DNA from: Chlorobiota bacterium
Lineage (GTDB): Bacteria > Bacteroidota > Bacteroidia > Bacteroidales > JAADGE01
Assembly (NCBI GenBank): GCA_013152535.1
Contig: JAADGE010000069.1
Span: forward strand, 1 to 57,697
Length of the DNA: 57,697 nucleotides
Direction of reading: 5' to 3'
The position numbers and the translations under genes are program-made. Below, piece by piece: positions 1 to 57,697 of the stretch (its first letter is position 1; each line of letters begins with the position of its first letter). The notes under the pieces are model-generated. The model made no database searches. It was not told where the DNA came from and worked only from the letters and a program-made list of their open reading frames with translations.

Positions 1-269
1 CCGTAAATCAGGAATACCTGGAAAGAAAAAGATTGAAAGTGGAATTGATGGGACGCGGTTTTGCTTGGCTTGATACCGGAACGCACGAATCTCTTATTAA
101 TGCCGGACGATTTATTGAAACTATTGAAACACGGCAAGGGTTGAAAATTTCCTGTATCGAAGAAATTGCCTTTAAAAAAGGATTTATAACCGCCGAGCAA
201 TTGAAAAAACTTGCCGACCCTTTAAATAAAAATCAATACGGGCAATATTTATCGGAATTAATAAAATAA
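1..269 (+). CDS. rfbA: Glucose-1-phosphate thymidylyltransferase, 3' end (partial)
   Basis: This is the C-terminal 88 residues or so of RmlA/RfbA, which makes dTDP-glucose from glucose-1-phosphate and dTTP. The frame is open from base 3, so the gene is cut by the window edge; a TTG at base 33 is internal, not a start. The family signature MGRGFAWLDTGTHESL is intact, followed by the usual FIETIETRQGLKISCIEE helix and the C-terminal YGQYLSELI region. The gene ends normally at a TAA just before the PIG-L gene. With rfbC at 1880 it indicates dTDP-sugar synthesis; rfbB and rfbD are not in the window and presumably lie upstream or elsewhere. Confidence 0.93.
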   Translation, partial: VNQEYLERKRLKVELMGRGFAWLDTGTHESLINAGRFIETIETRQGLKISCIEEIAFKKGFITAEQLKKLADPLNKNQYGQYLSELIK

Positions 270-280
270 GTTATAATAAC

Positions 281-922
281 ATGATTAGTAGATTTAAAAA
301 AATTTTGGTTTTGGCTCCTCATACAGATGACGGAGAATTGGGTGCGGGCGGAACAATAGCAAAATTAATTGAAAATAATGTTGAGGTTCATTATGCAGCA
401 TTTTCAACTGCTGAAGAATCTGTTCCCGAAGGTATGCCGAGAGATATTTTAAAAACAGAAGTAAAAGCAGCAACTAAGGAATTAGGAATAAAGCCTGAAC
501 ATTTAATAATTTTTAATTATCAGGTTCGGAAATTAAGTTATGTAAGGCAAGAAATTTTAGAAGATTTAATAAAAATTAGAAAAAAAGAAAATTTTGACTT
601 AATTTTAATGCCGAGTTTAAACGATATTCATCAAGACCATACAACAATTGCAAACGAAGGTTTACGTGCATTTAAAAACTCTACGATTTTAGGATATGAA
701 TTAATTTGGAATAATTTATCATTTCATACAACATCTTTTGTGAAACTTGAAAAACATCATGTTGAAACTAAAGTAAATGCTTTAAAATCATATAAATCGC
801 AAGCCGAAAGGGATTATATGTCGCACGAATTTATTTTTTCACTTGCAAAAACCAGAGGGGTTCAAATCGGTGCTGAATATGCCGAAGCTTTTGAGGTTGT
901 AAGGTGGGTTATTGAGATGTAA
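281..922 (+). CDS. PIG-L (LmbE) family deacetylase
   Basis: This 213-residue protein belongs to the PIG-L/LmbE zinc N-deacetylase family. The N-terminal metal/catalytic motif is [12 protein letters not shown] (His14, Asp16, Asp17), and the downstream metal motif is NDIHQDH near residue 110-115. Family members remove N-acetyl groups from GlcNAc-type sugars. It begins 11 bases after rfbA and is followed by an LpxD-like acyltransferase, so a role in N-deacetylating a nucleotide sugar or glycan before re-acylation is a reasonable inference. A truncated second copy lies at 7235. The substrate cannot be read from the sequence. Confidence 0.88.
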
Positions 923-945
923 TTTTAATCTTAGGGAATTCAAAA

Positions 946-1848
946 ATGAAATTGATATTAAAAAATATTATCGATAAAATTGAATTAATTGACTTTATCG
1001 GTAATTCGGAAACAGAAATAAAAAATCTCGTTCAATTAGATATTGAAAATACGGATACTTCAAACTTATTTTGGTGTAATGATAAAAATTTGCCGAAATT
1101 ATCGGAACTTAGAGCCGGTACCGTAATTGTCAGTAATAATTTTGACATAAAAACAGCAAATCCGGAGTGTAATTATGTTATTGTAGAAAATCCGCGAAGA
1201 TCATTTCAGGAAATCGTAAAATGGTTTTTTTGGAATGATGAACAATTCGGAATCTCAAAATCTGCAAAGATTCATTCTTCTGTAAAAACAGGAAATAATA
1301 TTTTTATCGGAGAAAATGTAATTATTGAAAAGAATTGTACGATTGGAGATAATACACGGATTTATCATAATACAGTTATTTTTAAAGATACACTAATAGG
1401 AAATAATGTTGTAATAGGTGCTAATTGTACGGTTGCAGGAATAGGGTTCGGTTATGAGAAAAACAAAAACGGAGAATTTGAATTAATTCCCCATATCGGT
1501 AACGTAATTCTTGAGGATAATGTAGAAATTGGTAATAATACGTGTATTGACAGAGCTGTTTTAGGGAGTACAATTCTGAAGAGAAACAGTAAAATTGATA
1601 ATCTGGTTCATATTGCTCATGGTGTTACAGTTGGAGAGAATTCAGTTGTAATTGCAAATGCAATGGTTGCAGGAAGCGTTACAATAGGAAAAAATGTCTG
1701 GGTGGCTCCTTCAGCATCAATCTTAAATCAATTAACGATAGAAGATAATTCATTGGTTGGAATGGCAGCTAATGTTATTAAAAAAGTGAATGAAAGAGAT
1801 ATTGTAGCAGGTAACCCCGCAAAATTTATTAAGAAATTACCTGAATAA
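946..1848 (+). CDS. LpxD-like left-handed beta-helix acyltransferase
   Basis: The 300-residue protein has an N-terminal alpha/beta domain of about 100 residues and then about ten hexapeptide repeats ([IV]GxN pattern). The segment [17 protein letters not shown] matches the LpxD active-site loop, with the catalytic-type His in IAHG. A second LpxD-like stretch is [12 protein letters not shown]. LpxD N-acylates UDP-3-O-acyl-glucosamine, but this copy is shorter than usual (about 340), ends in NPAKFIKK like sugar acetyltransferases, and sits in a glycan cluster. I infer it N-acylates an amino sugar of the surface polysaccharide; a genuine lipid A role is possible but less likely here. Confidence 0.75.
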
Positions 1849-1879
1849 AATTAATTGGTGTTTATAATTTAAGATTTAA

Positions 1880-2434
1880 ATGAAGTTTATTAAAACAGAA
1901 ATTCCTGATTTAGTAATTATTGAACCCGTTGTTATCGGCGACGACAGAGGTTATTTTTTTGAATCATTCAAGAAAGATGAATTTGAAAAGGAAATAGGAA
2001 AAATTGATTTTGTTCAGGAAAATGAATCGAAATCAAGCAGAGGTGTGCTGCGAGGATTACATTTTCAGCGACCTCCGTTTACACAAGCAAAACTCGTAAG
2101 AGCTGTTTTAGGTGAAGTTCTTGATGTAGCAGTAGACATCAGAACCGATTCTCCGACTTTCGGGCAATATGTTTCCGTTATTTTGTCCGGTGAAAATAAA
2201 CGGCAATTTTATATTCCCGGAGGATTTGCTCACGGATTTGTCGTATTAAGTGAAACGGCTGTGTTTCAATACAAGGTTGATAATATTTATGCACCGGATT
2301 ATGATGACGGAATAATTTATAACGACCCTGATTTAAACATTGATTGGAAACTTCCGGAAGAAATGATTAAACTTTCGAAAAAGGATAAAAGAATGAATCT
2401 TTTTAAAGATTCTAAATTAAATACAGCAAAATAA
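1880..2434 (+). CDS. rfbC: dTDP-4-dehydrorhamnose 3,5-epimerase
   Basis: RmlC/RfbC epimerises C3 and C5 of dTDP-4-keto-6-deoxyglucose on the way to dTDP-L-rhamnose. The 184-residue cupin has the family motifs in order: GVLRGLHFQ with the catalytic His, the AVDIRTDSPTFG strand with the catalytic Asp, IPGGFAHGF, and FQYKVDN with the conserved Tyr. Length is normal. It lies 31 bases after the LpxD-like gene and 26 before the flippase, in the same orientation, so it is probably co-transcribed with both. rfbA is separated from it by the deacetylase/acyltransferase pair, an insertion into the usual rml order. Confidence 0.93.
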   Translation: MKFIKTEIPDLVIIEPVVIGDDRGYFFESFKKDEFEKEIGKIDFVQENESKSSRGVLRGLHFQRPPFTQAKLVRAVLGEVLDVAVDIRTDSPTFGQYVSVILSGENKRQFYIPGGFAHGFVVLSETAVFQYKVDNIYAPDYDDGIIYNDPDLNIDWKLPEEMIKLSKKDKRMNLFKDSKLNTAK

Positions 2435-2460
2435 TTTACAGAAAAGAAAATTTAAAATAT

Positions 2461-3723
2461 ATGTTTAAAAAATATATTAAATCAAATTTTTTAAAAAATA
2501 TATTAATCTTAATTAGTTCTGCCGGTTTAGCTCAATTAATTCCATTTTTAGTACTGCCGATTTTACAAAAATATTTTTATTCACCTGAAAATTTTGGTTT
2601 ACTTTCTGTTTATGTAAGTATTTCATTGATGTTTGTGAAATTCTCAACATTTTCATATGAATTTGCAATTGTAAATCAAAAATCAGAAAAACATGCATTA
2701 GAAATTTTTTACGGAACCGTACAAATTCTTTTTATAACAACAATATTAATTAGTCTTTTGATTGTCGGAATGTATTTCTTTGTAAAAAATAATTTTTATA
2801 TTCAGAAATTAGGAATTTATTCTTTCCTTATTCCTGTAACAGTATTCAATTTCGGTTTTTATCAAATATTAAGATATTGGTTTAATTGGAAAAAAGAGTT
2901 CTTAAAAATCGGAAAATCTATGATTTTTAAAAGTATTTCAGCAGAATCTTTAAAACTGATACAAGGTTTTTTAAAGTTTACAAGTGTTGGATTAATTATT
3001 GGAAGAGTATTCGGTGAAATCATATCTTTTTTATTCTTGTTGTTTTCATTTTTAAAAAAAGATTATTCTAAACTTAAAAAAATAAAACAAAAAGATATAT
3101 ATAGTATATTGAAAATAAATTATAAATTCCCTGCATATACAATGCCCAGCGGTTTAAAAGGAACACTTTTAAATGTGATATTAATAAGTTTATTCGCGAA
3201 ATATTTCGGAATGGGAAAAGCCGGGTTGATCGGTATTTCTGTAAGTTATATAAGTGTTGCTTTCGGTATCATTTCACAATCTTTTTCGCAAGTTTTTTAT
3301 AGTAAAATTAATGAATTAGATGATTCTCAACTTTTTAATATTTTGAAGAAAAATGTACTTTTTCTTTTTGTAATTAGTATTTTTGTGACAATATTTATTC
3401 AATTAATACCGAATTTGTTTGTTGTCCGATTATTAGGAAATAAATGGATTGAATTTATGCCTGTTTTAAAATTGCTAATATTTGCAGTTTCAATTTCATT
3501 TATATCATCTTCTGTTTCATTTATTTATATTCGAGTTAACAAGCAAAAAGAAATGTTGTTTTTTGATATATTTCATTTGCTTCTTGTAACGTCATTTATT
3601 ATTTTTGGATATTATAAAACAAATGATTTTATGCAAACATTAATGTATTATGTTACAGCTCAGGTAATTTATTACAGTTTGGCGATTTTTTTATCTTTTT
3701 ATTTTGTAAAAAAAGTGAAATGA
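2461..3723 (+). CDS. Wzx-type polysaccharide flippase
   Basis: This 420-residue protein is almost entirely hydrophobic, with about twelve predicted membrane segments, as in the MOP/PST family of lipid-linked oligosaccharide flippases. No short diagnostic motif is available for the family; the call rests on length, topology, the N-terminal LISSAGLAQLIPFLVLPIL helix typical of polysaccharide biosynthesis proteins, and its place directly before glycosyltransferase genes. Its stop codon overlaps the next gene's start (ATGA). It presumably moves the undecaprenyl-linked repeat unit across the inner membrane. Confidence 0.82.
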   Translation: MFKKYIKSNFLKNILILISSAGLAQLIPFLVLPILQKYFYSPENFGLLSVYVSISLMFVKFSTFSYEFAIVNQKSEKHALEIFYGTVQILFITTILISLLIVGMYFFVKNNFYIQKLGIYSFLIPVTVFNFGFYQILRYWFNWKKEFLKIGKSMIFKSISAESLKLIQGFLKFTSVGLIIGRVFGEIISFLFLLFSFLKKDYSKLKKIKQKDIYSILKINYKFPAYTMPSGLKGTLLNVILISLFAKYFGMGKAGLIGISVSYISVAFGIISQSFSQVFYSKINELDDSQLFNILKKNVLFLFVISIFVTIFIQLIPNLFVVRLLGNKWIEFMPVLKLLIFAVSISFISSSVSFIYIRVNKQKEMLFFDIFHLLLVTSFIIFGYYKTNDFMQTLMYYVTAQVIYYSLAIFLSFYFVKKVK

Positions 3724-4865
3724 TGCATATATTAGTTATATCCAGATCATATCCGAATCCGATTAATAAATCTAGTGGCAATTTTGTAAAAAATCAAGTT
3801 GAAGCATTAGCTGAACATGATATTAAAATTGGTGTATTAGGTGTATATAATGTATCTGTCTTTGAATATTTAAAAGTTAAAAATTTTAGAAAATTAGGAT
3901 ATTATTCAGATAATAAATCTAATCTAAATGTGTTTGGTTATTTATATCCGGTTCTTCCGAAATTTCATTTATTAAATAATAGAATTAAATTTTTAATCGG
4001 AAAAAAACTTTTTAAAAAGTACATTATGAAATACGGGAAACCTGATTTGATACACTTTCATACTTTTGAGCCCGGATCATTAGGATTATGGGCAAAAGGA
4101 AAATTTAAAATACCATATGTTGTAACGGAACATACATCATCTTTTTCTTTAAAAACAGCATTAAAATGGCATTATAAACTTGCAAAAAAAGTATATGACG
4201 GTAGTCAGATTAATATTGCCGTAAGTAAAAGTTCAACCAAATTCTTAAACGAAATGTTTTCTTCCGAATTTAAATATTTACCTAATTTTGTAGATACGTC
4301 ACATTTTAAATTAAAGCAAACCGGTGAAAATTCAATAAAAAAATTTATCAATGTTGCTTATTTGAACAAAAATAAAAACCAAAGTTTATTAATCGATGCT
4401 TTTTACAATGCATTTCATGATAATAATGAATTTGAACTTTTTATTGTCGGGAGTGGTTCTGAAAAAGAGAATTTACAAAAACAAATAAAAGAATTAAACA
4501 TAAAGAACATTAAACTTCTCGGATTTATTGCTCAAAATGAGCTTGCCAAATTATTGCAAAATTCTGAATATTTTGTGCTTTCAAGTAATTTTGAAACTTT
4601 CGGAGTTGTTCTTATTGAAGCAATGAGTTGTGGTTTGCCGGTTGTTTCAACAAAATGCGGCGGTCCGGAATCTATTATTACGGACAATAAATTAGGGATT
4701 TTATGTCAAAAAAATAATGTTGATGAGCTTTCTCAAGCTTTAATCAAACTTTCTCAAAATAAATATGACACTCAATTTATTAGGGATTATGCCATTGAAA
4801 ATTTCTCATATAAATCATTATCAGACAAATTAATCAATACTTATTCTGAGATAATAAAGAACTAA
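3720..4865 (+). CDS. GT4-family glycosyltransferase
   Basis: This 381-residue GT-B enzyme has an N-terminal acceptor domain (VISRSYPNPINKSSGNFVKNQ, a loop typical of GT4 proteins) and a C-terminal donor domain with the retaining-enzyme signature NFETFGVVLIEAMSCGLPVV, where the Glu pair contacts the nucleotide sugar. EHTSSFS near residue 135-140 is the usual acceptor-side His region. Two tandem ATG codons are possible starts; the first overlaps the flippase stop as ATGA, which suggests translational coupling. It probably adds one sugar of the repeat unit in the cytoplasm; donor and linkage cannot be assigned. Confidence 0.88.
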   Translation: MMHILVISRSYPNPINKSSGNFVKNQVEALAEHDIKIGVLGVYNVSVFEYLKVKNFRKLGYYSDNKSNLNVFGYLYPVLPKFHLLNNRIKFLIGKKLFKKYIMKYGKPDLIHFHTFEPGSLGLWAKGKFKIPYVVTEHTSSFSLKTALKWHYKLAKKVYDGSQINIAVSKSSTKFLNEMFSSEFKYLPNFVDTSHFKLKQTGENSIKKFINVAYLNKNKNQSLLIDAFYNAFHDNNEFELFIVGSGSEKENLQKQIKELNIKNIKLLGFIAQNELAKLLQNSEYFVLSSNFETFGVVLIEAMSCGLPVVSTKCGGPESIITDNKLGILCQKNNVDELSQALIKLSQNKYDTQFIRDYAIENFSYKSLSDKLINTYSEIIKN

Positions 4866-6085
4866 TGTTATTTAGATACCCGGATACAAAGTTTTACCCG
4901 ATATGGCTTTTTCTGCTGTTTTTTGCTTTTTCTATTGCGGGTTCTAATTTATATATAATTAATACTGAATTATCTTTAAGAAATATTTTTTTCCCTGTTC
5001 TGTTGATTTTGATTTTCGTATTAAAAAATATAAGATTTTCAAAAAATCAGTCAATATTAATATTACCGATAATTCTTTTTTATATAATCGGTTTGATTAC
5101 TTTATTTTTTCAAGCAAAATTTAATATTGATGTATTAAAAGATTTTTTTTACTTTAGTTTTATTCCGATTCAATTAATTATAATATTATTGTTAGGGAAT
5201 AAATATCAGAATACTTTTTACGAATATATATATAAATTTAGTCGATTTCTTTTATATGTTTTATTTACGATTACAATTTTTGAAGTTTTGACAAATAAAC
5301 ATTTACCCTCTCACAATTCCTTAAATTTATTTGTTCCGACAGCTTTTTATACAAATCCGAATGATTTAAGTGTTATTGTTATCAGTATTTACATGGTTTT
5401 GATGGTGTTAAATCAGAAAAGTAATAAAAGAACGGATTTATTTATTAGCTTGATAACCGGCGTTATTATTTTTTTTACTCTTTCCAGATTGTCCTTGCTT
5501 GTTTTCATTTTATTAGCAATGACTAAATTTTTATCAAAAAAATATTTGAAAAGAGTTTTTATACTTGCGGGTATAGTTGGTCTCTTTTTGCTCATTGTTT
5601 CGAATATTAAAGTGCCTGAAAAAAGTGATTCTTTAATTGATAGATCAATTATCAGAGCAAATTCTATTTTGAATATTACTGAACAAAAAGAAAATAAAAT
5701 ATCATCTTTAAGTGTTCGCTTTGACATATATAACATTCCTTTTAAAAATGCTGAAGATTTTATTATAGGAAAAGGATTTAACTCTGATGAAGAAGTGATA
5801 AATAAATATAAATCAGAAACCAATCCGATAATTAACAGCCATTCCTTTTTTATACAATCTATTTTTTATTTTGGTTGGTTCGGCTTTTTAGTTTTGCTGA
5901 CATTCTTTATTTTTCTTATTATGTATTCTGTTACTAACTCCGAAATAAATAAATATTTTTTGTATATAATCATTTCTCAAATGTTAATTATAAATATTCC
6001 GTCAAGTATTATTCGGATGCCGGTAATATGGATTCCGTTTTTTATTATAATTTCGTATTTTACTTCAAAAAAGATTGATGACTAA
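4865..6085 (+). CDS. O-antigen polymerase (Wzy-like) membrane protein
   Basis: This 406-residue polytopic protein has about ten to twelve hydrophobic segments and one large soluble loop at about residues 245-320. The loop contains SVRFDIYNIPFKNA and IIGKGFNSDEE followed by NSHSFFIQSIFYFGWFG, the pattern seen in Wzy/O-antigen ligase proteins (a conserved Arg in the loop, then a G-x-G and an H-S/N motif). The start overlaps the previous stop by one base. It most likely polymerises the repeat units at the periplasmic face. A second protein of this superfamily is at 9760, so one of the two may be the ligase. Confidence 0.75.
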   Translation: MLFRYPDTKFYPIWLFLLFFAFSIAGSNLYIINTELSLRNIFFPVLLILIFVLKNIRFSKNQSILILPIILFYIIGLITLFFQAKFNIDVLKDFFYFSFIPIQLIIILLLGNKYQNTFYEYIYKFSRFLLYVLFTITIFEVLTNKHLPSHNSLNLFVPTAFYTNPNDLSVIVISIYMVLMVLNQKSNKRTDLFISLITGVIIFFTLSRLSLLVFILLAMTKFLSKKYLKRVFILAGIVGLFLLIVSNIKVPEKSDSLIDRSIIRANSILNITEQKENKISSLSVRFDIYNIPFKNAEDFIIGKGFNSDEEVINKYKSETNPIINSHSFFIQSIFYFGWFGFLVLLTFFIFLIMYSVTNSEINKYFLYIIISQMLIINIPSSIIRMPVIWIPFFIIISYFTSKKIDD

Positions 6086-7187
6086 TAAAATTTGCCACAT
6101 AACAACTGTCCATTCGAGATATGATGTCAGAATATTTCATAAAGAATGCAAAAGTTTATCAAAATATTATGAAGTATATTTGATTGTAGCTGACGGAAAA
6201 GGTGATGAAGAGAAAGATAATGTACATATTATTGATATAGGTTTACGCCAAAGGTCTCGTTTGAAACGTGCAAAAATAGACAGTAAAAAAGCATTAAAAA
6301 AGGCTATAGAGTTAAATTGTGAATTATATCATTTTCATGATCCTGAATTAATTTCTATAGGATTGAAATTGAAAAAAGAAAATAAAAAAGTAATATTTGA
6401 TATTCATGAAAATACAGATTTACAGATTTTAGAAAAAGAATGGATTCCATTTTTTTTGAGAAAAATAGTTTCGAAAACTTTTAATTTATATGAAAAATAT
6501 ACTTGCAAAAAGTTTGATTCACTAATTGTCCCACAGTATGCTATGTATAAGAAATTTTCTAAAATCAATAAAGTTACTGTAATTGGAAATTTTCCTGCTC
6601 GGAATCTACGAAATAAACTAAGTATTGAAAAAAAACATAATAAATATAAATTATTGTATTCCGGGGCAATAAATAAAGCAAGAGGTTTGTGGAATATGGT
6701 TGATTTAATTAAAGAACTAAAAAAAATAAATTCTGCTTATTCCTTAACAATAGCAGGTAATATTAGTTCAAACTTATTATCAGAATTAAAAGAACATTCG
6801 GCATGGTCAAATATTGAATATTTAGGTTTTTTATCGAAAGATGATATACAAAAAGTATATGAAGAGCATTCATTAGGTTTGATAATGTTTAATAATGTCG
6901 GACAATATTTTATGGCTTATTCACTCAAACTTTTTGAATATATGCAGAATGGATTGACCGTAATAATGCCTAATTTTGGAGATTGGATTAATTTTAACAA
7001 CACATATAAAACGGGATATAATATAGACGTGAAAGATAATGAAAAAACAGCACAATTGATTAATTCTCTTTCTGATGATGTATTTCATTCTTTTTCAGAA
7101 CATAATATTAATTCTGTAAATGAAAATTTTACTTGGGAATCTCAGGAATTTAAAATAGTAAATTTGTATAATGAAATTTTTAAATAA
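6078..7187 (+). CDS. Glycosyltransferase, GT4-like
   Basis: This 369-residue GT-B protein opens with CHITTVHSRYDVRIFHKECKSL, a start typical of glycosyltransferases acting on surface glycans. The central acceptor-side region is IFDIHENTD, and the donor domain contains LLYSGAINKARGLWNMVD and SLKLFEYMQNGLTVIMPNF, equivalent to the GT4 E-x7-E region. I place the start at the ATG at 6078; the TTG three bases earlier is in frame but a poorer candidate. The gene overlaps the Wzy-like stop by 8 bases. It probably adds another sugar of the repeat unit. Confidence 0.84.
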   Translation: MTNKICHITTVHSRYDVRIFHKECKSLSKYYEVYLIVADGKGDEEKDNVHIIDIGLRQRSRLKRAKIDSKKALKKAIELNCELYHFHDPELISIGLKLKKENKKVIFDIHENTDLQILEKEWIPFFLRKIVSKTFNLYEKYTCKKFDSLIVPQYAMYKKFSKINKVTVIGNFPARNLRNKLSIEKKHNKYKLLYSGAINKARGLWNMVDLIKELKKINSAYSLTIAGNISSNLLSELKEHSAWSNIEYLGFLSKDDIQKVYEEHSLGLIMFNNVGQYFMAYSLKLFEYMQNGLTVIMPNFGDWINFNNTYKTGYNIDVKDNEKTAQLINSLSDDVFHSFSEHNINSVNENFTWESQEFKIVNLYNEIFK

Positions 7188-7234
7188 AAGAAAAAGTTGT
7201 ATTCATAGCTTAAATTCTGAAAAAAATAATATTG

Positions 7235-7545
7235 ATGATAACAAAATTTAAAAAAGCATTAGTCCTAGCACCTCATACAGATGATGGTAAACTTGGAGCG
7301 GGAAGTGCTATTTCAAAATTAATCGAAACAGGTACACAAGTTTCCTACGCTGCTTTTTCAACAGCGGAAGAATCTGTTCCAGAAACTAAATGGGTTTAGC
7401 TGGCAGAAAACGATTTAATACAATTGTAGGAGCAAATAAAGGAAAAAATTTTAGAAGCGTAAAATACTAAAAAATATGAGGTTGACTTAAAATTGAATTT
7501 ATATGAAAATGGCAAAGCTCAAATATTATTATTTACAATAATCAA
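7235..7545 (+). pseudogene. Decayed duplicate of the PIG-L deacetylase
   Basis: This lies in the 367-base gap between two glycosyltransferase genes. From the ATG at 7235 the frame reads 54 codons that closely match residues 1-50 of the PIG-L protein at 281, including the metal motif PHTDDGKLGAG and the stretch [13 protein letters not shown], and then hits TAG at 7397. The same frame continues with in-frame stops near 7427 and 7460 and a lysine-rich tail until about 7545, with no recognisable PIG-L similarity. A 26-codon ORF in another frame at 7390-7470 has no visible homology. The rest of the deacetylase, including the HxDH motif, is missing. Confidence 0.8.
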
Positions 7546-7554
7546 TTTTTAACA

Positions 7555-8781
7555 GTGAAAATTTTAATTATAAATCATTATGCGGGTTCGCCGAACATGG
7601 GTATGGCATATCGTCCGTATTATTTAGCAAAAGAATGGATAAAACGAGGACATGAAGTGGTTATTCTATGTGCTGATTTTTCACATCTCCGAAAAAAAAA
7701 TCCGATTATAAAAGATGATTTTGAAATATTTTATGAAGATGAAGTGAGATTTTGTGTGGTAAAAACACCTGCATATAACGGAAACGGAGTTAAACGGATA
7801 ATTAATATGTTTACTTTTATCTTTAAACTTCGGTTAAATATAAAAAAAATATTGAATATTATTTTTCCCGATGTTGTAATAGCTTCATCTACTTATCCGC
7901 TTGATAATTATATTGCTCATCGAATTTCTAAGAGGACAAAAGCACAACATGTTTTTGAAGTTCACGATCTTTGGCCTCTTTCCCCCAGAGAATTGGGAAA
8001 TATGTCAAAACTGCATCCGTTTATTTTAATTATGCAGGCAGCAGAAAATTTTGCTTATAAGCATGTTAATAAAGTTGTGTCAATGCTTCCGAAAACTTTA
8101 GAACATATGAAAAAACACGGATTGAAACCGGAAAAATGGTTTCATGTTCCGAATGGTATTGTTCTTGAGGATTGGAAAAATTTTGATAAAATTCCTGAAT
8201 CATATTCAACCCTTTTTAAAGAATTTAAGCAACAGGGTAGAAAAATTGTAGGTTATGCCGGCGGACATGCAATTTCAAATTCATTGGATACTTTAATTGA
8301 AACAGCAAAATTATTAAAAAATTATCCGGATATTGTTTTTGTACTTGTAGGAGACGGACAGGAGAAAGAAAATCTTAAAAGTCAAGCCGATAATATGGAA
8401 AATTTATATTTTTTAGATTCAGTTCCTAAAAAATCAGTACCTGATTTGTTATCATATTTTAATATATTATTTATTGGTTGGAACAAAAGTCTTTTGTATA
8501 GATTTGGAATCAGTCCAAACAAGATTTTTGATTATATGATGGCAAAAAAACCGATTATTCATGCTGTTGAAGCAGGGAATGATATAGTAAAGGAGGCTGA
8601 TGCGGGTATCAGTACAGAACCTCAAAATCCGAAAGCTGTTGCTGATGCAATAATTCAAATATTGAACTTGTCTGAAAGTGATGTAAGAAAAATTGGAGAA
8701 AAAGGTAAAGAATATGTGATAAGAAATCATGATTATAAAGTACTTGCTCAAAACTTTATAAATATAATTGAAAAAGAATGA
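7555..8781 (+). CDS. GT4-family glycosyltransferase (WcaI/WbuB-like)
   Basis: This 408-residue GT-B protein begins KILIINHYAGSPNMGMAYRP, the N-terminus of the group that acts on undecaprenyl-linked sugars beside a WecA-type enzyme. The acceptor-side motif FEVHDLWPLSP and the donor-side region GISPNKIFDYMMAKKPII (E x7 E equivalent with Asp) are both present, as is GYAGGHAISNSLDTLIE at the domain linker. The start is GTG at 7555; no in-frame ATG nearby would keep the conserved N-terminus. It overlaps the next gene by 4 bases (ATGA), which ties it to the initiating transferase, so it may add the second sugar. Confidence 0.88.
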   Translation: MKILIINHYAGSPNMGMAYRPYYLAKEWIKRGHEVVILCADFSHLRKKNPIIKDDFEIFYEDEVRFCVVKTPAYNGNGVKRIINMFTFIFKLRLNIKKILNIIFPDVVIASSTYPLDNYIAHRISKRTKAQHVFEVHDLWPLSPRELGNMSKLHPFILIMQAAENFAYKHVNKVVSMLPKTLEHMKKHGLKPEKWFHVPNGIVLEDWKNFDKIPESYSTLFKEFKQQGRKIVGYAGGHAISNSLDTLIETAKLLKNYPDIVFVLVGDGQEKENLKSQADNMENLYFLDSVPKKSVPDLLSYFNILFIGWNKSLLYRFGISPNKIFDYMMAKKPIIHAVEAGNDIVKEADAGISTEPQNPKAVADAIIQILNLSESDVRKIGEKGKEYVIRNHDYKVLAQNFINIIEKE

Positions 8782-9758
8782 TTGTCAGTCTTTTAATTGT
8801 TGTTTTTGTGTTGTCATTTGTTTTGACGTTTGTCGTAAAAAAATATGCGGAAAAAATGTCGATAATTGATATACCTAATGACAGAAGTTCCCATACTGTT
8901 CCGACTCCTCGTGGTGGCGGTTTAGCAATTGTAATCGCTTGGTTTGTCGGTATAATTTTTTTATTTTTTGTTGATTTGATTGAGTCCAATTTATTTTATG
9001 CTCTTCTTGGAGCTGTTCCGTTGATGATTGTCGGAATTATTGATGACTCTGTTGATGTTAAACCGATTATAAGAATTTTAATTCAATCTTTTTCAACAAT
9101 TTGGGCCTTGTGGTTTTTAGGCGGATTACCCGAAATTGATTTGGGATTTTATTCTTTTTCAAATATTTATATTAACAATATCTTAATTTTTTTTGTTATT
9201 TTATGGTTTATTAATTTGTTTAATTTTATTGACGGTATTGACGGATATCTGGCTTCCGGTGTTTTATTATTCAGCATTGCCCTTTTTGTTATAACAAATA
9301 ATATAATTTTGTTAATTTCAGCAGTTACCGTTGCCGGTTTTTTAATTTGGAATTGGCATCCTGCAAAAATTTTTATGGGTGATGTCGGAAGCACTGTTTT
9401 GGGTTTTAATTTTATTGTTTTGGCTGTTTATTTTCAGAACTCTGAGAATATTTCATTTGTAATACCGATAATTTTAAGTTCTGTATTTTGGTTTGATACA
9501 ACTTTAACTTTATTCAGAAGATTTATCAATAAAGAACAATTAAACAAAGCCCATAAAAAACATGCCTATCAAAGACTTGTTCAAGCAGGGTACAGTCATC
9601 AGAAGGTCGTTGTTATTTCTGTAATATTAAATCTGATTATTATCGGATTTGTCAGCTTTGCGCTCTTTTTGCCTAAATTTACATTAGTATCATTTTTTTT
9701 AGTATTAGTTATTTTGTTTGGAGTTGTAAAAATCATTGATAATAAAAAATCATTTTAA
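8778..9758 (+). CDS. Undecaprenyl-phosphate sugar-1-phosphate transferase (WecA/WbpL-like)
   Basis: This 326-residue member of the MraY/WecA family transfers a sugar-1-phosphate (often GlcNAc, FucNAc or QuiNAc-type) from its UDP form to undecaprenyl phosphate, starting the repeat unit. Visible signatures are DIPNDRSSHTVPTPRGGG at the N-terminus, GIIDDSVDVKPIIR (the DD pair), FNFIDGIDGY (catalytic Asp), WHPAKIFMGDVGSTVLGF (Mg-binding Asp) and the C-terminal HKKHAYQRL nucleotide loop. About ten membrane segments are predicted. It overlaps the upstream glycosyltransferase by 4 bases. WbpL is a better comparison than MraY because of the glycan cluster context. Confidence 0.93.
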   Translation: MIVSLLIVVFVLSFVLTFVVKKYAEKMSIIDIPNDRSSHTVPTPRGGGLAIVIAWFVGIIFLFFVDLIESNLFYALLGAVPLMIVGIIDDSVDVKPIIRILIQSFSTIWALWFLGGLPEIDLGFYSFSNIYINNILIFFVILWFINLFNFIDGIDGYLASGVLLFSIALFVITNNIILLISAVTVAGFLIWNWHPAKIFMGDVGSTVLGFNFIVLAVYFQNSENISFVIPIILSSVFWFDTTLTLFRRFINKEQLNKAHKKHAYQRLVQAGYSHQKVVVISVILNLIIIGFVSFALFLPKFTLVSFFLVLVILFGVVKIIDNKKSF

Positions 9759-9759
9759 A

Positions 9760-11064
9760 ATGTTTACTAAAAAGGAGATATTTCAATATATTCAAGGTGC
9801 ATCCTTATTGTTTGCTTTATTGATTGCCTTTCAAATTCCTTCATACCGATGGATTCTATCGGATATTATTGTCGGATGGATGTTATTTTCAATTTTAGAA
9901 TTTAAATTTAAGCAAAGGTTTAAGCAAAATTTGAATAATCGATTTTTGAATATTATGTTTATTCTCCAACTAATATTGTTTTTGTTTGTTTTAAGCAATG
10001 TCTTCTTTGCAGATGATGAAAAAAATGTTTCAAAGCAGATAATGCAAAAATTATCACTTTTAATTTTTCCATTGCTTTTTGCTTTATCCGCATCAAAATT
10101 TAAGGAAAGAAAGCAATTATTCTTGAAATTATTTGCAATATCAACTGTTTTAATGTCTCTGATTTGCATTTCTGTTGCCTTATATAAATCAATTTCATTT
10201 CTGAACGGGGTGTTTACATTTAATCCTGTAAATGAACTTCACAGAAATTATTTTCGGCAATCAGAATTATCAATTTTTCATCATCGCGGCTATTTCAGTA
10301 TGTATATCGTTTTTGCACTCGCAATTATTTTTTATTTGAATGAAAAACAAAATATCTTTAGTTCAAAATTTAAAAAAGTTTTGTTTTGGCTAGTAATTCT
10401 GTTCTTTATTACAATGATATTTTTGTTGACTTCACGTGCCGGAATAATATCATTAGTGATTCTTTTATCTTGGCAACTGGTTCATAAAATATTTTTTTCT
10501 AAGAATTTGTTTTACAAAATTTTAACATTTTTATTGATTATCTTAATGGTGGTAGTTAGTTTTATGAATAAACGAATTCAAACTACATTTAATCAGATAG
10601 TAACAACAGAAAAAACGAATAATACAAATGTTTCCGGAAAGTCTCCGGCAAGAATTGATCTGTGGAAAGCAGGTTTTAATATTGTTGAGAATAATTTTTG
10701 GATAGGAATCGGGACAGAAAAATTTCAAGAAAATTTTAATAATGAATATAAAAAATATTCAAATAAAAAGATATCTGAGATTAAATCTCACAATTTAAAT
10801 GTTCATAATCAATTTCTGGAAGAATTTGTTCTGTACGGAATTTTCGGATTTTTACTTTTGTTAAGTCTCTTTATTTATCCGATTTTTATATCTTTCAAAA
10901 GAAAAAATTATTTATTCCTTTCATTTCTTCTGATTACGGGTTTTAATTTCTTATTTGAATCGATGCTTAATACTATTGCCGGGATTGTCTTTTTTACATT
11001 CTTCTTAAATTATTTTATATTTGTATTTGATGATACAAATGAAAAAATAAAAATTACTGAATAA
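9760..11064 (+). CDS. O-antigen ligase/polymerase superfamily protein (WaaL/Wzy-like)
   Basis: This is a polytopic protein of about 434 residues with roughly eleven membrane segments. The periplasmic loop near residues 285-345 has SPARIDLWKAGFNIVENNFWIGIGTEKF and then LNVHNQFLEEFVLYGIFGF, which is the conserved Arg / G-x-G / H-N-x-F/Y-L pattern of the ligase family. I start it at the ATG at 9760, one base after the previous stop; a TTG at 9736 would overlap the WecA-like gene by 23 bases. Together with the protein at 4865 it gives the cluster two members of this superfamily, probably one polymerase and one ligase. Confidence 0.78.
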   Translation: MFTKKEIFQYIQGASLLFALLIAFQIPSYRWILSDIIVGWMLFSILEFKFKQRFKQNLNNRFLNIMFILQLILFLFVLSNVFFADDEKNVSKQIMQKLSLLIFPLLFALSASKFKERKQLFLKLFAISTVLMSLICISVALYKSISFLNGVFTFNPVNELHRNYFRQSELSIFHHRGYFSMYIVFALAIIFYLNEKQNIFSSKFKKVLFWLVILFFITMIFLLTSRAGIISLVILLSWQLVHKIFFSKNLFYKILTFLLIILMVVVSFMNKRIQTTFNQIVTTEKTNNTNVSGKSPARIDLWKAGFNIVENNFWIGIGTEKFQENFNNEYKKYSNKKISEIKSHNLNVHNQFLEEFVLYGIFGFLLLLSLFIYPIFISFKRKNYLFLSFLLITGFNFLFESMLNTIAGIVFFTFFLNYFIFVFDDTNEKIKITE

Positions 11065-11071
11065 TTCGCTT

Positions 11072-11626
11072 ATGGCTTCATTTAAAAAAATTATAGGAAA
11101 ATCGTTTTTCAAAATTATAGGTTGGAAATTCGGGGGAGAATTGCCTGAAGTGTCGAAATATATATGTGTAGTGGCACCGCATACAAGTATTTGGGATATG
11201 ATATGGGGGAAAATGTATAATTGGGCAATGGGAATGGAACCCAAAATAATGGTAAAAAAAGAATTTTTCTTTTTCCCGATGGGATGGTTAATGCGTCGTT
11301 GGGGAGCAATTCCTATTAACAGGCAATATCCCGGCGGAATTGTAAAACAAATTGCTGATGAATTCAGAAAAGCCGATAACATGATTTTGGCAATAACTCC
11401 GGAAGGAACACGTGCACCAAATCCGAATTGGAAAACAGGTTTTTACAGAATTGCACAGGAAGCAAATGTCCCGGTTTATCTTACTTTTTCTGACTTTAAA
11501 TCAAAAACTGTCGGTTTTATCGGAGAATTTAAACTTACGGGTGATTTTGATAAAGATATAAAAGCCATTAAAGAAAAATACAGAGGAATGGAAGGGCTTC
11601 ATAAGGAGAAATTTGTGATTGAATAA
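11072..11626 (+). CDS. 1-acyl-glycerol-3-phosphate acyltransferase-like protein (PlsC family)
   Basis: This 184-residue protein has the two core motifs of the PlsC/LPLAT superfamily: HTSIWD (HX4D catalytic dyad, about residue 31-36) and PEGTR (about residue 108-112), with a hydrophobic stretch between. Family members move an acyl group from acyl-ACP/CoA to lysophosphatidate or related lipids at the inner membrane. The length is short compared with PlsC (about 240), matching the small Bacteroidota group often annotated as glycerol acyltransferase. It is 7 bases after the ligase-like gene, so probably the last gene of the polysaccharide transcript. Confidence 0.85.
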   Translation: MASFKKIIGKSFFKIIGWKFGGELPEVSKYICVVAPHTSIWDMIWGKMYNWAMGMEPKIMVKKEFFFFPMGWLMRRWGAIPINRQYPGGIVKQIADEFRKADNMILAITPEGTRAPNPNWKTGFYRIAQEANVPVYLTFSDFKSKTVGFIGEFKLTGDFDKDIKAIKEKYRGMEGLHKEKFVIE

Positions 11627-11634
11627 AGTTGCGA

Positions 11635-11722
11635 CACACAGATTCCTCAGATAACACAGATAAGATATTATAAATTAAAAATAATCTGTGCAATTTGTGT
11701 AATCCGTGTGAGAAAAATATTT
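11635..11722. repeat. Palindromic repeat unit A
   Basis: This 88-base unit starts CACACAGATT and ends AAAAATATTT. Its left arm (11635-11661) and right arm (about 11683-11710) are imperfect reverse complements, rich in CACAGAT / ATCTGTG, around an A/T loop, so the unit can fold into a long hairpin. It is followed directly by unit B. It is the first of two full and three partial or interrupted copies around the GxxExxY gene. Confidence 0.9.
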
Positions 11723-11811
11723 CACACAAATCTCACAGATACCACAGATACAATATTATAAATTAAAAATAATCTGTGCAATTTGCGTAATCCCTGTGAG
11801 GAAAAATATTT
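11723..11811. repeat. Palindromic repeat unit B
   Basis: This 89-base direct copy of unit A differs by scattered substitutions (for example TTTGCGTAATCCCTGTGAG in the right arm) and keeps the same CACAGAT...ATCTGTG inverted arms and the AAAAATATTT tail. It abuts unit A on the left and the half unit C on the right. Confidence 0.9.
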
Positions 11812-11840
11812 CACACAAATGTCTCAGATATCACAGATAA
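11812..11840. repeat. Half repeat unit C, left arm before the GxxExxY gene
   Basis: Only the left arm of the repeat is present (CACACAAATGTCTCAGATA followed by TCACAGATAA). Where units A and B continue into the A/T loop and right arm, this copy runs into AAAGGAATAATATG and the GxxExxY start codon. A degenerate unit tail (TGAGGAAATTATTT) follows that gene's stop at about 12236-12249, so the gene occupies the position of a unit's interior. Confidence 0.8.
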
Positions 11841-11851
11841 AAAGGAATAAT

Positions 11852-12232
11852 ATGAACGAAAATGAAATTTCATATAAAATAAGAGGAATTGTTTATGATA
11901 TATACAATAATCTCGGACCGGGTTTATTAGAATCTGTATATGAAGAAATATTGTATTACGAATTACAAAAAGCAGGGTTGAAAACAGAAAGACAAAAATC
12001 AATTTCCGTGATTTGGAAAGATATAAAAATGGATCATGGATTCAGAGCAGATTTGATTGTAGAAAATAAAATTATAATTGAAATAAAATCTGTTGAAACA
12101 TTAGCAAAAGTGCATTTTAAACAAATAGCAACTTATGTTAAACTGTATGGTTGTAAATTGGGTTTGTTGATAAATTTCAGTGAAAGAGATATTAATGAAG
12201 GCATTAAGAGGTATATTAACGGAACTATATAA
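11852..12232 (+). CDS. GxxExxY protein (PD-(D/E)XK nuclease-like)
   Basis: This protein of about 126 residues has the family-naming motif GPGLLESVYEEIL (G-x-x-E-x-x-Y) and then the nuclease-like core: HGFRADLIVENKIIIEIKSVE, with Asp and E-x-K in the PD-(D/E)XK arrangement, and a final QIATYVKLYGCKLGLLINF strand. I start it at the ATG at 11852 after AAAGGAATAAT. The frame is open back to 11783, but those 23 codons are translated repeat sequence and should not be included. The gene sits inside a family of palindromic repeats, with the left repeat arm upstream and a repeat tail downstream. Function in this family is not established; a repeat-associated nuclease is an inference. Confidence 0.88.
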   Translation: MNENEISYKIRGIVYDIYNNLGPGLLESVYEEILYYELQKAGLKTERQKSISVIWKDIKMDHGFRADLIVENKIIIEIKSVETLAKVHFKQIATYVKLYGCKLGLLINFSERDINEGIKRYINGTI

Positions 12233-12249
12233 AAATGAGGAAATTATTT

Positions 12250-12339
12250 CACACAGATGCCTCAGAGATAACACAGATAAGATATTATAAATTACAAAAA
12301 ATCTGTGCAATTCGTGTAATCCGTGTGAGAAAAATATTT
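12250..12339. repeat. Palindromic repeat unit D
   Basis: This is a full 90-base copy of the same repeat downstream of the GxxExxY gene, with CACACAGATGCCTCAGAGAT as the left arm start, the TAAGATATTATAAATTA loop and the ATCTGTGCAATTCGTGTAAT right arm, ending in AAAAATATTT. It has two extra bases in the left arm compared with unit A. Confidence 0.9.
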
Positions 12340-12394
12340 CACACAGATGCCTCAGATAACACAGATAAGATATTATGAATTAAAAAAAAATTGT
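12340..12394. repeat. Truncated repeat unit E
   Basis: The copy begins exactly at the end of unit D with the same left arm and TAAGATATTAT loop, but its right arm has decayed to AATTGTGGTCTG, after which unique sequence leads to the nitrilase gene. It marks the right edge of the repeat block. Confidence 0.75.
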
Positions 12395-12422
12395 GGTCTG
12401 AGCAGTAAAAAATTAAACAAAA

Positions 12423-13196
12423 ATGTACCTAAAAGTAACAATAATACAGTCTGATTTAGTTTGGGAAAATATTGAAGCTAATCTCAACAATTTTACCGAA
12501 AAAATTCAATTAATAAAAGAAAATACAGATTTAATTATTCTTCCGGAAATGTTTGCATCCGGTTTTTCTATGAATCCGAGTAAATTTTCTTCTGATCAGG
12601 AGAAAGTTATTCAAAAAATGAAAGAATTTTCCGTATTAAAAAATGCTGTTGTAACGGGAACGGTTATCACCGAAAAAAACGGTCAGTTTTTCAATACTTT
12701 AATTTGGATGACTCCTGACGGGACATATAAAACGTATAATAAAAGACATCTTTTTTCATTTGCCGGTGAAGACAAATTTTATTCACAAGGAAAAGACCAT
12801 TTGCTTGTTTCGTTGAAAGGGTGGAAAATTATGCCTTTGATATGTTACGATTTACGTTTTCCGGTTTGGAGCAGAAATACAAATAATTATGATTTACTCA
12901 TTTATGTTGCTAATTGGCCTGAACGAAGAAATGATGTATGGAAAACTTTGCTGAAAGCACGTGCTATAGAAAATCAATCTTATGTTATCGGTGTGAACAG
13001 GGTAGGGAATGACGGTAACGCTATTTACCATTCGGGAGATTCCGGTGTTTATGATGCAAAAGGAAATAAAATAAGCAAAACAAAAGCACACGAAGAAAGT
13101 ATTGAAACTTTGCTTTTAGATAAAGATAAACTGAATGCTTTCAGAGAAAAATTTCCCGTAGGAAAGGATGCGGATAATTTTAGAATTATTCATTAA
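12423..13196 (+). CDS. Nitrilase-superfamily omega-amidase (YafV-like)
   Basis: This 257-residue C-N hydrolase carries the full catalytic triad: Glu in LPEMFASGF, Lys in NKRHLFSFAGED and Cys in LICYDLRFPVWSR. The ANWPERR and KARAIENQ segments are typical of omega-amidases (YafV/Nit2 type), which hydrolyse alpha-ketoglutaramate or alpha-ketosuccinamate to the keto acid and ammonia. The gene stands alone on this strand, just after the repeat block, and its 3' end overlaps the convergent DUF5063 gene by 11 bases. No signal peptide is seen, so it is cytoplasmic. The YafV assignment comes from motif context, not an alignment. Confidence 0.9.
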   Translation: MYLKVTIIQSDLVWENIEANLNNFTEKIQLIKENTDLIILPEMFASGFSMNPSKFSSDQEKVIQKMKEFSVLKNAVVTGTVITEKNGQFFNTLIWMTPDGTYKTYNKRHLFSFAGEDKFYSQGKDHLLVSLKGWKIMPLICYDLRFPVWSRNTNNYDLLIYVANWPERRNDVWKTLLKARAIENQSYVIGVNRVGNDGNAIYHSGDSGVYDAKGNKISKTKAHEESIETLLLDKDKLNAFREKFPVGKDADNFRIIH

Positions 13197-13788
13197 AAAG
13201 ATTATCAACCCAATTTCTCCCTTTTAAAATTTCTGAAGAAACATCTGTATCATCTTCTTTTAACTCTTCATTTCCGTATAAAAGATTATGAAATTCTTTC
13301 AATACGATTATTATACGAGAGCCCCATAACAGTTCAAAATTATTTTTACAATCTGCAATTGCATTAAGTATTTCATCTTCTCCTGCTATTTGATAAATTT
13401 TTGTAAAATCTTTTAATTCCTGATAAGTATCTGTCAAACATTCTGATATACTTATGTTTACAGGTGTAGCTGTGTCTCCGGGTTCAAATAAATCCGTGAA
13501 AACCTCATATTGTCCGAGTTTTTTACTTATTGCAGAATCAATATAATGCCAATCGGCTTCTGTTATAAAAGTTTCCGAAGGCATTTTATTTGAAATCTCG
13601 GGTTTAGGCAAACCTAATGCTTTTAAATGAAGTAATGAACTTATTTTATAAACGTTCTCAACAAATTCTTTCAAGGAAAAGTCACTTAAGTTTTCGAGAA
13701 TTTTGCAAAATTCATTTGCAACGGTAACAAATTCAATGGTTTTTTGTGAATATATTATATTATTCGGAAGTTTGTTATCTTCATTCAT
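13186..13788 (-). CDS. DUF5063 family protein
   Basis: This 200-residue acidic, mostly helical cytoplasmic protein matches the Bacteroidota DUF5063 family: the opening IIYSQKTIEFVTVANEFCKI and the following KISSLLHLKALGLPKP are characteristic. No catalytic motif, signal peptide or membrane segment is visible, and the family has no assigned function that I know of. It is upstream of no obvious partner; the DEAD-box helicase gene lies 66 bases away on the same strand and would be transcribed first. Its 3' end overlaps the nitrilase gene by 11 bases, tail to tail. Confidence 0.75.
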   Translation of the reverse strand: MNEDNKLPNNIIYSQKTIEFVTVANEFCKILENLSDFSLKEFVENVYKISSLLHLKALGLPKPEISNKMPSETFITEADWHYIDSAISKKLGQYEVFTDLFEPGDTATPVNISISECLTDTYQELKDFTKIYQIAGEDEILNAIADCKNNFELLWGSRIIIVLKEFHNLLYGNEELKEDDTDVSSEILKGRNWVDNLFNE

Positions 13789-13854
13789 TTTCTCAAATTC
13801 ATTTTAATTATTGAATATTTACTTTCAACTTTATAAATTATTACTTAATTCAGT

Positions 13855-15171
13855 CTATCTTTTTCCGCTTCTTTTAATATTTTTCTTATTTCGTTTTCGC
13901 TTTTTTGAAGGACTTCCGGAGTTTATCTTTTTATTTTTTTCTTTTTTGTCTTGAAATGCTCCTTTTGTTTCCTGCAAATGGTGCACTTTTAAGTAATTCT
14001 TATCGTATAAATTAATTTTTTCACTTTCGGTTAATACGTTTGATATTTTTAAATCTTCAGGCAAATTTTTAACAGGTACCGATTTTTGCATCATTTCTTC
14101 AATTTGCATTAAGAATTCTGTATCTTTTTCAGTAACAAAGCTGATTGCTTTGCCCGGCTTATCTGCTCTTCCTGTTCGCCCTATGCGATGGATGTAATCT
14201 CCAGGTGTTTCCGGCATGTTGAAATTAATAACATGGCTGACATCGGAAATGTCCAATCCGCGAGCGGCAATATCTGTGGCAACTAATAGGCGTAATTCAC
14301 CTTTATGAAAACGTTCTAATGTTTTTATTCTTAAATTTTGCGATTTGTTAGAATGTATTGCGGCTGATTTTTCTTTAAATTCAGTTAATAAACTCTCAAT
14401 TATTCTGTCTGCAATTCGTTTTCCGGAAACAAAAACCAATATTTTTTCAAATGCTGTATCTTTCAAAAGCAAATTTAAAAGATTAATTTTAGTATTATAA
14501 TTCGGTACTCGGTAAACAGATTGAATGATTTTATTAATGGGAGTACCGTGAGCTGCAATTTCAATTTTCAAAGGAGAAATAAAGAAATTATTAATAAAAG
14601 TTTCAACTTCAGGAGTTAAGGTTGCCGAAAACATCAGGTTTTGCCTTTTTTTCGGTAAAATTTCAAAAATACTCATCAGTTGCGGACGAAATCCGAGATT
14701 AAGCATTTCATCAACTTCATCAATAACAACTTTTTGAATATTCTTTAATCTTAATAAACCGGTCATCGTTAAATCATAAAGTCTTCCGGGTGCAGCAACC
14801 AGAATATCTAAACCGGCATACACCACTTTTTTTTGTGTGTTGATATTTGTTCCTCCGTATATGCCGGCATAGCGCACAGTCATATATTCGGTTAATTTAT
14901 CAAGTTCGCCGACGATTTGAATTACAAGCTCTCGGGTAGGGACAAGGATCAAAATTCGCGGATGTCTCTGCTCGGAATACGTTAATTGTCTTAAAATCGG
15001 CAGAAGATAAGCAAATGTTTTACCTGTTCCGGTTTGTGCTACTCCGACTACATCCTTCCCGGACATAATTACCGAAAAAGTTTTTTCCTGAACGGGTGTA
15101 GGATTTATAAAACCGATATCTTCTATTGCTTTTAAAAGCGGTTTGCTTAAATTTAATTCGTCAAAAGTCAC
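13855..15171 (-). CDS. DEAD-box family ATP-dependent RNA helicase
   Basis: This 438-residue superfamily 2 helicase has all motifs in order: Q motif (INPTPVQEKTF), I (AQTGTGKT), Ia (PTRELVIQ), II (DEVDEMLNLGF), III (SATL), V (ATDIAARGLDI) and VI (HRIGRTGRA). Motif II reads DEVD rather than DEAD. The last 45 residues or so are a Lys/Arg/Ser-rich tail, as in RhlE/CsdA-type helicases that remodel rRNA or mRNA, especially in the cold. A minus-strand TATCTTTG box lies 24 bases before the start, so it has its own promoter; the DUF5063 gene follows it. Confidence 0.93.
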   Translation of the reverse strand: MTFDELNLSKPLLKAIEDIGFINPTPVQEKTFSVIMSGKDVVGVAQTGTGKTFAYLLPILRQLTYSEQRHPRILILVPTRELVIQIVGELDKLTEYMTVRYAGIYGGTNINTQKKVVYAGLDILVAAPGRLYDLTMTGLLRLKNIQKVVIDEVDEMLNLGFRPQLMSIFEILPKKRQNLMFSATLTPEVETFINNFFISPLKIEIAAHGTPINKIIQSVYRVPNYNTKINLLNLLLKDTAFEKILVFVSGKRIADRIIESLLTEFKEKSAAIHSNKSQNLRIKTLERFHKGELRLLVATDIAARGLDISDVSHVINFNMPETPGDYIHRIGRTGRADKPGKAISFVTEKDTEFLMQIEEMMQKSVPVKNLPEDLKISNVLTESEKINLYDKNYLKVHHLQETKGAFQDKKEKNKKINSGSPSKKRKRNKKNIKRSGKR

Positions 15172-15440
15172 ATTAAATTATTTGAAATTTTTTGCAAAGA
15201 TAGGATATTAATTAAATATCAGACAGATAAAAAAGCGATTTGCTGAGAGTCTAAACATTTTGCTTTATTAACAATACGTCAAAGATACAAAATGAAAGCA
15301 ATTCACATCAATTTGTATATTTCGTTTGCATATTTAAGCGGTTGCCGTTTTGGGTATCGCAGGTAATCGGTCGGATTGCGTTATTAAATGCTTTGGTATT
15401 AGCAAAATTTATATGAATGCTAAAGAACTGCTAAAGAAAT
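15172..15440. other. Non-coding stretch with a possible gene remnant
   Basis: Together with the inverted-repeat element this makes a 409-base gap between genes. Besides the helicase promoter it holds a plus-strand frame from about 15341, just after a TAA, to a TAA near 15440. It encodes a short peptide ending SKIYMNAKELLKK, which looks like the C-terminus of a protein but has no start and no recognised relatives. A minus-strand TATCTTTG box around 15285-15292 points into this stretch without a gene to serve. I regard it as decayed DNA. Confidence 0.3.
15195..15202 (-). promoter_or_regulatory. Putative -7 box for the helicase gene
   Basis: The minus strand reads TATCTTTG here, matching the Bacteroidota -7 consensus TAnnTTTG, 24 bases before the helicase start. 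No clear TTTG was found at the expected -33 distance, so the call rests on the one box and its position. Confidence 0.4.
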
Positions 15441-15574
15441 AAATAAAAGAGGCTGTCTCAAAAGTCATTTTGACACTTTTTAATAACTTGAAACGGCTTG
15501 TTTATTAATAAAAATAAGTCATTTGTGTATTTTGTCAGATCATTTTATGACTTTTGAGACAGCCTCTTTTATTT
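15441..15574. repeat. 134-base inverted-repeat element (GGCTGTCTC type)
   Basis: The arms 15441-15468 and 15547-15574 are perfect 28-base reverse complements containing AGAGGCTGTCTCAAAAGTCA, separated by 78 bases of A/T-rich sequence with no reading frame. The arms resemble the terminal repeats of transposon families beginning GGCTGTCTCAAAA, and a second element with the same outer motif lies at 52135. It could be a non-autonomous transposable element (MITE-like) that also serves as a hairpin terminator for the minus-strand gene ending at 15581. No target-site duplication was identified. Confidence 0.85.
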
Positions 15575-15580
15575 TGAGTT

Positions 15581-16021
15581 TTAAAAAATATTTTTTTTCG
15601 TGTTTTTGTTAATTATTTTGGAACCGTCGGCACTTAAACAAATTTCAGTAAGATTACCGTTTTTTTTATCTTCGGAAAACCGTTTTAACAAATTCTTTAA
15701 GTCTTGTTTCGTTATTGAAGTTTGAGAGCGTCTGCCAGTTTTAGGATAAACATATATAAATTCAAAAACATCATTTTTTATCCGAAAAAAGAAATATGTT
15801 CTGTATGATGAGCTTTTACCTTTCCCTTCTCTTTTTAAACGTTTTTTTATAAGCAAATTATAAGCTGTCGAATTTATGTTTGAAGTACCTACATTAAGAA
15901 TATTTTCGCTTGTTTCAGAAATAATCTCGTCAATAAAAATTTTTTCAAGATTTTTGTCGGCGTTGTTTTTTATAATTTTTTTAAATTGTGAAATAAATTC
16001 GGAAGAGAAATAAAAAGACAT
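15581..16021 (-). CDS. Putative RelE/HigB-2-like toxin
   Basis: This is a 146-residue basic protein. Residues 55-115 (LIKKRLKREGKGKSSSYRTY, then FFFRIKNDVFEFIYVYPKTG and TSITKQDLKNLLK) match the layout of HigB-2/RelE-type toxins of the Gp49/PF06296 kind: KR-x-GxGKSG-[FY]RT, an aromatic strand pair, an Arg-rich turn, and a final D/Q-x-L-x-x-L helix. Typical members are 100-120 residues, so the N-terminal helix region and C-terminal tail are longer here. It starts 9 bases after the helical ORF at 16031 and is surely co-transcribed with it. An RNase activity is inferred from the fold only. Confidence 0.55.
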   Translation of the reverse strand: MSFYFSSEFISQFKKIIKNNADKNLEKIFIDEIISETSENILNVGTSNINSTAYNLLIKKRLKREGKGKSSSYRTYFFFRIKNDVFEFIYVYPKTGRRSQTSITKQDLKNLLKRFSEDKKNGNLTEICLSADGSKIINKNTKKNIF

Positions 16022-16030
16022 TTAAAGGAA

Positions 16031-16471
16031 TTATAAATTATCAATAATATCCGTAAGTTCTTTATCTTTTCTGAAAACAAAAATTACTTGTTCAACTTCA
16101 TTAATGCTATCTTCCAAATCATCAACGGCATTTTTAAAATTTTTTAATGCTTCACCGAACATTCTTTTCGGAAGATTTTTGTTTAACCAAGCAAAAACCT
16201 TAATAACATCTTTATGAAAAGAATCCGATATTTGAATAATTTCTTTTACTTTTTGTTCATCTTCAGAACTTTTAACATCGACCCACGTTATAAGTAAAAT
16301 TAGTTTATCAATCTCACGGATAATATCGGTTGCTTTTAAAACAGGCTTTCTGATTTTATTAATATTATCCAGAAACAAATTTATTGCTTCCGGATCAGAC
16401 AAAGGGTTTTGAGTATATGAAGATATTAGATTTTCGGTTTTTGTCTCTATTGTGCCGATATCTTTAACCAT
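16031..16471 (-). CDS. All-helical hypothetical protein, possible antitoxin partner
   Basis: This 146-residue acidic protein is predicted to be almost wholly alpha-helical, with heptad-like stretches (NINKIRKPVLKATDIIREID and AVDDLEDSINEVEQVIFVF). No helix-turn-helix, ribbon-helix-helix or AbrB fold is apparent, unlike usual RelE/HigB antitoxins. It is the first gene of a two-gene operon with the RelE-like ORF 9 bases downstream, which is the antitoxin-first order. A TACATTTG box and a perfect palindrome lie upstream. I do not recognise the family; an antitoxin role is inferred from context. Confidence 0.6.
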   Translation of the reverse strand: MVKDIGTIETKTENLISSYTQNPLSDPEAINLFLDNINKIRKPVLKATDIIREIDKLILLITWVDVKSSEDEQKVKEIIQISDSFHKDVIKVFAWLNKNLPKRMFGEALKNFKNAVDDLEDSINEVEQVIFVFRKDKELTDIIDNL

Positions 16472-16497
16472 AAAAAATATTTTATAAGTTTAGACTG

Positions 16498-16505
16498 CAA
16501 ATGTA
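16498..16505 (-). promoter_or_regulatory. Putative -7 box of the RelE-like operon
   Basis: The minus strand reads TACATTTG, matching TAnnTTTG, 26 bases before the ATG at 16471. No TTTG is at the usual -33 distance; that region is occupied by the palindrome at 16523. Confidence 0.45.
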
Positions 16506-16522
16506 ATACATTTTCAAATACA

Positions 16523-16540
16523 ACGTAAAACATTTTACGT
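16523..16540. promoter_or_regulatory. Palindromic operator candidate
   Basis: ACGTAAAACATTTTACGT is a perfect inverted repeat (8-base arms, 2-base centre) located about 17 bases upstream of the -7 box of the RelE-like operon, so it overlaps the -33 region. This placement is what an autoregulated toxin-antitoxin promoter would have. A related half-site, TACATTTT, is nearby at 16506-16514. Confidence 0.5.
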
Positions 16541-16570
16541 ATATTTCAATACACATCAATTATTATACCG

Positions 16571-16597
16571 AAAAAACCCGGGCAAAAACCCGGCTTT
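16571..16597 (-). terminator. Rho-independent terminator of the 73-residue ORF
   Basis: On the minus strand a CCGGG / CCCGG stem with a TTTTTG loop is followed by GTTTTTT. It begins about 20 bases after the stop of the small gene at 16618 and separates it from the toxin-like operon. It supports the small gene being expressed. Confidence 0.75.
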
Positions 16598-16617
16598 ATT
16601 ATAAGATCGACACTGTT

Positions 16618-16839
16618 TTAAGCCTTTTCGGCGTGTTTGTTAAGGGCTTCTTTTTCAGCTTTTCTCATACGTGAATAATTTTCGGTGTCAATTTCGGTCG
16701 TTGTATAGTGATGCCCGTCATCCGGGGCATAATAATATAAAGAATTAAAAGTAAAAGAAATACCGTTAGTTTCTATGGTTCGTTTTTTTTCTTTTAAAAA
16801 TTTTCCGCCTCTTTTTTCTGGAAAACCTGCTAATCCCAT
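16618..16839 (-). CDS. Small hypothetical protein, 73 residues
   Basis: This short, charged protein starts MGLAGFPEKRGGKFLKEKKR and ends in an RKAEKEALNKHAEK helix, with a central aromatic/His stretch (SLYYYAPDDGHHYTTTEID). No signal peptide, membrane segment or known motif is seen. It is likely real because a strong terminator directly follows it and its composition is protein-like. It is monocistronic: the terminator separates it from the toxin-like operon and a 116-base gap separates it from the SPOR gene. I do not recognise the family. Confidence 0.6.
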   Translation of the reverse strand: MGLAGFPEKRGGKFLKEKKRTIETNGISFTFNSLYYYAPDDGHHYTTTEIDTENYSRMRKAEKEALNKHAEKA

Positions 16840-16955
16840 ATTGAAAAATTAAATTGGTTAATAATTTAAAAAAGTTCAATTTATTTCTCATTATTTGCTA
16901 TAATTAATACGTTAAAGATACAAAATCAACTATACACAGTTTATTAGATATTGCT

Positions 16956-19325
16956 TTAATTTTTCAAAAGCTCAATAGCCTTAGAAGCACTGATTTTTAT
17001 ACCGTTTTTAAAAGCAATTACAAAGCCGTCATAATGCAAAGTTTTGATTTCTTTTTTTACGGCAGCAGCTTCTTTATAGTTTGCATATTTCCCTATAGTA
17101 TATAAAAATAATCCGCCGTCAACTTGTGTAACATTTATGCTGTATTTTTTTGCAAGCTCACCGAATTCCTGCATTTCAGCATTATTTAATTTGTGTGAAT
17201 AGGCTGCAATTTGAACTGTAAACCATATGTCGTTTTTATTTGTTGTTTTGATACCGGTATTGCCGGTTTTTTTTATTTCGGCAGCTTGGTTTAAGCTAAT
17301 TTTTTCTCCGTAATTGTAGGCAACAACAAAAGTTCCTTCATATCCTCGGCGATTAAGTTTTTTGCTTTCGTTTTTTGCTTCTTCATAACTTGAATAAGGT
17401 CCGGCTAAATACTTATATGCGGCTTTGTTGTTTTCCGAAATTAAATTTTGAACACCGGGAAAATCTGTTTTTTGCTTAGGTGCGGAGAAATTACCAAGTT
17501 GTACACAATAAACTAAACCGTTAAATTTTGAAATGTCTTTTATGTCTTCGGTATTGTATGTTTGATTGTTATTTGTTTGATAATCAGCATTGTTATTGTT
17601 TTTATAAACTCCGCCTGTCAGTAAGGACATTTCTTTTGTTTCTGTTTTTTCAAAATCTTCATCCCTTATAATTTTAGATATTCCGTATGTTGCTGATTTT
17701 TTTACACCGTTTTCATAAGCTACAATAAACGGATCGGTTAAACCTTTTTTCCTAATTTTTTTAAGTACGTATTCGGCAGCTTTATAACTTCTGTATTCGC
17801 CTACCATAAATCTTTTATAAGGGTTATTTTTAAAAGTATCATAACTTACGGGAGAATATTTTCCGTATTTTGAAAGCGGCAAAAGTTCCTTGAACAGACC
17901 GACTTGCACTTTGAAGACGATACCTTTCTTGTATTTTAGGGGAACAGGTTTAGGATTGTATTTTGAATACATATATGAACCTGAATAATTATATGTTAAT
18001 TCATGGCCTGTGTCATTTTTTGTTTGTTCATTTACAATTGGCGGTGTTATTGCTTCAGCAGGTTTATTAAAATATATGCTGTAGGCATTTTCCTGCTCTT
18101 GAATGGCCGAAAGTTCTGTTTGCACAGCATCCATTATTTGAATGTATTTATCGGATTTATGTCCTGAATAAAAATTTGCTTTATTATATTTTTGTAATGC
18201 AGAGGCATTAAGTTTTTTTGCGTTGGTTTCAAATTTTTGAGCTTCATTAATTTTATTTGAGTTTCTTGCAGTCGGTAAATATTTGTCATAAATTTCATAT
18301 TTTGTCTTATCTGCATTAAAATACAAATCAGCTGCTTTCAGCATTTTGTCAAAAAACACATCTTCTAAGCCGGAAGCCATTTTCTTTTTCATTTCTTTTT
18401 CATATTCATCTTTTGAAGCATCGGCATCGGTTCTTATTTTTTGAATTTTTTCGTAATCACTGTCAATATCATCCGCTATTTTATCGGCGTATATTTTTTT
18501 ATCTTTTGCATCTGCAAGGGCTGAAAGATCATTTTGGCTGATATTTAATTTGCTGATAATAAATTCTTCTTTTGATTTGTATATATTAGGGTCATTATCA
18601 GAATTATAAATATCCTTATCTGTAAAAGTATTATTGTCTTTTTCTGAATAGTTTGCTTCTTTTTGTTTGTTATTTATGCTATTAGAGTCAGTTATTTTAT
18701 CTGTATTTTTATTATAAATAATATCAGGATCATTCATATAGATTTTAAAAGCAATTTCCTGATTATTAATTGCTTCCAAATGCTTATCAAAAGCAAGTTT
18801 AAAAGCATCGACTCTGGTTTTGCCTGTCAGCTTTTCTGCTTGGGTTTTTAATTCTGTTCCGTCTATATATATTGAACGAGCGTTTATAGCAATTTCTTCA
18901 GCTTTAAGCATTTTCTTTGAGTTATCCGTATGCATTTTTTTTAATCTTTCGGAATAAATATGAAATTTTAAATCCGATGCTTTAAAAAAAGAATTATATG
19001 CTTTTAATGAACTTTTCACCCCTTTTTTTTCATAATGTTTTGCTTTTTTTAAAGTTCTGCCGCCGTAATTTTCAGCAACTTTTTTAAATCCGTCTGCTTT
19101 TCTGAAATATTTTTCAGCTTCAATCATTTTTGTATTTCCTTTAGCATAATAATTATCGGCATCAGCTAATTTTACTAGTTCTGCTTCGGTAAAAAGTGTT
19201 TTGTAATAACTTTTATTTTTTAAATTTCCGAAATCATATTTGGAAATACTTGTCCACGAGAAGTTTATAGTTGAAAGAGTTATAAAGCTTATTATAAAAA
19301 GTAATCTTTTAGTATGTATTTTCAT
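16956..19325 (-). CDS. Exported triple-SPOR-domain protein
   Basis: This 789-residue protein has an N-terminal signal peptide (KRLLFIISFITLSTINFSW). Residues 50-450 are Lys/Asp/Ala-rich helices with repeated A-x-x-Y/F spacing. Three C-terminal repeats follow at about 470-545, 600-680 and 698-785, each starting F-x-V-Q-[VIL] (VFKVQVGLF, VYCVQLGNF, WFTVQIAAY), with a middle Y-[KS]-[SN]-Y-[KE]-A-A motif and ending [FG]-x-V-A-[YF]-x-[NY]-G. These are SPOR domains, which bind denuded peptidoglycan at division sites. It probably acts in the periplasm in envelope remodelling. It is not in an evident operon. Confidence 0.8.
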   Translation of the reverse strand: MKIHTKRLLFIISFITLSTINFSWTSISKYDFGNLKNKSYYKTLFTEAELVKLADADNYYAKGNTKMIEAEKYFRKADGFKKVAENYGGRTLKKAKHYEKKGVKSSLKAYNSFFKASDLKFHIYSERLKKMHTDNSKKMLKAEEIAINARSIYIDGTELKTQAEKLTGKTRVDAFKLAFDKHLEAINNQEIAFKIYMNDPDIIYNKNTDKITDSNSINNKQKEANYSEKDNNTFTDKDIYNSDNDPNIYKSKEEFIISKLNISQNDLSALADAKDKKIYADKIADDIDSDYEKIQKIRTDADASKDEYEKEMKKKMASGLEDVFFDKMLKAADLYFNADKTKYEIYDKYLPTARNSNKINEAQKFETNAKKLNASALQKYNKANFYSGHKSDKYIQIMDAVQTELSAIQEQENAYSIYFNKPAEAITPPIVNEQTKNDTGHELTYNYSGSYMYSKYNPKPVPLKYKKGIVFKVQVGLFKELLPLSKYGKYSPVSYDTFKNNPYKRFMVGEYRSYKAAEYVLKKIRKKGLTDPFIVAYENGVKKSATYGISKIIRDEDFEKTETKEMSLLTGGVYKNNNNADYQTNNNQTYNTEDIKDISKFNGLVYCVQLGNFSAPKQKTDFPGVQNLISENNKAAYKYLAGPYSSYEEAKNESKKLNRRGYEGTFVVAYNYGEKISLNQAAEIKKTGNTGIKTTNKNDIWFTVQIAAYSHKLNNAEMQEFGELAKKYSINVTQVDGGLFLYTIGKYANYKEAAAVKKEIKTLHYDGFVIAFKNGIKISASKAIELLKN

Positions 19326-19576
19326 TTTATGGTTGATTTTTATAAATTATATTCAAAATGCTAAAGTAATAAAAATGAAACAAACAGAAATTAAATTTTA
19401 TTGATTGGTTTATCATACAGCAGTTTTTCGACAATGTTAGACAGCATAATTTGAAACTTTATTTTAATAATATCGTTACAATAAATAAAAAGAAAAGAAA
19501 GATAATACTTAAGGTATTTAATTAATGAAATAAGCTGTATTCACAAATAAAAAACTATAAATATAAAAACTATTTT
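19326..19576. other. Intergenic region between divergent genes
   Basis: This A/T-rich 251-base gap between the divergent SPOR and STAS-like genes presumably holds both promoters. I see no conserved RNA structure, repeat or clear TAnnTTTG box on either strand. Confidence 0.5.
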
Positions 19577-19957
19577 ATGACCGATAAGATTTTAAATCCT
19601 ATAATAGAGTTAGTTTCTTTTAAAGGAGAAGATTGTTTAAAATTTACTTTTACAGGATATTTTAGTACAAAATATGCTGAATTTGCTGTAGCAGAGTGGA
19701 GAGAGTATTTTGAAACTATAGGCGATGAGAAAGTTGTTGTAATATGGGATTCTGTTAATATGACAGGTTTTGATTTGAAGGCTCAAAAGATATGGCAAAA
19801 AGAGTTAAAAGAACTTAAAGGGCAAATAAAATGTGTTTGGCTTATTACAAATTCAAAAATAATTCGTGCCGGTGCCAAATTAATGTCTGTTTTTACAAGT
19901 TATTGCTTAAAAGTTGTTGATACTCCGGATAATATAGCTTTTTCGATACTGTTATAG
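19577..19957 (+). CDS. STAS/SpoIIAA-like domain protein
   Basis: This 126-residue cytoplasmic protein has alternating strands and helices: KFTFTGYFSTKYAEFAV, then VVVIWDSVNMTGFD, then a long amphipathic helix (AQKIWQKELKELKG), then VWLITNSKIIRAGAKLMSVF. The order and the I-W-D-S/V-N-M-T-G-F turn resemble the SpoIIAA-like/STAS fold, though a phosphorylatable Ser at the classic position is not certain. If so it could be a partner-switch antagonist; a SpoIIE-type phosphatase lies at 29703, but no linking kinase is seen. The gene is isolated, convergent with the exported hypothetical at 19964. Confidence 0.5.
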   Translation: MTDKILNPIIELVSFKGEDCLKFTFTGYFSTKYAEFAVAEWREYFETIGDEKVVVIWDSVNMTGFDLKAQKIWQKELKELKGQIKCVWLITNSKIIRAGAKLMSVFTSYCLKVVDTPDNIAFSILL

Positions 19958-19963
19958 CAGAAA

Positions 19964-20575
19964 TCAATTTATAAGGTCTTTTCCGTCAATCTCTATCGTA
20001 AATTCTACTGCTTCAAATATGTATTTATGAAACGGTGCTTTAGCTCTGTTTTTAAAATCTTTAAAATCGTATTCTTCAATAATTTCAAAATTATTTCTGT
20101 TCATACAAATCATTTTATTACCTGTAACGTAAAATAAATAATCACCGCAAAATTCCATAAAATAGCCTTTTCCGGCATTGCCTTCACAAGTTCCGTTCGG
20201 AGTTGATATTGTAAATTTACTGAATTCACTGCTGTCAAAGAGTTGTTTGCGAGGAGATATCATATTCATTATCAATTTACCTTTTCGGCTGAGAACCATT
20301 AAACTCTTATCATCCGGAAAAAAAATATAGTCATCGGTAATCAGATATTTTTTCGGGGTAATATAATTGTAGTATTTAATTGTTTTATACGGTAAATCTT
20401 TAATCAAAGGCTTTACATCCTTTCTCATTTTCATTTTCCAAAGGATTTTATGATTATCAACAAAAAAGAATTTTTGCGTTTTGTTAATATTTGCGTCTGT
20501 AATCGGGTAGTAATACAGTTGGCTGAAAACCTTAACAGGAATTATTATTATCAGAATTAAAATAATTTTTTTCAT
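19964..20575 (-). CDS. Exported hypothetical protein
   Basis: This 203-residue protein has a signal peptide (KKIILILIIIIPVKVFSQ, ending at a VFSQ-type cleavage site common in Bacteroidota). The mature part is beta-rich with a repeated aromatic pattern (YYYPITDAN, YYNYITPKKYLITDDYIFF, YFMEFCGDYLFYVTGNKMICMN) suggestive of a small beta-propeller or similar sheet. Two Cys in NGTCEGNAGKGYFMEFC could form a disulphide. No family is recognised. It sits alone between the STAS-like gene (convergent) and the pseudouridine synthase gene (same strand, 61 bases). Confidence 0.7.
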   Translation of the reverse strand: MKKIILILIIIIPVKVFSQLYYYPITDANINKTQKFFFVDNHKILWKMKMRKDVKPLIKDLPYKTIKYYNYITPKKYLITDDYIFFPDDKSLMVLSRKGKLIMNMISPRKQLFDSSEFSKFTISTPNGTCEGNAGKGYFMEFCGDYLFYVTGNKMICMNRNNFEIIEEYDFKDFKNRAKAPFHKYIFEAVEFTIEIDGKDLIN

Positions 20576-20636
20576 TTTTTATAGTTTGTTTAATTTAAAT
20601 CAGTTTAAGAGATATTATGCAAAAATTATCCCAAAC

Positions 20637-21458
20637 TTATTCATAAATGCCTCTTTTAAGATTTGAAATTTCAAGTTGCGTTAAAAAACGCCATTTCCCG
20701 CGTTTCAAATCTTTTTTTGTCAGGCCGGCAAAATACACTCGGTCTAATTTTAAAACATCGTATCCTAATTCGGAAAACATTCGTCTGATAATTCGGTTTC
20801 TGCCTGAATGAATTTCTATTCCGATGTCTTTTTTGCTCTTTGGGTCAGGAAATGCCAAGGTATCAAATTTCATAAATCCGTCTTCTAAATCAATACCTTC
20901 AACTAATTTTTCGGCATCTTTTTTATCTAAATCCTTGTTTAAAAATACGTGATATATTTTTTTCTTATTGTATTTGGGATGGGTTAATTTTTTTGTTAAA
21001 TCGCCGTCATTTGTCAGTAGTAAAATACCGGTGGAATCACGATCCAATCGTCCGACGGGATAAATACGTTCTTGAACTTTATTTCTGAAAAAATCTAATA
21101 CTGTTTTACGTCCTCTGTCATCCGAAACTGTTGTAAGAACACCTTTCGGTTTATTTAAAAGAATGTAAACCGATTTTTCAAAATGAACTTTTTTATTTTT
21201 GTATTTTACTGTGTCATTTTTCGAAATTTTCAATCCCAGTTCGGTTACAATTTTACCGTTTACTTTTACAAGACCTTCTTTTATCAATTTATCGGCATCA
21301 CGTCTTGAACAAATTCCGGCATTTGCTAAATATTTATTCAATCTGATGGCTTTGTCTTCAGATATCTCGGCAGGTGTATCCGAAAAATATTTTTCGGTTT
21401 TTCCTTTCGTGAATTTTTTAGAATATTTTTTTTTCGGGTATTTATTTTTGTCAGTCAT
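20637..21458 (-). CDS. rluB: 23S rRNA pseudouridine synthase, RluB/RsuA family
   Basis: This 273-residue protein has a Lys-rich tail at the N-terminus, an S4 RNA-binding domain (IRLNKYLANAGICSRRDADK, G-x-V-x-V-NGK), and a RsuA-type catalytic domain with VGRLDRDSTGILLLTNDGDL containing the catalytic Asp. RIYPVGRLDRDS and IHSGRNRIIRRMF are typical of RluB, which makes pseudouridine 2605 in 23S rRNA (E. coli numbering). RluB and RluE/RluF/RsuA are close relatives, so the exact target site is inferred. It is single-gene with its own spacing to neighbours. Confidence 0.88.
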   Translation of the reverse strand: MTDKNKYPKKKYSKKFTKGKTEKYFSDTPAEISEDKAIRLNKYLANAGICSRRDADKLIKEGLVKVNGKIVTELGLKISKNDTVKYKNKKVHFEKSVYILLNKPKGVLTTVSDDRGRKTVLDFFRNKVQERIYPVGRLDRDSTGILLLTNDGDLTKKLTHPKYNKKKIYHVFLNKDLDKKDAEKLVEGIDLEDGFMKFDTLAFPDPKSKKDIGIEIHSGRNRIIRRMFSELGYDVLKLDRVYFAGLTKKDLKRGKWRFLTQLEISNLKRGIYE

Positions 21459-21549
21459 TGTTTTTTTATCAAAAGAATTCCGGAATAACTAAAAATTTGT
21501 AATTTTACATTTAGAAATTTGTCGCAAACTTATTATAAATTTTTGTTAT

Positions 21550-21981
21550 ATGGATAAAGAAACTATTATTATCGGTGCAATTGCTTTAGTTATTTTAATT
21601 ATTATTGTTCGATTTTTAACCAAAAAAGCATTTAAAATATTGTTGATTGTTATTTTATTGGCTGCCGGGGGACTTTTTTCATATATTTATTTAACGGGTA
21701 TTCATACCATTTCAGCTTTGGAAGAAAAATATTGTAACGATACATCCGATAAAACTGATTCTTTAAAATGTGTGTGTATTGTGCAACCGATTGCCGATGA
21801 TTTTCATCAGAGATTTTCCGAAGAGCAATTAGACAGTATGAATTCTGTTACTTTTGCTAAAGAATTATCAAGAGCATTGTTTAATAAAAGAAGTATTATT
21901 AATTCCAAATTAAGAGAAAATAATGCTATGCATTTGTTAAAGGATTTTAAGGATGATTTTCTGAAATTGGGTCAAGAATAA
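21550..21981 (+). CDS. Small membrane protein, hypothetical
   Basis: This 143-residue protein has two hydrophobic segments near the N-terminus (about residues 7-24 and 31-50; IIIGAIALVILIIIVRFL and ILLIVILLAAGGLFSYIYL), followed by a soluble domain with a short disulphide-capable pair (KYCNDTSDKTDSLKCVC). The soluble part looks helical. No known domain is recognised. The first ATG gives the natural N-terminus. It lies divergent to rluB and convergent with the CapA gene. Confidence 0.65.
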   Translation: MDKETIIIGAIALVILIIIVRFLTKKAFKILLIVILLAAGGLFSYIYLTGIHTISALEEKYCNDTSDKTDSLKCVCIVQPIADDFHQRFSEEQLDSMNSVTFAKELSRALFNKRSIINSKLRENNAMHLLKDFKDDFLKLGQE

Positions 21982-22047
21982 TATAGAATCTGAATTTTTA
22001 ATGAATTCCGATTTTAATAATAATAAAGATAGTTTATTTGCGATGAT

Positions 22048-23244
22048 TTATTTTGTTTTCAGTTCTGACACATTTTTATTTTCTTCATTCAATAATTGAC
22101 GAGAACTTTTAAGATACAGTTTCATTTTTTCAAAATCTGCCGAATTTTTGAAGAATGATTTTTTGTTTTCGTATTCGGCGGCAGGCAGGATGAAATAATA
22201 ATACAATCCGTTTGCACGTGGTTTTTTGTAAACCCAAGTTAAAATGTAATTGCTTGTGTCAATGAAAGTTTTGCCGTTTTCTTTTTTCAGGACAATTCTT
22301 GACATAACTCCGCCGTCGGTTTTAGTCTTTCGTTGGTTTGATACGAAATTTCCGAGAGAATAAGCAACAAAATGCTCTTTGATGCTGTCGTTTCCGGGCA
22401 AATACATCATTTTTTGTATCACGTGCGGATGCGAGCCTATGATAATGTCCGCACCTTTATCAAAAAGAAACGAAACCAAGCTGGTTTGAGCTTTATTCGG
22501 ATGCGATTGATATTCCGTTCCGAAATGTAAAACAATAATAAGTTTATCCAAACTATCCTGTTTTGATTTGTCAATATCATTGTGCATAATTGCTGTGTCA
22601 ATAAGGTTTACGACAGCCGGTTTCGGAATCGGAATTCCGTTTGTTCCGTAAGTATAGTTTAATATTCCGACTTTAATACTGTCTTTTGTCAAAATAATAA
22701 GATTTGTTGTGTCACGTGCATCTTTATTTTTAAATGTACCGGTGTGTATTATATGTAAGGTATCCAATACATCAATTGTTCGGTTAATTCCCTGAAGTCT
22801 TCTGTCGCAACAGTGATTGTTTGCCGTAACTAAGAAATCAATACCGGCATTTTTTCCGGCTTGAGCCAAAGCATCCGGTGAACTGAATTGCGGATAACCT
22901 TTATACACAGGTCCGGCGAGGGTTACTTCTAAGTTTGCAATTGCAAAGTCGGGTTTCGACATTATGCCTTTTATATAATAAAAAACAGTGTCGTAATCAT
23001 AATTCTTCGTTTTTGAATTATAAGCCGAACGAATTTGTGGTCCGTGTCCCATTATATCACCGATAAAAAGCAAAGACATTGTATTAAATTTTGTTGTATC
23101 AAGTTCAGAAGTCGGAATTGTGTCTTTAGTGTAATTTGTTGTGTTGTTGTGTGATATAAGTGTATCAGTTTGAGTAAATCCGAAATTGCTTAATCCGAAA
23201 AGTAAAAAAGCTGATAAAAAATATTCAGATATGATTTTTCTCAT
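22048..23244 (-). CDS. CapA/PgsA-type metallophosphoesterase family protein
   Basis: This exported protein of about 398 residues belongs to the CapA (PGA_cap) branch of calcineurin-like phosphoesterases. Motifs: LLFIGDIMGHGPQ, FAIANLEVTLAG, TANNHCCDRRLQG, VLHFGTEYQSHPN and GADIIIGSHPHVIQKM (the last three hold metal-binding His/Asp/Asn). I start it at the internal ATG at 23244, giving MRKIISEYFLSAFLLFGLSN as a signal peptide; the frame is open 19 codons further upstream, but those residues are not signal-like. Known CapA proteins act in polyglutamate capsule synthesis; relatives in Bacteroidota have no fixed role. Confidence 0.85.
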   Translation of the reverse strand: MRKIISEYFLSAFLLFGLSNFGFTQTDTLISHNNTTNYTKDTIPTSELDTTKFNTMSLLFIGDIMGHGPQIRSAYNSKTKNYDYDTVFYYIKGIMSKPDFAIANLEVTLAGPVYKGYPQFSSPDALAQAGKNAGIDFLVTANNHCCDRRLQGINRTIDVLDTLHIIHTGTFKNKDARDTTNLIILTKDSIKVGILNYTYGTNGIPIPKPAVVNLIDTAIMHNDIDKSKQDSLDKLIIVLHFGTEYQSHPNKAQTSLVSFLFDKGADIIIGSHPHVIQKMMYLPGNDSIKEHFVAYSLGNFVSNQRKTKTDGGVMSRIVLKKENGKTFIDTSNYILTWVYKKPRANGLYYYFILPAAEYENKKSFFKNSADFEKMKLYLKSSRQLLNEENKNVSELKTK

Positions 23245-23328
23245 ATTTAGTTTTTTAAATGTGTTGCAACTTTGTATCGTAAAAAATAAAAATTTTGTCA
23301 AAGTTAAAATTAAATAAATAACAAAATT

Positions 23329-23589
23329 ATGTGTTTAGCAGTTCCGGGAAAAATAATTTCAATTAATAGTAACAATTCAGAATTCAGAACGGCAAAAGTC
23401 AGTTTCGGAGGTGCTGTAAAAGAAATTAATATTCAATGGTTGCCCGAAGCAAAAATCGGTAATTATATTTTGGCACATGTAGGAACGGCATTAAGTATTA
23501 TTGATGAAGAAGAAGCGGAAGAAGCGATTAAAACAGCGAAAGAATTTGAAGATATACAAAAAACTTTAGATGAAAGTTTAAACAAATAA
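23329..23589 (+). CDS. hypC: Hydrogenase maturation chaperone HypC
   Basis: HypC delivers the Fe(CN)2CO moiety with HypD to the [NiFe]-hydrogenase large subunit. The 86-residue protein starts MCLAVPGKII, where Cys2 (after Met removal) is the essential iron ligand, followed by the OB-fold core (VSFGGAVKEINIQWLPEAKIGNYILAHVGTALS) and an acidic C-terminal helix. Length is normal. hypD follows after 30 bases. No hydrogenase subunit, hypA, B, E or F gene lies in the window. Confidence 0.95.
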   Translation: MCLAVPGKIISINSNNSEFRTAKVSFGGAVKEINIQWLPEAKIGNYILAHVGTALSIIDEEEAEEAIKTAKEFEDIQKTLDESLNK

Positions 23590-23619
23590 AAGAGAATAGG
23601 TAAAATTTAAAAAGATATT

Positions 23620-24702
23620 GTGAAATTTGTTGATGAATACAGAGATATAAAAACGGTAAAAGCTCTTGCCGAGAAAATAAAATCCGCAGTTACGCAGAAT
23701 TGGACAATTATGGAGATTTGCGGCGGGCAAACGCATTCGATTATGAAATATCGTTTGCAGGATTTCTTACCGAAAGAAATTACTCTTGTGCACGGACCGG
23801 GTTGTCCTGTTTGTGTAACACCTTTGGAAGTTATTGATAAAGCACATTTTATTGCCCGACAAGAAAATGTAATTATGGCATCTTTCGGAGATATGTTGCG
23901 TGTTCCCGGTTCCGATACAGATTTATTAAAAATAAAAGCAGAGGGCGGGGATGTGCGTATTGTATATTCTCCTCTGGATGCTGTTAACATAGCGGAAAAA
24001 AATCCGGATAAGAAAGTTGTTTTTTTGGCTGTAGGTTTTGAAACAACGGCTCCGGCAAATGCGATGTCGGTTGTTGAAGCAAAACGAAGAAATTTAACGA
24101 ATTTCTCAATTTTGAGTTCGCATGTTTTGGTTCCCCCGGCGATGCATGCCATTCTTTCATCTCAAAGAAGCTTGATACAGGGATTTTTAGCTGCCGGACA
24201 TGTTTGTACAGTGATGGGTTACGAAGAGTATATCCCGATTGCCGAAAAATATAAAACACCGATTGTAATAACGGGTTTTGAGCCGGTTGATATTTTAAAA
24301 GGAATTCTGGCTTGTGTTGAACAACTTGAAAATGGTGAATATTTTGTTGAGAATGAATACAAACGGATGGTAAAAAAAGAAGGAAATATTCCGGCACAAA
24401 ATACTATGTTTGAAATCTTCGAAATAACCGACAGAAATTGGAGAGGTATCGGAGAAATTCAGAAAAGCGGATTTAAAATTAAAGAAAAATACAGTGATTT
24501 TGATGCTGAAACATTATTTGATTTGGAAGGTCTTTCAAAAGATGAACCGAAAGTTTGTATTGCCGGTGAAATTATGCAAGGGTTGAAGAAGCCGTTTGAG
24601 TGTCCGGCATTCGGGAAAGAATGTAATCCTGAGAATCCTTTGGGCTCACCAATGGTATCTTCGGAGGGTGCTTGTGCGGCTTATTACCGTTATAACAGAT
24701 AA
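23620..24702 (+). CDS. hypD: Hydrogenase maturation iron-sulfur protein HypD
   Basis: This is the 360-residue scaffold on which the Fe(CN)2CO group of [NiFe]-hydrogenase is built. Signatures: [13 protein letters not shown] (active-site Cys), [13 protein letters not shown] (thiol pair), [10 protein letters not shown], and the C-terminal CxGEIMxGLKKPxxCPxFGxxC motif ([20 protein letters not shown], then KEC and [10 protein letters not shown]) that binds a [4Fe-4S] cluster. All cysteines are in place. It starts with GTG at 23620, 30 bases after hypC. A 181-codon ORF on the opposite strand is a shadow of this gene. Confidence 0.96.
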
Positions 24703-24752
24703 ATTAGTTGAAAGTCAGAAAGTTAAAAAATAAAAAATATAAAGTTTAGGAT

Positions 24753-25361
24753 ATGTTTATTTCATTTTTAATAGGAATGGTTGCCAGTGCAACACATGTT
24801 ATGACGGGTCCCGATCATTTGGCTGCTGTTACACCTTTGGCAATAGAAAATAAAAAAAAGTCGTGGATAATCGGTATTTCTTGGGGAATCGGTCATACAA
24901 CAGGATTGCTTTTAATCGGTATATTATTTTATTTATTCAGAGAAGTTTTTCCGATAAAATTGATTTCTGAATACAGTGAGACTATTGTAGGTGTTATTTT
25001 AATCGTAATCGGACTTTGGGCATTTTATAAATTGCTTAATAAAAATTTGCATAAACATAAAGAAATTAAAAATATTAAAGCGGCTGTTTTAGTGGGAATA
25101 CTGCATGGATTTGCCGGCATTTATCATATTCTTATTGTTCTTCCTGCACTGGCTTTGCCTTCGGAAGCTGATGCAGTTTTTTATCTTCTCGGGTTTGCTG
25201 CAGGAACGGTAATAGTAATGGCTTTATTTGCTTGGTCGCTCGGCTCGGTATCTCACAAAGCCTCTTTGCTTAACAAAAAAAAGTTCCTTGTAGGGTTCAG
25301 AGTTTTCGGCGGTTCGGCAGCAATAATTGTCGGAATTATTTGGATTGCTTTAAGTTTTTAA
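24753..25361 (+). CDS. UreH/NiCoT-like nickel permease
   Basis: This 202-residue inner-membrane protein has six hydrophobic segments. The first contains HVMTGPDHLAAVTPLA and the second GISWGIGHTTGLLLIG; these His/Asp motifs resemble the HAxDADHI and related signatures of nickel/cobalt transporters (NiCoT) and the UreH/sulfite-exporter-like group. A later GILHGFAGIYHILIVLPAL repeats a His-rich helix. Given its place between hypD and a TonB receptor, nickel import for hydrogenase assembly is the likely role. It is shorter than classic NiCoT (about 300-350), fitting the UreH group. Confidence 0.8.
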   Translation: MFISFLIGMVASATHVMTGPDHLAAVTPLAIENKKKSWIIGISWGIGHTTGLLLIGILFYLFREVFPIKLISEYSETIVGVILIVIGLWAFYKLLNKNLHKHKEIKNIKAAVLVGILHGFAGIYHILIVLPALALPSEADAVFYLLGFAAGTVIVMALFAWSLGSVSHKASLLNKKKFLVGFRVFGGSAAIIVGIIWIALSF

Positions 25362-25409
25362 TATTTCTTTTATTTTGTAAATTTGTAAAATTCTAAAAAC
25401 TCTTAAAAA

Positions 25410-27632
25410 ATGAAAAAAGTAGTATTATTGTTTTTTTTAATATCTCCGTATTTTGTTTTCGGACAAACATTTAAAGGAAGATTATTAAATGTATCAAATT
25501 CTCCGATAGAAGATGCCTACATTCATAATGCGTCAAAAGGCAATCACAGCCATTCCGATGTCGAAGGTTTTTTTTCTTTAAGTAAAACTTATCCCGGAGA
25601 TACTGTTGTAATTATTTCTTTGGGATATGAGCAAAAACAAATAATAATTTCAAAAGATAAACTTAATAAAATACAAACCATAAAATTAAAAAGAAAGGCA
25701 TACAATATAAAAGAAGTTACAATTACAGGTAATTTTAACAGCTTAAATGTTATTTCTGATATTGACTTAAATATAAGACCTATTAATACTTCTCAAGAAA
25801 TATTACGAAAAGTGCCGGGATTATTTATCGGGCAACATGCCGGCGGAGGTAAAGCGGAACAACTGTTTTTCAGAGGATTCGATTTGGATCACGGAACAGA
25901 TATAAATATTACGGTTGACGGAATGCCGGTAAATATGGTGTCGCATGCACACGGACAGGGATATGCTGATTTGCATTTTTTAATACCGGAATTGATTAAT
26001 AAAATTGACTTCGGAAAGGGAAGTTATTATGCAGATAAAGGTAATTTTACAACTACCGGATATGTTAATTTTGAAACAAAAGATAAACTTGAAACAAGTT
26101 CAACATCTGTAGAATACGGAATGTTTAATACGATTAGAAATGTTTCGTTAATAAAAATTTTAAGTACAGGAAGTCAAAATGCTTATGTTGCCGGTGAATA
26201 TTATCTGACAGACGGACCCTTTGATGCTTCGCAACATTTCAGTCGTATTAATTTTACCGGAAAATATACGGCATTAATAAATTCTGAAGATAAATTAAGT
26301 CTGTTATGTTCTTATTTTAAAAGTAAATGGGATGCTTCGGGACAGATACCTCAAAGAGCTGTTAATGAAGGTTTGATAGACAGATTTGGTGCTATTGATG
26401 ATTCGGAGGGCGGAAATACCGGCAGAACAAATATCAACTTTAAATATACTCATTTTATTGATGACCACACATTTGTGAAAAGTCATTTCTATTTATCACA
26501 TTATAATTTTGAATTGTATTCCGATTTTACATTTTTCTTAAATGACAGTATTAACGGTGATCAAATACGACAAAAAGAAAACCGAATGCTATACGGAAGT
26601 GATATACAGTTAACTCACAAATATTCATTTTCTGATTTTAAGTTAAATGCAAACTACGGTATCGGTTTTTTGGAAAATCAAATTTTGGGTGATGAATTAT
26701 CTCATACTAAAGACCGAATAATTACTTTGAAACAAATAAAATTAGGGAATGTCTATGAGTCAAATGCTTTTGCTTATGTGAGTTATGATTTAGATTTCGG
26801 GAAATGGATGATAAATGCTGCTGTTCGTTCGGATTATTTTATTTTTGATTATATTAATTTATTAGATTCATCTTATAATTCCGAAAGTGTTAATAAAACT
26901 ATTTTCAGTCCGAAATTTAATATTTTATATAACGGAAATCATAATTTTCAACTTTATTTTAAAACAGGAAAAGGTTTTCATTCTAATGATACTCGTGTTG
27001 TTGTTGCAGAGCACGGGAGAAAATGTTTGCCGGCTTCTTACGGAGCAGATTTAGGTTTAATTTGGAAGCCGATTCCAAGTATTATTTTAAATGTCGGTTT
27101 GTGGGATATTTATTTGGAACAAGAATTTGTGTATGTGGGTGATGAAGGTGTTGTAGAACCGAGCGGTAAAACTAATCGTGAAGGAGTTGATTTCGGAATT
27201 CGTTATCAAATAAAACCGTGGTTGTTTTTTAATAATAATATTAATTGGTGTTACGGAAGAAGTATTAATGAACCCGAAGGTGAAAATTATATTCCTCTTG
27301 CTCCTGATTTAACCGGTACGGGAGGCTTCTCAGTTAAAACTGATTTCGGACTGACGGGCGGAATTCATTACAGATACATAAAAAGCCGACCTGCAAATGA
27401 GGATTACAGTATAACGGCAAAGGGCTATTTTATTACGGATTTAATAATGAATTATCAGTATCGCAGAGTGGTTTTCGGTATAAGTATTGACAATTTATTT
27501 AATGTTGATTGGAATGAAACACAATTTGCAACGCTTACACGATTAAAAAATGAAACACAACCGGTTGAAGAAATTCATTTTACGCCCGGAACACCTTTCT
27601 TTCTTAAGGGGAAAATAACATATCTTTTTTAA
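25410..27632 (+). CDS. TonB-dependent outer-membrane receptor (probable nickel uptake)
   Basis: This 740-residue receptor has a signal peptide (KKVVLLFFLISPYFVFGQ), a CarboxypepD_reg-like domain (about 20-105; FKGRLLNVSNSPIEDAYI...), a plug domain (about 110-225) and a beta-barrel to the C-terminus ending in KITYLF. The plug holds ITVDGMPVNMVSHAHGQGYA and further acidic/His residues, a plausible metal-binding loop. Gene order hypC-hypD-permease-receptor suggests it imports nickel or a nickel chelate. Substrate is inferred from neighbours only. It is 48 bases after the permease gene; the next gene follows after 161 bases. Confidence 0.92.
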   Translation: MKKVVLLFFLISPYFVFGQTFKGRLLNVSNSPIEDAYIHNASKGNHSHSDVEGFFSLSKTYPGDTVVIISLGYEQKQIIISKDKLNKIQTIKLKRKAYNIKEVTITGNFNSLNVISDIDLNIRPINTSQEILRKVPGLFIGQHAGGGKAEQLFFRGFDLDHGTDINITVDGMPVNMVSHAHGQGYADLHFLIPELINKIDFGKGSYYADKGNFTTTGYVNFETKDKLETSSTSVEYGMFNTIRNVSLIKILSTGSQNAYVAGEYYLTDGPFDASQHFSRINFTGKYTALINSEDKLSLLCSYFKSKWDASGQIPQRAVNEGLIDRFGAIDDSEGGNTGRTNINFKYTHFIDDHTFVKSHFYLSHYNFELYSDFTFFLNDSINGDQIRQKENRMLYGSDIQLTHKYSFSDFKLNANYGIGFLENQILGDELSHTKDRIITLKQIKLGNVYESNAFAYVSYDLDFGKWMINAAVRSDYFIFDYINLLDSSYNSESVNKTIFSPKFNILYNGNHNFQLYFKTGKGFHSNDTRVVVAEHGRKCLPASYGADLGLIWKPIPSIILNVGLWDIYLEQEFVYVGDEGVVEPSGKTNREGVDFGIRYQIKPWLFFNNNINWCYGRSINEPEGENYIPLAPDLTGTGGFSVKTDFGLTGGIHYRYIKSRPANEDYSITAKGYFITDLIMNYQYRRVVFGISIDNLFNVDWNETQFATLTRLKNETQPVEEIHFTPGTPFFLKGKITYLF

Positions 27633-27664
27633 ATTTTGAAATACTGAGTAGCTGAATAAATTTG

Positions 27665-27672
27665 TATCTTTG
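27665..27672 (+). promoter_or_regulatory. Putative -7 box before the FecE-type ATPase gene
   Basis: TATCTTTG matches TAnnTTTG, 33 bases after the receptor stop and 122 before the ATPase start. The nearest TTTG upstream (27635-27638) is about 26 bases away rather than 19, so the promoter is only a candidate. Confidence 0.35.
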
Positions 27673-27727
27673 CTTATATTTTTTTATTATTTAATAGAAT
27701 AGATATGTAATTACGGAGGTATAAGCT

Positions 27728-27772
27728 ATGTGCAATTTTACAAACCTTGTTTTGAACGTTAAAAACAGATGA
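27728..27772 (+). other. Possible 14-codon leader ORF with a GGAGGT site
   Basis: A tiny ORF, ATG TGC ... AGA TGA (MCNFTNLVLNVKNR), is preceded at the right distance by GGAGGT (27715-27720), an unusually strong Shine-Dalgarno sequence for this genome. Its stop overlaps the ATG of a second short ORF (27769-27822) as ATGA, and that ORF overlaps the start of the ATPase gene. It could be a translated leader or a remnant; no riboswitch consensus is recognisable around it. Confidence 0.3.
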
Positions 27773-27793
27773 AAATTCTGATTATGATAAAAA

Positions 27794-28792
27794 ATGATAA
27801 AACTAAAACTCCAAAACACTAAAATCGGTTATGTTTTAAAGAAAAAAAGCAAAATACTTTTGCAAAACAGTAATATTTCTGCGGAAGAAGGTGAATTAAT
27901 TGCCTTAATCGGCATAAACGGCTCCGGAAAAAGTACCTTATTGCGAACAATTATCGGTTTACAACAAGTACTTTCGGGTAATATTATTATTAACGGAATT
28001 AATCAAACAAAATACAACAAATCGGATTTAGCAAAAATCATTGCCTATGTATCTTCGGAAATAATTCAAACAAAATATTTAAAAGTTAAAGATGTGGTTT
28101 CGTTGGGAAGATTCCCGCACCAAAAATTTACAGATCAAAATTCCGAAAAAGATAAAAAAATTATTGAAACTGCTCTTAAAACTGTAGGAATGAGCAATTT
28201 TAAAGACAGATATATTTCTGAAATAAGTGACGGAGAAAGACAAAAAATAATGACAGCTCGTGCGTTAGCACAGGATACCGATATTATTTTGGCAGACGAA
28301 CCGGCTGCATTTTTAGATTTAGAAAGCAAGTTTGCTTTATATAATTTATTATCCGATACAGCTAAAAATTCTAATAAAACAATTATTTTTTCTACGCATG
28401 ATTTGAATATTGCTTTAAAATATTGTGATAAGGTTTGGTTAATTCGAAATAAAACAATTTATGAAGGCAGTCCGGAAGATTTAATTTTAAACGGAATGTT
28501 GCAAAACATATTTTCTGATAAACATGTAATTTTTAATTCCGAAACTTTTGAGTTCTCCGTTAAAGCAGATAAAAAATATCCCGTTAAAATCATTAACAAT
28601 TATCAATCTGAAGATTTCAGAAATATCATTATCAACGGATTAAAAAGAAAAGGATTTTATGTTTCCGATATGCCGGATATTCCTGTTATTGAAACAAAAA
28701 AAAATAAGAATTTCATAATAATAAAAAACAACAAACGATATGAAGCAAAAAACATATATGACTTATTGAAAATATTTGGCAACAAAAAATAA
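27794..28792 (+). CDS. FecE/BtuD-type ABC transporter ATPase
   Basis: This 332-residue ABC ATPase of the iron/cobalamin uptake class has Walker A GINGSGKST at about 40-48, signature SEISDGERQ (replacing LSGGQ; common in Bacteroidota members), Walker B DIILADEPAAFLD and switch His in STHDLN. After about residue 250 there is an 80-residue extension of unknown fold. No FecCD permease or binding-protein gene is adjacent, so it must use subunits encoded elsewhere or is the remaining part of an importer. It probably serves the metal/cofactor uptake function of the operon. Confidence 0.9.
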   Translation: MIKLKLQNTKIGYVLKKKSKILLQNSNISAEEGELIALIGINGSGKSTLLRTIIGLQQVLSGNIIINGINQTKYNKSDLAKIIAYVSSEIIQTKYLKVKDVVSLGRFPHQKFTDQNSEKDKKIIETALKTVGMSNFKDRYISEISDGERQKIMTARALAQDTDIILADEPAAFLDLESKFALYNLLSDTAKNSNKTIIFSTHDLNIALKYCDKVWLIRNKTIYEGSPEDLILNGMLQNIFSDKHVIFNSETFEFSVKADKKYPVKIINNYQSEDFRNIIINGLKRKGFYVSDMPDIPVIETKKNKNFIIIKNNKRYEAKNIYDLLKIFGNKK

Positions 28793-28842
28793 ATTTATAC
28801 TTTTAACACATTAAATTTATTAACTTTTAAAATTTATTTATT

Positions 28843-29418
28843 ATGAGAAAACGAGTTATAATTACATTTTTTGCAATTTTATTTGCTGCATCAAGTGCTT
28901 TTGCACAAGATTACAAATCTACAGCTACTGCGGATATAGGTGTAAGTTTAGTAGGAAGACTTATCAGTTTAGTTGTTAATGTTGATTCCCTCGGCGGATA
29001 TTCAACAGTTCCCGTTATGCAATTATCTTATGATTATATGGTTACGGATTTTTTAAGTGCCGGTGTAGCAGGAGCATACCAACAATACAAATTCTCGGAT
29101 AATACCGGAAAAATTGTTTTGAAAAGAATGAATTTTGCTCTAAGAGCTTTATTTCATTACGGAAAATCGGATAAATTAGATATGTATTCAGGTATCAGAC
29201 TGGGAATGACAAATTGGGGTCTTAATTATGATGTTACAAACACCGACCCGACTCTTGCTGCTTTGGAAGGCGACAACAGTCTTACGGGTTTTCATTTTTC
29301 ACCTCAATTAGTTGCATTCGGAATCAGAGGATATTTTACCGATCATATCGGAGCAAATGTTGAGTTTGCAATCGGTGCTCCTTATTATATGACGGGCGGT
29401 GTAAATTACAGATTCTGA
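28843..29418 (+). CDS. Small outer-membrane beta-barrel protein
   Basis: This 191-residue protein has a clear signal peptide (KRVIITFFAILFAASSAFAQ) and alternating polar/aromatic strands (LSYDYMVTDFLSAGVAGAYQ, MNFALRALFHYG, YSGIRLGMTNWGLNY, FGIRGYFTDHIGANVEFAIG) ending in the terminal NYRF. This is the OmpW/outer-membrane-protein beta-barrel type with about eight strands. It lies 51 bases after the ATPase gene, before a terminator, as the last gene of the operon. Function unknown; a pore or sensor for the same uptake system is possible. Confidence 0.78.
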   Translation: MRKRVIITFFAILFAASSAFAQDYKSTATADIGVSLVGRLISLVVNVDSLGGYSTVPVMQLSYDYMVTDFLSAGVAGAYQQYKFSDNTGKIVLKRMNFALRALFHYGKSDKLDMYSGIRLGMTNWGLNYDVTNTDPTLAALEGDNSLTGFHFSPQLVAFGIRGYFTDHIGANVEFAIGAPYYMTGGVNYRF

Positions 29419-29442
29419 TAAAAAATTCTTTTTATAATATAC

Positions 29443-29477
29443 AAAGCGAGCTGTTTTCAGCTTGCTTTTTTTATTTT
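29443..29477 (+). terminator. Rho-independent terminator after the hyp/metal operon
   Basis: The stem AGCGAGCTG / CAGCTTGCT with a TTTT loop is followed by a run of T. It lies 25 bases after the stop of the barrel gene and closes the hypC-to-barrel transcript. Confidence 0.85.
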
Positions 29478-29531
29478 AATAAAACAGTAAACTAAAACAT
29501 TGTTGCAAAACAAATAAATAAGAATATATAT

Positions 29532-29562
29532 TTTGTTAATAAAATGAAAAAATGCACCTTTG
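29532..29562 (+). promoter_or_regulatory. Candidate promoter for the PP2C gene
   Basis: TTTG at 29532-29535 and CACCTTTG at 29555-29562 are 19 bases apart, the Bacteroidota -33/-7 spacing; the -7 box deviates from TAnnTTTG in its first base. It would give a 5' untranslated region of about 130 bases. Confidence 0.5.
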
Positions 29563-29702
29563 CATAAACAAGTTTTATTTATTCTGTACCTTGTTAAATT
29601 ATTTTGTTAATACTTTTTTTCATGCAAAAATAAGTTGCATTACTTAATACATAATAGTCAAAATTTCATCGTTGATGTATAAATCGTATAAAAATTAAGC
29701 AA

Positions 29703-31220
29703 ATGAATAATTATGTTTATGCAGAAAAAAAAAAGTTCTATAATCTGACAAAAATCGGTATAAATGAATTTGATTCTCGTAAATTAAAAGAACAAAAACA
29801 GTTCTTTAATATTATGGGTATTTTGATGGGATTGGGCGGTTTGATATTCGGAAGTATCTGTTTTCTTTGTAAACTGAAAGTTGTCTCCGTTATTCCGTTT
29901 ATATATACAGGTTTAACAATTCTCTATTTTTCGTATTATGTTCTTACAAAAAACTTCAGACAAACCCGTTTTTTTCAAATATTGATAACCATTTTAGTTC
30001 CTTTTTCTTTTCATTGGTTTTTCGGTGATCTTATTCCTTCCGGTATGGTTGCATTATGGGTTTTATTACCGTTAATTTGTTCAATAGCCGTGGCAGATAT
30101 TAAACATACTGTTCGCTGGCTAATATTTGTCATCCTGTTGTATTGTTTTATTGTATTTTTTCGAGAAAAATTTACCACAATTATTATTAATATCAATCAA
30201 GAAGTAACACGTTTGTTTTTTGATATAAATTCCTTAATGATCTTAAGTTTACTGCTCGGATTAATGATGTTTTTTATTAATAATCGAGATAAAACAAACG
30301 AACAATTAGCTTTGTTAACCCAATCTCTTGAAAAAATTGTGGAAAAAAGAACCTCCGAACTTAAAACAAATATTAAAGAACTTGCATTAACCGAAAAAGA
30401 ATTAAGAAATAATAATGAAGAATTAATAACTTTAAACGAAATTATAAAAAATAAAAATACAGAACTTGAAATAATAAATAAAGAAATTACCGACAGTATT
30501 ACAATAGCTAAAATTATTCAAAAAGCAATGCTTACCAGAGATAAAATAATTAAATCTTATTTTGAAGAATACTTTATTTTATTTAAACCGAAAAATTTTG
30601 TCAGCGGTGATTTTTATTATTGTAATAAAACAAAAAATAAACTGATATTTACAACGGCAGATTGCGTCGGGCACGGTGTTCCCGGCGGTTTTCTTACTAT
30701 TTTGGGAATTGCGTATCTGCATGAAATTGTAAAACGCGGAGAAATTCAAAATCCTGCCGAAATAATTGAAATATTACGTAAACGATTTAAATATTTCGGA
30801 GTTGAAACACAAATCGGATTAGACATTGCTTTGTGTATGATTGATATAAAAACTAATATATTGCAATTCTCAGGTGCCTATAATCCTATTTTTATTATAA
30901 ATGAAAATGAATTGACAGAGTACAAAGCAACCAGAAGTCCTGTCGGATTTTTTCCTTATGAACAAAAATTTGAGAACCACAATATTCAATTAAAAAATAA
31001 TGATATAATATATCTTTTTTCAGACGGCTTTCAGGATCAATTCGGCGGCAGTAAAGAACGGAAATTTACAAAAAAGCGTTTTAAAAATTTATTATTCGAT
31101 ATCCGAAACAAAACTCTGAATGAACAAAAAATAATTTTATCGAATACTCTGCAAACATGGACAGGCAATAATGAACAAGTAGATGATATTACCGTTATGG
31201 CCGTAAAATGGAAAATATAA
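29703..31220 (+). CDS. Membrane-bound SpoIIE/PP2C serine phosphatase
   Basis: This 505-residue protein has about six membrane segments in residues 35-200, a coiled coil (about 205-265), and a SpoIIE-type PP2C domain (about 285-505). Phosphatase motifs are PKNFVSGDFYY, TTADCVGHGVPGG (metal Asp), GAYNPIFII, LFSDGFQDQFGG (metal Asp) and VDDITVMAVKW. Such proteins dephosphorylate STAS-type anti-sigma antagonists (RsbU-like). No sensor of ligand is visible in the membrane part. No STAS or kinase gene is adjacent; the STAS-like protein at 19577 is 10 kb away. The gene is single, between two terminator-like hairpins. Confidence 0.9.
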   Translation: MNNYVYAEKKKFYNLTKIGINEFDSRKLKEQKQFFNIMGILMGLGGLIFGSICFLCKLKVVSVIPFIYTGLTILYFSYYVLTKNFRQTRFFQILITILVPFSFHWFFGDLIPSGMVALWVLLPLICSIAVADIKHTVRWLIFVILLYCFIVFFREKFTTIIININQEVTRLFFDINSLMILSLLLGLMMFFINNRDKTNEQLALLTQSLEKIVEKRTSELKTNIKELALTEKELRNNNEELITLNEIIKNKNTELEIINKEITDSITIAKIIQKAMLTRDKIIKSYFEEYFILFKPKNFVSGDFYYCNKTKNKLIFTTADCVGHGVPGGFLTILGIAYLHEIVKRGEIQNPAEIIEILRKRFKYFGVETQIGLDIALCMIDIKTNILQFSGAYNPIFIINENELTEYKATRSPVGFFPYEQKFENHNIQLKNNDIIYLFSDGFQDQFGGSKERKFTKKRFKNLLFDIRNKTLNEQKIILSNTLQTWTGNNEQVDDITVMAVKWKI

Positions 31221-31235
31221 ACTGCGTCTTATGTA

Positions 31236-31266
31236 TGAAGTGGGCGTTTAAAAGCACTTCATTTTC
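31236..31266 (+). terminator. Terminator-like hairpin after the PP2C gene
   Basis: The perfect 7-base stem TGAAGTG / CACTTCA is separated by 12 bases and followed by TTTTC, 15 bases after the PP2C stop. Its stem is short and the T run modest, so efficiency is uncertain. Confidence 0.5.
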
Positions 31267-31300
31267 GATTTATTATTTATTTGCACCATTCTTGCTATAA

Positions 31301-31864
31301 TCACTTGTAATACAATGATTTATATACTTTATTGCGTGGCGTTATTTTTATCGTCTTTGTGAATTTAATCTTCCTTGCTTTTTGTTTTTCAAGATAACCA
31401 CCAAATCTGAAATCAGTATCAATTTCCACAACAATTTCCCAAGTATCTTTACTTATTCTCTTTCCGCTAATAAATCCCTTTTTTATGTCTTTTACTTTTA
31501 ATTCAGGTATTTTAGTTAAAACTTCCCACGAATATTTACAATTAATTTCCCCCAATTCTTTATCAGCATATTTAAATGTCTCAACATTTGGGTCAAATTC
31601 GAAAATCAAAACTTCCGTATATCGGGGTTCATAATCATAGGCGTCTACAAATGTCTCATCAATCTTCTCATAAACAAAAACATTTCTGTTACTGTTTTCA
31701 AGTTTATATTGTGCAAGTGTCTTTAATTTTGTAAACATCTTAAATGTTGAATTACTATACAATGTATAATTCTCTGATTTTTTTACAGTTGTATTAATTG
31801 TTCTTCTGTCATTATTACAACTGATAACAGAAAATAATAATAATATTGATAAAATTCTATTCAT
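31301..31864 (-). CDS. Putative lipoprotein, hypothetical
   Basis: This 187-residue protein has a lipoprotein signal peptide: NRILSILLLFSVISCNNDRR, with SVISC as the lipobox. The mature part is beta-strand-rich and charged, with no domain I recognise. It is placed just left of the Fic gene and separated from it by a 52-base gap with an inverted motif. It belongs to the accessory patch and may be acquired DNA. Confidence 0.7.
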   Translation of the reverse strand: MNRILSILLLFSVISCNNDRRTINTTVKKSENYTLYSNSTFKMFTKLKTLAQYKLENSNRNVFVYEKIDETFVDAYDYEPRYTEVLIFEFDPNVETFKYADKELGEINCKYSWEVLTKIPELKVKDIKKGFISGKRISKDTWEIVVEIDTDFRFGGYLEKQKARKIKFTKTIKITPRNKVYKSLYYK

Positions 31865-31894
31865 TTATTGTCTTTTTTTCAATGCCCACCAACG

Positions 31895-31911
31895 GTTATA
31901 CAAACGTTAGC
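31895..31911 (-). repeat. Inverted 17-base motif, left copy
   Basis: The minus strand reads GCTAACGTTTGTATAAC, and the plus-strand copy at 34028 is GCTAACGTACGTATAAC: 15 of 17 positions match and the two are oppositely oriented. They bracket the Fic and higBA genes. Nothing else in the window matches. It could be an element end or a recombination site. Confidence 0.5.
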
Positions 31912-31916
31912 GGAAG

Positions 31917-33059
31917 TTAATCATCTTCTCTATTGAATAAATCGAAATATTTCTTAAAAATAAACTTCCTATTTCTTTTAAATCCTGTGTATTCTTGAAT
32001 TATTTTTAATTTTTCAAAATCTGTTAATAATCTATTTGCTGTTGAGTTTGCTATGTTTAATTCCTCAACTAATTTATTGGATGTGATAATTGGATTTTGG
32101 AAAAGCACTTTCAGTACTTTCATTCCTTTTTCGGTTTTACTTCCTAATTTTGGTAATCTTTCATTTTCAATATCCGTTTTCAATTCTATTATGTCCTTAA
32201 ATACTTGAATTGATGATTTTGATGTTTCAATTACTCCGACTAAGAAAAATTTTATCCATTGTTCCAAATCGTTGTTTAGTCTTGCTTGCATTAAATTATC
32301 ATAGTAATAATTTTGATGTTTTTCGAAAAAATCTGATAAATATAATGCCGGTTTTTTCAAAATATCATTGCTTACTAAATAAAGTGTTATTAATAACCTT
32401 CCTAATCTTCCGTTACCGTCAAGAAATGGGTGAATAGTTTCAAATTGATAATGTGCAATTGCAATTTTTATTAAGTGTGGCACATAATTCTCATTGTCGT
32501 TTAAAAACAGCTCCAAATCACTCATTAAATCAGCTAATTCATTGTGATGTGGCGGGATAAATATGGCATCTTTTAAAGTTGCTCCTATCCAATTTTGACT
32601 TTTTCTGAATTCTCCCGGTAATTTGTGTTTTCCGCGTACACCTTGCAACAATATATTATGTGTGTTTTTTATTAATCTGTTTGATAAAGGTAGTTTTTCA
32701 AGTTCAGCAATCGAGTAGTTTATGGCTTTGATATAGTTCCGGACTTCAATCCAATCATTTCTTTTTTCGGGTTTAATTTCTTCTTCTTTCAAAAGAGCCT
32801 CTTCCATATTTGTCTTTGTTCCTTCAATTTTACTTGACGTAGTTGCTTCTTTCGAGATATACATTTTGATGAAAAAATCAACATCCGGAATTAGTTGAGA
32901 AAATGCGTTTAACTCACCTAATAATCTGTTGGCATCAGATAATAACAAATTAATTTTTGGTGATGATATTATCCATTCTTTTGATACTTTTTTAGGCGAA
33001 AAAGAAGAATATTTAATCTGTTTTACATATTTACCTGCAATAAAATCTTTAATGTCCAT
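31917..33059 (-). CDS. Fic family protein with a winged-helix tail
   Basis: This 380-residue protein has an N-terminal inhibitory motif (SSKIEGTK, the [S/T]-x-x-x-E-[G/N] form, making it class II Fic), the Fic core HPFLDGNGRLGRLL (catalytic His, ATP/anion-binding loop) at about residue 205, and a C-terminal winged helix-turn-helix (KGMKVLKVLFQNPIITSNKL... TANRLLTDFEKL). Fic proteins mostly transfer AMP to proteins; the Glu in the inhibitory motif blocks ATP binding. It lies next to higBA, all on the minus strand. A -7 box and an inverted repeat lie before it, perhaps an autoregulatory site. Confidence 0.93.
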   Translation of the reverse strand: MDIKDFIAGKYVKQIKYSSFSPKKVSKEWIISSPKINLLLSDANRLLGELNAFSQLIPDVDFFIKMYISKEATTSSKIEGTKTNMEEALLKEEEIKPEKRNDWIEVRNYIKAINYSIAELEKLPLSNRLIKNTHNILLQGVRGKHKLPGEFRKSQNWIGATLKDAIFIPPHHNELADLMSDLELFLNDNENYVPHLIKIAIAHYQFETIHPFLDGNGRLGRLLITLYLVSNDILKKPALYLSDFFEKHQNYYYDNLMQARLNNDLEQWIKFFLVGVIETSKSSIQVFKDIIELKTDIENERLPKLGSKTEKGMKVLKVLFQNPIITSNKLVEELNIANSTANRLLTDFEKLKIIQEYTGFKRNRKFIFKKYFDLFNREDD

Positions 33060-33074
33060 TTATTATGCTTTTTG

Positions 33075-33082
33075 CAAATATA
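33075..33082 (-). promoter_or_regulatory. Putative -7 box of the Fic gene
   Basis: The minus strand reads TATATTTG, matching TAnnTTTG, 15 bases before the Fic ATG at 33059. No -33 TTTG was found at the right spacing. Confidence 0.4.
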
Positions 33083-33089
33083 TAAATTT

Positions 33090-33121
33090 ATATTTTCATT
33101 TTGATTGAATTATGAAAATAT
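33090..33121. promoter_or_regulatory. Inverted repeat upstream of Fic (operator candidate)
   Basis: ATATTTTCAT (33090-33099) and ATGAAAATAT (33112-33121) are exact reverse complements with a 12-base spacer, just upstream of the -7 box. A third TATTTTCAT half-site follows at 33131-33139. Its position suits autoregulation by the Fic winged-helix domain, which is an inference. Confidence 0.45.
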
Positions 33122-33269
33122 AATAATTCTTATTTTCATTTGGGATTTTAACCTATTAAATTATTTACAAATGCAAAATCTACAAACATTTTGGGGCTAA
33201 TTACTTGCAACTACTTTCAAGTCAGTAATTTGTCCTTATTTTTTTATGTGGTGTTGTCAATTGTTTTTC

Positions 33270-33638
33270 TTATCTTATAAGTTGATAATCATGGATTAAC
33301 AGACTTGCTGAAAGATTTAATTTTTTTGTCAAGTTGCGAATCATTTCAACAGTCAGTTTGCGTTTACGGTTAAGAATTTCAGATACTCTGCTTTTCCCTC
33401 CAATCTCATTTACTAAATCAACTTGCTTCAGCTTCATTTCCTCCATTCTGATTTTTATTGCTTCAATAGGGTCAGGAGCTTCAATCGGATAAATTTTCTT
33501 TTCATAGTCATCAATTATTAATCCGAGTATATCAGCCTCGTCACTTTCAGGGGTTCCGATTGTTGAATCAAAAATTACTTCAAGTCTTTTCAACGCATTT
33601 TGATAATCTGATTCTGTTTTAATTGGTTTTATTTTCAT
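33270..33638 (-). CDS. higA: HigA-type antitoxin
   Basis: This 122-residue protein has an N-terminal charged region (KIKPIKTESDYQNALKRLEV) and a C-terminal helix-turn-helix (RMEEMKLKQVDLVNEIGGKS, then EILNRKRKLTVEMIRNLTKK), the structure of HigA antitoxins. It starts at the ATG at 33638; the frame continues upstream 13 codons, but those overlap the higB 3' end. The toxin gene is 10 bases upstream, the reversed order typical of higBA. It should bind HigB and repress the operon. Confidence 0.9.
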   Translation of the reverse strand: MKIKPIKTESDYQNALKRLEVIFDSTIGTPESDEADILGLIIDDYEKKIYPIEAPDPIEAIKIRMEEMKLKQVDLVNEIGGKSRVSEILNRKRKLTVEMIRNLTKKLNLSASLLIHDYQLIR

Positions 33639-33648
33639 AATATTTATT

Positions 33649-33945
33649 TTAAATCGTGTTTGCGTCAATTTTATCATACTCTTTATGTGTTCCTATAAAT
33701 CTGATAAAAATACATTGCTTTTCAAAATTAAATTTAGCAACTAATCGGTATGTATTCCCTTTTATATTAAAAACAATTCTGCTGTCCTTCAAAACACTTG
33801 CATTTACATAAGTTTGTTTAACATTATTTGGTGTTTTCCAATCAGAATTCATTGCTGTATCATACCATGTTTTTAAATATTGTTCGGTATCAGGATTCTT
33901 TTCCCAATATTTCCTCAATGTACTTTTTGCGAAAATTCTTTCCAA
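33649..33945 (-). CDS. higB: HigB-type mRNA-interferase toxin
   Basis: This 98-residue RelE-fold toxin of the HigB family has MERIFAKSTLRKYWEKNPD at the N-terminus, RIVFNIKGNTYRLVAKFNF as the central strands and FIRFIGTHKEYDKI at the C-terminus, where the His, Glu and Tyr are typical active-site residues. HigB cleaves mRNA on translating ribosomes. It is the first gene of the operon; a TACCTTTG box on the minus strand (33966-33973) lies 20 bases upstream. Confidence 0.92.
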   Translation of the reverse strand: MERIFAKSTLRKYWEKNPDTEQYLKTWYDTAMNSDWKTPNNVKQTYVNASVLKDSRIVFNIKGNTYRLVAKFNFEKQCIFIRFIGTHKEYDKIDANTI

Positions 33946-33965
33946 TTTAAGATTTAATTACGGTA

Positions 33966-33973
33966 CAAAGGTA
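33966..33973 (-). promoter_or_regulatory. Putative -7 box of higBA
   Basis: The minus strand reads TACCTTTG, matching TAnnTTTG, 20 bases before the higB start. A TTTG (CAAA on plus, 33986-33989) lies only 12 bases further, less than the expected 19. Confidence 0.45.
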
Positions 33974-34027
33974 AGGTAAAATTCTCAAATTGGGAACTTT
34001 TGTGGTAGTTTTTTATTTTTTATGTTT

Positions 34028-34044
34028 GCTAACGTACGTATAAC
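34028..34044 (+). repeat. Inverted 17-base motif, right copy
   Basis: This is GCTAACGTACGTATAAC, oppositely oriented to the related copy at 31895-31911, with 15 of 17 bases shared. It marks the right side of the Fic-higBA patch, just before the DUF819 gene's 3' end. The core ACGTACGT is itself a palindrome. Confidence 0.5.
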
Positions 34045-34050
34045 AAGATT

Positions 34051-35190
34051 TTACCGTAAAGCATAAGCAATAACAATTCCCAGATAATTACCTACAGCAT
34101 AGCCGATTATCCCGATTGTTAAACCTGATAAAATAATCTCTTTATTTTTTAATTTTGCAGCAACGACAGGAACAAAAGGGGGTGAAAATATTAAAGAGGT
34201 CATTGTAATAATTGCCGTATCTGCATCAATTCTGAAAATAGCGGAAAAGATAAAATTCAAAATCGTAATTCCGAAAACAACATACAAAACATAAAAGAAA
34301 ATTTCCGTTGAGATATTCGTTATTGTTGTTAAATCACCCATAGTTGCCACAACCAAACTGAAAATTAATATCAAATACATTCCGAGATGAAAGGTTTTCG
34401 GTATATTATGAACTGCCGGGATGAGTGATAATCCGATACCGAGTGTTGTAATTGTTAAAATGGCAACAACCGCAGAATAATCTTTAGGAACAATCATGCT
34501 TAATCCGCCGCCTGCTGCTAATATCAGTACCGAAAGACCAAATGATTTCAGTAACGGTAAACGATTTTCTTTATTTAATATTCCGACATATGATTCCAAT
34601 TCTTCTGCTTTTTCAACTTCTTTTTCAACATTAATTTTTGAGTTTGATTTAAATGCAGGTAAAAACATCAATCCGAAACGTTGAAAAATTGTCATTGCCA
34701 TTAATAAAAAAACTGTACAAACAAGCATGTCATAGGTATGTGTTACGATAAACATATCGGGTGTTACGTTTAAAGCAGTTTTAATAGCAGCCATATTAGG
34801 TGTTCCGCCGGTATAAACACCTGTAAGAAGTCCGGCTACTTTCCATCCGTCGGGAATATCTTTTACAAAAATGAAATAACCGGAAACAACTACAATAATT
34901 ACGGCAATTGTAACCAGTAAACCCGATAACATCGTTTTTCCGGCGACATGTAACCATGCTTTAATATTTGCAGAGAACAGCAATAAGGGCAAAGCCAATA
35001 AAACACTTATTTCAGAAAAGTTTTTTTGTAATTCCTGCATATGATCAGGCATAAGGGCACTGTTTCCGATTACAAGTCCGAAAAAATAAGCAATCAGCAC
35101 CGAGCCTATTTTATTCATAGCTGAAAATTTATGCGTTAAAAAAAGAATAACAGCAGGAAATAATAAATAAAAAAGTATAAGTGCGACCAT
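34051..35190 (-). CDS. DUF819 family integral membrane protein
   Basis: This 379-residue polytopic protein has about ten or eleven membrane segments and a charged loop near residues 170-200 (NSKINVEKEVEKAEELESY). The YTGGTPNMAAIKTALNV segment and the SPPFVPVVAAKLKNKEII stretch are characteristic of DUF819 (YjcL-like) proteins, a distant group of transporters with no proven substrate. The gene starts 44 bases from the GNAT-like gene on the same strand, so it may be co-transcribed. No signal peptide is needed for this topology. Confidence 0.85.
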   Translation of the reverse strand: MVALILFYLLFPAVILFLTHKFSAMNKIGSVLIAYFFGLVIGNSALMPDHMQELQKNFSEISVLLALPLLLFSANIKAWLHVAGKTMLSGLLVTIAVIIVVVSGYFIFVKDIPDGWKVAGLLTGVYTGGTPNMAAIKTALNVTPDMFIVTHTYDMLVCTVFLLMAMTIFQRFGLMFLPAFKSNSKINVEKEVEKAEELESYVGILNKENRLPLLKSFGLSVLILAAGGGLSMIVPKDYSAVVAILTITTLGIGLSLIPAVHNIPKTFHLGMYLILIFSLVVATMGDLTTITNISTEIFFYVLYVVFGITILNFIFSAIFRIDADTAIITMTSLIFSPPFVPVVAAKLKNKEIILSGLTIGIIGYAVGNYLGIVIAYALR

Positions 35191-35234
35191 TTGTTTAGAT
35201 TTTAGTTGCTTATTATCAAATAATTACAATAATT

Positions 35235-36404
35235 TTATGACACATTAATAGAGGCTCTTTCAAAAGGTTTATTTCGATCAAAAAGATACCTGTAAGTTGC
35301 AAAAGTTCGGTATTGTTTTGCCCCCAAATTCTCACAAACTTTAACCATTTTCGGATTAAAATCACCAATCCAAGTCAATATCGTATCTTTGTATCTGTTC
35401 ATAGGAACAATTGTTTCTTCTGCAAATTTTATCATTGCACCTTCTACGCCTTTTCCGTGAAAATCATGGGCAACTCCGAATACCAAACCGTACATAGTTG
35501 TCGGTGTTTTTAATAATTTATGAAGCAAAAATATAAGTTTACCGTAGATATTCATTTTCCCGTTTACATGTTTGAAAATCTGGTTCAGTTCGGGCAAATT
35601 AATATACATACCGATTGGTCTGTCATCGTAAAAAGCAAAAATAAAAATATCCGGATCAATAACCGACTTTATTGATTTCATAGTTTTGATTGCAGCATGA
35701 AGTTCTAATTTTTTAAAATTTTTCCGTGTATGCCCCCAACCGTCATTATAAACTTCCGTAAAAAATTCGGCAACTTGTTCCAATTTTAAGCCTCTGATAT
35801 TCCTACATTCAAATTTCGAATCTTGTTTTAAAATGTTAGCTTTTTTCGCAAATATCTCTTGTACGGAATCACTCATTAATCGATGATACATCAGTTGATT
35901 ATAATAAATTTCAAATCCGTAATTTTTAAAAAGTCGGACATAATATTTCGGATTATAATTCATTCCGTAGGTATTAGGGTCGGTAAAATTTTTTATTAAC
36001 AAACCCCAGAATTGATCTTTCTCACCGAAATTTATCGGACCGTCCATTGCCTCGGCTCCTTGTTGTTCGAGCCATTCTTTTGCAGTATCAAAAAGTAATT
36101 CGGCTGCTTCCTGATTATTAATACATTCAAAAAAACCGATTCCTCCGGTTGGCTGCTGAAATTTTTTAAAATATTTAGGATGTTTCCAAGCTGCGATTCT
36201 GCCGATTAATTTCCCTTTATCGTCTGTTAAAATCCATCGTTTTGCATTGCTGCCGTCGTATAATTTATTAGTTTTTTTATGAAACTTTTTTTCTATATCA
36301 TTTTCGAGATGCGGAATCCAATTAGTATCATTTTTATATAAAATTCGAGGAACTTTATGAAACTTTTTAATAAATGCAGTGTCGGTAACTTCTTTAATAA
36401 TCAT
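35235..36404 (-). CDS. GNAT-like acyltransferase family protein
   Basis: This 389-residue protein has the features of the Bacteroidota GNAT-fold family: an N-terminal helix/strand part with GRIAAWKHPKYFKKF, a central GPINFGEKDQFWGLL segment, and a C-terminal GNAT-like half (IFIFAFYDDRPIGMYINLPE, then GVAHDFHGKGVEGAMIKFAE, the acyl-CoA-binding turn, and YKDTILTWIGDFNPKM). It is often annotated as an N-acetyltransferase-like hypothetical. Donor and acceptor are unknown. It lies between DUF819 and the GAF-PAS gene, all on the minus strand. Confidence 0.75.
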   Translation of the reverse strand: MIIKEVTDTAFIKKFHKVPRILYKNDTNWIPHLENDIEKKFHKKTNKLYDGSNAKRWILTDDKGKLIGRIAAWKHPKYFKKFQQPTGGIGFFECINNQEAAELLFDTAKEWLEQQGAEAMDGPINFGEKDQFWGLLIKNFTDPNTYGMNYNPKYYVRLFKNYGFEIYYNQLMYHRLMSDSVQEIFAKKANILKQDSKFECRNIRGLKLEQVAEFFTEVYNDGWGHTRKNFKKLELHAAIKTMKSIKSVIDPDIFIFAFYDDRPIGMYINLPELNQIFKHVNGKMNIYGKLIFLLHKLLKTPTTMYGLVFGVAHDFHGKGVEGAMIKFAEETIVPMNRYKDTILTWIGDFNPKMVKVCENLGAKQYRTFATYRYLFDRNKPFERASINVS

Positions 36405-36429
36405 TATATTGTTATATATCGTATAATAT

Positions 36430-38718
36430 CTACGACTTATTTTCTCTTAAAAATACGCTTAATTGTTGTCTTAATCCTACGGATACTTTAACGGGCAACA
36501 TTGTAACTTCTTTTGGTTTTCCGGTATCGTCCGTAATATAAACTTTTGTTTCAATACCTGTTGAAATTTCATTATTGTCAATATTTAAAATATCTCCGAG
36601 ATAAATCCCTTCTGTTTTTTTGTCTGTTTCGGGGAATAATACTTTAATGTTTTTACCGGTAACATCTTTATCTGTAACATTCAATAATTTTATTGCAGAT
36701 TCGTTTATAAACTCAATATTATTTTCTTTATTAACTGTTATTACAGCATCGGGCAGCATTTCAAAGGTTTTTTTACTGAAAATATATGCCGTTTCCGTAT
36801 TTATGTATAATTCTCTCATTTCTTCTCGCACCTGCTCTGTTCTGCGGTTCATACGTTCTTTAACTGCTTCAATCTCTTTTATTTGGGTTTGAATTAAATC
36901 TTCTTGTTCTCTGATTTTTTCTGCAAAATTTACTTGTTGAGAATAATCATACGCTAAAAATCTTAATGAATTAATATTTTCATTAATATCTTTTTCGGAA
37001 AATATTGTCCCGTATAAAAAGACAGGTTCATTATCTTTATTTTTAAATTCAATTTCGCCTTCAAAAGGATTTCCGGAAGTTAATATTTGATTAATAATAT
37101 TTTCAAATGAAACAGCAAATTTTTCAGTTAAAATATTTGAAACAGGTTTTGAAATTATATCTTCACTTTTATAGTTCAATTTTTTCAATATCTTTTTATT
37201 GAACTCTGTTATTTTTCCGTTGGTTTGGAATTCTCCCGCGAATAATACTTCATCATGTTGTTTAAGTTTAAAATCTAAATTCAGTACATCTGTTTTTAAT
37301 TTGGTAGTATCAATTCCGAGAAATAATATTTTTTCGGTTTTGCCGCTCTCATTATTTAATCCTATATAAGAAGATTCAATCCATAATGTTTTACCCGATT
37401 TTGTTAAATGTTTTAACAAACCTTCGAAATGCGAATTTTTATTAAAAATTAACTCTTTCAAATTATCAAACCAATCTATATTTTCAGGTGCGGCAAATTT
37501 GAGAATATTTTCATTTTCAATTTCGGAATTAGATTTATATTCAAATAATTTCAAAAATTTACGATTTGCAAAAAGAAGTTTACCGTCATTCGAGAATTCG
37601 GCTCTTATCAATGCTTTATTTGTGGAGTCTTGATATGAACGGAACGCAGAACTCTGCATATCAGCATTTTCCTGTAAACGTCTCATTTCCGAAATGGTTT
37701 TTTGCAATTCATCTTCACGACTTGATAAAGCACTTGCCTGTTCTCTTGATTCTTTCAGTAAAGTTGCAGTTTCTTCATTAATTTTTAATGTTGAGATTGT
37801 CATTGCAGTATTTTCGGCAACTTGTTCAATAAATTTTACTTCAAAATCTTCATATTTTTTAAACGATGCTAACTCAATTGCTCCGTGGATAACACCTTCC
37901 TGCGTAACCACCGGTACAATCAATAAACTTTGCGGTTTTGCACTCCCTAATCCTGACTCTATTTCTAAATAATCTTTCGAAATATTTTTTAAGTAAGTTG
38001 TTTTCTTTTCAATAATACAAGCACCCGGTAATCCTTCTCCCCATTTAAGTTCTTTTGAGGCTAAGCGTTTTTTTCCGGAAGCATAGTTTGAAACTTCTTT
38101 AATAAGTTTATTTTCGGAGGAAGTATCATCAATCAAATAAAATGCAGCCTGAAAAGCCTCAACATATTTAACTAATTCATTTGTAACGGTTTGTGTTAAT
38201 TCATCAATTGTATTGTTATGTTCCCTGAGAACAGCACCGAAATAAGCCAAACCTTCTGATGTTTTTGCTCTTTGCGAATCTTCTTTTTTCCTTCGATCCT
38301 CTTCTTTTTGCCTTTTCTCTATTTCTTCATTCAAATTAATCAAAGATTTTACAATTTTATCATTTTCGGGTAAATCCGGAGATTTTTTTACGGATTCTCC
38401 TTTTCGTAAGCTCTCCGTAAAATTAAAAATCAATTGAGAATATTGTTTCGTTTCTTGGAATTTTAAATCTTTTTCACGCAGTATATTATTTATACTCAAA
38501 TCAGTAATATAACCAATTACAATGGTTAATAAAGCAGGGAGAAATAAAATAAATGCAACCGTATTATGTTCTGCAAAAAAAGCTGAAACGGATTCTGTAT
38601 TTAAAAAAATATCGGCTGAATTTATTATTATTATAAACAGAACAACAGATATTAAAATGCCTGAAAAAAAACCCGTTAATGTATATTTTAAGCTAAATTT
38701 TTGTTCTTTATTATCCAC
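36430..38718 (-). CDS. Membrane GAF-PAS sensor protein lacking a kinase domain
   Basis: This 762-residue protein has two N-terminal membrane segments (about 12-33 and 48-70), a coiled coil, a GAF domain (about 155-307), another coiled coil, and three PAS domains (about 370-476, 486-596 and 650-755; e.g. LPDAVITVNKENNIEFINES). It ends after the last PAS domain: there is no HisKA, HATPase, GGDEF or methyl-accepting domain. It may pass a signal through a partner protein. It is the last gene before the terminator of the ribosomal operon, facing the same way, and starts with a normal ATG. Confidence 0.82.
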   Translation of the reverse strand: MDNKEQKFSLKYTLTGFFSGILISVVLFIIIINSADIFLNTESVSAFFAEHNTVAFILFLPALLTIVIGYITDLSINNILREKDLKFQETKQYSQLIFNFTESLRKGESVKKSPDLPENDKIVKSLINLNEEIEKRQKEEDRRKKEDSQRAKTSEGLAYFGAVLREHNNTIDELTQTVTNELVKYVEAFQAAFYLIDDTSSENKLIKEVSNYASGKKRLASKELKWGEGLPGACIIEKKTTYLKNISKDYLEIESGLGSAKPQSLLIVPVVTQEGVIHGAIELASFKKYEDFEVKFIEQVAENTAMTISTLKINEETATLLKESREQASALSSREDELQKTISEMRRLQENADMQSSAFRSYQDSTNKALIRAEFSNDGKLLFANRKFLKLFEYKSNSEIENENILKFAAPENIDWFDNLKELIFNKNSHFEGLLKHLTKSGKTLWIESSYIGLNNESGKTEKILFLGIDTTKLKTDVLNLDFKLKQHDEVLFAGEFQTNGKITEFNKKILKKLNYKSEDIISKPVSNILTEKFAVSFENIINQILTSGNPFEGEIEFKNKDNEPVFLYGTIFSEKDINENINSLRFLAYDYSQQVNFAEKIREQEDLIQTQIKEIEAVKERMNRRTEQVREEMRELYINTETAYIFSKKTFEMLPDAVITVNKENNIEFINESAIKLLNVTDKDVTGKNIKVLFPETDKKTEGIYLGDILNIDNNEISTGIETKVYITDDTGKPKEVTMLPVKVSVGLRQQLSVFLRENKS

Positions 38719-38774
38719 GGTAAGAAGATTTTATTTTAAAATGCTAATTTATAAAAAAAAATCAATTATAAATA

Positions 38775-38808
38775 AAAAGGACAACCGAAAACGATTGTCC
38801 TTTTTTTA
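38775..38808 (-). terminator. Terminator of the rpsF-rpsR-rplI operon
   Basis: AAAAGGACAACCG and CGATTGTCCTTTT form a near-perfect stem with a loop of about four A's, flanked by A and T runs on both sides, so it can act in either direction. It lies about 17 bases beyond the rplI stop. Confidence 0.85.
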
Positions 38809-38824
38809 AAATATTTATCTTAAT

Positions 38825-39271
38825 TTATTCAGATACAACTTCAAAAGATAATTCTACTTTAACATCACGATGTAATTTAATAACAGCATCGTATTTTCCT
38901 ACTTCTTTTACCTCTTTTTGAACTATAGAAATTTTCTTTCTGTCAATATTAAATCCTTTTTTGTTGATGGCATCAGCAAGTTGAATATTGGTAACAGAAC
39001 CGAATATTTTTCCTTTAGAGCTGGTTTTTGCACCTACTTTAATTTCTTTATTTTTAAGTTGGTCAGCTATTGTTGTTGCATCCTGACGTAATTTATCTTC
39101 TTTATGAGCACGTTGTTTCAAATTTTCTTCTCTTACTTTTTTAGCCGATTTATCAGCTCTTATTGCAAGTCCTTTAGGAATAAGATAATTTATCGCATAA
39201 CCTCTTTTAACCTGTGTGATATCATCTTTATAACCTAAATTATTTATATCTTCTTTTAAAATAATTTCCAT
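38825..39271 (-). CDS. rplI: 50S ribosomal protein L9
   Basis: bL9 of 148 residues, the usual length. The N-terminal domain starts MEIILKEDINNLGYKDDI and includes VKRGYAINYLIPKGLAIRAD, the 23S rRNA-binding part; a long helix (KKVREENLKQRAHKEDKLRQ) connects to the C-terminal domain (GKIFGSVTNIQLADAINKKG). It follows rpsR by 26 bases in the conserved rpsF-rpsR-rplI order. It is the last gene of the operon before the terminator. Confidence 0.97.
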   Translation of the reverse strand: MEIILKEDINNLGYKDDITQVKRGYAINYLIPKGLAIRADKSAKKVREENLKQRAHKEDKLRQDATTIADQLKNKEIKVGAKTSSKGKIFGSVTNIQLADAINKKGFNIDRKKISIVQKEVKEVGKYDAVIKLHRDVKVELSFEVVSE

Positions 39272-39297
39272 TGCTGAACAATTTTTAATTGTTAAAT

Positions 39298-39561
39298 TTA
39301 TTTCATTAAATCAGTTACATAAGGTAAAATGGCAAGGTGTCTTGCTCTTTTTACGGCTTTTGAAACTTTTCTCTGGTATTTTAACGATGTCCCTGTTAAA
39401 CGTCTCGGTAATATTTTACCTTGTTCGTTTAAGAATTGTCTTAAAAAACCGGCATCTTTATAATCAACATATTTAATTTTGTGTTTTTTAAAACGACAAT
39501 ATTTTGCTTTTTTTGTATCAACCGCTACCGGTGTTAAATATCTTACACTTTTATCAGCCAT
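39298..39561 (-). CDS. rpsR: 30S ribosomal protein S18
   Basis: bS18 of 87 residues. [20 protein letters not shown], then [20 protein letters not shown] and [13 protein letters not shown] are the conserved S18 core. It assembles next to bS6 on the 30S platform. It lies 13 bases after rpsF and 26 before rplI. No unusual features. Confidence 0.97.
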
Positions 39562-39574
39562 TTCTTCTTTTTTT

Positions 39575-39919
39575 TTAGTTAGAATTTTCTTTTTTCATTT
39601 TTTTCTTTTTATCTGAATATTGAACAGCATATTTATCCATTTTAAAGGTTAAAAATCGGATAACTTTTTCATCTCTGCGAAATTCAGTTTCTAACTTTTC
39701 TATCAGAGCACCTTCGGCTTCAAATTCTATAAGGTTATAGAATCCTGTAGTTTTGTGTTTTATGGGATAAGCGAGTTTTCTTAATCCCCAGTTTTCTTCA
39801 GTTAAGATTTTTGCACCGCCTTCGGTGAGAATCTTTCTGAATTTTTGTACCGTTTCCTTTACCTGGTCATCAGATAAAACGGGAGTAACAATGAAAACGG
39901 TTTCGTACTGATTCATCAT
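39575..39919 (-). CDS. rpsF: 30S ribosomal protein S6
   Basis: bS6 of 114 residues with the classic start [20 protein letters not shown] and the [20 protein letters not shown] core; the C-terminal tail is basic ([11 protein letters not shown]). Two adjacent ATG codons are possible starts. It pairs with S18 on the 30S platform. It is the first gene of the operon, 50 bases after a full-consensus Bacteroidota promoter. Confidence 0.97.
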
Positions 39920-39968
39920 AATTCTTCTGTTTTTAATTTGAATTTATTCGTTTTATTAATTTAGCCTG

Positions 39969-39999
39969 CAAAAGTAAGCATTCTTTTTTAATTAACAAA
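39969..39999 (-). promoter_or_regulatory. Bacteroidota-type promoter of rpsF operon
   Basis: On the minus strand TTTG (plus 39996-39999) and TACTTTTG (plus 39969-39976) are separated by exactly 19 bases, matching the Bacteroidota -33/-7 consensus TTTG-N19-TAnnTTTG. The -7 box ends 49 bases before the rpsF ATG. This is the best promoter match in the window. Confidence 0.75.
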
Positions 40000-40036
40000 T
40001 TTTAAAACCTTCCGGTTTTCAGAAAACAAATCAAAT

Positions 40037-40070
40037 AAAAAAGTGCCGACATAAATTCGGCACTTTTTTA
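40037..40070 (-). terminator. Terminator after the 547-residue T9SS gene
   Basis: The stem AAAAAGTGCCGA / TCGGCACTTTTT with a 7-base loop is flanked by A and T runs, usable on both strands. It lies about 27 bases after the T9SS gene's stop and also sits upstream of the rpsF promoter. Confidence 0.85.
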
Positions 40071-40096
40071 AATTTCTGATAATTTAATTTTCAGAT

Positions 40097-41740
40097 TTAT
40101 TTTACAATTAATTTTTGAGTATGTGAACCGTTTTCATTAGAAAATCTTAAGAAATAAACACCTGCAGTATTTAATTCAATACTTGTATTTCCTGTTAAGG
40201 TTCTTGTATTAATTACTCTTCCCGTAATATCAAATACTTCTAAATTATAGTTATTTTTAACATTGATATTGATAACACCGTTTGAAGGATTCGGGAATAC
40301 GGAAATTCCTAATTTGTTAAGATCATTTATTGCCGTTGCATCCTGAACATCGTCAGCATCTCTTGGTAATAATGTTACATTTCCGTAAGAATATGTAGCA
40401 GCACCCGTAACATTATATTTTACGTTTGCAGTAGGCGTATAACCATACATTACATCATCAATAAGAAGAGCACCTGAGCCGTCATTTACTTCCCATTGAC
40501 CGTATCCTGCATCAGCATTGGTACATGTAGCACCTTTTACTTGAATTAACACACCTTCGTAATCTTCTTTATTTGCATCTAAGGTTGAAACTACTGTTGC
40601 TGCCGGAAGTGCATTGCCGGATGAATTAACGGCATAGGCAGTAAGATTTATTTCCGTAAGATTATAATATTCTTTTACAAATCCCGAAACCGTTACTTCA
40701 TCACCTAAAGTCGGTGTATTTTGACTGTCATATACATAAATACCGTTCCATGCACCGTCTCCGTCCTGAATAAAAAAACCTTTAGAAGCCGCCGCATAAA
40801 CAACGCCCGTAGTCGAAACTTTTACACCTTCATAAACAGAAGAATCGGTAACAGCTATATCGGCGGGAGTTTGAATTTCGGAAATGGTATGAGCAACGGG
40901 ATCAACAACCGTATAACTTTTTTCATCCGAAACCGTTGTATTGGCATCGCCGTCTGCAGCACCTATAATATAATAAACGGTTGCTCCGTCTGCTTGAGCC
41001 GGAATAGCCGTTGAAGTTCCGTAAACATCACCTGTTGTAACTGCCATTGGAATACCGTTATCGGCATTAGTTACCGGAGAAGTTAAAGACCAATAAAGTG
41101 TAGCACCTGCAACCGAAACATCATCGGTTATTGTTGCCGAAACATTAACGGTTTCGGTAGATTCAGGTGACCATGGTGTTGAAGAAATACCTGTAATTAC
41201 GGGTCCTGTAGGAGCCGCAGTCCAATTTTCAAATCCGGCGTTAGTAATTAAATTTGCTCCGCCTTCATTATAATTTGCATTATCAACCCAAACTGTAGCA
41301 GAACCTGCCCAACCTGCAGATTCATCATAAAATCTTAATCTAATATATGCAGTAGTTGCTCCCGTAGGTACTGTATCCGTAATACTTAATGTTTGGACAG
41401 AAGCCTGATCAACAGAATAAACACTTGAATAAACATAAGTTCCATCACTAAACACAATTATCATTCTGACTCTTCCTGCATTAGTATTATCATACACATC
41501 TAAAGTATAAGTGTAAATAGCACCTTCCGTAACATTAAAAGCATCAGAATTAACATCTTGACTAGTTGTTGATGTCCAAGTAACCTTTGCGGCATACGTT
41601 CCTTCTGTAACATAAGTTGCACTTGTTTCCTGAGCTACTGTAACAGCACTTGTTGTAATAGTCCAATTATCCAACGTTTGTGCATTAATACCAAAAGATA
41701 AGAATGCTAATAATACAATTAAAGTAAATTTTCGTTTCAT
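40097..41740 (-). CDS. T9SS-secreted protein with an OB-fold-like module
   Basis: This 547-residue protein has a signal peptide (KRKFTLIVLLAFLSFGINAQ). The first part (about 20-165) is a carbohydrate-binding-like beta-sandwich ending NAGFENW. An Ig-like region follows (about 175-275), then an OB-fold-like module with SVYEGVKVSTTGVVYAA, GFFIQDGDGAWNGIYVY and GDEVTVSGFVKEYYNLTEI, the kind found in front of ExeM/NucH-type nucleases. The C-terminal type A sorting domain (SVFPNPSNGVININV... LKLIVK type) directs it to the type IX secretion system. No nuclease domain follows the OB fold. Confidence 0.82.
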   Translation of the reverse strand: MKRKFTLIVLLAFLSFGINAQTLDNWTITTSAVTVAQETSATYVTEGTYAAKVTWTSTTSQDVNSDAFNVTEGAIYTYTLDVYDNTNAGRVRMIIVFSDGTYVYSSVYSVDQASVQTLSITDTVPTGATTAYIRLRFYDESAGWAGSATVWVDNANYNEGGANLITNAGFENWTAAPTGPVITGISSTPWSPESTETVNVSATITDDVSVAGATLYWSLTSPVTNADNGIPMAVTTGDVYGTSTAIPAQADGATVYYIIGAADGDANTTVSDEKSYTVVDPVAHTISEIQTPADIAVTDSSVYEGVKVSTTGVVYAAASKGFFIQDGDGAWNGIYVYDSQNTPTLGDEVTVSGFVKEYYNLTEINLTAYAVNSSGNALPAATVVSTLDANKEDYEGVLIQVKGATCTNADAGYGQWEVNDGSGALLIDDVMYGYTPTANVKYNVTGAATYSYGNVTLLPRDADDVQDATAINDLNKLGISVFPNPSNGVININVKNNYNLEVFDITGRVINTRTLTGNTSIELNTAGVYFLRFSNENGSHTQKLIVK

Positions 41741-41870
41741 AATTTATAAATTTAAATGAATAAAATATTTTAAAAAATTAGAACTCCAAAGTTATAAAAA
41801 TAATAATAAACTGAAAAGTTATTTTACTAATTCTTTTTTAATTAACAAATTTTTAACGTATAGGAAAGTA

Positions 41871-41908
41871 AAAAAAGAACGCCGATAATATACCGGCGTT
41901 CTTTTTTA
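41871..41908 (-). terminator. Terminator after the 929-residue T9SS gene
   Basis: AAAAAAGAACGCCG and CGGCGTTCTTTTTT form a perfect stem with an A/T-rich loop, about 22 bases past the stop of the gene at 41930 on the minus strand. Its T run on the reverse strand fits transcription from that gene. Confidence 0.88.
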
Positions 41909-41929
41909 ATTGTTTATATGTAACTAAAG

Positions 41930-44719
41930 TTAATTTTTAACAAAAGTTTTTACGAAAAATTTACCGCTGTTTGTATTGAAGCGGATAAAATACAATCCGT
42001 TTTTTAAATTATTGATATTTAATTCCGTAAAGTCGGAATTAACAGGATATGAATCAATTGTTTTTCCCAAAACATTTACAATTGAGAGTTCTGAAATGTT
42101 GTGCATATCTTTTACAAATAAAGTATTTTGTGCAGGATTCGGATATATCTTAATTGCATTATCTGTTAAATTACTGATACCTGCGGTTTCCGAAGCATCT
42201 GCAGGACTTCTCGGATTTACTTTATAATGTCCGTATGAAAAAGTAACCACACCGGTTACGTCATAGGTCTTATCAATATCCATACTAAATCCGCTGCCGT
42301 AATGATAATCGACATCATCGTCAAAACAAATAATATCTCCGGAAGCATTATGTCCGAAATATTCGTAATATGATGTGTTCAGACTGTCAATTGTAATTCC
42401 GGTAAGGGCAACTAATTGACCTTCCCAAGGTTCGGCATCAGCATCATCCTGTGATTTTGAATAAGCCAAATCCGAAGAATTAACAGTTGCAGCCGAAGGC
42501 GTAAAACTGCTTACCTTATTAATCAATAAGGGATTAACAATTTCAGTTGCTCCGTTATAAAGTGCTTTTTGACCGACAATTGTAATACTGTCACCAACAG
42601 CAACTTCCGATGTAAAAGAAGAACTGAAAATCATTACCCCGGACATTGCATTATTTGAATCCTGTATCCATACTTGATTGTAATTATCATTTGCCGTTAC
42701 AATTCCTGCTAAAGTGAAATTATATCCTTGTCTTACCGTATCTGTGGCATTTGCCGTATTAGTTTTTGCTATCGGTAATACACCGGCATAAAATTGATAC
42801 GGTGTACTGTTTGTTCCGGCATCGTTTAAATTATCTCGAATGGTATTCGGTGTAAAATTACTTTGTGCTTTTAAATAAACTATGCTGTCATGTGTTGCAT
42901 CAATACTTGCTTGTGTAAAATTTACCTGTACCTGTCCGATTGCAGTAAGCGTATAATCAGCAGGATTTACGGAAGTTAAACCGCTTTCATAAAACACAAC
43001 CAAAGAATCTTCATTTACGGAATACGCATTTATAATATTAATCGGTGTAGCTGCCGGTGTAAACGTAAGTGTCCAGTCGTATTCTCCGGGAGTACCGGTA
43101 TCCCAATCTCCCCATGCGATATAATAATCATTTCCTGCTGTTACATTAAAAGTTAATGTTTCTAATGATCCGCAAATATCATCTGCCTGATCAAAATTAG
43201 TTCCGCTGCATGAGCCTTCAATAATTTCTAAATAGGTGTCTCCTCCGTATCCTGAAGAACAATTTTCAGCAGTAATTGTACCGTCTGCCGGTGCTGTATA
43301 AACATACCATTGGTCGTAATCATCCGTTACCGTATGAGCGGCATGATGCGTTCCGACATTGATTGAAACAGCATTTGCACAATCAGCACCGCCGTTTCCG
43401 GATAAAATATCAAAATTAGTACTGAGAACATCGGCAAATGATCCGCCGGAGGCTGTTAAATGAACAGCGGTTTGGGGAGTGTTAAAATTAAGATCCGGAT
43501 AGTTTGCAGTACCGTTAATTGCAGTATTTCCGGAAGCTCCGGACATACTTCCGGTACCTGAAAAATTTAATTGAATAAATGTATCAGGATAATCAACATC
43601 CACATTTCCGCCTGCATCCGTTGTACCTACGACAACATTACTCATATTTTGATTAATAACAACATCTGAAGGTTGTGTTATAAAAGTAAATTGCGTAGCA
43701 ACAACAGCTATCGTAAAATCATTTCCGACAATATTACCGCCGGCAAAGGTCGATTCAAAACCTGAACCTGTTGCATCAGCCGTAAAACCGTGAGATGCTG
43801 CGTTTATTTGAAATTGCAAAACAGCACCGTCGGGTGCATAAATGTTATTAATATAAGCATAAGCTTCAAACGATACCGTTGCTCCGTCAGGAATGGTTAT
43901 ATTAACAGGTAAATATGCAGAAGTTGCATTAACCGATGGTTCTGACGTAAGAGGTATTACGGCACTATTCGTTAAATCATAAATACCGCCCCCGTTAAGG
44001 CTGTCAAAGGGAAGTGTATTATCAGGACCCGAAACAAAATTTATTCCCGTAACAACAGTCGGCAAGCCGTCACCGCTTGCAGCATCGGTAATATCAAATC
44101 GTATAACCGGCACAGAATCCGTTGTAATTGATGAAATTGTTCCTGCGGATAATTGTGTGCCGGGAGCTGTTGCGGTTGAGGTTTGGTCAGGCCAATTTTC
44201 AAAGTCCCCGTTTGTAACAGGAATATTTGTTCCCGTAGGTGATTCAAAAGTTACGTCATCAATATATTGTGTTTCGGGAGCCGCAAAACCGGATTGATCA
44301 TAAAATCTGAGACCAATATTAAGTCCTGTTGCACCGGCGGGAATTGTACCTGATTCCGTAAATTGAACATAATCGGCATCTTCAACACCGTCTCCGGCAT
44401 AAGCAGAAGAATAACTTGTAGTTGCACCAACCCAATGATATGCTACTCTGACTCTTTCATGAGCAGACGTTTTTGCATAAAAAGAAATTGTAAACGAATT
44501 CCCTGCCGTTACGGCAATTTCAACATTACCGGTAAAATCACAGCTGCTTTGAGTACCGGTATTAACATCAACTCTGACAGAGTTTGATCCGCTGTGAACA
44601 TCCGTTGTTTCCCGGTAAACATCTATCCCTGTATCACCTGTCCAATGTTCAGGTAATACTTGTGCATTAACACTAAAAACAAACAGTGTTAACACTAAAA
44701 AAATAAAAAACTTTTTCAT
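41930..44719 (-). CDS. Large T9SS-secreted multi-domain protein
   Basis: This 929-residue protein has a signal peptide (KKFFIFLVLTLFVFSVNAQ). In order it has a carbohydrate-binding-like sandwich ending NGDFENW (to about 190), a cohesin/adhesin-like part (about 200-355), an Ig-like repeat (about 355-455), a PPC-like module (DQWYVYTAPADGTITAENCS and YYIAWGDWD, about 465-570), an OB-fold-like module (VRQGYNFTLAGIVTANDNYN, about 690-800) and a type A sorting domain (IKIYPNPAQNTLFV to the end). It shares the first module and the OB-CTD end with its neighbour at 40097, so they are paralogues. No catalytic domain is seen. Confidence 0.82.
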   Translation of the reverse strand: MKKFFIFLVLTLFVFSVNAQVLPEHWTGDTGIDVYRETTDVHSGSNSVRVDVNTGTQSSCDFTGNVEIAVTAGNSFTISFYAKTSAHERVRVAYHWVGATTSYSSAYAGDGVEDADYVQFTESGTIPAGATGLNIGLRFYDQSGFAAPETQYIDDVTFESPTGTNIPVTNGDFENWPDQTSTATAPGTQLSAGTISSITTDSVPVIRFDITDAASGDGLPTVVTGINFVSGPDNTLPFDSLNGGGIYDLTNSAVIPLTSEPSVNATSAYLPVNITIPDGATVSFEAYAYINNIYAPDGAVLQFQINAASHGFTADATGSGFESTFAGGNIVGNDFTIAVVATQFTFITQPSDVVINQNMSNVVVGTTDAGGNVDVDYPDTFIQLNFSGTGSMSGASGNTAINGTANYPDLNFNTPQTAVHLTASGGSFADVLSTNFDILSGNGGADCANAVSINVGTHHAAHTVTDDYDQWYVYTAPADGTITAENCSSGYGGDTYLEIIEGSCSGTNFDQADDICGSLETLTFNVTAGNDYYIAWGDWDTGTPGEYDWTLTFTPAATPINIINAYSVNEDSLVVFYESGLTSVNPADYTLTAIGQVQVNFTQASIDATHDSIVYLKAQSNFTPNTIRDNLNDAGTNSTPYQFYAGVLPIAKTNTANATDTVRQGYNFTLAGIVTANDNYNQVWIQDSNNAMSGVMIFSSSFTSEVAVGDSITIVGQKALYNGATEIVNPLLINKVSSFTPSAATVNSSDLAYSKSQDDADAEPWEGQLVALTGITIDSLNTSYYEYFGHNASGDIICFDDDVDYHYGSGFSMDIDKTYDVTGVVTFSYGHYKVNPRSPADASETAGISNLTDNAIKIYPNPAQNTLFVKDMHNISELSIVNVLGKTIDSYPVNSDFTELNINNLKNGLYFIRFNTNSGKFFVKTFVKN

Positions 44720-44798
44720 AACAAATAATTTAATGATTAATAAATAGTTTTAAAAAAACATAAACTCAAAGTTACAAAATAATATTTTAAATAATAAA

Positions 44799-47615
44799 TT
44801 AAATACTTAATTCGTTTTTAAGAAATTGTGCGGTATAGCTGTTTTTGTTTTTAATAATTTCTTCGGGTGTACCCGCCACAATTACGGAACCTCCTGCCAT
44901 ACCGCCTTCTTTACCTATGTCAATAATATAATCGGCCACTTTGATTACATCGGTATTGTGCTCAATAACAATAACGGTATTGCCTTTATCAACTAATCGA
45001 TTTAACACATTCAGCAACATTTTTATGTCTTCAAAATGCAGTCCTGTGGTGGGTTCATCAAGAATATACAAGGTTTTTCCGGTATCTCTTTTTGCCAGTT
45101 CGGTTGCCAATTTTATTCTTTGTGCCTCGCCGCCCGAGAGCGTAACAGAAGATTGTCCCAAAGTTACATATCCTAAACCGACTTCTTTCATTGCTTTTAA
45201 TATTTTTTTTATTTTCGGAATTTTTTCAAAAAAATCATAAGCTGTATTTATAGTCATTGCCAGAACATCACTTATTGATTTGCCTTTGTAACGCACTTCT
45301 AATGTTTCTCTGTTGTATCTTTTTCCTCGACAATCTTCGCAATGCACGTAAACATCAGGCAAAAAGTTCATTTCAATAACACGCAGTCCGGCACCTTGGC
45401 AAGTTTCGCATCTTCCGCCTTTTACATTAAACGAAAAACGACCGAGTTTGTATCCCCTTATTTTCGATTCCGGAAGCATTGCAAATAATTTTCTGATTTC
45501 ATCAAATACTTTTGTATAAGTTGCAGGATTGCTGCGCGGAGTTCTGCCTATCGGTGATTGATTAACTTCAATAACTTTATCAATATTATCAATACCTTCA
45601 ATTGACTTATACGGCAAAGGTTTTTTATTTGAACGGTAAAAATAACGGCTTAAAACCGGATGAAGTGTATCATTTACCAAAGTTGATTTTCCGCTGCCGG
45701 AAACTCCGGTAACGCATATAAACATTCCCAAAGGAAATTTTACGGTTATATTTTTCAGGTTATTTCCTGAGGCACCTTTAATAATAATGGATTTTCCGAT
45801 GCCGGTTTTTCGTTTTTCGGGAATCTCAATTTTTTCTTTGCCTGAAAGGTATTTTGCTGTTAAAGTATTACTTTTCAATATTTCACCGGGTGTTCCTTTT
45901 ACCGACACTTCACCTCCGTGTTTTCCTGCTCCGGGTCCCATATCTATAATAAAATCAGCCGATAACATCATTTCTTTATCGTGTTCGACAACTATTACGG
46001 AATTACCTGTATCTCGAAGCTGTAATAAAGAATTAATTAGTTTTTGATTATCTCGCTGATGCAAACCGATACTCGGTTCGTCCAAAATATACAAAACATT
46101 TACAAGTTTTGAACCGATTTGCGAAGCAAGTCTTATTCGCTGGCTCTCTCCTCCTGATAATGTTTTAGAAGTTCTGTTTAAACTTAAATATCCCAAACCT
46201 ACATTTTTCAGAAATTCAATTCTTGTAAGAAGTTCTTTTAAAATTTCTTTTGCAATAATGTTTTGTTTTCCTGAAATTTTGTTTTGAACAGTTTTCAAAA
46301 AAGTATAAAGTTCCGATATATCGAGTTCAACAAGTTCATTGATGCTTTTTTCCGCAAATTTAAACCACAAAGATTCTTTTTTCAGTCTTTTCCCTTCACA
46401 AACCGGACAAATTTCATCCGTAAAATAATTATTCGTAATTCTTTTGGATTCGGAACCTGAATATTTTGTATGTCTTTCTAAATAATATAAAATGCCGTCA
46501 TAATCTAATTCTATTTTAGATTTTATTCCCAAACTTGCATTATCGATAATAATTGACTCATTTGAGCCGTATAAAATTTTATCAAAAATATTTTTAGGAA
46601 TAGCATTTACAGGTGTCTTCAAATCTAAACCGGAAGCTCTCAATATTGCATCAATCTGTTTAAACAGCAGCGAATTATCGTCTGTTCCTATGGGTTTTAT
46701 TGCTCCGTTTTTTATTGATAATGTCGAATCCGGTATAACTTTATCTAAATCTACTTTGCTGATTGTTCCCAAGCCTTTGCATTTAGGACAAGCTCCTTTC
46801 GGGGAATTAAACGAAAACGAATTAGGTTCCGGAATATCATACGATAAACCCGTAGAGGGACACATTAAGTTTTTACTGAAATATCGAGTGTTTTTTGTTT
46901 CGTATTCAGTAATTAAAAGAACACCTTTTCCTTCTTTTAATCCTGTATTAACAGAATTTTTCAGACGTTCAGCATTTTTATCGTTAACTTTAAGTTTGTC
47001 AATTACAATCTCAATATTATGTATTTTATATCTGTCTAACTTTAAACCGGGAGTTAATTCCGTAATTTTACCGTCAATTTCAGCTTGCAGATACCCTTTT
47101 TTTCTGATACTTACAAAAAGCTCCCGATAATGTCCTTTGCGACTTCGTATAACAGGAGCTGTTATAATAAGCTTTTTACCGCTGTATTCTTTCGATATTA
47201 TTTTTATGATTTGATCAGTTGTATATTGCACCATTTTTTCTCCGGTATTGTAAGAATATGCAATTCCTGCTCTTGCAAAAAGTAATCTTAAAAAATCATA
47301 AATTTCAGTAACTGTTCCTACGGTAGAGCGAGGATTTTTATTTGTTGTTTTTTGTTCAATGGAAATAACGGGGCTTAATCCGGTAATTTTATCAACATCG
47401 GGACGATCTAAATTTCCCAAAAATTGACGTGCATAGGCAGAAAAAGTTTCAATATAGCGTCGTTGTCCTTCGGCATAAATGGTGTCAAAAGCTAAAGAAG
47501 ATTTTCCGCTGCCGCTTAATCCGGTAATTACAGTCAGCTTATTACGAGGAATCTCGACATCAATATTTTTCAAATTATGAACTCTTGCTCCTTCGACTTT
47601 TATATATTTACCCAT
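44799..47615 (-). CDS. uvrA: Excinuclease ABC subunit A
   Basis: UvrA of 938 residues finds DNA lesions in nucleotide excision repair and loads UvrB. Both ATPase modules are complete: Walker [12 protein letters not shown] and [11 protein letters not shown], signatures [17 protein letters not shown] and [16 protein letters not shown], Walker [13 protein letters not shown] and [12 protein letters not shown]. Zinc motifs [16 protein letters not shown], and the CETCQGAG...CEDCRGKR finger are present. It is a single gene; a TATCTTTG box lies 34 bases upstream on the minus strand. The plus-strand ORFs inside it are shadows. Confidence 0.97.
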
Positions 47616-47648
47616 TCAATTATTACTGTTTTTTTTAACGAAATTTTG

Positions 47649-47656
47649 CAAAGATA
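47649..47656 (-). promoter_or_regulatory. Putative -7 box of uvrA
   Basis: The minus strand reads TATCTTTG, matching TAnnTTTG, 33 bases before the uvrA ATG. No TTTG is found at the expected -33 distance. Confidence 0.45.
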
Positions 47657-47822
47657 ACAAATCGCTTTGAATATTATATCTTGTTCACCGGGTCAATTTT
47701 TTTCTTCATACTGTTTTCTTGCATGATTTTTGCACATAATTATTCAATAAGAGTAAAATTAGAAATTTAAGAAATTCCTTTTTGTTAAAAAAGACATTTA
47801 ATTTATTATTAAACAAAGAAAT

Positions 47823-50800
47823 ATGAACTATTTTAAACGTTCTTTGAAGATTGTACTTTATTCTTCAATGTATTTACTTTTTTCAGTTAATATGAATGCT
47901 CAAAAGGCAAAATCTGAAAAAAGTTTAATAAAATCATCAACTTTTTCGGCTTTTAAATTCAGAAATATCGGACCTGCATATGCTTCCGGTCGAATTGTTG
48001 ATATTGAAGTTAATCCAAAAAATCACAATCAGTTTTATGTTGCTGCCGGTGCCGGAAATGTTTGGAAAACTGATAATGCCGGGATTACGTTTTACCCGAT
48101 ATTTGATCACTACGGCTCCTATTCAATTGCAGATGTTGCCGTTGACCCCAATAATACAAACATTGTTTGGGTCGGAACCGGAGAATATAACAGCCAAAGA
48201 GCCATAGGATACGGAGACGGAATATATGTTTCAGAAGACGGCGGACAGTCATTTAAAAATGTCGGATTAAAAACTTCCGAACACATAGGCAGAATAATAA
48301 TTGATCCCCGAAATTCTGATGTTTATGTGGCTGCACAAGGTCCTTTGTGGGGTCCGGGAGGCGAAAGAGGTATTTTTAAAACATCTGATATGGGACAAAC
48401 TTGGGATACACTTCTTACTGTGAGTAAAAATACCGGTTTTAACGATATTGTATTTGACCCTGAAAATCCGGATATATTGTATGCTTCAAGTTATGAACGA
48501 AGAAGACGTGTTTATACCTTGATTGACGGCGGACCCGAATCGGCGATTTATAAATCTGCGGATGCCGGAAAAACTTGGAAAAAACTTTCAAGCGGTTTAC
48601 CAAAAGGAAATGTAGGAAGAATCGGTTTAGCAATTTCTCCCGTAAATCCTGATTATGTTTATGCGATAATTGAAGGAACGAACGGCTCGGGAGGTTTTTT
48701 CAGAACAACAAATCAAGGTGCATCATGGAAAAAAATGAATTCATATGTTTCAACCAGCCCTCAATATTATAATCGTATTTATTGCGATCCTAAAGATGCT
48801 GACAAAGTATATTCTGCAGATACATATACAAAATATACATTCGACGGCGGTAAAACATGGAAAACCCTGGGCTTATCCGAAAAACATGTTGATGATCATG
48901 CTTTATGGATTGATCCCGATCATACAAAACATCTCCTTATCGGTTGTGACGGAGGTCTTTATGAAACATTTGACATGGGAGCAAATTGGCGGCATGCACC
49001 TAATCTGCCGATAACACAATTTTACAGAGTCGCTGTTGATAATGCAAAACCTTTTTATAATGTTGCAGGCGGAACACAAGATAATAACAGTACCGTAGGT
49101 CCTTCGCAAACCATCTGCAGAAACGGAATTCTGCAGGGAGACTGGAAAGTTACTCAAGGCGGAGACGGATTTTTCTCTGCTATTGATTATAAAGAACCGA
49201 ATATTGTTTATGCCGAATCTCAATACGGCGGATTGGTAAGATATGACAAAAAAAGCGGTGAACGTGTTTATATACAACCGCTTCCTCCTAAAGACGTAGC
49301 ATACAGATGGAATTGGAATGCACCGCTGGAAATCAGCTCATTCGATAATAAACGGCTTTATTTTGCAGCAAATAAATTATTTCGAAGTGATGACAGAGGA
49401 AACTCCTGGAAAGTTATCAGCCCGGATTTAACAAGGCACTTAAACCGAAATGAAATGAAAATTTTAGGTAAAATTCAGCCTGTTGATGCGGTAGCAAAAA
49501 ATGCCTCTACTTCAATTTTCGGAAATATTACTGCTTTTGCAGAATCTCCGATAAACGAAAATCTTTTGTATGTCGGTACAGATGACGGATTAATTCAAAT
49601 TACCGAAGACGGCGGAAAAACTTGGCGAAAATTAAGTAAGTTCAGAGATGTTCCGGAAATGACTTATGTAAGTTGTATTTTTGCTTCTCAACACAATGAA
49701 AATATAGTTTATGCCGCATTTGACGGAAGAAAAGATAATAATTTGAAACCTTATATTCTTAAAAGTCAGGATAAAGGTAAAACATGGTATGAAATTGTAA
49801 CAAATTTACCCGAAAAGGGTACGGTTTATTCTTTAACAGAAGACCCGATTGAAAAACAATTACTTTTTGCAGGTACTGAATTCGGTTTGTATTACTCAAA
49901 TAACGGAGGCGGAAAATGGATAAAATTAAGTTCCGGACTTCCTACAATTGCAGTAAGAGACATGAAAATTCAAAAAAGAGAAGACGATTTGGTAATTGCT
50001 ACTTTCGGCAGAGGATTTTATATTCTTGATGACTTTTCATTATTGAGAAAAATAAATGATAAAACCTTGAAAAAAGATAATATTCTGTTTCCCGTAAAAG
50101 ATGCTTTTATATATTCGCAAACTTCAAAAAAATACGGACAGGGAGCAACTGTTTTTGCCGGAAAAAATCCTGAATACGGTGCAACTTTCACTTATTATAT
50201 AAAAGATAAAATAAAAACTAAAAAAGACTATCGACTCGAAGCCGAAGCCAAAGCTAAAAAAAACGGAGCAGAAATTTCATTTCCTTCATTTGATATTTTA
50301 AGAGAAGAAGCGGATGAAATACCGCCGTATTTAATGTTTACAGTAAAAAATGAAAGCGGTGAAGTTGTCAGAAGAATTAAACGTTCCGCACAACCGGGAT
50401 TACAGAGATTTAACTGGGGATTAAGGCGATTTAATATGTATCCCGTTACTGACGGTAATTCCCCGATGCACAATAAACAAACAGGAGGTATTCCTGTTCC
50501 TCCGGGCAAATATACCGTTTCAATGGCAAAAATTGTTAACGGTATTGAAACTAAAATAGGTGAAGAACAAAGTTTTTCTTTGAAACTTCTCGGTAATTTA
50601 AGTTTACCTGCCAAAAATCCTGTTGCTTTGGAGAATTTTAAAAAGGATGCAGCAGAAGTTTACGGTATAACAACCGGTTTAACAAAATGGAATGAAGAAA
50701 TGAACAAAAATGTTAAGGCTCTCAGAACAGCATTAATAAACGGTGCAGGTTCAACACAAGAAGACTTGATGCGTGCAGATGATATGATTTCTGCATTACG

Positions 50801-51080
50801 TGATATGCATACTATTTTAAACGGTGATAAAATTATTGACAAACTGCATGAAAGTCAGCCGCCTAATTTGAATTGGAGAATTTCTGCCGTAACCTATGGA
50901 GCTTATCATGGTTCCGATGCTACACAAACGCTGAAAGATAACTTGCAAATTGTTAAAGACGGTGTTACTGAACTTATTAAACAAGCAAAAGATATGGAAC
51001 AAAAATTACAGTTACTTGAAATAAGAGCCAATAAAGCAGGCAGTCCCTGGTCTCCGGGAAGAATTCCGGATTTTAAGTAA
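47823..51080 (+). CDS. BNR/sortilin-like beta-propeller protein, exported
   Basis: This 1085-residue protein has a signal peptide (KIVLYSSMYLLFSVNMNAQ). Residues 40-740 hold repeated BNR/Asp-box and sortilin (VPS10)-type blades: [ST]-x-D-x-G-x-[ST]-W motifs such as SEDGGQSF, SADAGKTWKKL, TFDGGKTWKTL, SDDRGNSWKVI, TEDGGKTWRKL and SQDKGKTWYEI. A C-terminal part (about 760-1085) has an Ig-like strand set (RRIKRSAQPGLQRFNWGLRR...GGIPVPPGKYTVSMAK) and a helical tail. The family is widespread in Bacteroidota and loosely called glycosyl hydrolase; no catalytic residues are established. No T9SS domain is present. Confidence 0.85.
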   Translation: MNYFKRSLKIVLYSSMYLLFSVNMNAQKAKSEKSLIKSSTFSAFKFRNIGPAYASGRIVDIEVNPKNHNQFYVAAGAGNVWKTDNAGITFYPIFDHYGSYSIADVAVDPNNTNIVWVGTGEYNSQRAIGYGDGIYVSEDGGQSFKNVGLKTSEHIGRIIIDPRNSDVYVAAQGPLWGPGGERGIFKTSDMGQTWDTLLTVSKNTGFNDIVFDPENPDILYASSYERRRRVYTLIDGGPESAIYKSADAGKTWKKLSSGLPKGNVGRIGLAISPVNPDYVYAIIEGTNGSGGFFRTTNQGASWKKMNSYVSTSPQYYNRIYCDPKDADKVYSADTYTKYTFDGGKTWKTLGLSEKHVDDHALWIDPDHTKHLLIGCDGGLYETFDMGANWRHAPNLPITQFYRVAVDNAKPFYNVAGGTQDNNSTVGPSQTICRNGILQGDWKVTQGGDGFFSAIDYKEPNIVYAESQYGGLVRYDKKSGERVYIQPLPPKDVAYRWNWNAPLEISSFDNKRLYFAANKLFRSDDRGNSWKVISPDLTRHLNRNEMKILGKIQPVDAVAKNASTSIFGNITAFAESPINENLLYVGTDDGLIQITEDGGKTWRKLSKFRDVPEMTYVSCIFASQHNENIVYAAFDGRKDNNLKPYILKSQDKGKTWYEIVTNLPEKGTVYSLTEDPIEKQLLFAGTEFGLYYSNNGGGKWIKLSSGLPTIAVRDMKIQKREDDLVIATFGRGFYILDDFSLLRKINDKTLKKDNILFPVKDAFIYSQTSKKYGQGATVFAGKNPEYGATFTYYIKDKIKTKKDYRLEAEAKAKKNGAEISFPSFDILREEADEIPPYLMFTVKNESGEVVRRIKRSAQPGLQRFNWGLRRFNMYPVTDGNSPMHNKQTGGIPVPPGKYTVSMAKIVNGIETKIGEEQSFSLKLLGNLSLPAKNPVALENFKKDAAEVYGITTGLTKWNEEMNKNVKALRTALINGAGSTQEDLMRADDMISALRDMHTILNGDKIIDKLHESQPPNLNWRISAVTYGAYHGSDATQTLKDNLQIVKDGVTELIKQAKDMEQKLQLLEIRANKAGSPWSPGRIPDFK

Positions 51081-51110
51081 TTTCTCAAAAAAATTTCCTA
51101 ACTTTGAGGA

Positions 51111-51138
51111 CGGCTTATTTAAAAGTCGTCCTTTTTTA
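51111..51138 (+). terminator. Terminator after the BNR-like gene
   Basis: The stem AGGACGGCTT / AAAGTCGTCCT with an A/T loop is followed by TTTTTT, 31 bases past the stop of the 1085-residue gene and before the GH114-like gene's start, so the latter has its own promoter or depends on read-through. Confidence 0.8.
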
Positions 51139-51155
51139 ATTTAAAACCCTGAAAA

Positions 51156-52130
51156 ATGAAAAAAACATCTTTAATTATTGTAAGCATTTTATTTTTAAAT
51201 TTTATTTCGTGCAAAAAAAACAATGTACCGGAAGGAATTGATTTTAAACAAGAAATGCGAAATTTCGTGCAAGGCATCAGCAGTTATGCAAAAACTGTTA
51301 ATCCGAATTTTATTATTATTCCGCAAAACGGCAATCAACTTGCAACAGAAAACGGAGATGAAAACGGAGCCCCTGCAACTTCTTATCTTAACGCAATAGA
51401 CGGACAGGGACAAGAAGATTTGTATTACGGCTATGACAATGACGACAGAGCAACTTCACAAAATGACATCGGTTATTTAAAACCGTTTCTTGATATTGAA
51501 GAAAATGCCGGTGTTCAGGTAATGGTAACAGACTATTGCTCAACACATTCAAAAATGGATGACTCTTATCAGAAAAATAATAATTCCGGATATATTTCAT
51601 TTGCGGCATCCGAAAGAGACTTAAATGTGATACCGAATTATCCGACAACGCCTTATAACGTCAATTCTGATGATATTAATACACTTTCTGAAACAAAAAA
51701 CTTTCTGTATCTGATTAATACCGAAAACTATTCGACAAAACAAAACTTTTTAGATGCCGTTTCACAAACAAATTACGATTTGGTACTAATTGATTTATTT
51801 TTTAATGATAATGACGCTTTTACAAATGCTGAAATTACTTCTTTGAAAACAAAACAAAACGGCGGAAAACGTTTGATTATATGCTACATGAGTATCGGTG
51901 AAGCAGAAGATTATCGTTACTATTGGCAATCGGATTGGAATAAAAACAAACCCGAATGGTTAGACAAAGAAAACCCGAATTGGAAAGGAAATTACAAAGT
52001 TTGGTACTGGGAAAAAGAATGGCAGGATATTATTTTCGGAAACGATAATTCATATCTGAAAAAAATCCTTGATGCCGGTTTCGACGGTGTTTATTTGGAT
52101 ATTATTGATGCTTTTGAGTATTATGAATAA
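51156..52130 (+). CDS. GH114-like lipoprotein (endo-alpha-1,4-polygalactosaminidase type)
   Basis: This 324-residue lipoprotein has a signal with lipobox (KKTSLIIVSILFLNFISCKK). The second half matches the GH114/TM1410-type TIM barrel: DLVLIDLFFND, then GKRLIICYMSIGEAEDYRYY, WKGNYKVWYWEKEWQDII and LKKILDAGFDGVYLDIIDAFEYYE, where conserved Asp/Glu sit at barrel strand ends. GH114 enzymes cleave alpha-1,4-galactosaminogalactan-like chains. The 120 residues before it also belong to this family group. The gene faces the T9SS gene at 52281 across an inverted-repeat element. Confidence 0.82.
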   Translation: MKKTSLIIVSILFLNFISCKKNNVPEGIDFKQEMRNFVQGISSYAKTVNPNFIIIPQNGNQLATENGDENGAPATSYLNAIDGQGQEDLYYGYDNDDRATSQNDIGYLKPFLDIEENAGVQVMVTDYCSTHSKMDDSYQKNNNSGYISFAASERDLNVIPNYPTTPYNVNSDDINTLSETKNFLYLINTENYSTKQNFLDAVSQTNYDLVLIDLFFNDNDAFTNAEITSLKTKQNGGKRLIICYMSIGEAEDYRYYWQSDWNKNKPEWLDKENPNWKGNYKVWYWEKEWQDIIFGNDNSYLKKILDAGFDGVYLDIIDAFEYYE

Positions 52131-52134
52131 TAAT

Positions 52135-52272
52135 AAAGGAGGCTGTCTCAAAAGTATATAAAATGTCATTCTGAATTTATTTCAGAATCTTATCTTAGTG
52201 GATTTAAGCTATTTATAAAGATGCTGAAACAAGTTCAGCATGACTAAACAGGTTTTTGAGACAGCCTCCTTT
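52135..52272. repeat. 138-base inverted-repeat element with nested palindromes
   Basis: The outer arms AAAGGAGGCTGTCTCAAAA (52135-52153) and its exact reverse complement (52254-52272) share the GGCTGTCTCAAAA motif of the element at 15441. Inside lie two further hairpins, at 52165-52190 (ATTCTGAA / TTCAGAAT) and 52219-52244 (ATGCTGAA / TTCAGCAT), which resemble each other in inverted orientation. The whole can fold into one branched hairpin between convergent genes and so may terminate both. No ORF is within it. Confidence 0.85.
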
Positions 52273-52280
52273 TTTTATTT

Positions 52281-53381
52281 TCAGTCCTTAATAAAACGCA
52301 AAATATTCTGCATTTTCCTTGCATATATTTTTAAAAAATAAATTCCGGGATTTAATTCCGAAACGTCAATTTCATTTTTATCATCAAATATATTTTGAAT
52401 TTTAACAATTTTTCCGGTAATATCAATTATCTCTGTTTTTAAAACAACATCTTTTGATTTAAGTATCAATCTGTTTTTAACCGGATTCGGATAAATATTA
52501 ACCGATGTTTCTTTGCCGATATTTTCAACTTCGGTTCCTTCCCAACCGGCAAGTCGGCACCAAAGCCACCAAGCGGCATAGGCTTTTAGGTTTCCGTTAA
52601 GTGCTTGTGTATGAGCAGGAGAACAATTATACCAATTGACACCTTCGGTATGAGAATTTTGCCATTCGCTTGCCCAGTTCCCGAGCAAATTTCCGCCGGC
52701 TGCATCATAATAATCGCAATTATCATTTGTAAATTCAAAAAAAGTTCCGTCAGGGTTGTATCTTTCAATATCGTAAAAATCATACAAAATTTTATTATTG
52801 GCAATGCAATAATCTCTGATTTGTTGATTATTAGCCTTTAAAACAGCATCTGCTCCAATATCGGAATGTCCTGTCATATATACAAATTTAATATTCGGAT
52901 ATTGTTGTTCCAACTCATTCATTTTATCTAAATAAGTTTGAATACCGGCTTCGGTATTATCCGAAACACCGCCGCACCACGACCAAATTACAACATTAAC
53001 ATCACTGTTTGCTGAATTATTAAGATACGGTCCGGTATTATGTGCCCAGGTTGTATCTCCGTTGTGCCCTAAATCTCCCGAAGCAAAATAATCGTCAATA
53101 TCCAAAGTACCGTCGGTTCCGCCTTCGTTCCAATTATAAATATCGCCTTTGTAACCGTTTAAATTTGTTTGCCCGATTAAAGCACTCATTCCGGTAATCA
53201 ACTGACTGCCGTGCGAAGTATGCCCGTATGCAATATGCAAAGTTTGCTTTGCTTGATTTATTGCGGTTTCTGTTATCGGTTCTAATTTCGCACAATTATG
53301 GTCGATAATAATTGCCTGAGAAAATAAATTCTGATTTGCAAGCATAAAAAATATGCTTAAAAGAAGTAAAGAGTTTTTCAT
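52281..53381 (-). CDS. T9SS-secreted hypothetical, SGNH-like features
   Basis: This 366-residue protein has a signal peptide (KNSLLLLSIFFMLANQNLFSQ), a main domain (about 22-285), and a type A sorting domain (VNIYPNPVKNRLILKSK to FLKIYARKMQNILRFIKD). The main domain has IIIDHNCAKLEPI, LHIAYGHTSHGSQLITGMSA and VYMTGHSDIGADAVL, with a late PAHTQALNG. These His/Ser/Asp spots resemble a SGNH/GDSL-type hydrolase without a firm match. Its position opposite the GH114-like gene suggests an extracellular glycan role. I cannot assign a substrate. Confidence 0.72.
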   Translation of the reverse strand: MKNSLLLLSIFFMLANQNLFSQAIIIDHNCAKLEPITETAINQAKQTLHIAYGHTSHGSQLITGMSALIGQTNLNGYKGDIYNWNEGGTDGTLDIDDYFASGDLGHNGDTTWAHNTGPYLNNSANSDVNVVIWSWCGGVSDNTEAGIQTYLDKMNELEQQYPNIKFVYMTGHSDIGADAVLKANNQQIRDYCIANNKILYDFYDIERYNPDGTFFEFTNDNCDYYDAAGGNLLGNWASEWQNSHTEGVNWYNCSPAHTQALNGNLKAYAAWWLWCRLAGWEGTEVENIGKETSVNIYPNPVKNRLILKSKDVVLKTEIIDITGKIVKIQNIFDDKNEIDVSELNPGIYFLKIYARKMQNILRFIKD

Positions 53382-53725
53382 GATGTTTTTGTTTAAATGG
53401 TTTAATTTATTTAAGACTTAAAATACTGAATAAAAGTTGCATAAAGAAAAAATATATGCTTTTATTGAGTAAGGTTTATAATTTTTTTAGTAAAATCTGT
53501 ATTTTTATTGTATTTTAATAATATCCAAAGAAATATTTTACGAAAAAGGTTGTTTTATAAAAATAGTTTTACAATTATAAAGGTATAAGCGAGAAGTGAT
53601 TTTTTATACCTTGTTTTTAAAATTTTGCAATAATATTATCGGATAACAATGAATTTAAATTTAGGATTTTATTTTGAATTCATATTATTTTATAAATTTG
53701 TGTTTTGAGATGCTAAATAAATAAA
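53382..53725. other. 344-base divergent intergenic region
   Basis: This A/T-rich region lies between the T9SS gene (minus) and the TolB-like gene (plus). It contains a 9-base inverted repeat AAGGTATAA (53580-53588) / TTATACCTT (53604-53612) followed by GTTTTT, a terminator-like hairpin with no upstream plus-strand gene to serve, and a possible promoter for the TolB-like gene: TTTG at 53673-53676 and TAAATTTG at 53693-53700, with a 16-base spacer. Nothing else is recognised. Confidence 0.45.
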
Positions 53726-56700
53726 ATGAATTTGAAAGCAGGCAGAAACTATCGGCAAGTTTTTTTGATTGTTATTTTTTTCTTTTTTACTGAAGGAATT
53801 TCTGCACAATTTTATAACGGGCATCAAATGACATTCGGGAAAAGTCGCGTTCAATACAGAAACAGGTATTGGCGATATCATCGTTTTGACAGATTTGATG
53901 TCTATTTTTATAAAAACGGAGACAGTTTAAGTCGAAAAGTTGCACGAACGGCAGAGAAAAAAATTACTGAAATTGAAAATTTTTTCGGATACGGACTTCA
54001 GAAACGCTTAATTTTTCTGTGCTATAAAAATTTATCTTCTTTCAGGGAAAGCAATATAGGCTACGATACCGGAAACGAAAATTCAAATATTGGAGGAACC
54101 ACACAAATAATTGATAATAAGATTTTTATATATTATGACGGATCATCCGAAGGACTTGAAAAGCAAATAACGGCAGGCATTACAAAAGTATTGATAAATG
54201 ATATGCTTTACAGCGGAAATTACGGTAAAAGATTTACAAATTCTACCTTAATAGAATTACCCGATTGGTATGAAAAGGGATTAATCAGCTATTTAAGTGA
54301 AGAATGGAGTTTTAAAATTGAGAATAGGATAAAAGACGGTTTCCAAAGTAAAAAGTTTAAAAAAATCAATCATCTTACCGGAGAAGATGCCGTGTATGCA
54401 GGTCATTCATTTTGGTATTTTATTGGTGAAACATACGGAAAGGATGTCATTCCGAATATCATTTACATGACACGAATAAACAAAAGTACCGACAGCGGAT
54501 TTAAATATGTTCTCGGGCTTTCGGTAAAAGAATTATCACCGCTGTGGAAAGATTTTTATAAAAAACGTTTCAATGAACAGTTAAGCAATCAAAATTTACC
54601 GGATAAGAAGTTTAAAGTACTTAAAGCTAAAAGAAATCGATTGTTTCAAAATGCAAAAATAAGTCCTGACGGCAGATATATAGCATATGTGAGTAATGAG
54701 TCGGGGAAATATAGAGTATGTATTTATGATAAAAAGACAAAAAAAGTAAAAACTATTCGTAAAAAAGGACATGCTTTGGATCAAATTACTGATTATTCTT
54801 TTCCGGTGCTTGCATGGCATCCGTCAGGAAAAATATTAACTTTTTTTACGGAGGAACAAGGGTATTTGAGAATGTTTTTATATCATACAGATAACGGAAA
54901 ACTGCAACGCCGAAACATCTTGTTTTTTGATAAAATTTTATCGGCATCGTATTCGGGAGACGGATTTTTACTTGCCGTTTCAGCAGTTATTGACGGGCAA
55001 ACAGACATTTTTATTTACAATGTTGCCGCAGGTAATTTTGACAGAGTTACCGATGATGCTGCCGATGATTTTAATCCTTCGTTTATTAATAATTCATCCG
55101 AAATTATTTTTGCTTCTGACAGAAATCAAACTGAAGCAGGGAAAAATGAAAAAGATTTATTTGTTTACAACTTAAAAACCGGAAAAATTTCACAACTTAC
55201 TAAAACACCTTATTTTAATGAAGATTTACCAGTTGAATTAGGGAAGAATAAGTATATGAGTTTAACGGATAAAACCGGTATCATAAACAGGCAAATTATC
55301 AGTTATGACAGTACTGTGAGCTATGTTGATACAACAGTTCATTACAGATATTTCACAGATGATTATTTGGTGTCTGATTATTCGAAAAATATCAGTGAAT
55401 ATGATGTAAATAAAGAAACTAATTCTTTAGCTGAAATTATTTTTAATAATAAGCGGTATTCAATTTATAATGAGAAATTAAAAGATCGTAAAATTCGGAA
55501 TTATAAAAAAACAATTTTCAGAAATTTATATACTTCTAAAATTAAATATGCCGACAGTATACAACTTGTTGCAGAGCAAGAAGAAGCGGTGCAAAAAAGA
55601 AGAATTGACAGTTTAAAAAAGAATCCTCCCGAAAATTTATTATATCCCGACAGTATTCCTGTTGATGTGAATAACTATATTTTTGAGACAGAAAGGCATA
55701 TAAAATATTATCAAATTCATCCGATTATTGATACTTTGACAGAAAAAAAAGATACTTCCGGTTTTTTACCTACCTTTAATTACTTAACAAATTTTTATAC
55801 CAATCATTTAACACAGCAAGTTGATTTCGGATTTTTAAATAATTCTTATCAAACATTTACCGGAGGAGCTTACTATTTTAATCCGGGAATGAATATTTTT
55901 ACAAGATTAGGAATTTATGATTTATTTGAAGATTACAGAATTACCGGAGGGTTCAGGCTGGGGGCGAATTTAAACAGTTTTGAATATTTATTCAGTTTGG
56001 AGAATTTAAAGCACCGGGTTGATAAACAATATGTATTTCACAGACAAACATATGTAGGACAATACGGAGATGACAGCACCGGATATTATTTCTATGCAAA
56101 AATTATTTCAAATGAATTAATGTATATATTAAAATATCCTTTTAATCAGGTAGCTGCCGTAAAAGCAACTTTCAGTCTCAGGTACGATAAAGGAATTTAT
56201 TTATCAACCGATATGGCGACTTTGGCAGAGCCCCCTGTGCATCAGTTTTTCTCCGGTATAAAATTAGAATATATTTATGATGATACACGAAATTTAGGAT
56301 TAAACTTATTTGACGGAATCCGTTTTAAATTATTTACCGAATATTATCAGGAAGTTGACCAGGAATATACGAATTTACTCACGGTAGGCGGCGATTTTAG
56401 GTTTTATAAACGTATTCATCGCGATTTAATTTTTGCAAGTCGTATTGCCGCCGGCTCATCTTTCGGGAAAAGTAAGTTATTATATTATCTCGGAGGAGTA
56501 GATAATTGGTATGTGCTAAACCCAAAAAAAATGCAGTTTGATTATTCTGTTGATATAAATGAAAAAGAGAGTTATGTATATCAGGCAGTTGCAACCAATA
56601 TGAGAGGTTTTGTTCAAAATGCTCGTAACGGAACTAATTTTTTTGTAATAAATAATGAAATTCGATTACCAATTGTAAAATACCTTGCTAACAGACCCTT

Positions 56701-56992
56701 AAATTCATCTTTGTTAAATAATTTTCAGATTGTAGGTTTTGTTGATGTCGGTTCTGCGTGGTCAGGACTCACACCAAAAGACCCTTCGAATGCTTACAAT
56801 ACCGAAACCGTAAAAACCGGACCTGTTACCGTAATTATTGATAAAAACAGGTCGCCTGTAATATTCGGATACGGATTTGGTGTACGAACTAAAATTTTTG
56901 GCTATTTTGTGCGCTTAGATTGGGCTTGGGGGGTCGATAATAATATTATATTGCCTCGAATCTTTTATTTTTCATTAAATTTGGATTTTTAA
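53726..56992 (+). CDS. TolB-like propeller / outer-membrane beta-barrel fusion protein
   Basis: This 1088-residue protein has a signal peptide (to about 28, ending SAQ). The N-terminal part (about 60-265) resembles a peptidase_MA-type gluzincin: it has the downstream motif LIELPDWYEKGLISYLSEEWS, but the HExxH position reads AGITKVLIN, so it is not catalytic. A TolB/PD40 propeller follows (about 300-480; ISPDGRYIAYVSNESG, SFINNSSEIIFASDRNQ). The C-terminal 380 residues are a strand-rich barrel with BamA-like end features (VGFVDVGSAW, IFGYGFGVRTKIFGYF, final F). It is probably an outer-membrane protein with a periplasmic propeller. Confidence 0.8.
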   Translation: MNLKAGRNYRQVFLIVIFFFFTEGISAQFYNGHQMTFGKSRVQYRNRYWRYHRFDRFDVYFYKNGDSLSRKVARTAEKKITEIENFFGYGLQKRLIFLCYKNLSSFRESNIGYDTGNENSNIGGTTQIIDNKIFIYYDGSSEGLEKQITAGITKVLINDMLYSGNYGKRFTNSTLIELPDWYEKGLISYLSEEWSFKIENRIKDGFQSKKFKKINHLTGEDAVYAGHSFWYFIGETYGKDVIPNIIYMTRINKSTDSGFKYVLGLSVKELSPLWKDFYKKRFNEQLSNQNLPDKKFKVLKAKRNRLFQNAKISPDGRYIAYVSNESGKYRVCIYDKKTKKVKTIRKKGHALDQITDYSFPVLAWHPSGKILTFFTEEQGYLRMFLYHTDNGKLQRRNILFFDKILSASYSGDGFLLAVSAVIDGQTDIFIYNVAAGNFDRVTDDAADDFNPSFINNSSEIIFASDRNQTEAGKNEKDLFVYNLKTGKISQLTKTPYFNEDLPVELGKNKYMSLTDKTGIINRQIISYDSTVSYVDTTVHYRYFTDDYLVSDYSKNISEYDVNKETNSLAEIIFNNKRYSIYNEKLKDRKIRNYKKTIFRNLYTSKIKYADSIQLVAEQEEAVQKRRIDSLKKNPPENLLYPDSIPVDVNNYIFETERHIKYYQIHPIIDTLTEKKDTSGFLPTFNYLTNFYTNHLTQQVDFGFLNNSYQTFTGGAYYFNPGMNIFTRLGIYDLFEDYRITGGFRLGANLNSFEYLFSLENLKHRVDKQYVFHRQTYVGQYGDDSTGYYFYAKIISNELMYILKYPFNQVAAVKATFSLRYDKGIYLSTDMATLAEPPVHQFFSGIKLEYIYDDTRNLGLNLFDGIRFKLFTEYYQEVDQEYTNLLTVGGDFRFYKRIHRDLIFASRIAAGSSFGKSKLLYYLGGVDNWYVLNPKKMQFDYSVDINEKESYVYQAVATNMRGFVQNARNGTNFFVINNEIRLPIVKYLANRPLNSSLLNNFQIVGFVDVGSAWSGLTPKDPSNAYNTETVKTGPVTVIIDKNRSPVIFGYGFGVRTKIFGYFVRLDWAWGVDNNIILPRIFYFSLNLDF

Positions 56993-57010
56993 ACCTTATA
57001 AATTAAAACT

Positions 57011-57517
57011 ATGATACTCAAAAAAATTTCATTGACACTTGCAGCATTAATGCTGGCAATTTTTGTTTTTGCACAAGATGCAGAAAATAATGATGTAATT
57101 AATAATTCAAATGAATTGGGTTTACATGCCGGTTTTACGACCGGTATAGGTTTGTCGTTCAGGCATTGGTCAAATAAATTCGGTGTGCAGATTACGGCTA
57201 TTCCGCTTAAAGCAAATGACTTTAAATTTGTAAGTGCCGGATTAACCGGTTTATATTCTTTATCGAATAAAAAATACACTCGTTTTTATTTATATCTCGG
57301 AAACCATTTGTTAATAAACAGTTCGTTTGATAATTGGTACTCCGATCAAAATACAACCAAAACAAGATATAATGTTGGTTTCGGAACCGGATTTGAAGTA
57401 GGAAGGAAAGTGCGTTTTACAATAATGGCGGGCTATGGTGCATATAATTTAACGGAAGCACCGGATTATTATCTTCTGCCTACAATTGAAACAGGATTGT
57501 ATTTTAAATTGAAATAA
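57011..57517 (+). CDS. Small outer-membrane beta-barrel protein
   Basis: This 168-residue protein has a signal peptide (LKKISLTLAALMLAIFVFAQ) and alternating strands (ELGLHAGFTTGIGLSFRHWS, FGVQITAIPLK, RFYLYLGNHLLINSS, RYNVGFGTGFEVGRKVRFTI), ending TGLYFKLK. It begins 19 bases after the TolB-like gene and is in the same operon; the pair may function together. No substrate or binding partner can be assigned from sequence. Confidence 0.72.
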   Translation: MILKKISLTLAALMLAIFVFAQDAENNDVINNSNELGLHAGFTTGIGLSFRHWSNKFGVQITAIPLKANDFKFVSAGLTGLYSLSNKKYTRFYLYLGNHLLINSSFDNWYSDQNTTKTRYNVGFGTGFEVGRKVRFTIMAGYGAYNLTEAPDYYLLPTIETGLYFKLK

Positions 57518-57528
57518 AATAAATATAA

Positions 57529-57571
57529 TGCAAAAATCATAAGTATTATTACAATATTTATGATTTTTGCA
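57529..57571. terminator. Hairpin after the small barrel gene
   Basis: TGCAAAAATCATAA (57529-57542) and TTATGATTTTTGCA (57558-57571) are perfect 14-base reverse complements, 11 bases past the stop of the small barrel gene. It has T tracts within the stem but no clean run after it, so it may be a terminator or a transcript-end hairpin. The remaining 126 bases to the window edge show nothing recognisable. Confidence 0.5.
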
Positions 57572-57697
57572 GGAATTTAAAATATATTATCATTCTGTTG
57601 ATTGAATTAGGGAGTTTCAGGAAATTCTAATATAGCTGATTTGCAGCATATTAATAGAATGTTTTAAGGAAATATTTCTCCGAATTCAGCATATTTT

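Follow-up and report, generated by a model that had tools for sequence, protein, structure and literature searches.

A GxxExxY nuclease-like gene within palindromes of iterated 7-base words: a possible minimal mobile element

REP and REPIN palindromes associate with RAYT proteins, which are transposases of the Y1 HUH type. A homing endonuclease gene encodes a protein that cuts a target lacking the gene, and the gene is copied into that target. The closest described system is the intervening sequence (IVS) of Coxiella burnetii. In the parts of PMC4990558 that treat it, the IVS is 428 bases long and has terminal inverted repeats, an S23p ORF in the loop, and heptamers in tandem immediately ahead of the start codon. 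The same parts recount older proposals that the IVS is a mobile element and that its ORF serves mobility.

The locus considered here lies in a window of 57,697 nucleotides (the whole stretch of DNA that was analysed), in an insertion between an acyltransferase-like ORF (11072-11626) and a nitrilase-like ORF (12423-13196), both named by eye. The insertion holds a gene of the GxxExxY family amid palindromic units (Table 1). The original prediction, made from the sequence, had described two full units and a half unit before the gene and a full and a partial unit after it, all of about 88 bases and in one orientation. It placed the gene in the loop of a unit, with the ATG following a left arm and a degenerate unit tail past the stop. 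The coordinates bear this picture out. Both before and after the gene, adjacent units share one orientation and recur every 88 to 90 bases; a gap of 13 bases separates the ATG at 11852 from the final word of half unit C, and the stop is at 12232. The gene's own right arm has decayed, so that the unit tail alone follows the stop. The 7-base words that make up the arms (CRCNNAK; see below) reach 53 per kb in the non-coding bases of the island against 2.7 per kb in the remaining window. One word of unit A, CTCAGAT, fits only as C.C..AT.

Folding had been suggested as a check, and it gave the RNA z-scores of Table 1 (calculated for B on 11721-11812, for D on 12249-12338 and for E on 12339-12422). 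The z-scores of the units as DNA are -3.3 for A, -2.7 for B, -1.3 for D and -0.8 for E, so D and E are not unusual in that form. An alternative ORF of 149 amino acids begins at TTG 11783 and reads into the repeat. ORF callers may start there, in which case the first 23 residues are translated repeat (11783-11851). False N-termini of this sort are likely in other GxxExxY annotations, and odd annotated N-termini may stem from ORFs reading into an arm.

Table 1. Features of the insertion, in coordinates of the window.
Feature	Position	Strand	Evidence or remark
Whole insertion	11627..12422	+	796 bases; short unit-free junctions in 6 relatives
Unit A, full palindromic unit	11633..11720	+	Repeat family; RNA fold z -5.4; word positions
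Unit A, left-arm words	CACAGAT 11637-11643, CTCAGAT 11646-11652, CACAGAT 11655-11661	+	
Unit A, right-arm words	11684-11690, 11693-11699, 11702-11708	minus	
Unit B, full palindromic unit	11721..11800	+	88-base spacing; RNA fold z -3.1; words
Unit C, left arm only, three words (end 11838)	11812..11840	+	Directly upstream of gene
GxxExxY gene, 126 aa, PD-(D/E)XK fold (predicted)	11852..12232	+	Pfam, TIGR, conserved columns, model
Tail of gene-bearing unit, degenerate, right-arm words lost	12233..12249	+	No minus-strand word
Unit D, full palindromic unit, three words per arm	12250..12327	+	RNA fold z -4.0; words
Unit E, three-word left arm, right arm lost	12340..12366	+	RNA fold z -2.0; words

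I propose that this is a locally amplified minimal mobile element, similar in build to an IVS, whose nuclease reads its own arms, and I give this reading a probability of about one half. The element, of about 0.5 kb, would have two arrays of 7-base words, the second inverted, on either side of a loop that holds a small nuclease gene. It would land in short intergenic gaps, more often co-directional ones, and would probably be transcribed from the host operon. The PD-(D/E)XK nuclease would recognise the CRCNNAK words that recur about once per helical turn in its own arms, the candidate substrate being double-stranded DNA, a cruciform or hairpin RNA. Cutting or nicking at the arms would then promote both the copying of the element and the local gain or conversion of units, and loss of the gene from an element would leave an empty hairpin.

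The window protein matches PF13366 of Pfam (E 5.9e-40) and TIGR04256 (E 1.5e-41), exceeding the curated cut-offs over the whole domain (136.7 bits against 22 and 141.4 bits against 35, respectively). Its presumed catalytic residues are invariant, both in an alignment of 16 rows (D63, E73 and K75 in the numbering of the first row) and in one of 60 rows (D67, E77 and K79). The predicted structure (pLDDT 94) has a PD-(D/E)XK fold, and the nearest structural match to the model is SSO0001 (4ic1; Z 9.9, rmsd 3.5 over 100 residues), which I take to be Cas4-like. The model also matches Hjc (1gef; rmsd 3.2 over 87 residues) with a Z of 7.2, and a Z under 8 can mean merely a common arrangement. The best match found by Foldseek has an E of 0.0022; I-Bth0305I, a PD-(D/E)XK homing nuclease, is a weak match at rank 39 (E 0.33). 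Profiles, the invariant D and E-x-K, and modelled fold agree with the assignment to a PD-(D/E)XK-like family that had been made from the sequence.

No match to the GxxExxY protein was found in the PDB by sequence, none to PF01797 (Y1/HUH transposase) in the window protein up to an E of 1, and none to GxxExxY among phages and viral contigs (queried with one protein). PADLOC gave no match and PHROGs weak ones only. No activity is known for a GxxExxY protein. The genes are common, present in 152 of the 296 genomes sampled across the phylum. As judged by dN/dS, which is 0.02 to 0.13 in 19 of 23 pairs (the other four were not computable, and dS is often above 1), the protein is under strong purifying selection.

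The inverted flanks are not peculiar to the window. Loci were scored by the best inverted match between upstream and downstream flank, with other ORFs of the same loci as controls. Among order-level relatives the median score is 36 against 22 (p 2.7e-10; 69 loci, 88 control ORFs). Seventy loci were analysed in this set and all were scored except L063, which has no downstream flank; short or sub-cut-off fragments and L088 had been left out. In public genomes the median is 33 against 17 (p 2.4e-24; 79 loci, 343 control ORFs), in a set that leans to one clade because the best 80 of 581 relatives were kept (L175 was dropped and six early-stop loci retained). This set is mainly from Bacteroidota, with single loci from Planctomycetota, Chloroflexota, Nitrospinota, Omnitrophota, Verrucomicrobiota and others. 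In a phylum-wide sample the median is 32 against 17 (p 6e-23; 121 control ORFs and all 88 loci, L322 having been left out beforehand as overlapping L285); the sample contains discovery records (L250=L190, L240=L201, L291=L229), and other loci in it are orthologous. The 95th percentile of the controls is exceeded by 57 of 79 loci in the public genomes and by 56 of 88 in the phylum-wide sample, so the arrangement described for the window recurs in relatives. Eight loci from a plasmid collection, read by eye, have inverted arms in three cases (Bernardetia, Bacteroides, Treponema), direct repeats in three (Fusobacteria, Persicobacter, Prevotella) and words upstream only in two (Gemmatirosa, Sphingomonas).

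Ordinary transcription terminators, or repeats arising by chance, might be suspected from the intergenic position and the hairpin form. That reading is rejected as hardly credible: scores lie above those of neighbouring controls in all three sets, and the arms consist of iterated words with a fixed rule and spacing. Two results from these sets weigh against my own proposal. Flanks paired across different loci have a median score of 24 and a 95th percentile of 36, and such pairs reach the median of true pairs in about 5% of cases, because the loci share words. Moreover, while a repeat or word signal above the 95th percentile of controls is present in 73 of the 88 phylum-wide loci, 15 have neither.

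What the loci share can be stated as a rule. The arms are mostly runs of two to four 7-base words fitting C[A/G]CNNA[G/T]. In the 149 loci of the discovery set, read in one frame, the commonest are CACAGAG, CGCAAAG, CACAAAG, CGCAGAG, CACAGAT, CACTAAT, CACGGAG, CACGAAG and others. The ACCATTAAG type is one arm type among the relatives, and arms outside the rule exist, for example the ACCATTAAGGCATTAAG type. The discovery set has 19.3 words per kb against 7.2 in the reversed control. Since the rule was spotted post hoc, after the data of these loci had been viewed, 88 further loci were tested. They have 21.2 words per kb, against 7.6 in reversed flanks and 6.4 around control ORFs, and 51 of the 88 exceed the control 95th percentile for words. 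This second set holds discovery records and orthologous loci, so the test was repeated under a very strict filter, removing every locus with any 300-base match to earlier loci. The 19 loci left of the 88 have 22.0 words per kb against 8.5 (p 1e-4), and in them the rule stands above all 400 random templates of equal degeneracy (the highest at 20.7). Words follow one another mostly at 8 to 11 bases, with a mode of 10, or about one word per helical turn.

Selection on the words themselves is best seen at a site shared by 13 loci, five from Flavobacteriaceae and eight from further genomes. A plain MAFFT alignment of the site, which is independent of any search pattern, yields C.C..AG as a consensus that recurs along the right arms and, less completely, along the left, the inner bases being free. 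Where positions vary, left and right arm scarcely retain exact pairing (p 0.06; 12 of the 13 loci, since L158, retained in the alignment, had a wrong left flank). Such weak upkeep of exact pairing counts against my proposal. That an old site keeps its words and barely its pairing favours recognition of words over hairpin form alone. An arm matches its own partner better than it matches arms of the same word at other loci (mean rank 0.76, p 2e-15; 131 loci), so inversion matters, at least at birth.

On a tree of 225 proteins, 150 of whose loci could be labelled with a clear word, the words change 68 times, against a mean of 98.8 and a least value of 91 after shuffling; the tree is built from few columns, with many unresolved forks, and near-copies add to the clustering. 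The last base of the word changes 9 times, against 26.1 when shuffled. Repeat sharing also increases with protein similarity in non-syntenic pairs across genomes (permutation p 0.002; 67 of 70 loci). By both measures the arm words co-vary with the protein. CACAGAG, CGCAAAG and CACAAAG are clearly clustered on the tree, but loci with CGCAGAG, CACGGAG and CACGAAG are not clearly so, and CGCAGAG not at all. These unclustered types tell against the proposal, as does the fact that the three clustered ones make up 88 of the 150 labelled loci. Within a locus the commonest NN accounts for 0.55 (120 loci) against 0.50 in the reversed control (47); being hardly more uniform than the control, the inner bases lower the odds of a code set by clade. 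A search for protein residues associated with the word yielded little or nothing, on too few independent contrasts, and this too stands on the debit side.

GxxExxY genes are not alone in occupying palindromes. A family-blind scan of 701 control ORFs found 20 with an inverted-flank score of 30 or more. Ten high scorers, comprising eight of the 20 and two scoring 29, were compared with Pfam: seven are S23p/IVP, two are Y1 transposases (one exactly at the cut-off) and one is GIY-YIG. The Y1 matches are a positive control of the scan. L176, also among the 20, is S23p-like by eye. The objection that other genes may occupy such interiors as often as GxxExxY genes is answered in part: nine of the 20 belong to small families (S23p/IVP, GIY-YIG or Y1), and 11 are various others, some of them near GxxExxY-type words.

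S23p/IVP genes (PF05635) situated outside rRNA in related genomes (L101-L130) also lie in palindromes of iterated words, such as TCTAATATCTAA, GTCAGAAGTCAGA and GGCAGTCGGCAGTC. Of 60 relatives, 45 have a match to the family, and 23 of the 29 loci read (of 30; L121 was left out) are above the threshold of the public-genome set. CRCNNAK is not enriched near these genes (2.2 against 4.0 reversed). Two gaps in a fatty-acid-oxidation-like operon hold GxxExxY elements in some relatives (L032, L060, L046) and S23p in others (L102, L106, L112, L101, L103, L105, L108, L109, L111); the fad, pur and purC-like gene names used in this work are given by eye. At L188:1003-1305 a GIY-YIG gene of 100 amino acids has strong inverted arms of different sequence.

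The window genome has three GxxExxY genes; each has its own palindromic units, and the arm sequences of the three differ. The window site was located in 12 of 14 genus genomes. Gene and units are present in three (G000, G003, G009), units but no gene in one (G010), a short junction without units in six (G008, G007, G004, G005, G012, G001) and an unrelated palindrome in G013; in G006 the site is unreadable at a contig end. Filled, gene-less and clean versions of one locus, for which a search had been advised, thus exist in 3, 1 and 6 genomes. The window gene has diverged among the three filled genomes about as much as its neighbour gene, so this copy is probably old and has probably been lost repeatedly. 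Such a history, like that of the 13-locus site, fits a settled gene equally well, which is a point against mobility. By eye, a unit is more like the others in its filled locus than like those at the orthologous position, a sign of local turnover. Ahead of a purC-like gene, GxxExxY elements occupy the same gap in two genus genomes (L026, L054) but differ in arm type. Degenerate units of the window type, without a GxxExxY gene, adjoin an ORF that is LOG-family-like by eye (L008; G000:C15:33023-33110).

Then there is the evidence of movement. Two contigs of one genome bin (G032) carry copies of an element, L079 and L082, that are 91% alike over 481 bases. The likeness is bounded by the outer ends of the arms, and the flanks are unrelated. 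Comparable pairs exist between genomes (L045/L080 and L027/L054). As judged by such comparisons, the gene and its arms move as one unit. Contamination of G032 is given as 3%, so one contig may be foreign. No target duplication was visible by eye at L079 or L082, where no close empty site offered a comparison, and this counts against the proposal. Both copies have a small hairpin (CCTGACTGCCATTAGGCAGG) just past the stop codon, before the right arm.

An alternative view is that of a free-standing homing nuclease, which would cut gene-less units, have its gene copied into the loop by repair, and leave split-loop units immune. A gene in the loop of a unit amid empty units is what such a nuclease would produce, and the weak match to I-Bth0305I and the one GIY-YIG gene likewise set between inverted arms are in keeping with it. 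But L079 and L082 moved with their arms, into unrelated flanks, and many GxxExxY loci (by eye) have a single arm pair with no empty unit adjoining. I consider homing improbable.

It is easier to imagine a settled regulatory module, in which the protein binds words in its own mRNA or operator and controls itself or the host operon, the arms being kept for regulation and movement being rare and accidental. Strong purifying selection on the protein, and on the words at an old, vertically kept site where pairing is barely maintained, is what one would expect of it. So is an excess of co-directional neighbours: neighbours on both sides are co-directional at 142 of 193 GxxExxY loci against 62 of 118 controls (p 2e-4; 193 of 238 loci were used in the analysis of direction and spacing), an excess equally in line with transcription of a mobile element from the host operon. 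Regulation does not so easily explain the occurrence of one element at unrelated sites, including two within a single bin, nor the patchy filling of orthologous gaps, the extra arrays of gene-less units, and arms that flank both sides of the gene. I hold this view to be unlikely, though the likeliest of the rivals.

The proposed mobile element also has to account for units that stand apart from the gene. With up to one mismatch allowed, the ACCATTAAGGCATTAAG unit occurs at 15 sites, in five of the 14 genus genomes. Twelve of these sites belong to the three genomes with its gene clade, and 11 of the twelve share a contig with the gene and lie no more than about 6 kb from it, in the gaps of a gene cluster, presumably of purine genes. 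The pattern CACAGA-CACAGA has 77 matches, 63 of them in three genomes with a gene of the cognate word and 14 in three other genomes; eight genomes have none, and a backward control gave none. Units of either kind are thus concentrated in genomes with the matching gene, so this check, named with the original prediction, does not refute it. In G009, however, most pattern matches (38 of 47) lie at a distance from GxxExxY genes. Sixteen places with solo CACAGA hairpins were read there (C6, C7 and C25 were left out), and in nine the hairpin lies close to the middle of a MITE that is about 190 bases long and has the TIR TTGAATTAGGC. The MITE has ten copies, not all complete (L353, L358-L360, L362, L364-L367 in G009; L368 in G013). 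Hairpins can evidently spread by routes that do not involve the nuclease, and dispersal through the genome by its action was set aside as the main account.

Thus of the original prediction one part has stood better than another. That gene and repeats form one evolutionary unit is supported by the recurrence of the arrangement among the majority of GxxExxY genes examined, by words that follow the protein tree and by very similar copies at unrelated sites. Self-dispersal in the manner of REP repeats is not established, given the MITE copies in G009 and a search of the window genome (40 of 73 first-look candidates scored) that found no other window-type unit with E below 1e-3. One palindrome, of the CACAGATTCACAGAT type, encloses a gene-free loop of roughly 95 bases (L355). 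Its genome also carries a GxxExxY gene whose arms match (L080), and the palindrome resembles an element that has lost its gene.

Perhaps the gene is only a passive guest, the palindromes spreading otherwise (by MITEs or replication slippage) and the gene persisting in gaps that tolerate hairpins. The hairpins carried within MITEs, the tandem amplification of units, and the 14 CACAGA matches in genomes without a cognate-word gene would find a ready explanation. It is too much to expect of a guest, however, that the words should follow its protein tree, that its word rule should be absent from S23p flanks, and that unit sites should be concentrated in genomes with the cognate gene clade. I regard this account, too, as improbable.

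Returning to the element that reads its own arms, comparison of genomes establishes its architecture and generality, the word rule, the way words and protein vary together, the constraint on both, the movement of gene and arms as a unit, and the filled, gene-less and clean sites. From these I infer that the protein binds the words and cuts, and that cutting drives copying. Build and history most likely fit a small selfish or semi-selfish unit.

Searches of the open-licence papers in PubMed Central (subscription papers and preprints lie outside) yielded none on the role of GxxExxY proteins, none on PDDEXK_3, and no description of a nuclease set in a palindrome of words. GxxExxY is mentioned in passing in the relevant parts of PMC8934634 and PMC12085832, and TIGR04256, PF13366 or a related name in those of PMC9756366; a figure legend on CRISPR adaptation modules in PMC10910872 names the 23S rRNA IVP. 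A broader idea can be put forward tentatively, as one I would sooner doubt than assert: that GxxExxY proteins are the sequence-reading nucleases of widespread, undescribed minimal mobile elements, with a word code whose variable bases are set by protein clade, and that S23p and some GIY-YIG genes underlie sister classes built on different words. If true, there exists a large natural library of small nucleases, each stored beside its own binding sites. The arms would supply a GxxExxY protein with a word rule, with internal controls in the words of other clades, and with a candidate for its substrate; a common family would gain a testable job, and the rRNA intervening sequences would be linked to intergenic elements of the same build.

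How, then, does the element compare with what has been described? The PD-(D/E)XK fold predicted for the GxxExxY protein is shared with the Cas4-like SSO0001, with archaeal Holliday junction resolvases and with I-Bth0305I, but no PDB entry matches by sequence. The GIY-YIG gene beside L188 is also a small nuclease gene between inverted arms, but it is a single case, with another nuclease fold and another arm sequence. As with REP/REPIN and RAYT, a small gene is flanked by its own palindromes, and gene-less palindromes exist. Unlike RAYT, the protein is PD-(D/E)XK by its predicted fold and not Y1/HUH, and the arms are iterated 7-base words. As for the many dispersed gene-less palindromes of REP/RAYT, the window genome has no further unit of the window type at E below 1e-3, and in G009 most matches are far from the gene, with nine of the 16 places read lying within a MITE. 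RNase III excision is a feature of the IVS, and no such step is known for the GxxExxY element, which lies between protein-coding ORFs and not in a 23S rRNA helix, and which encodes a PF13366 nuclease in place of S23p (PF05635). In overall build, the element is nonetheless like the IVS: compact, with terminal inverted repeats whose loop holds a small ORF, as the scores of 57 of 79 and 56 of 88 relatives indicate.
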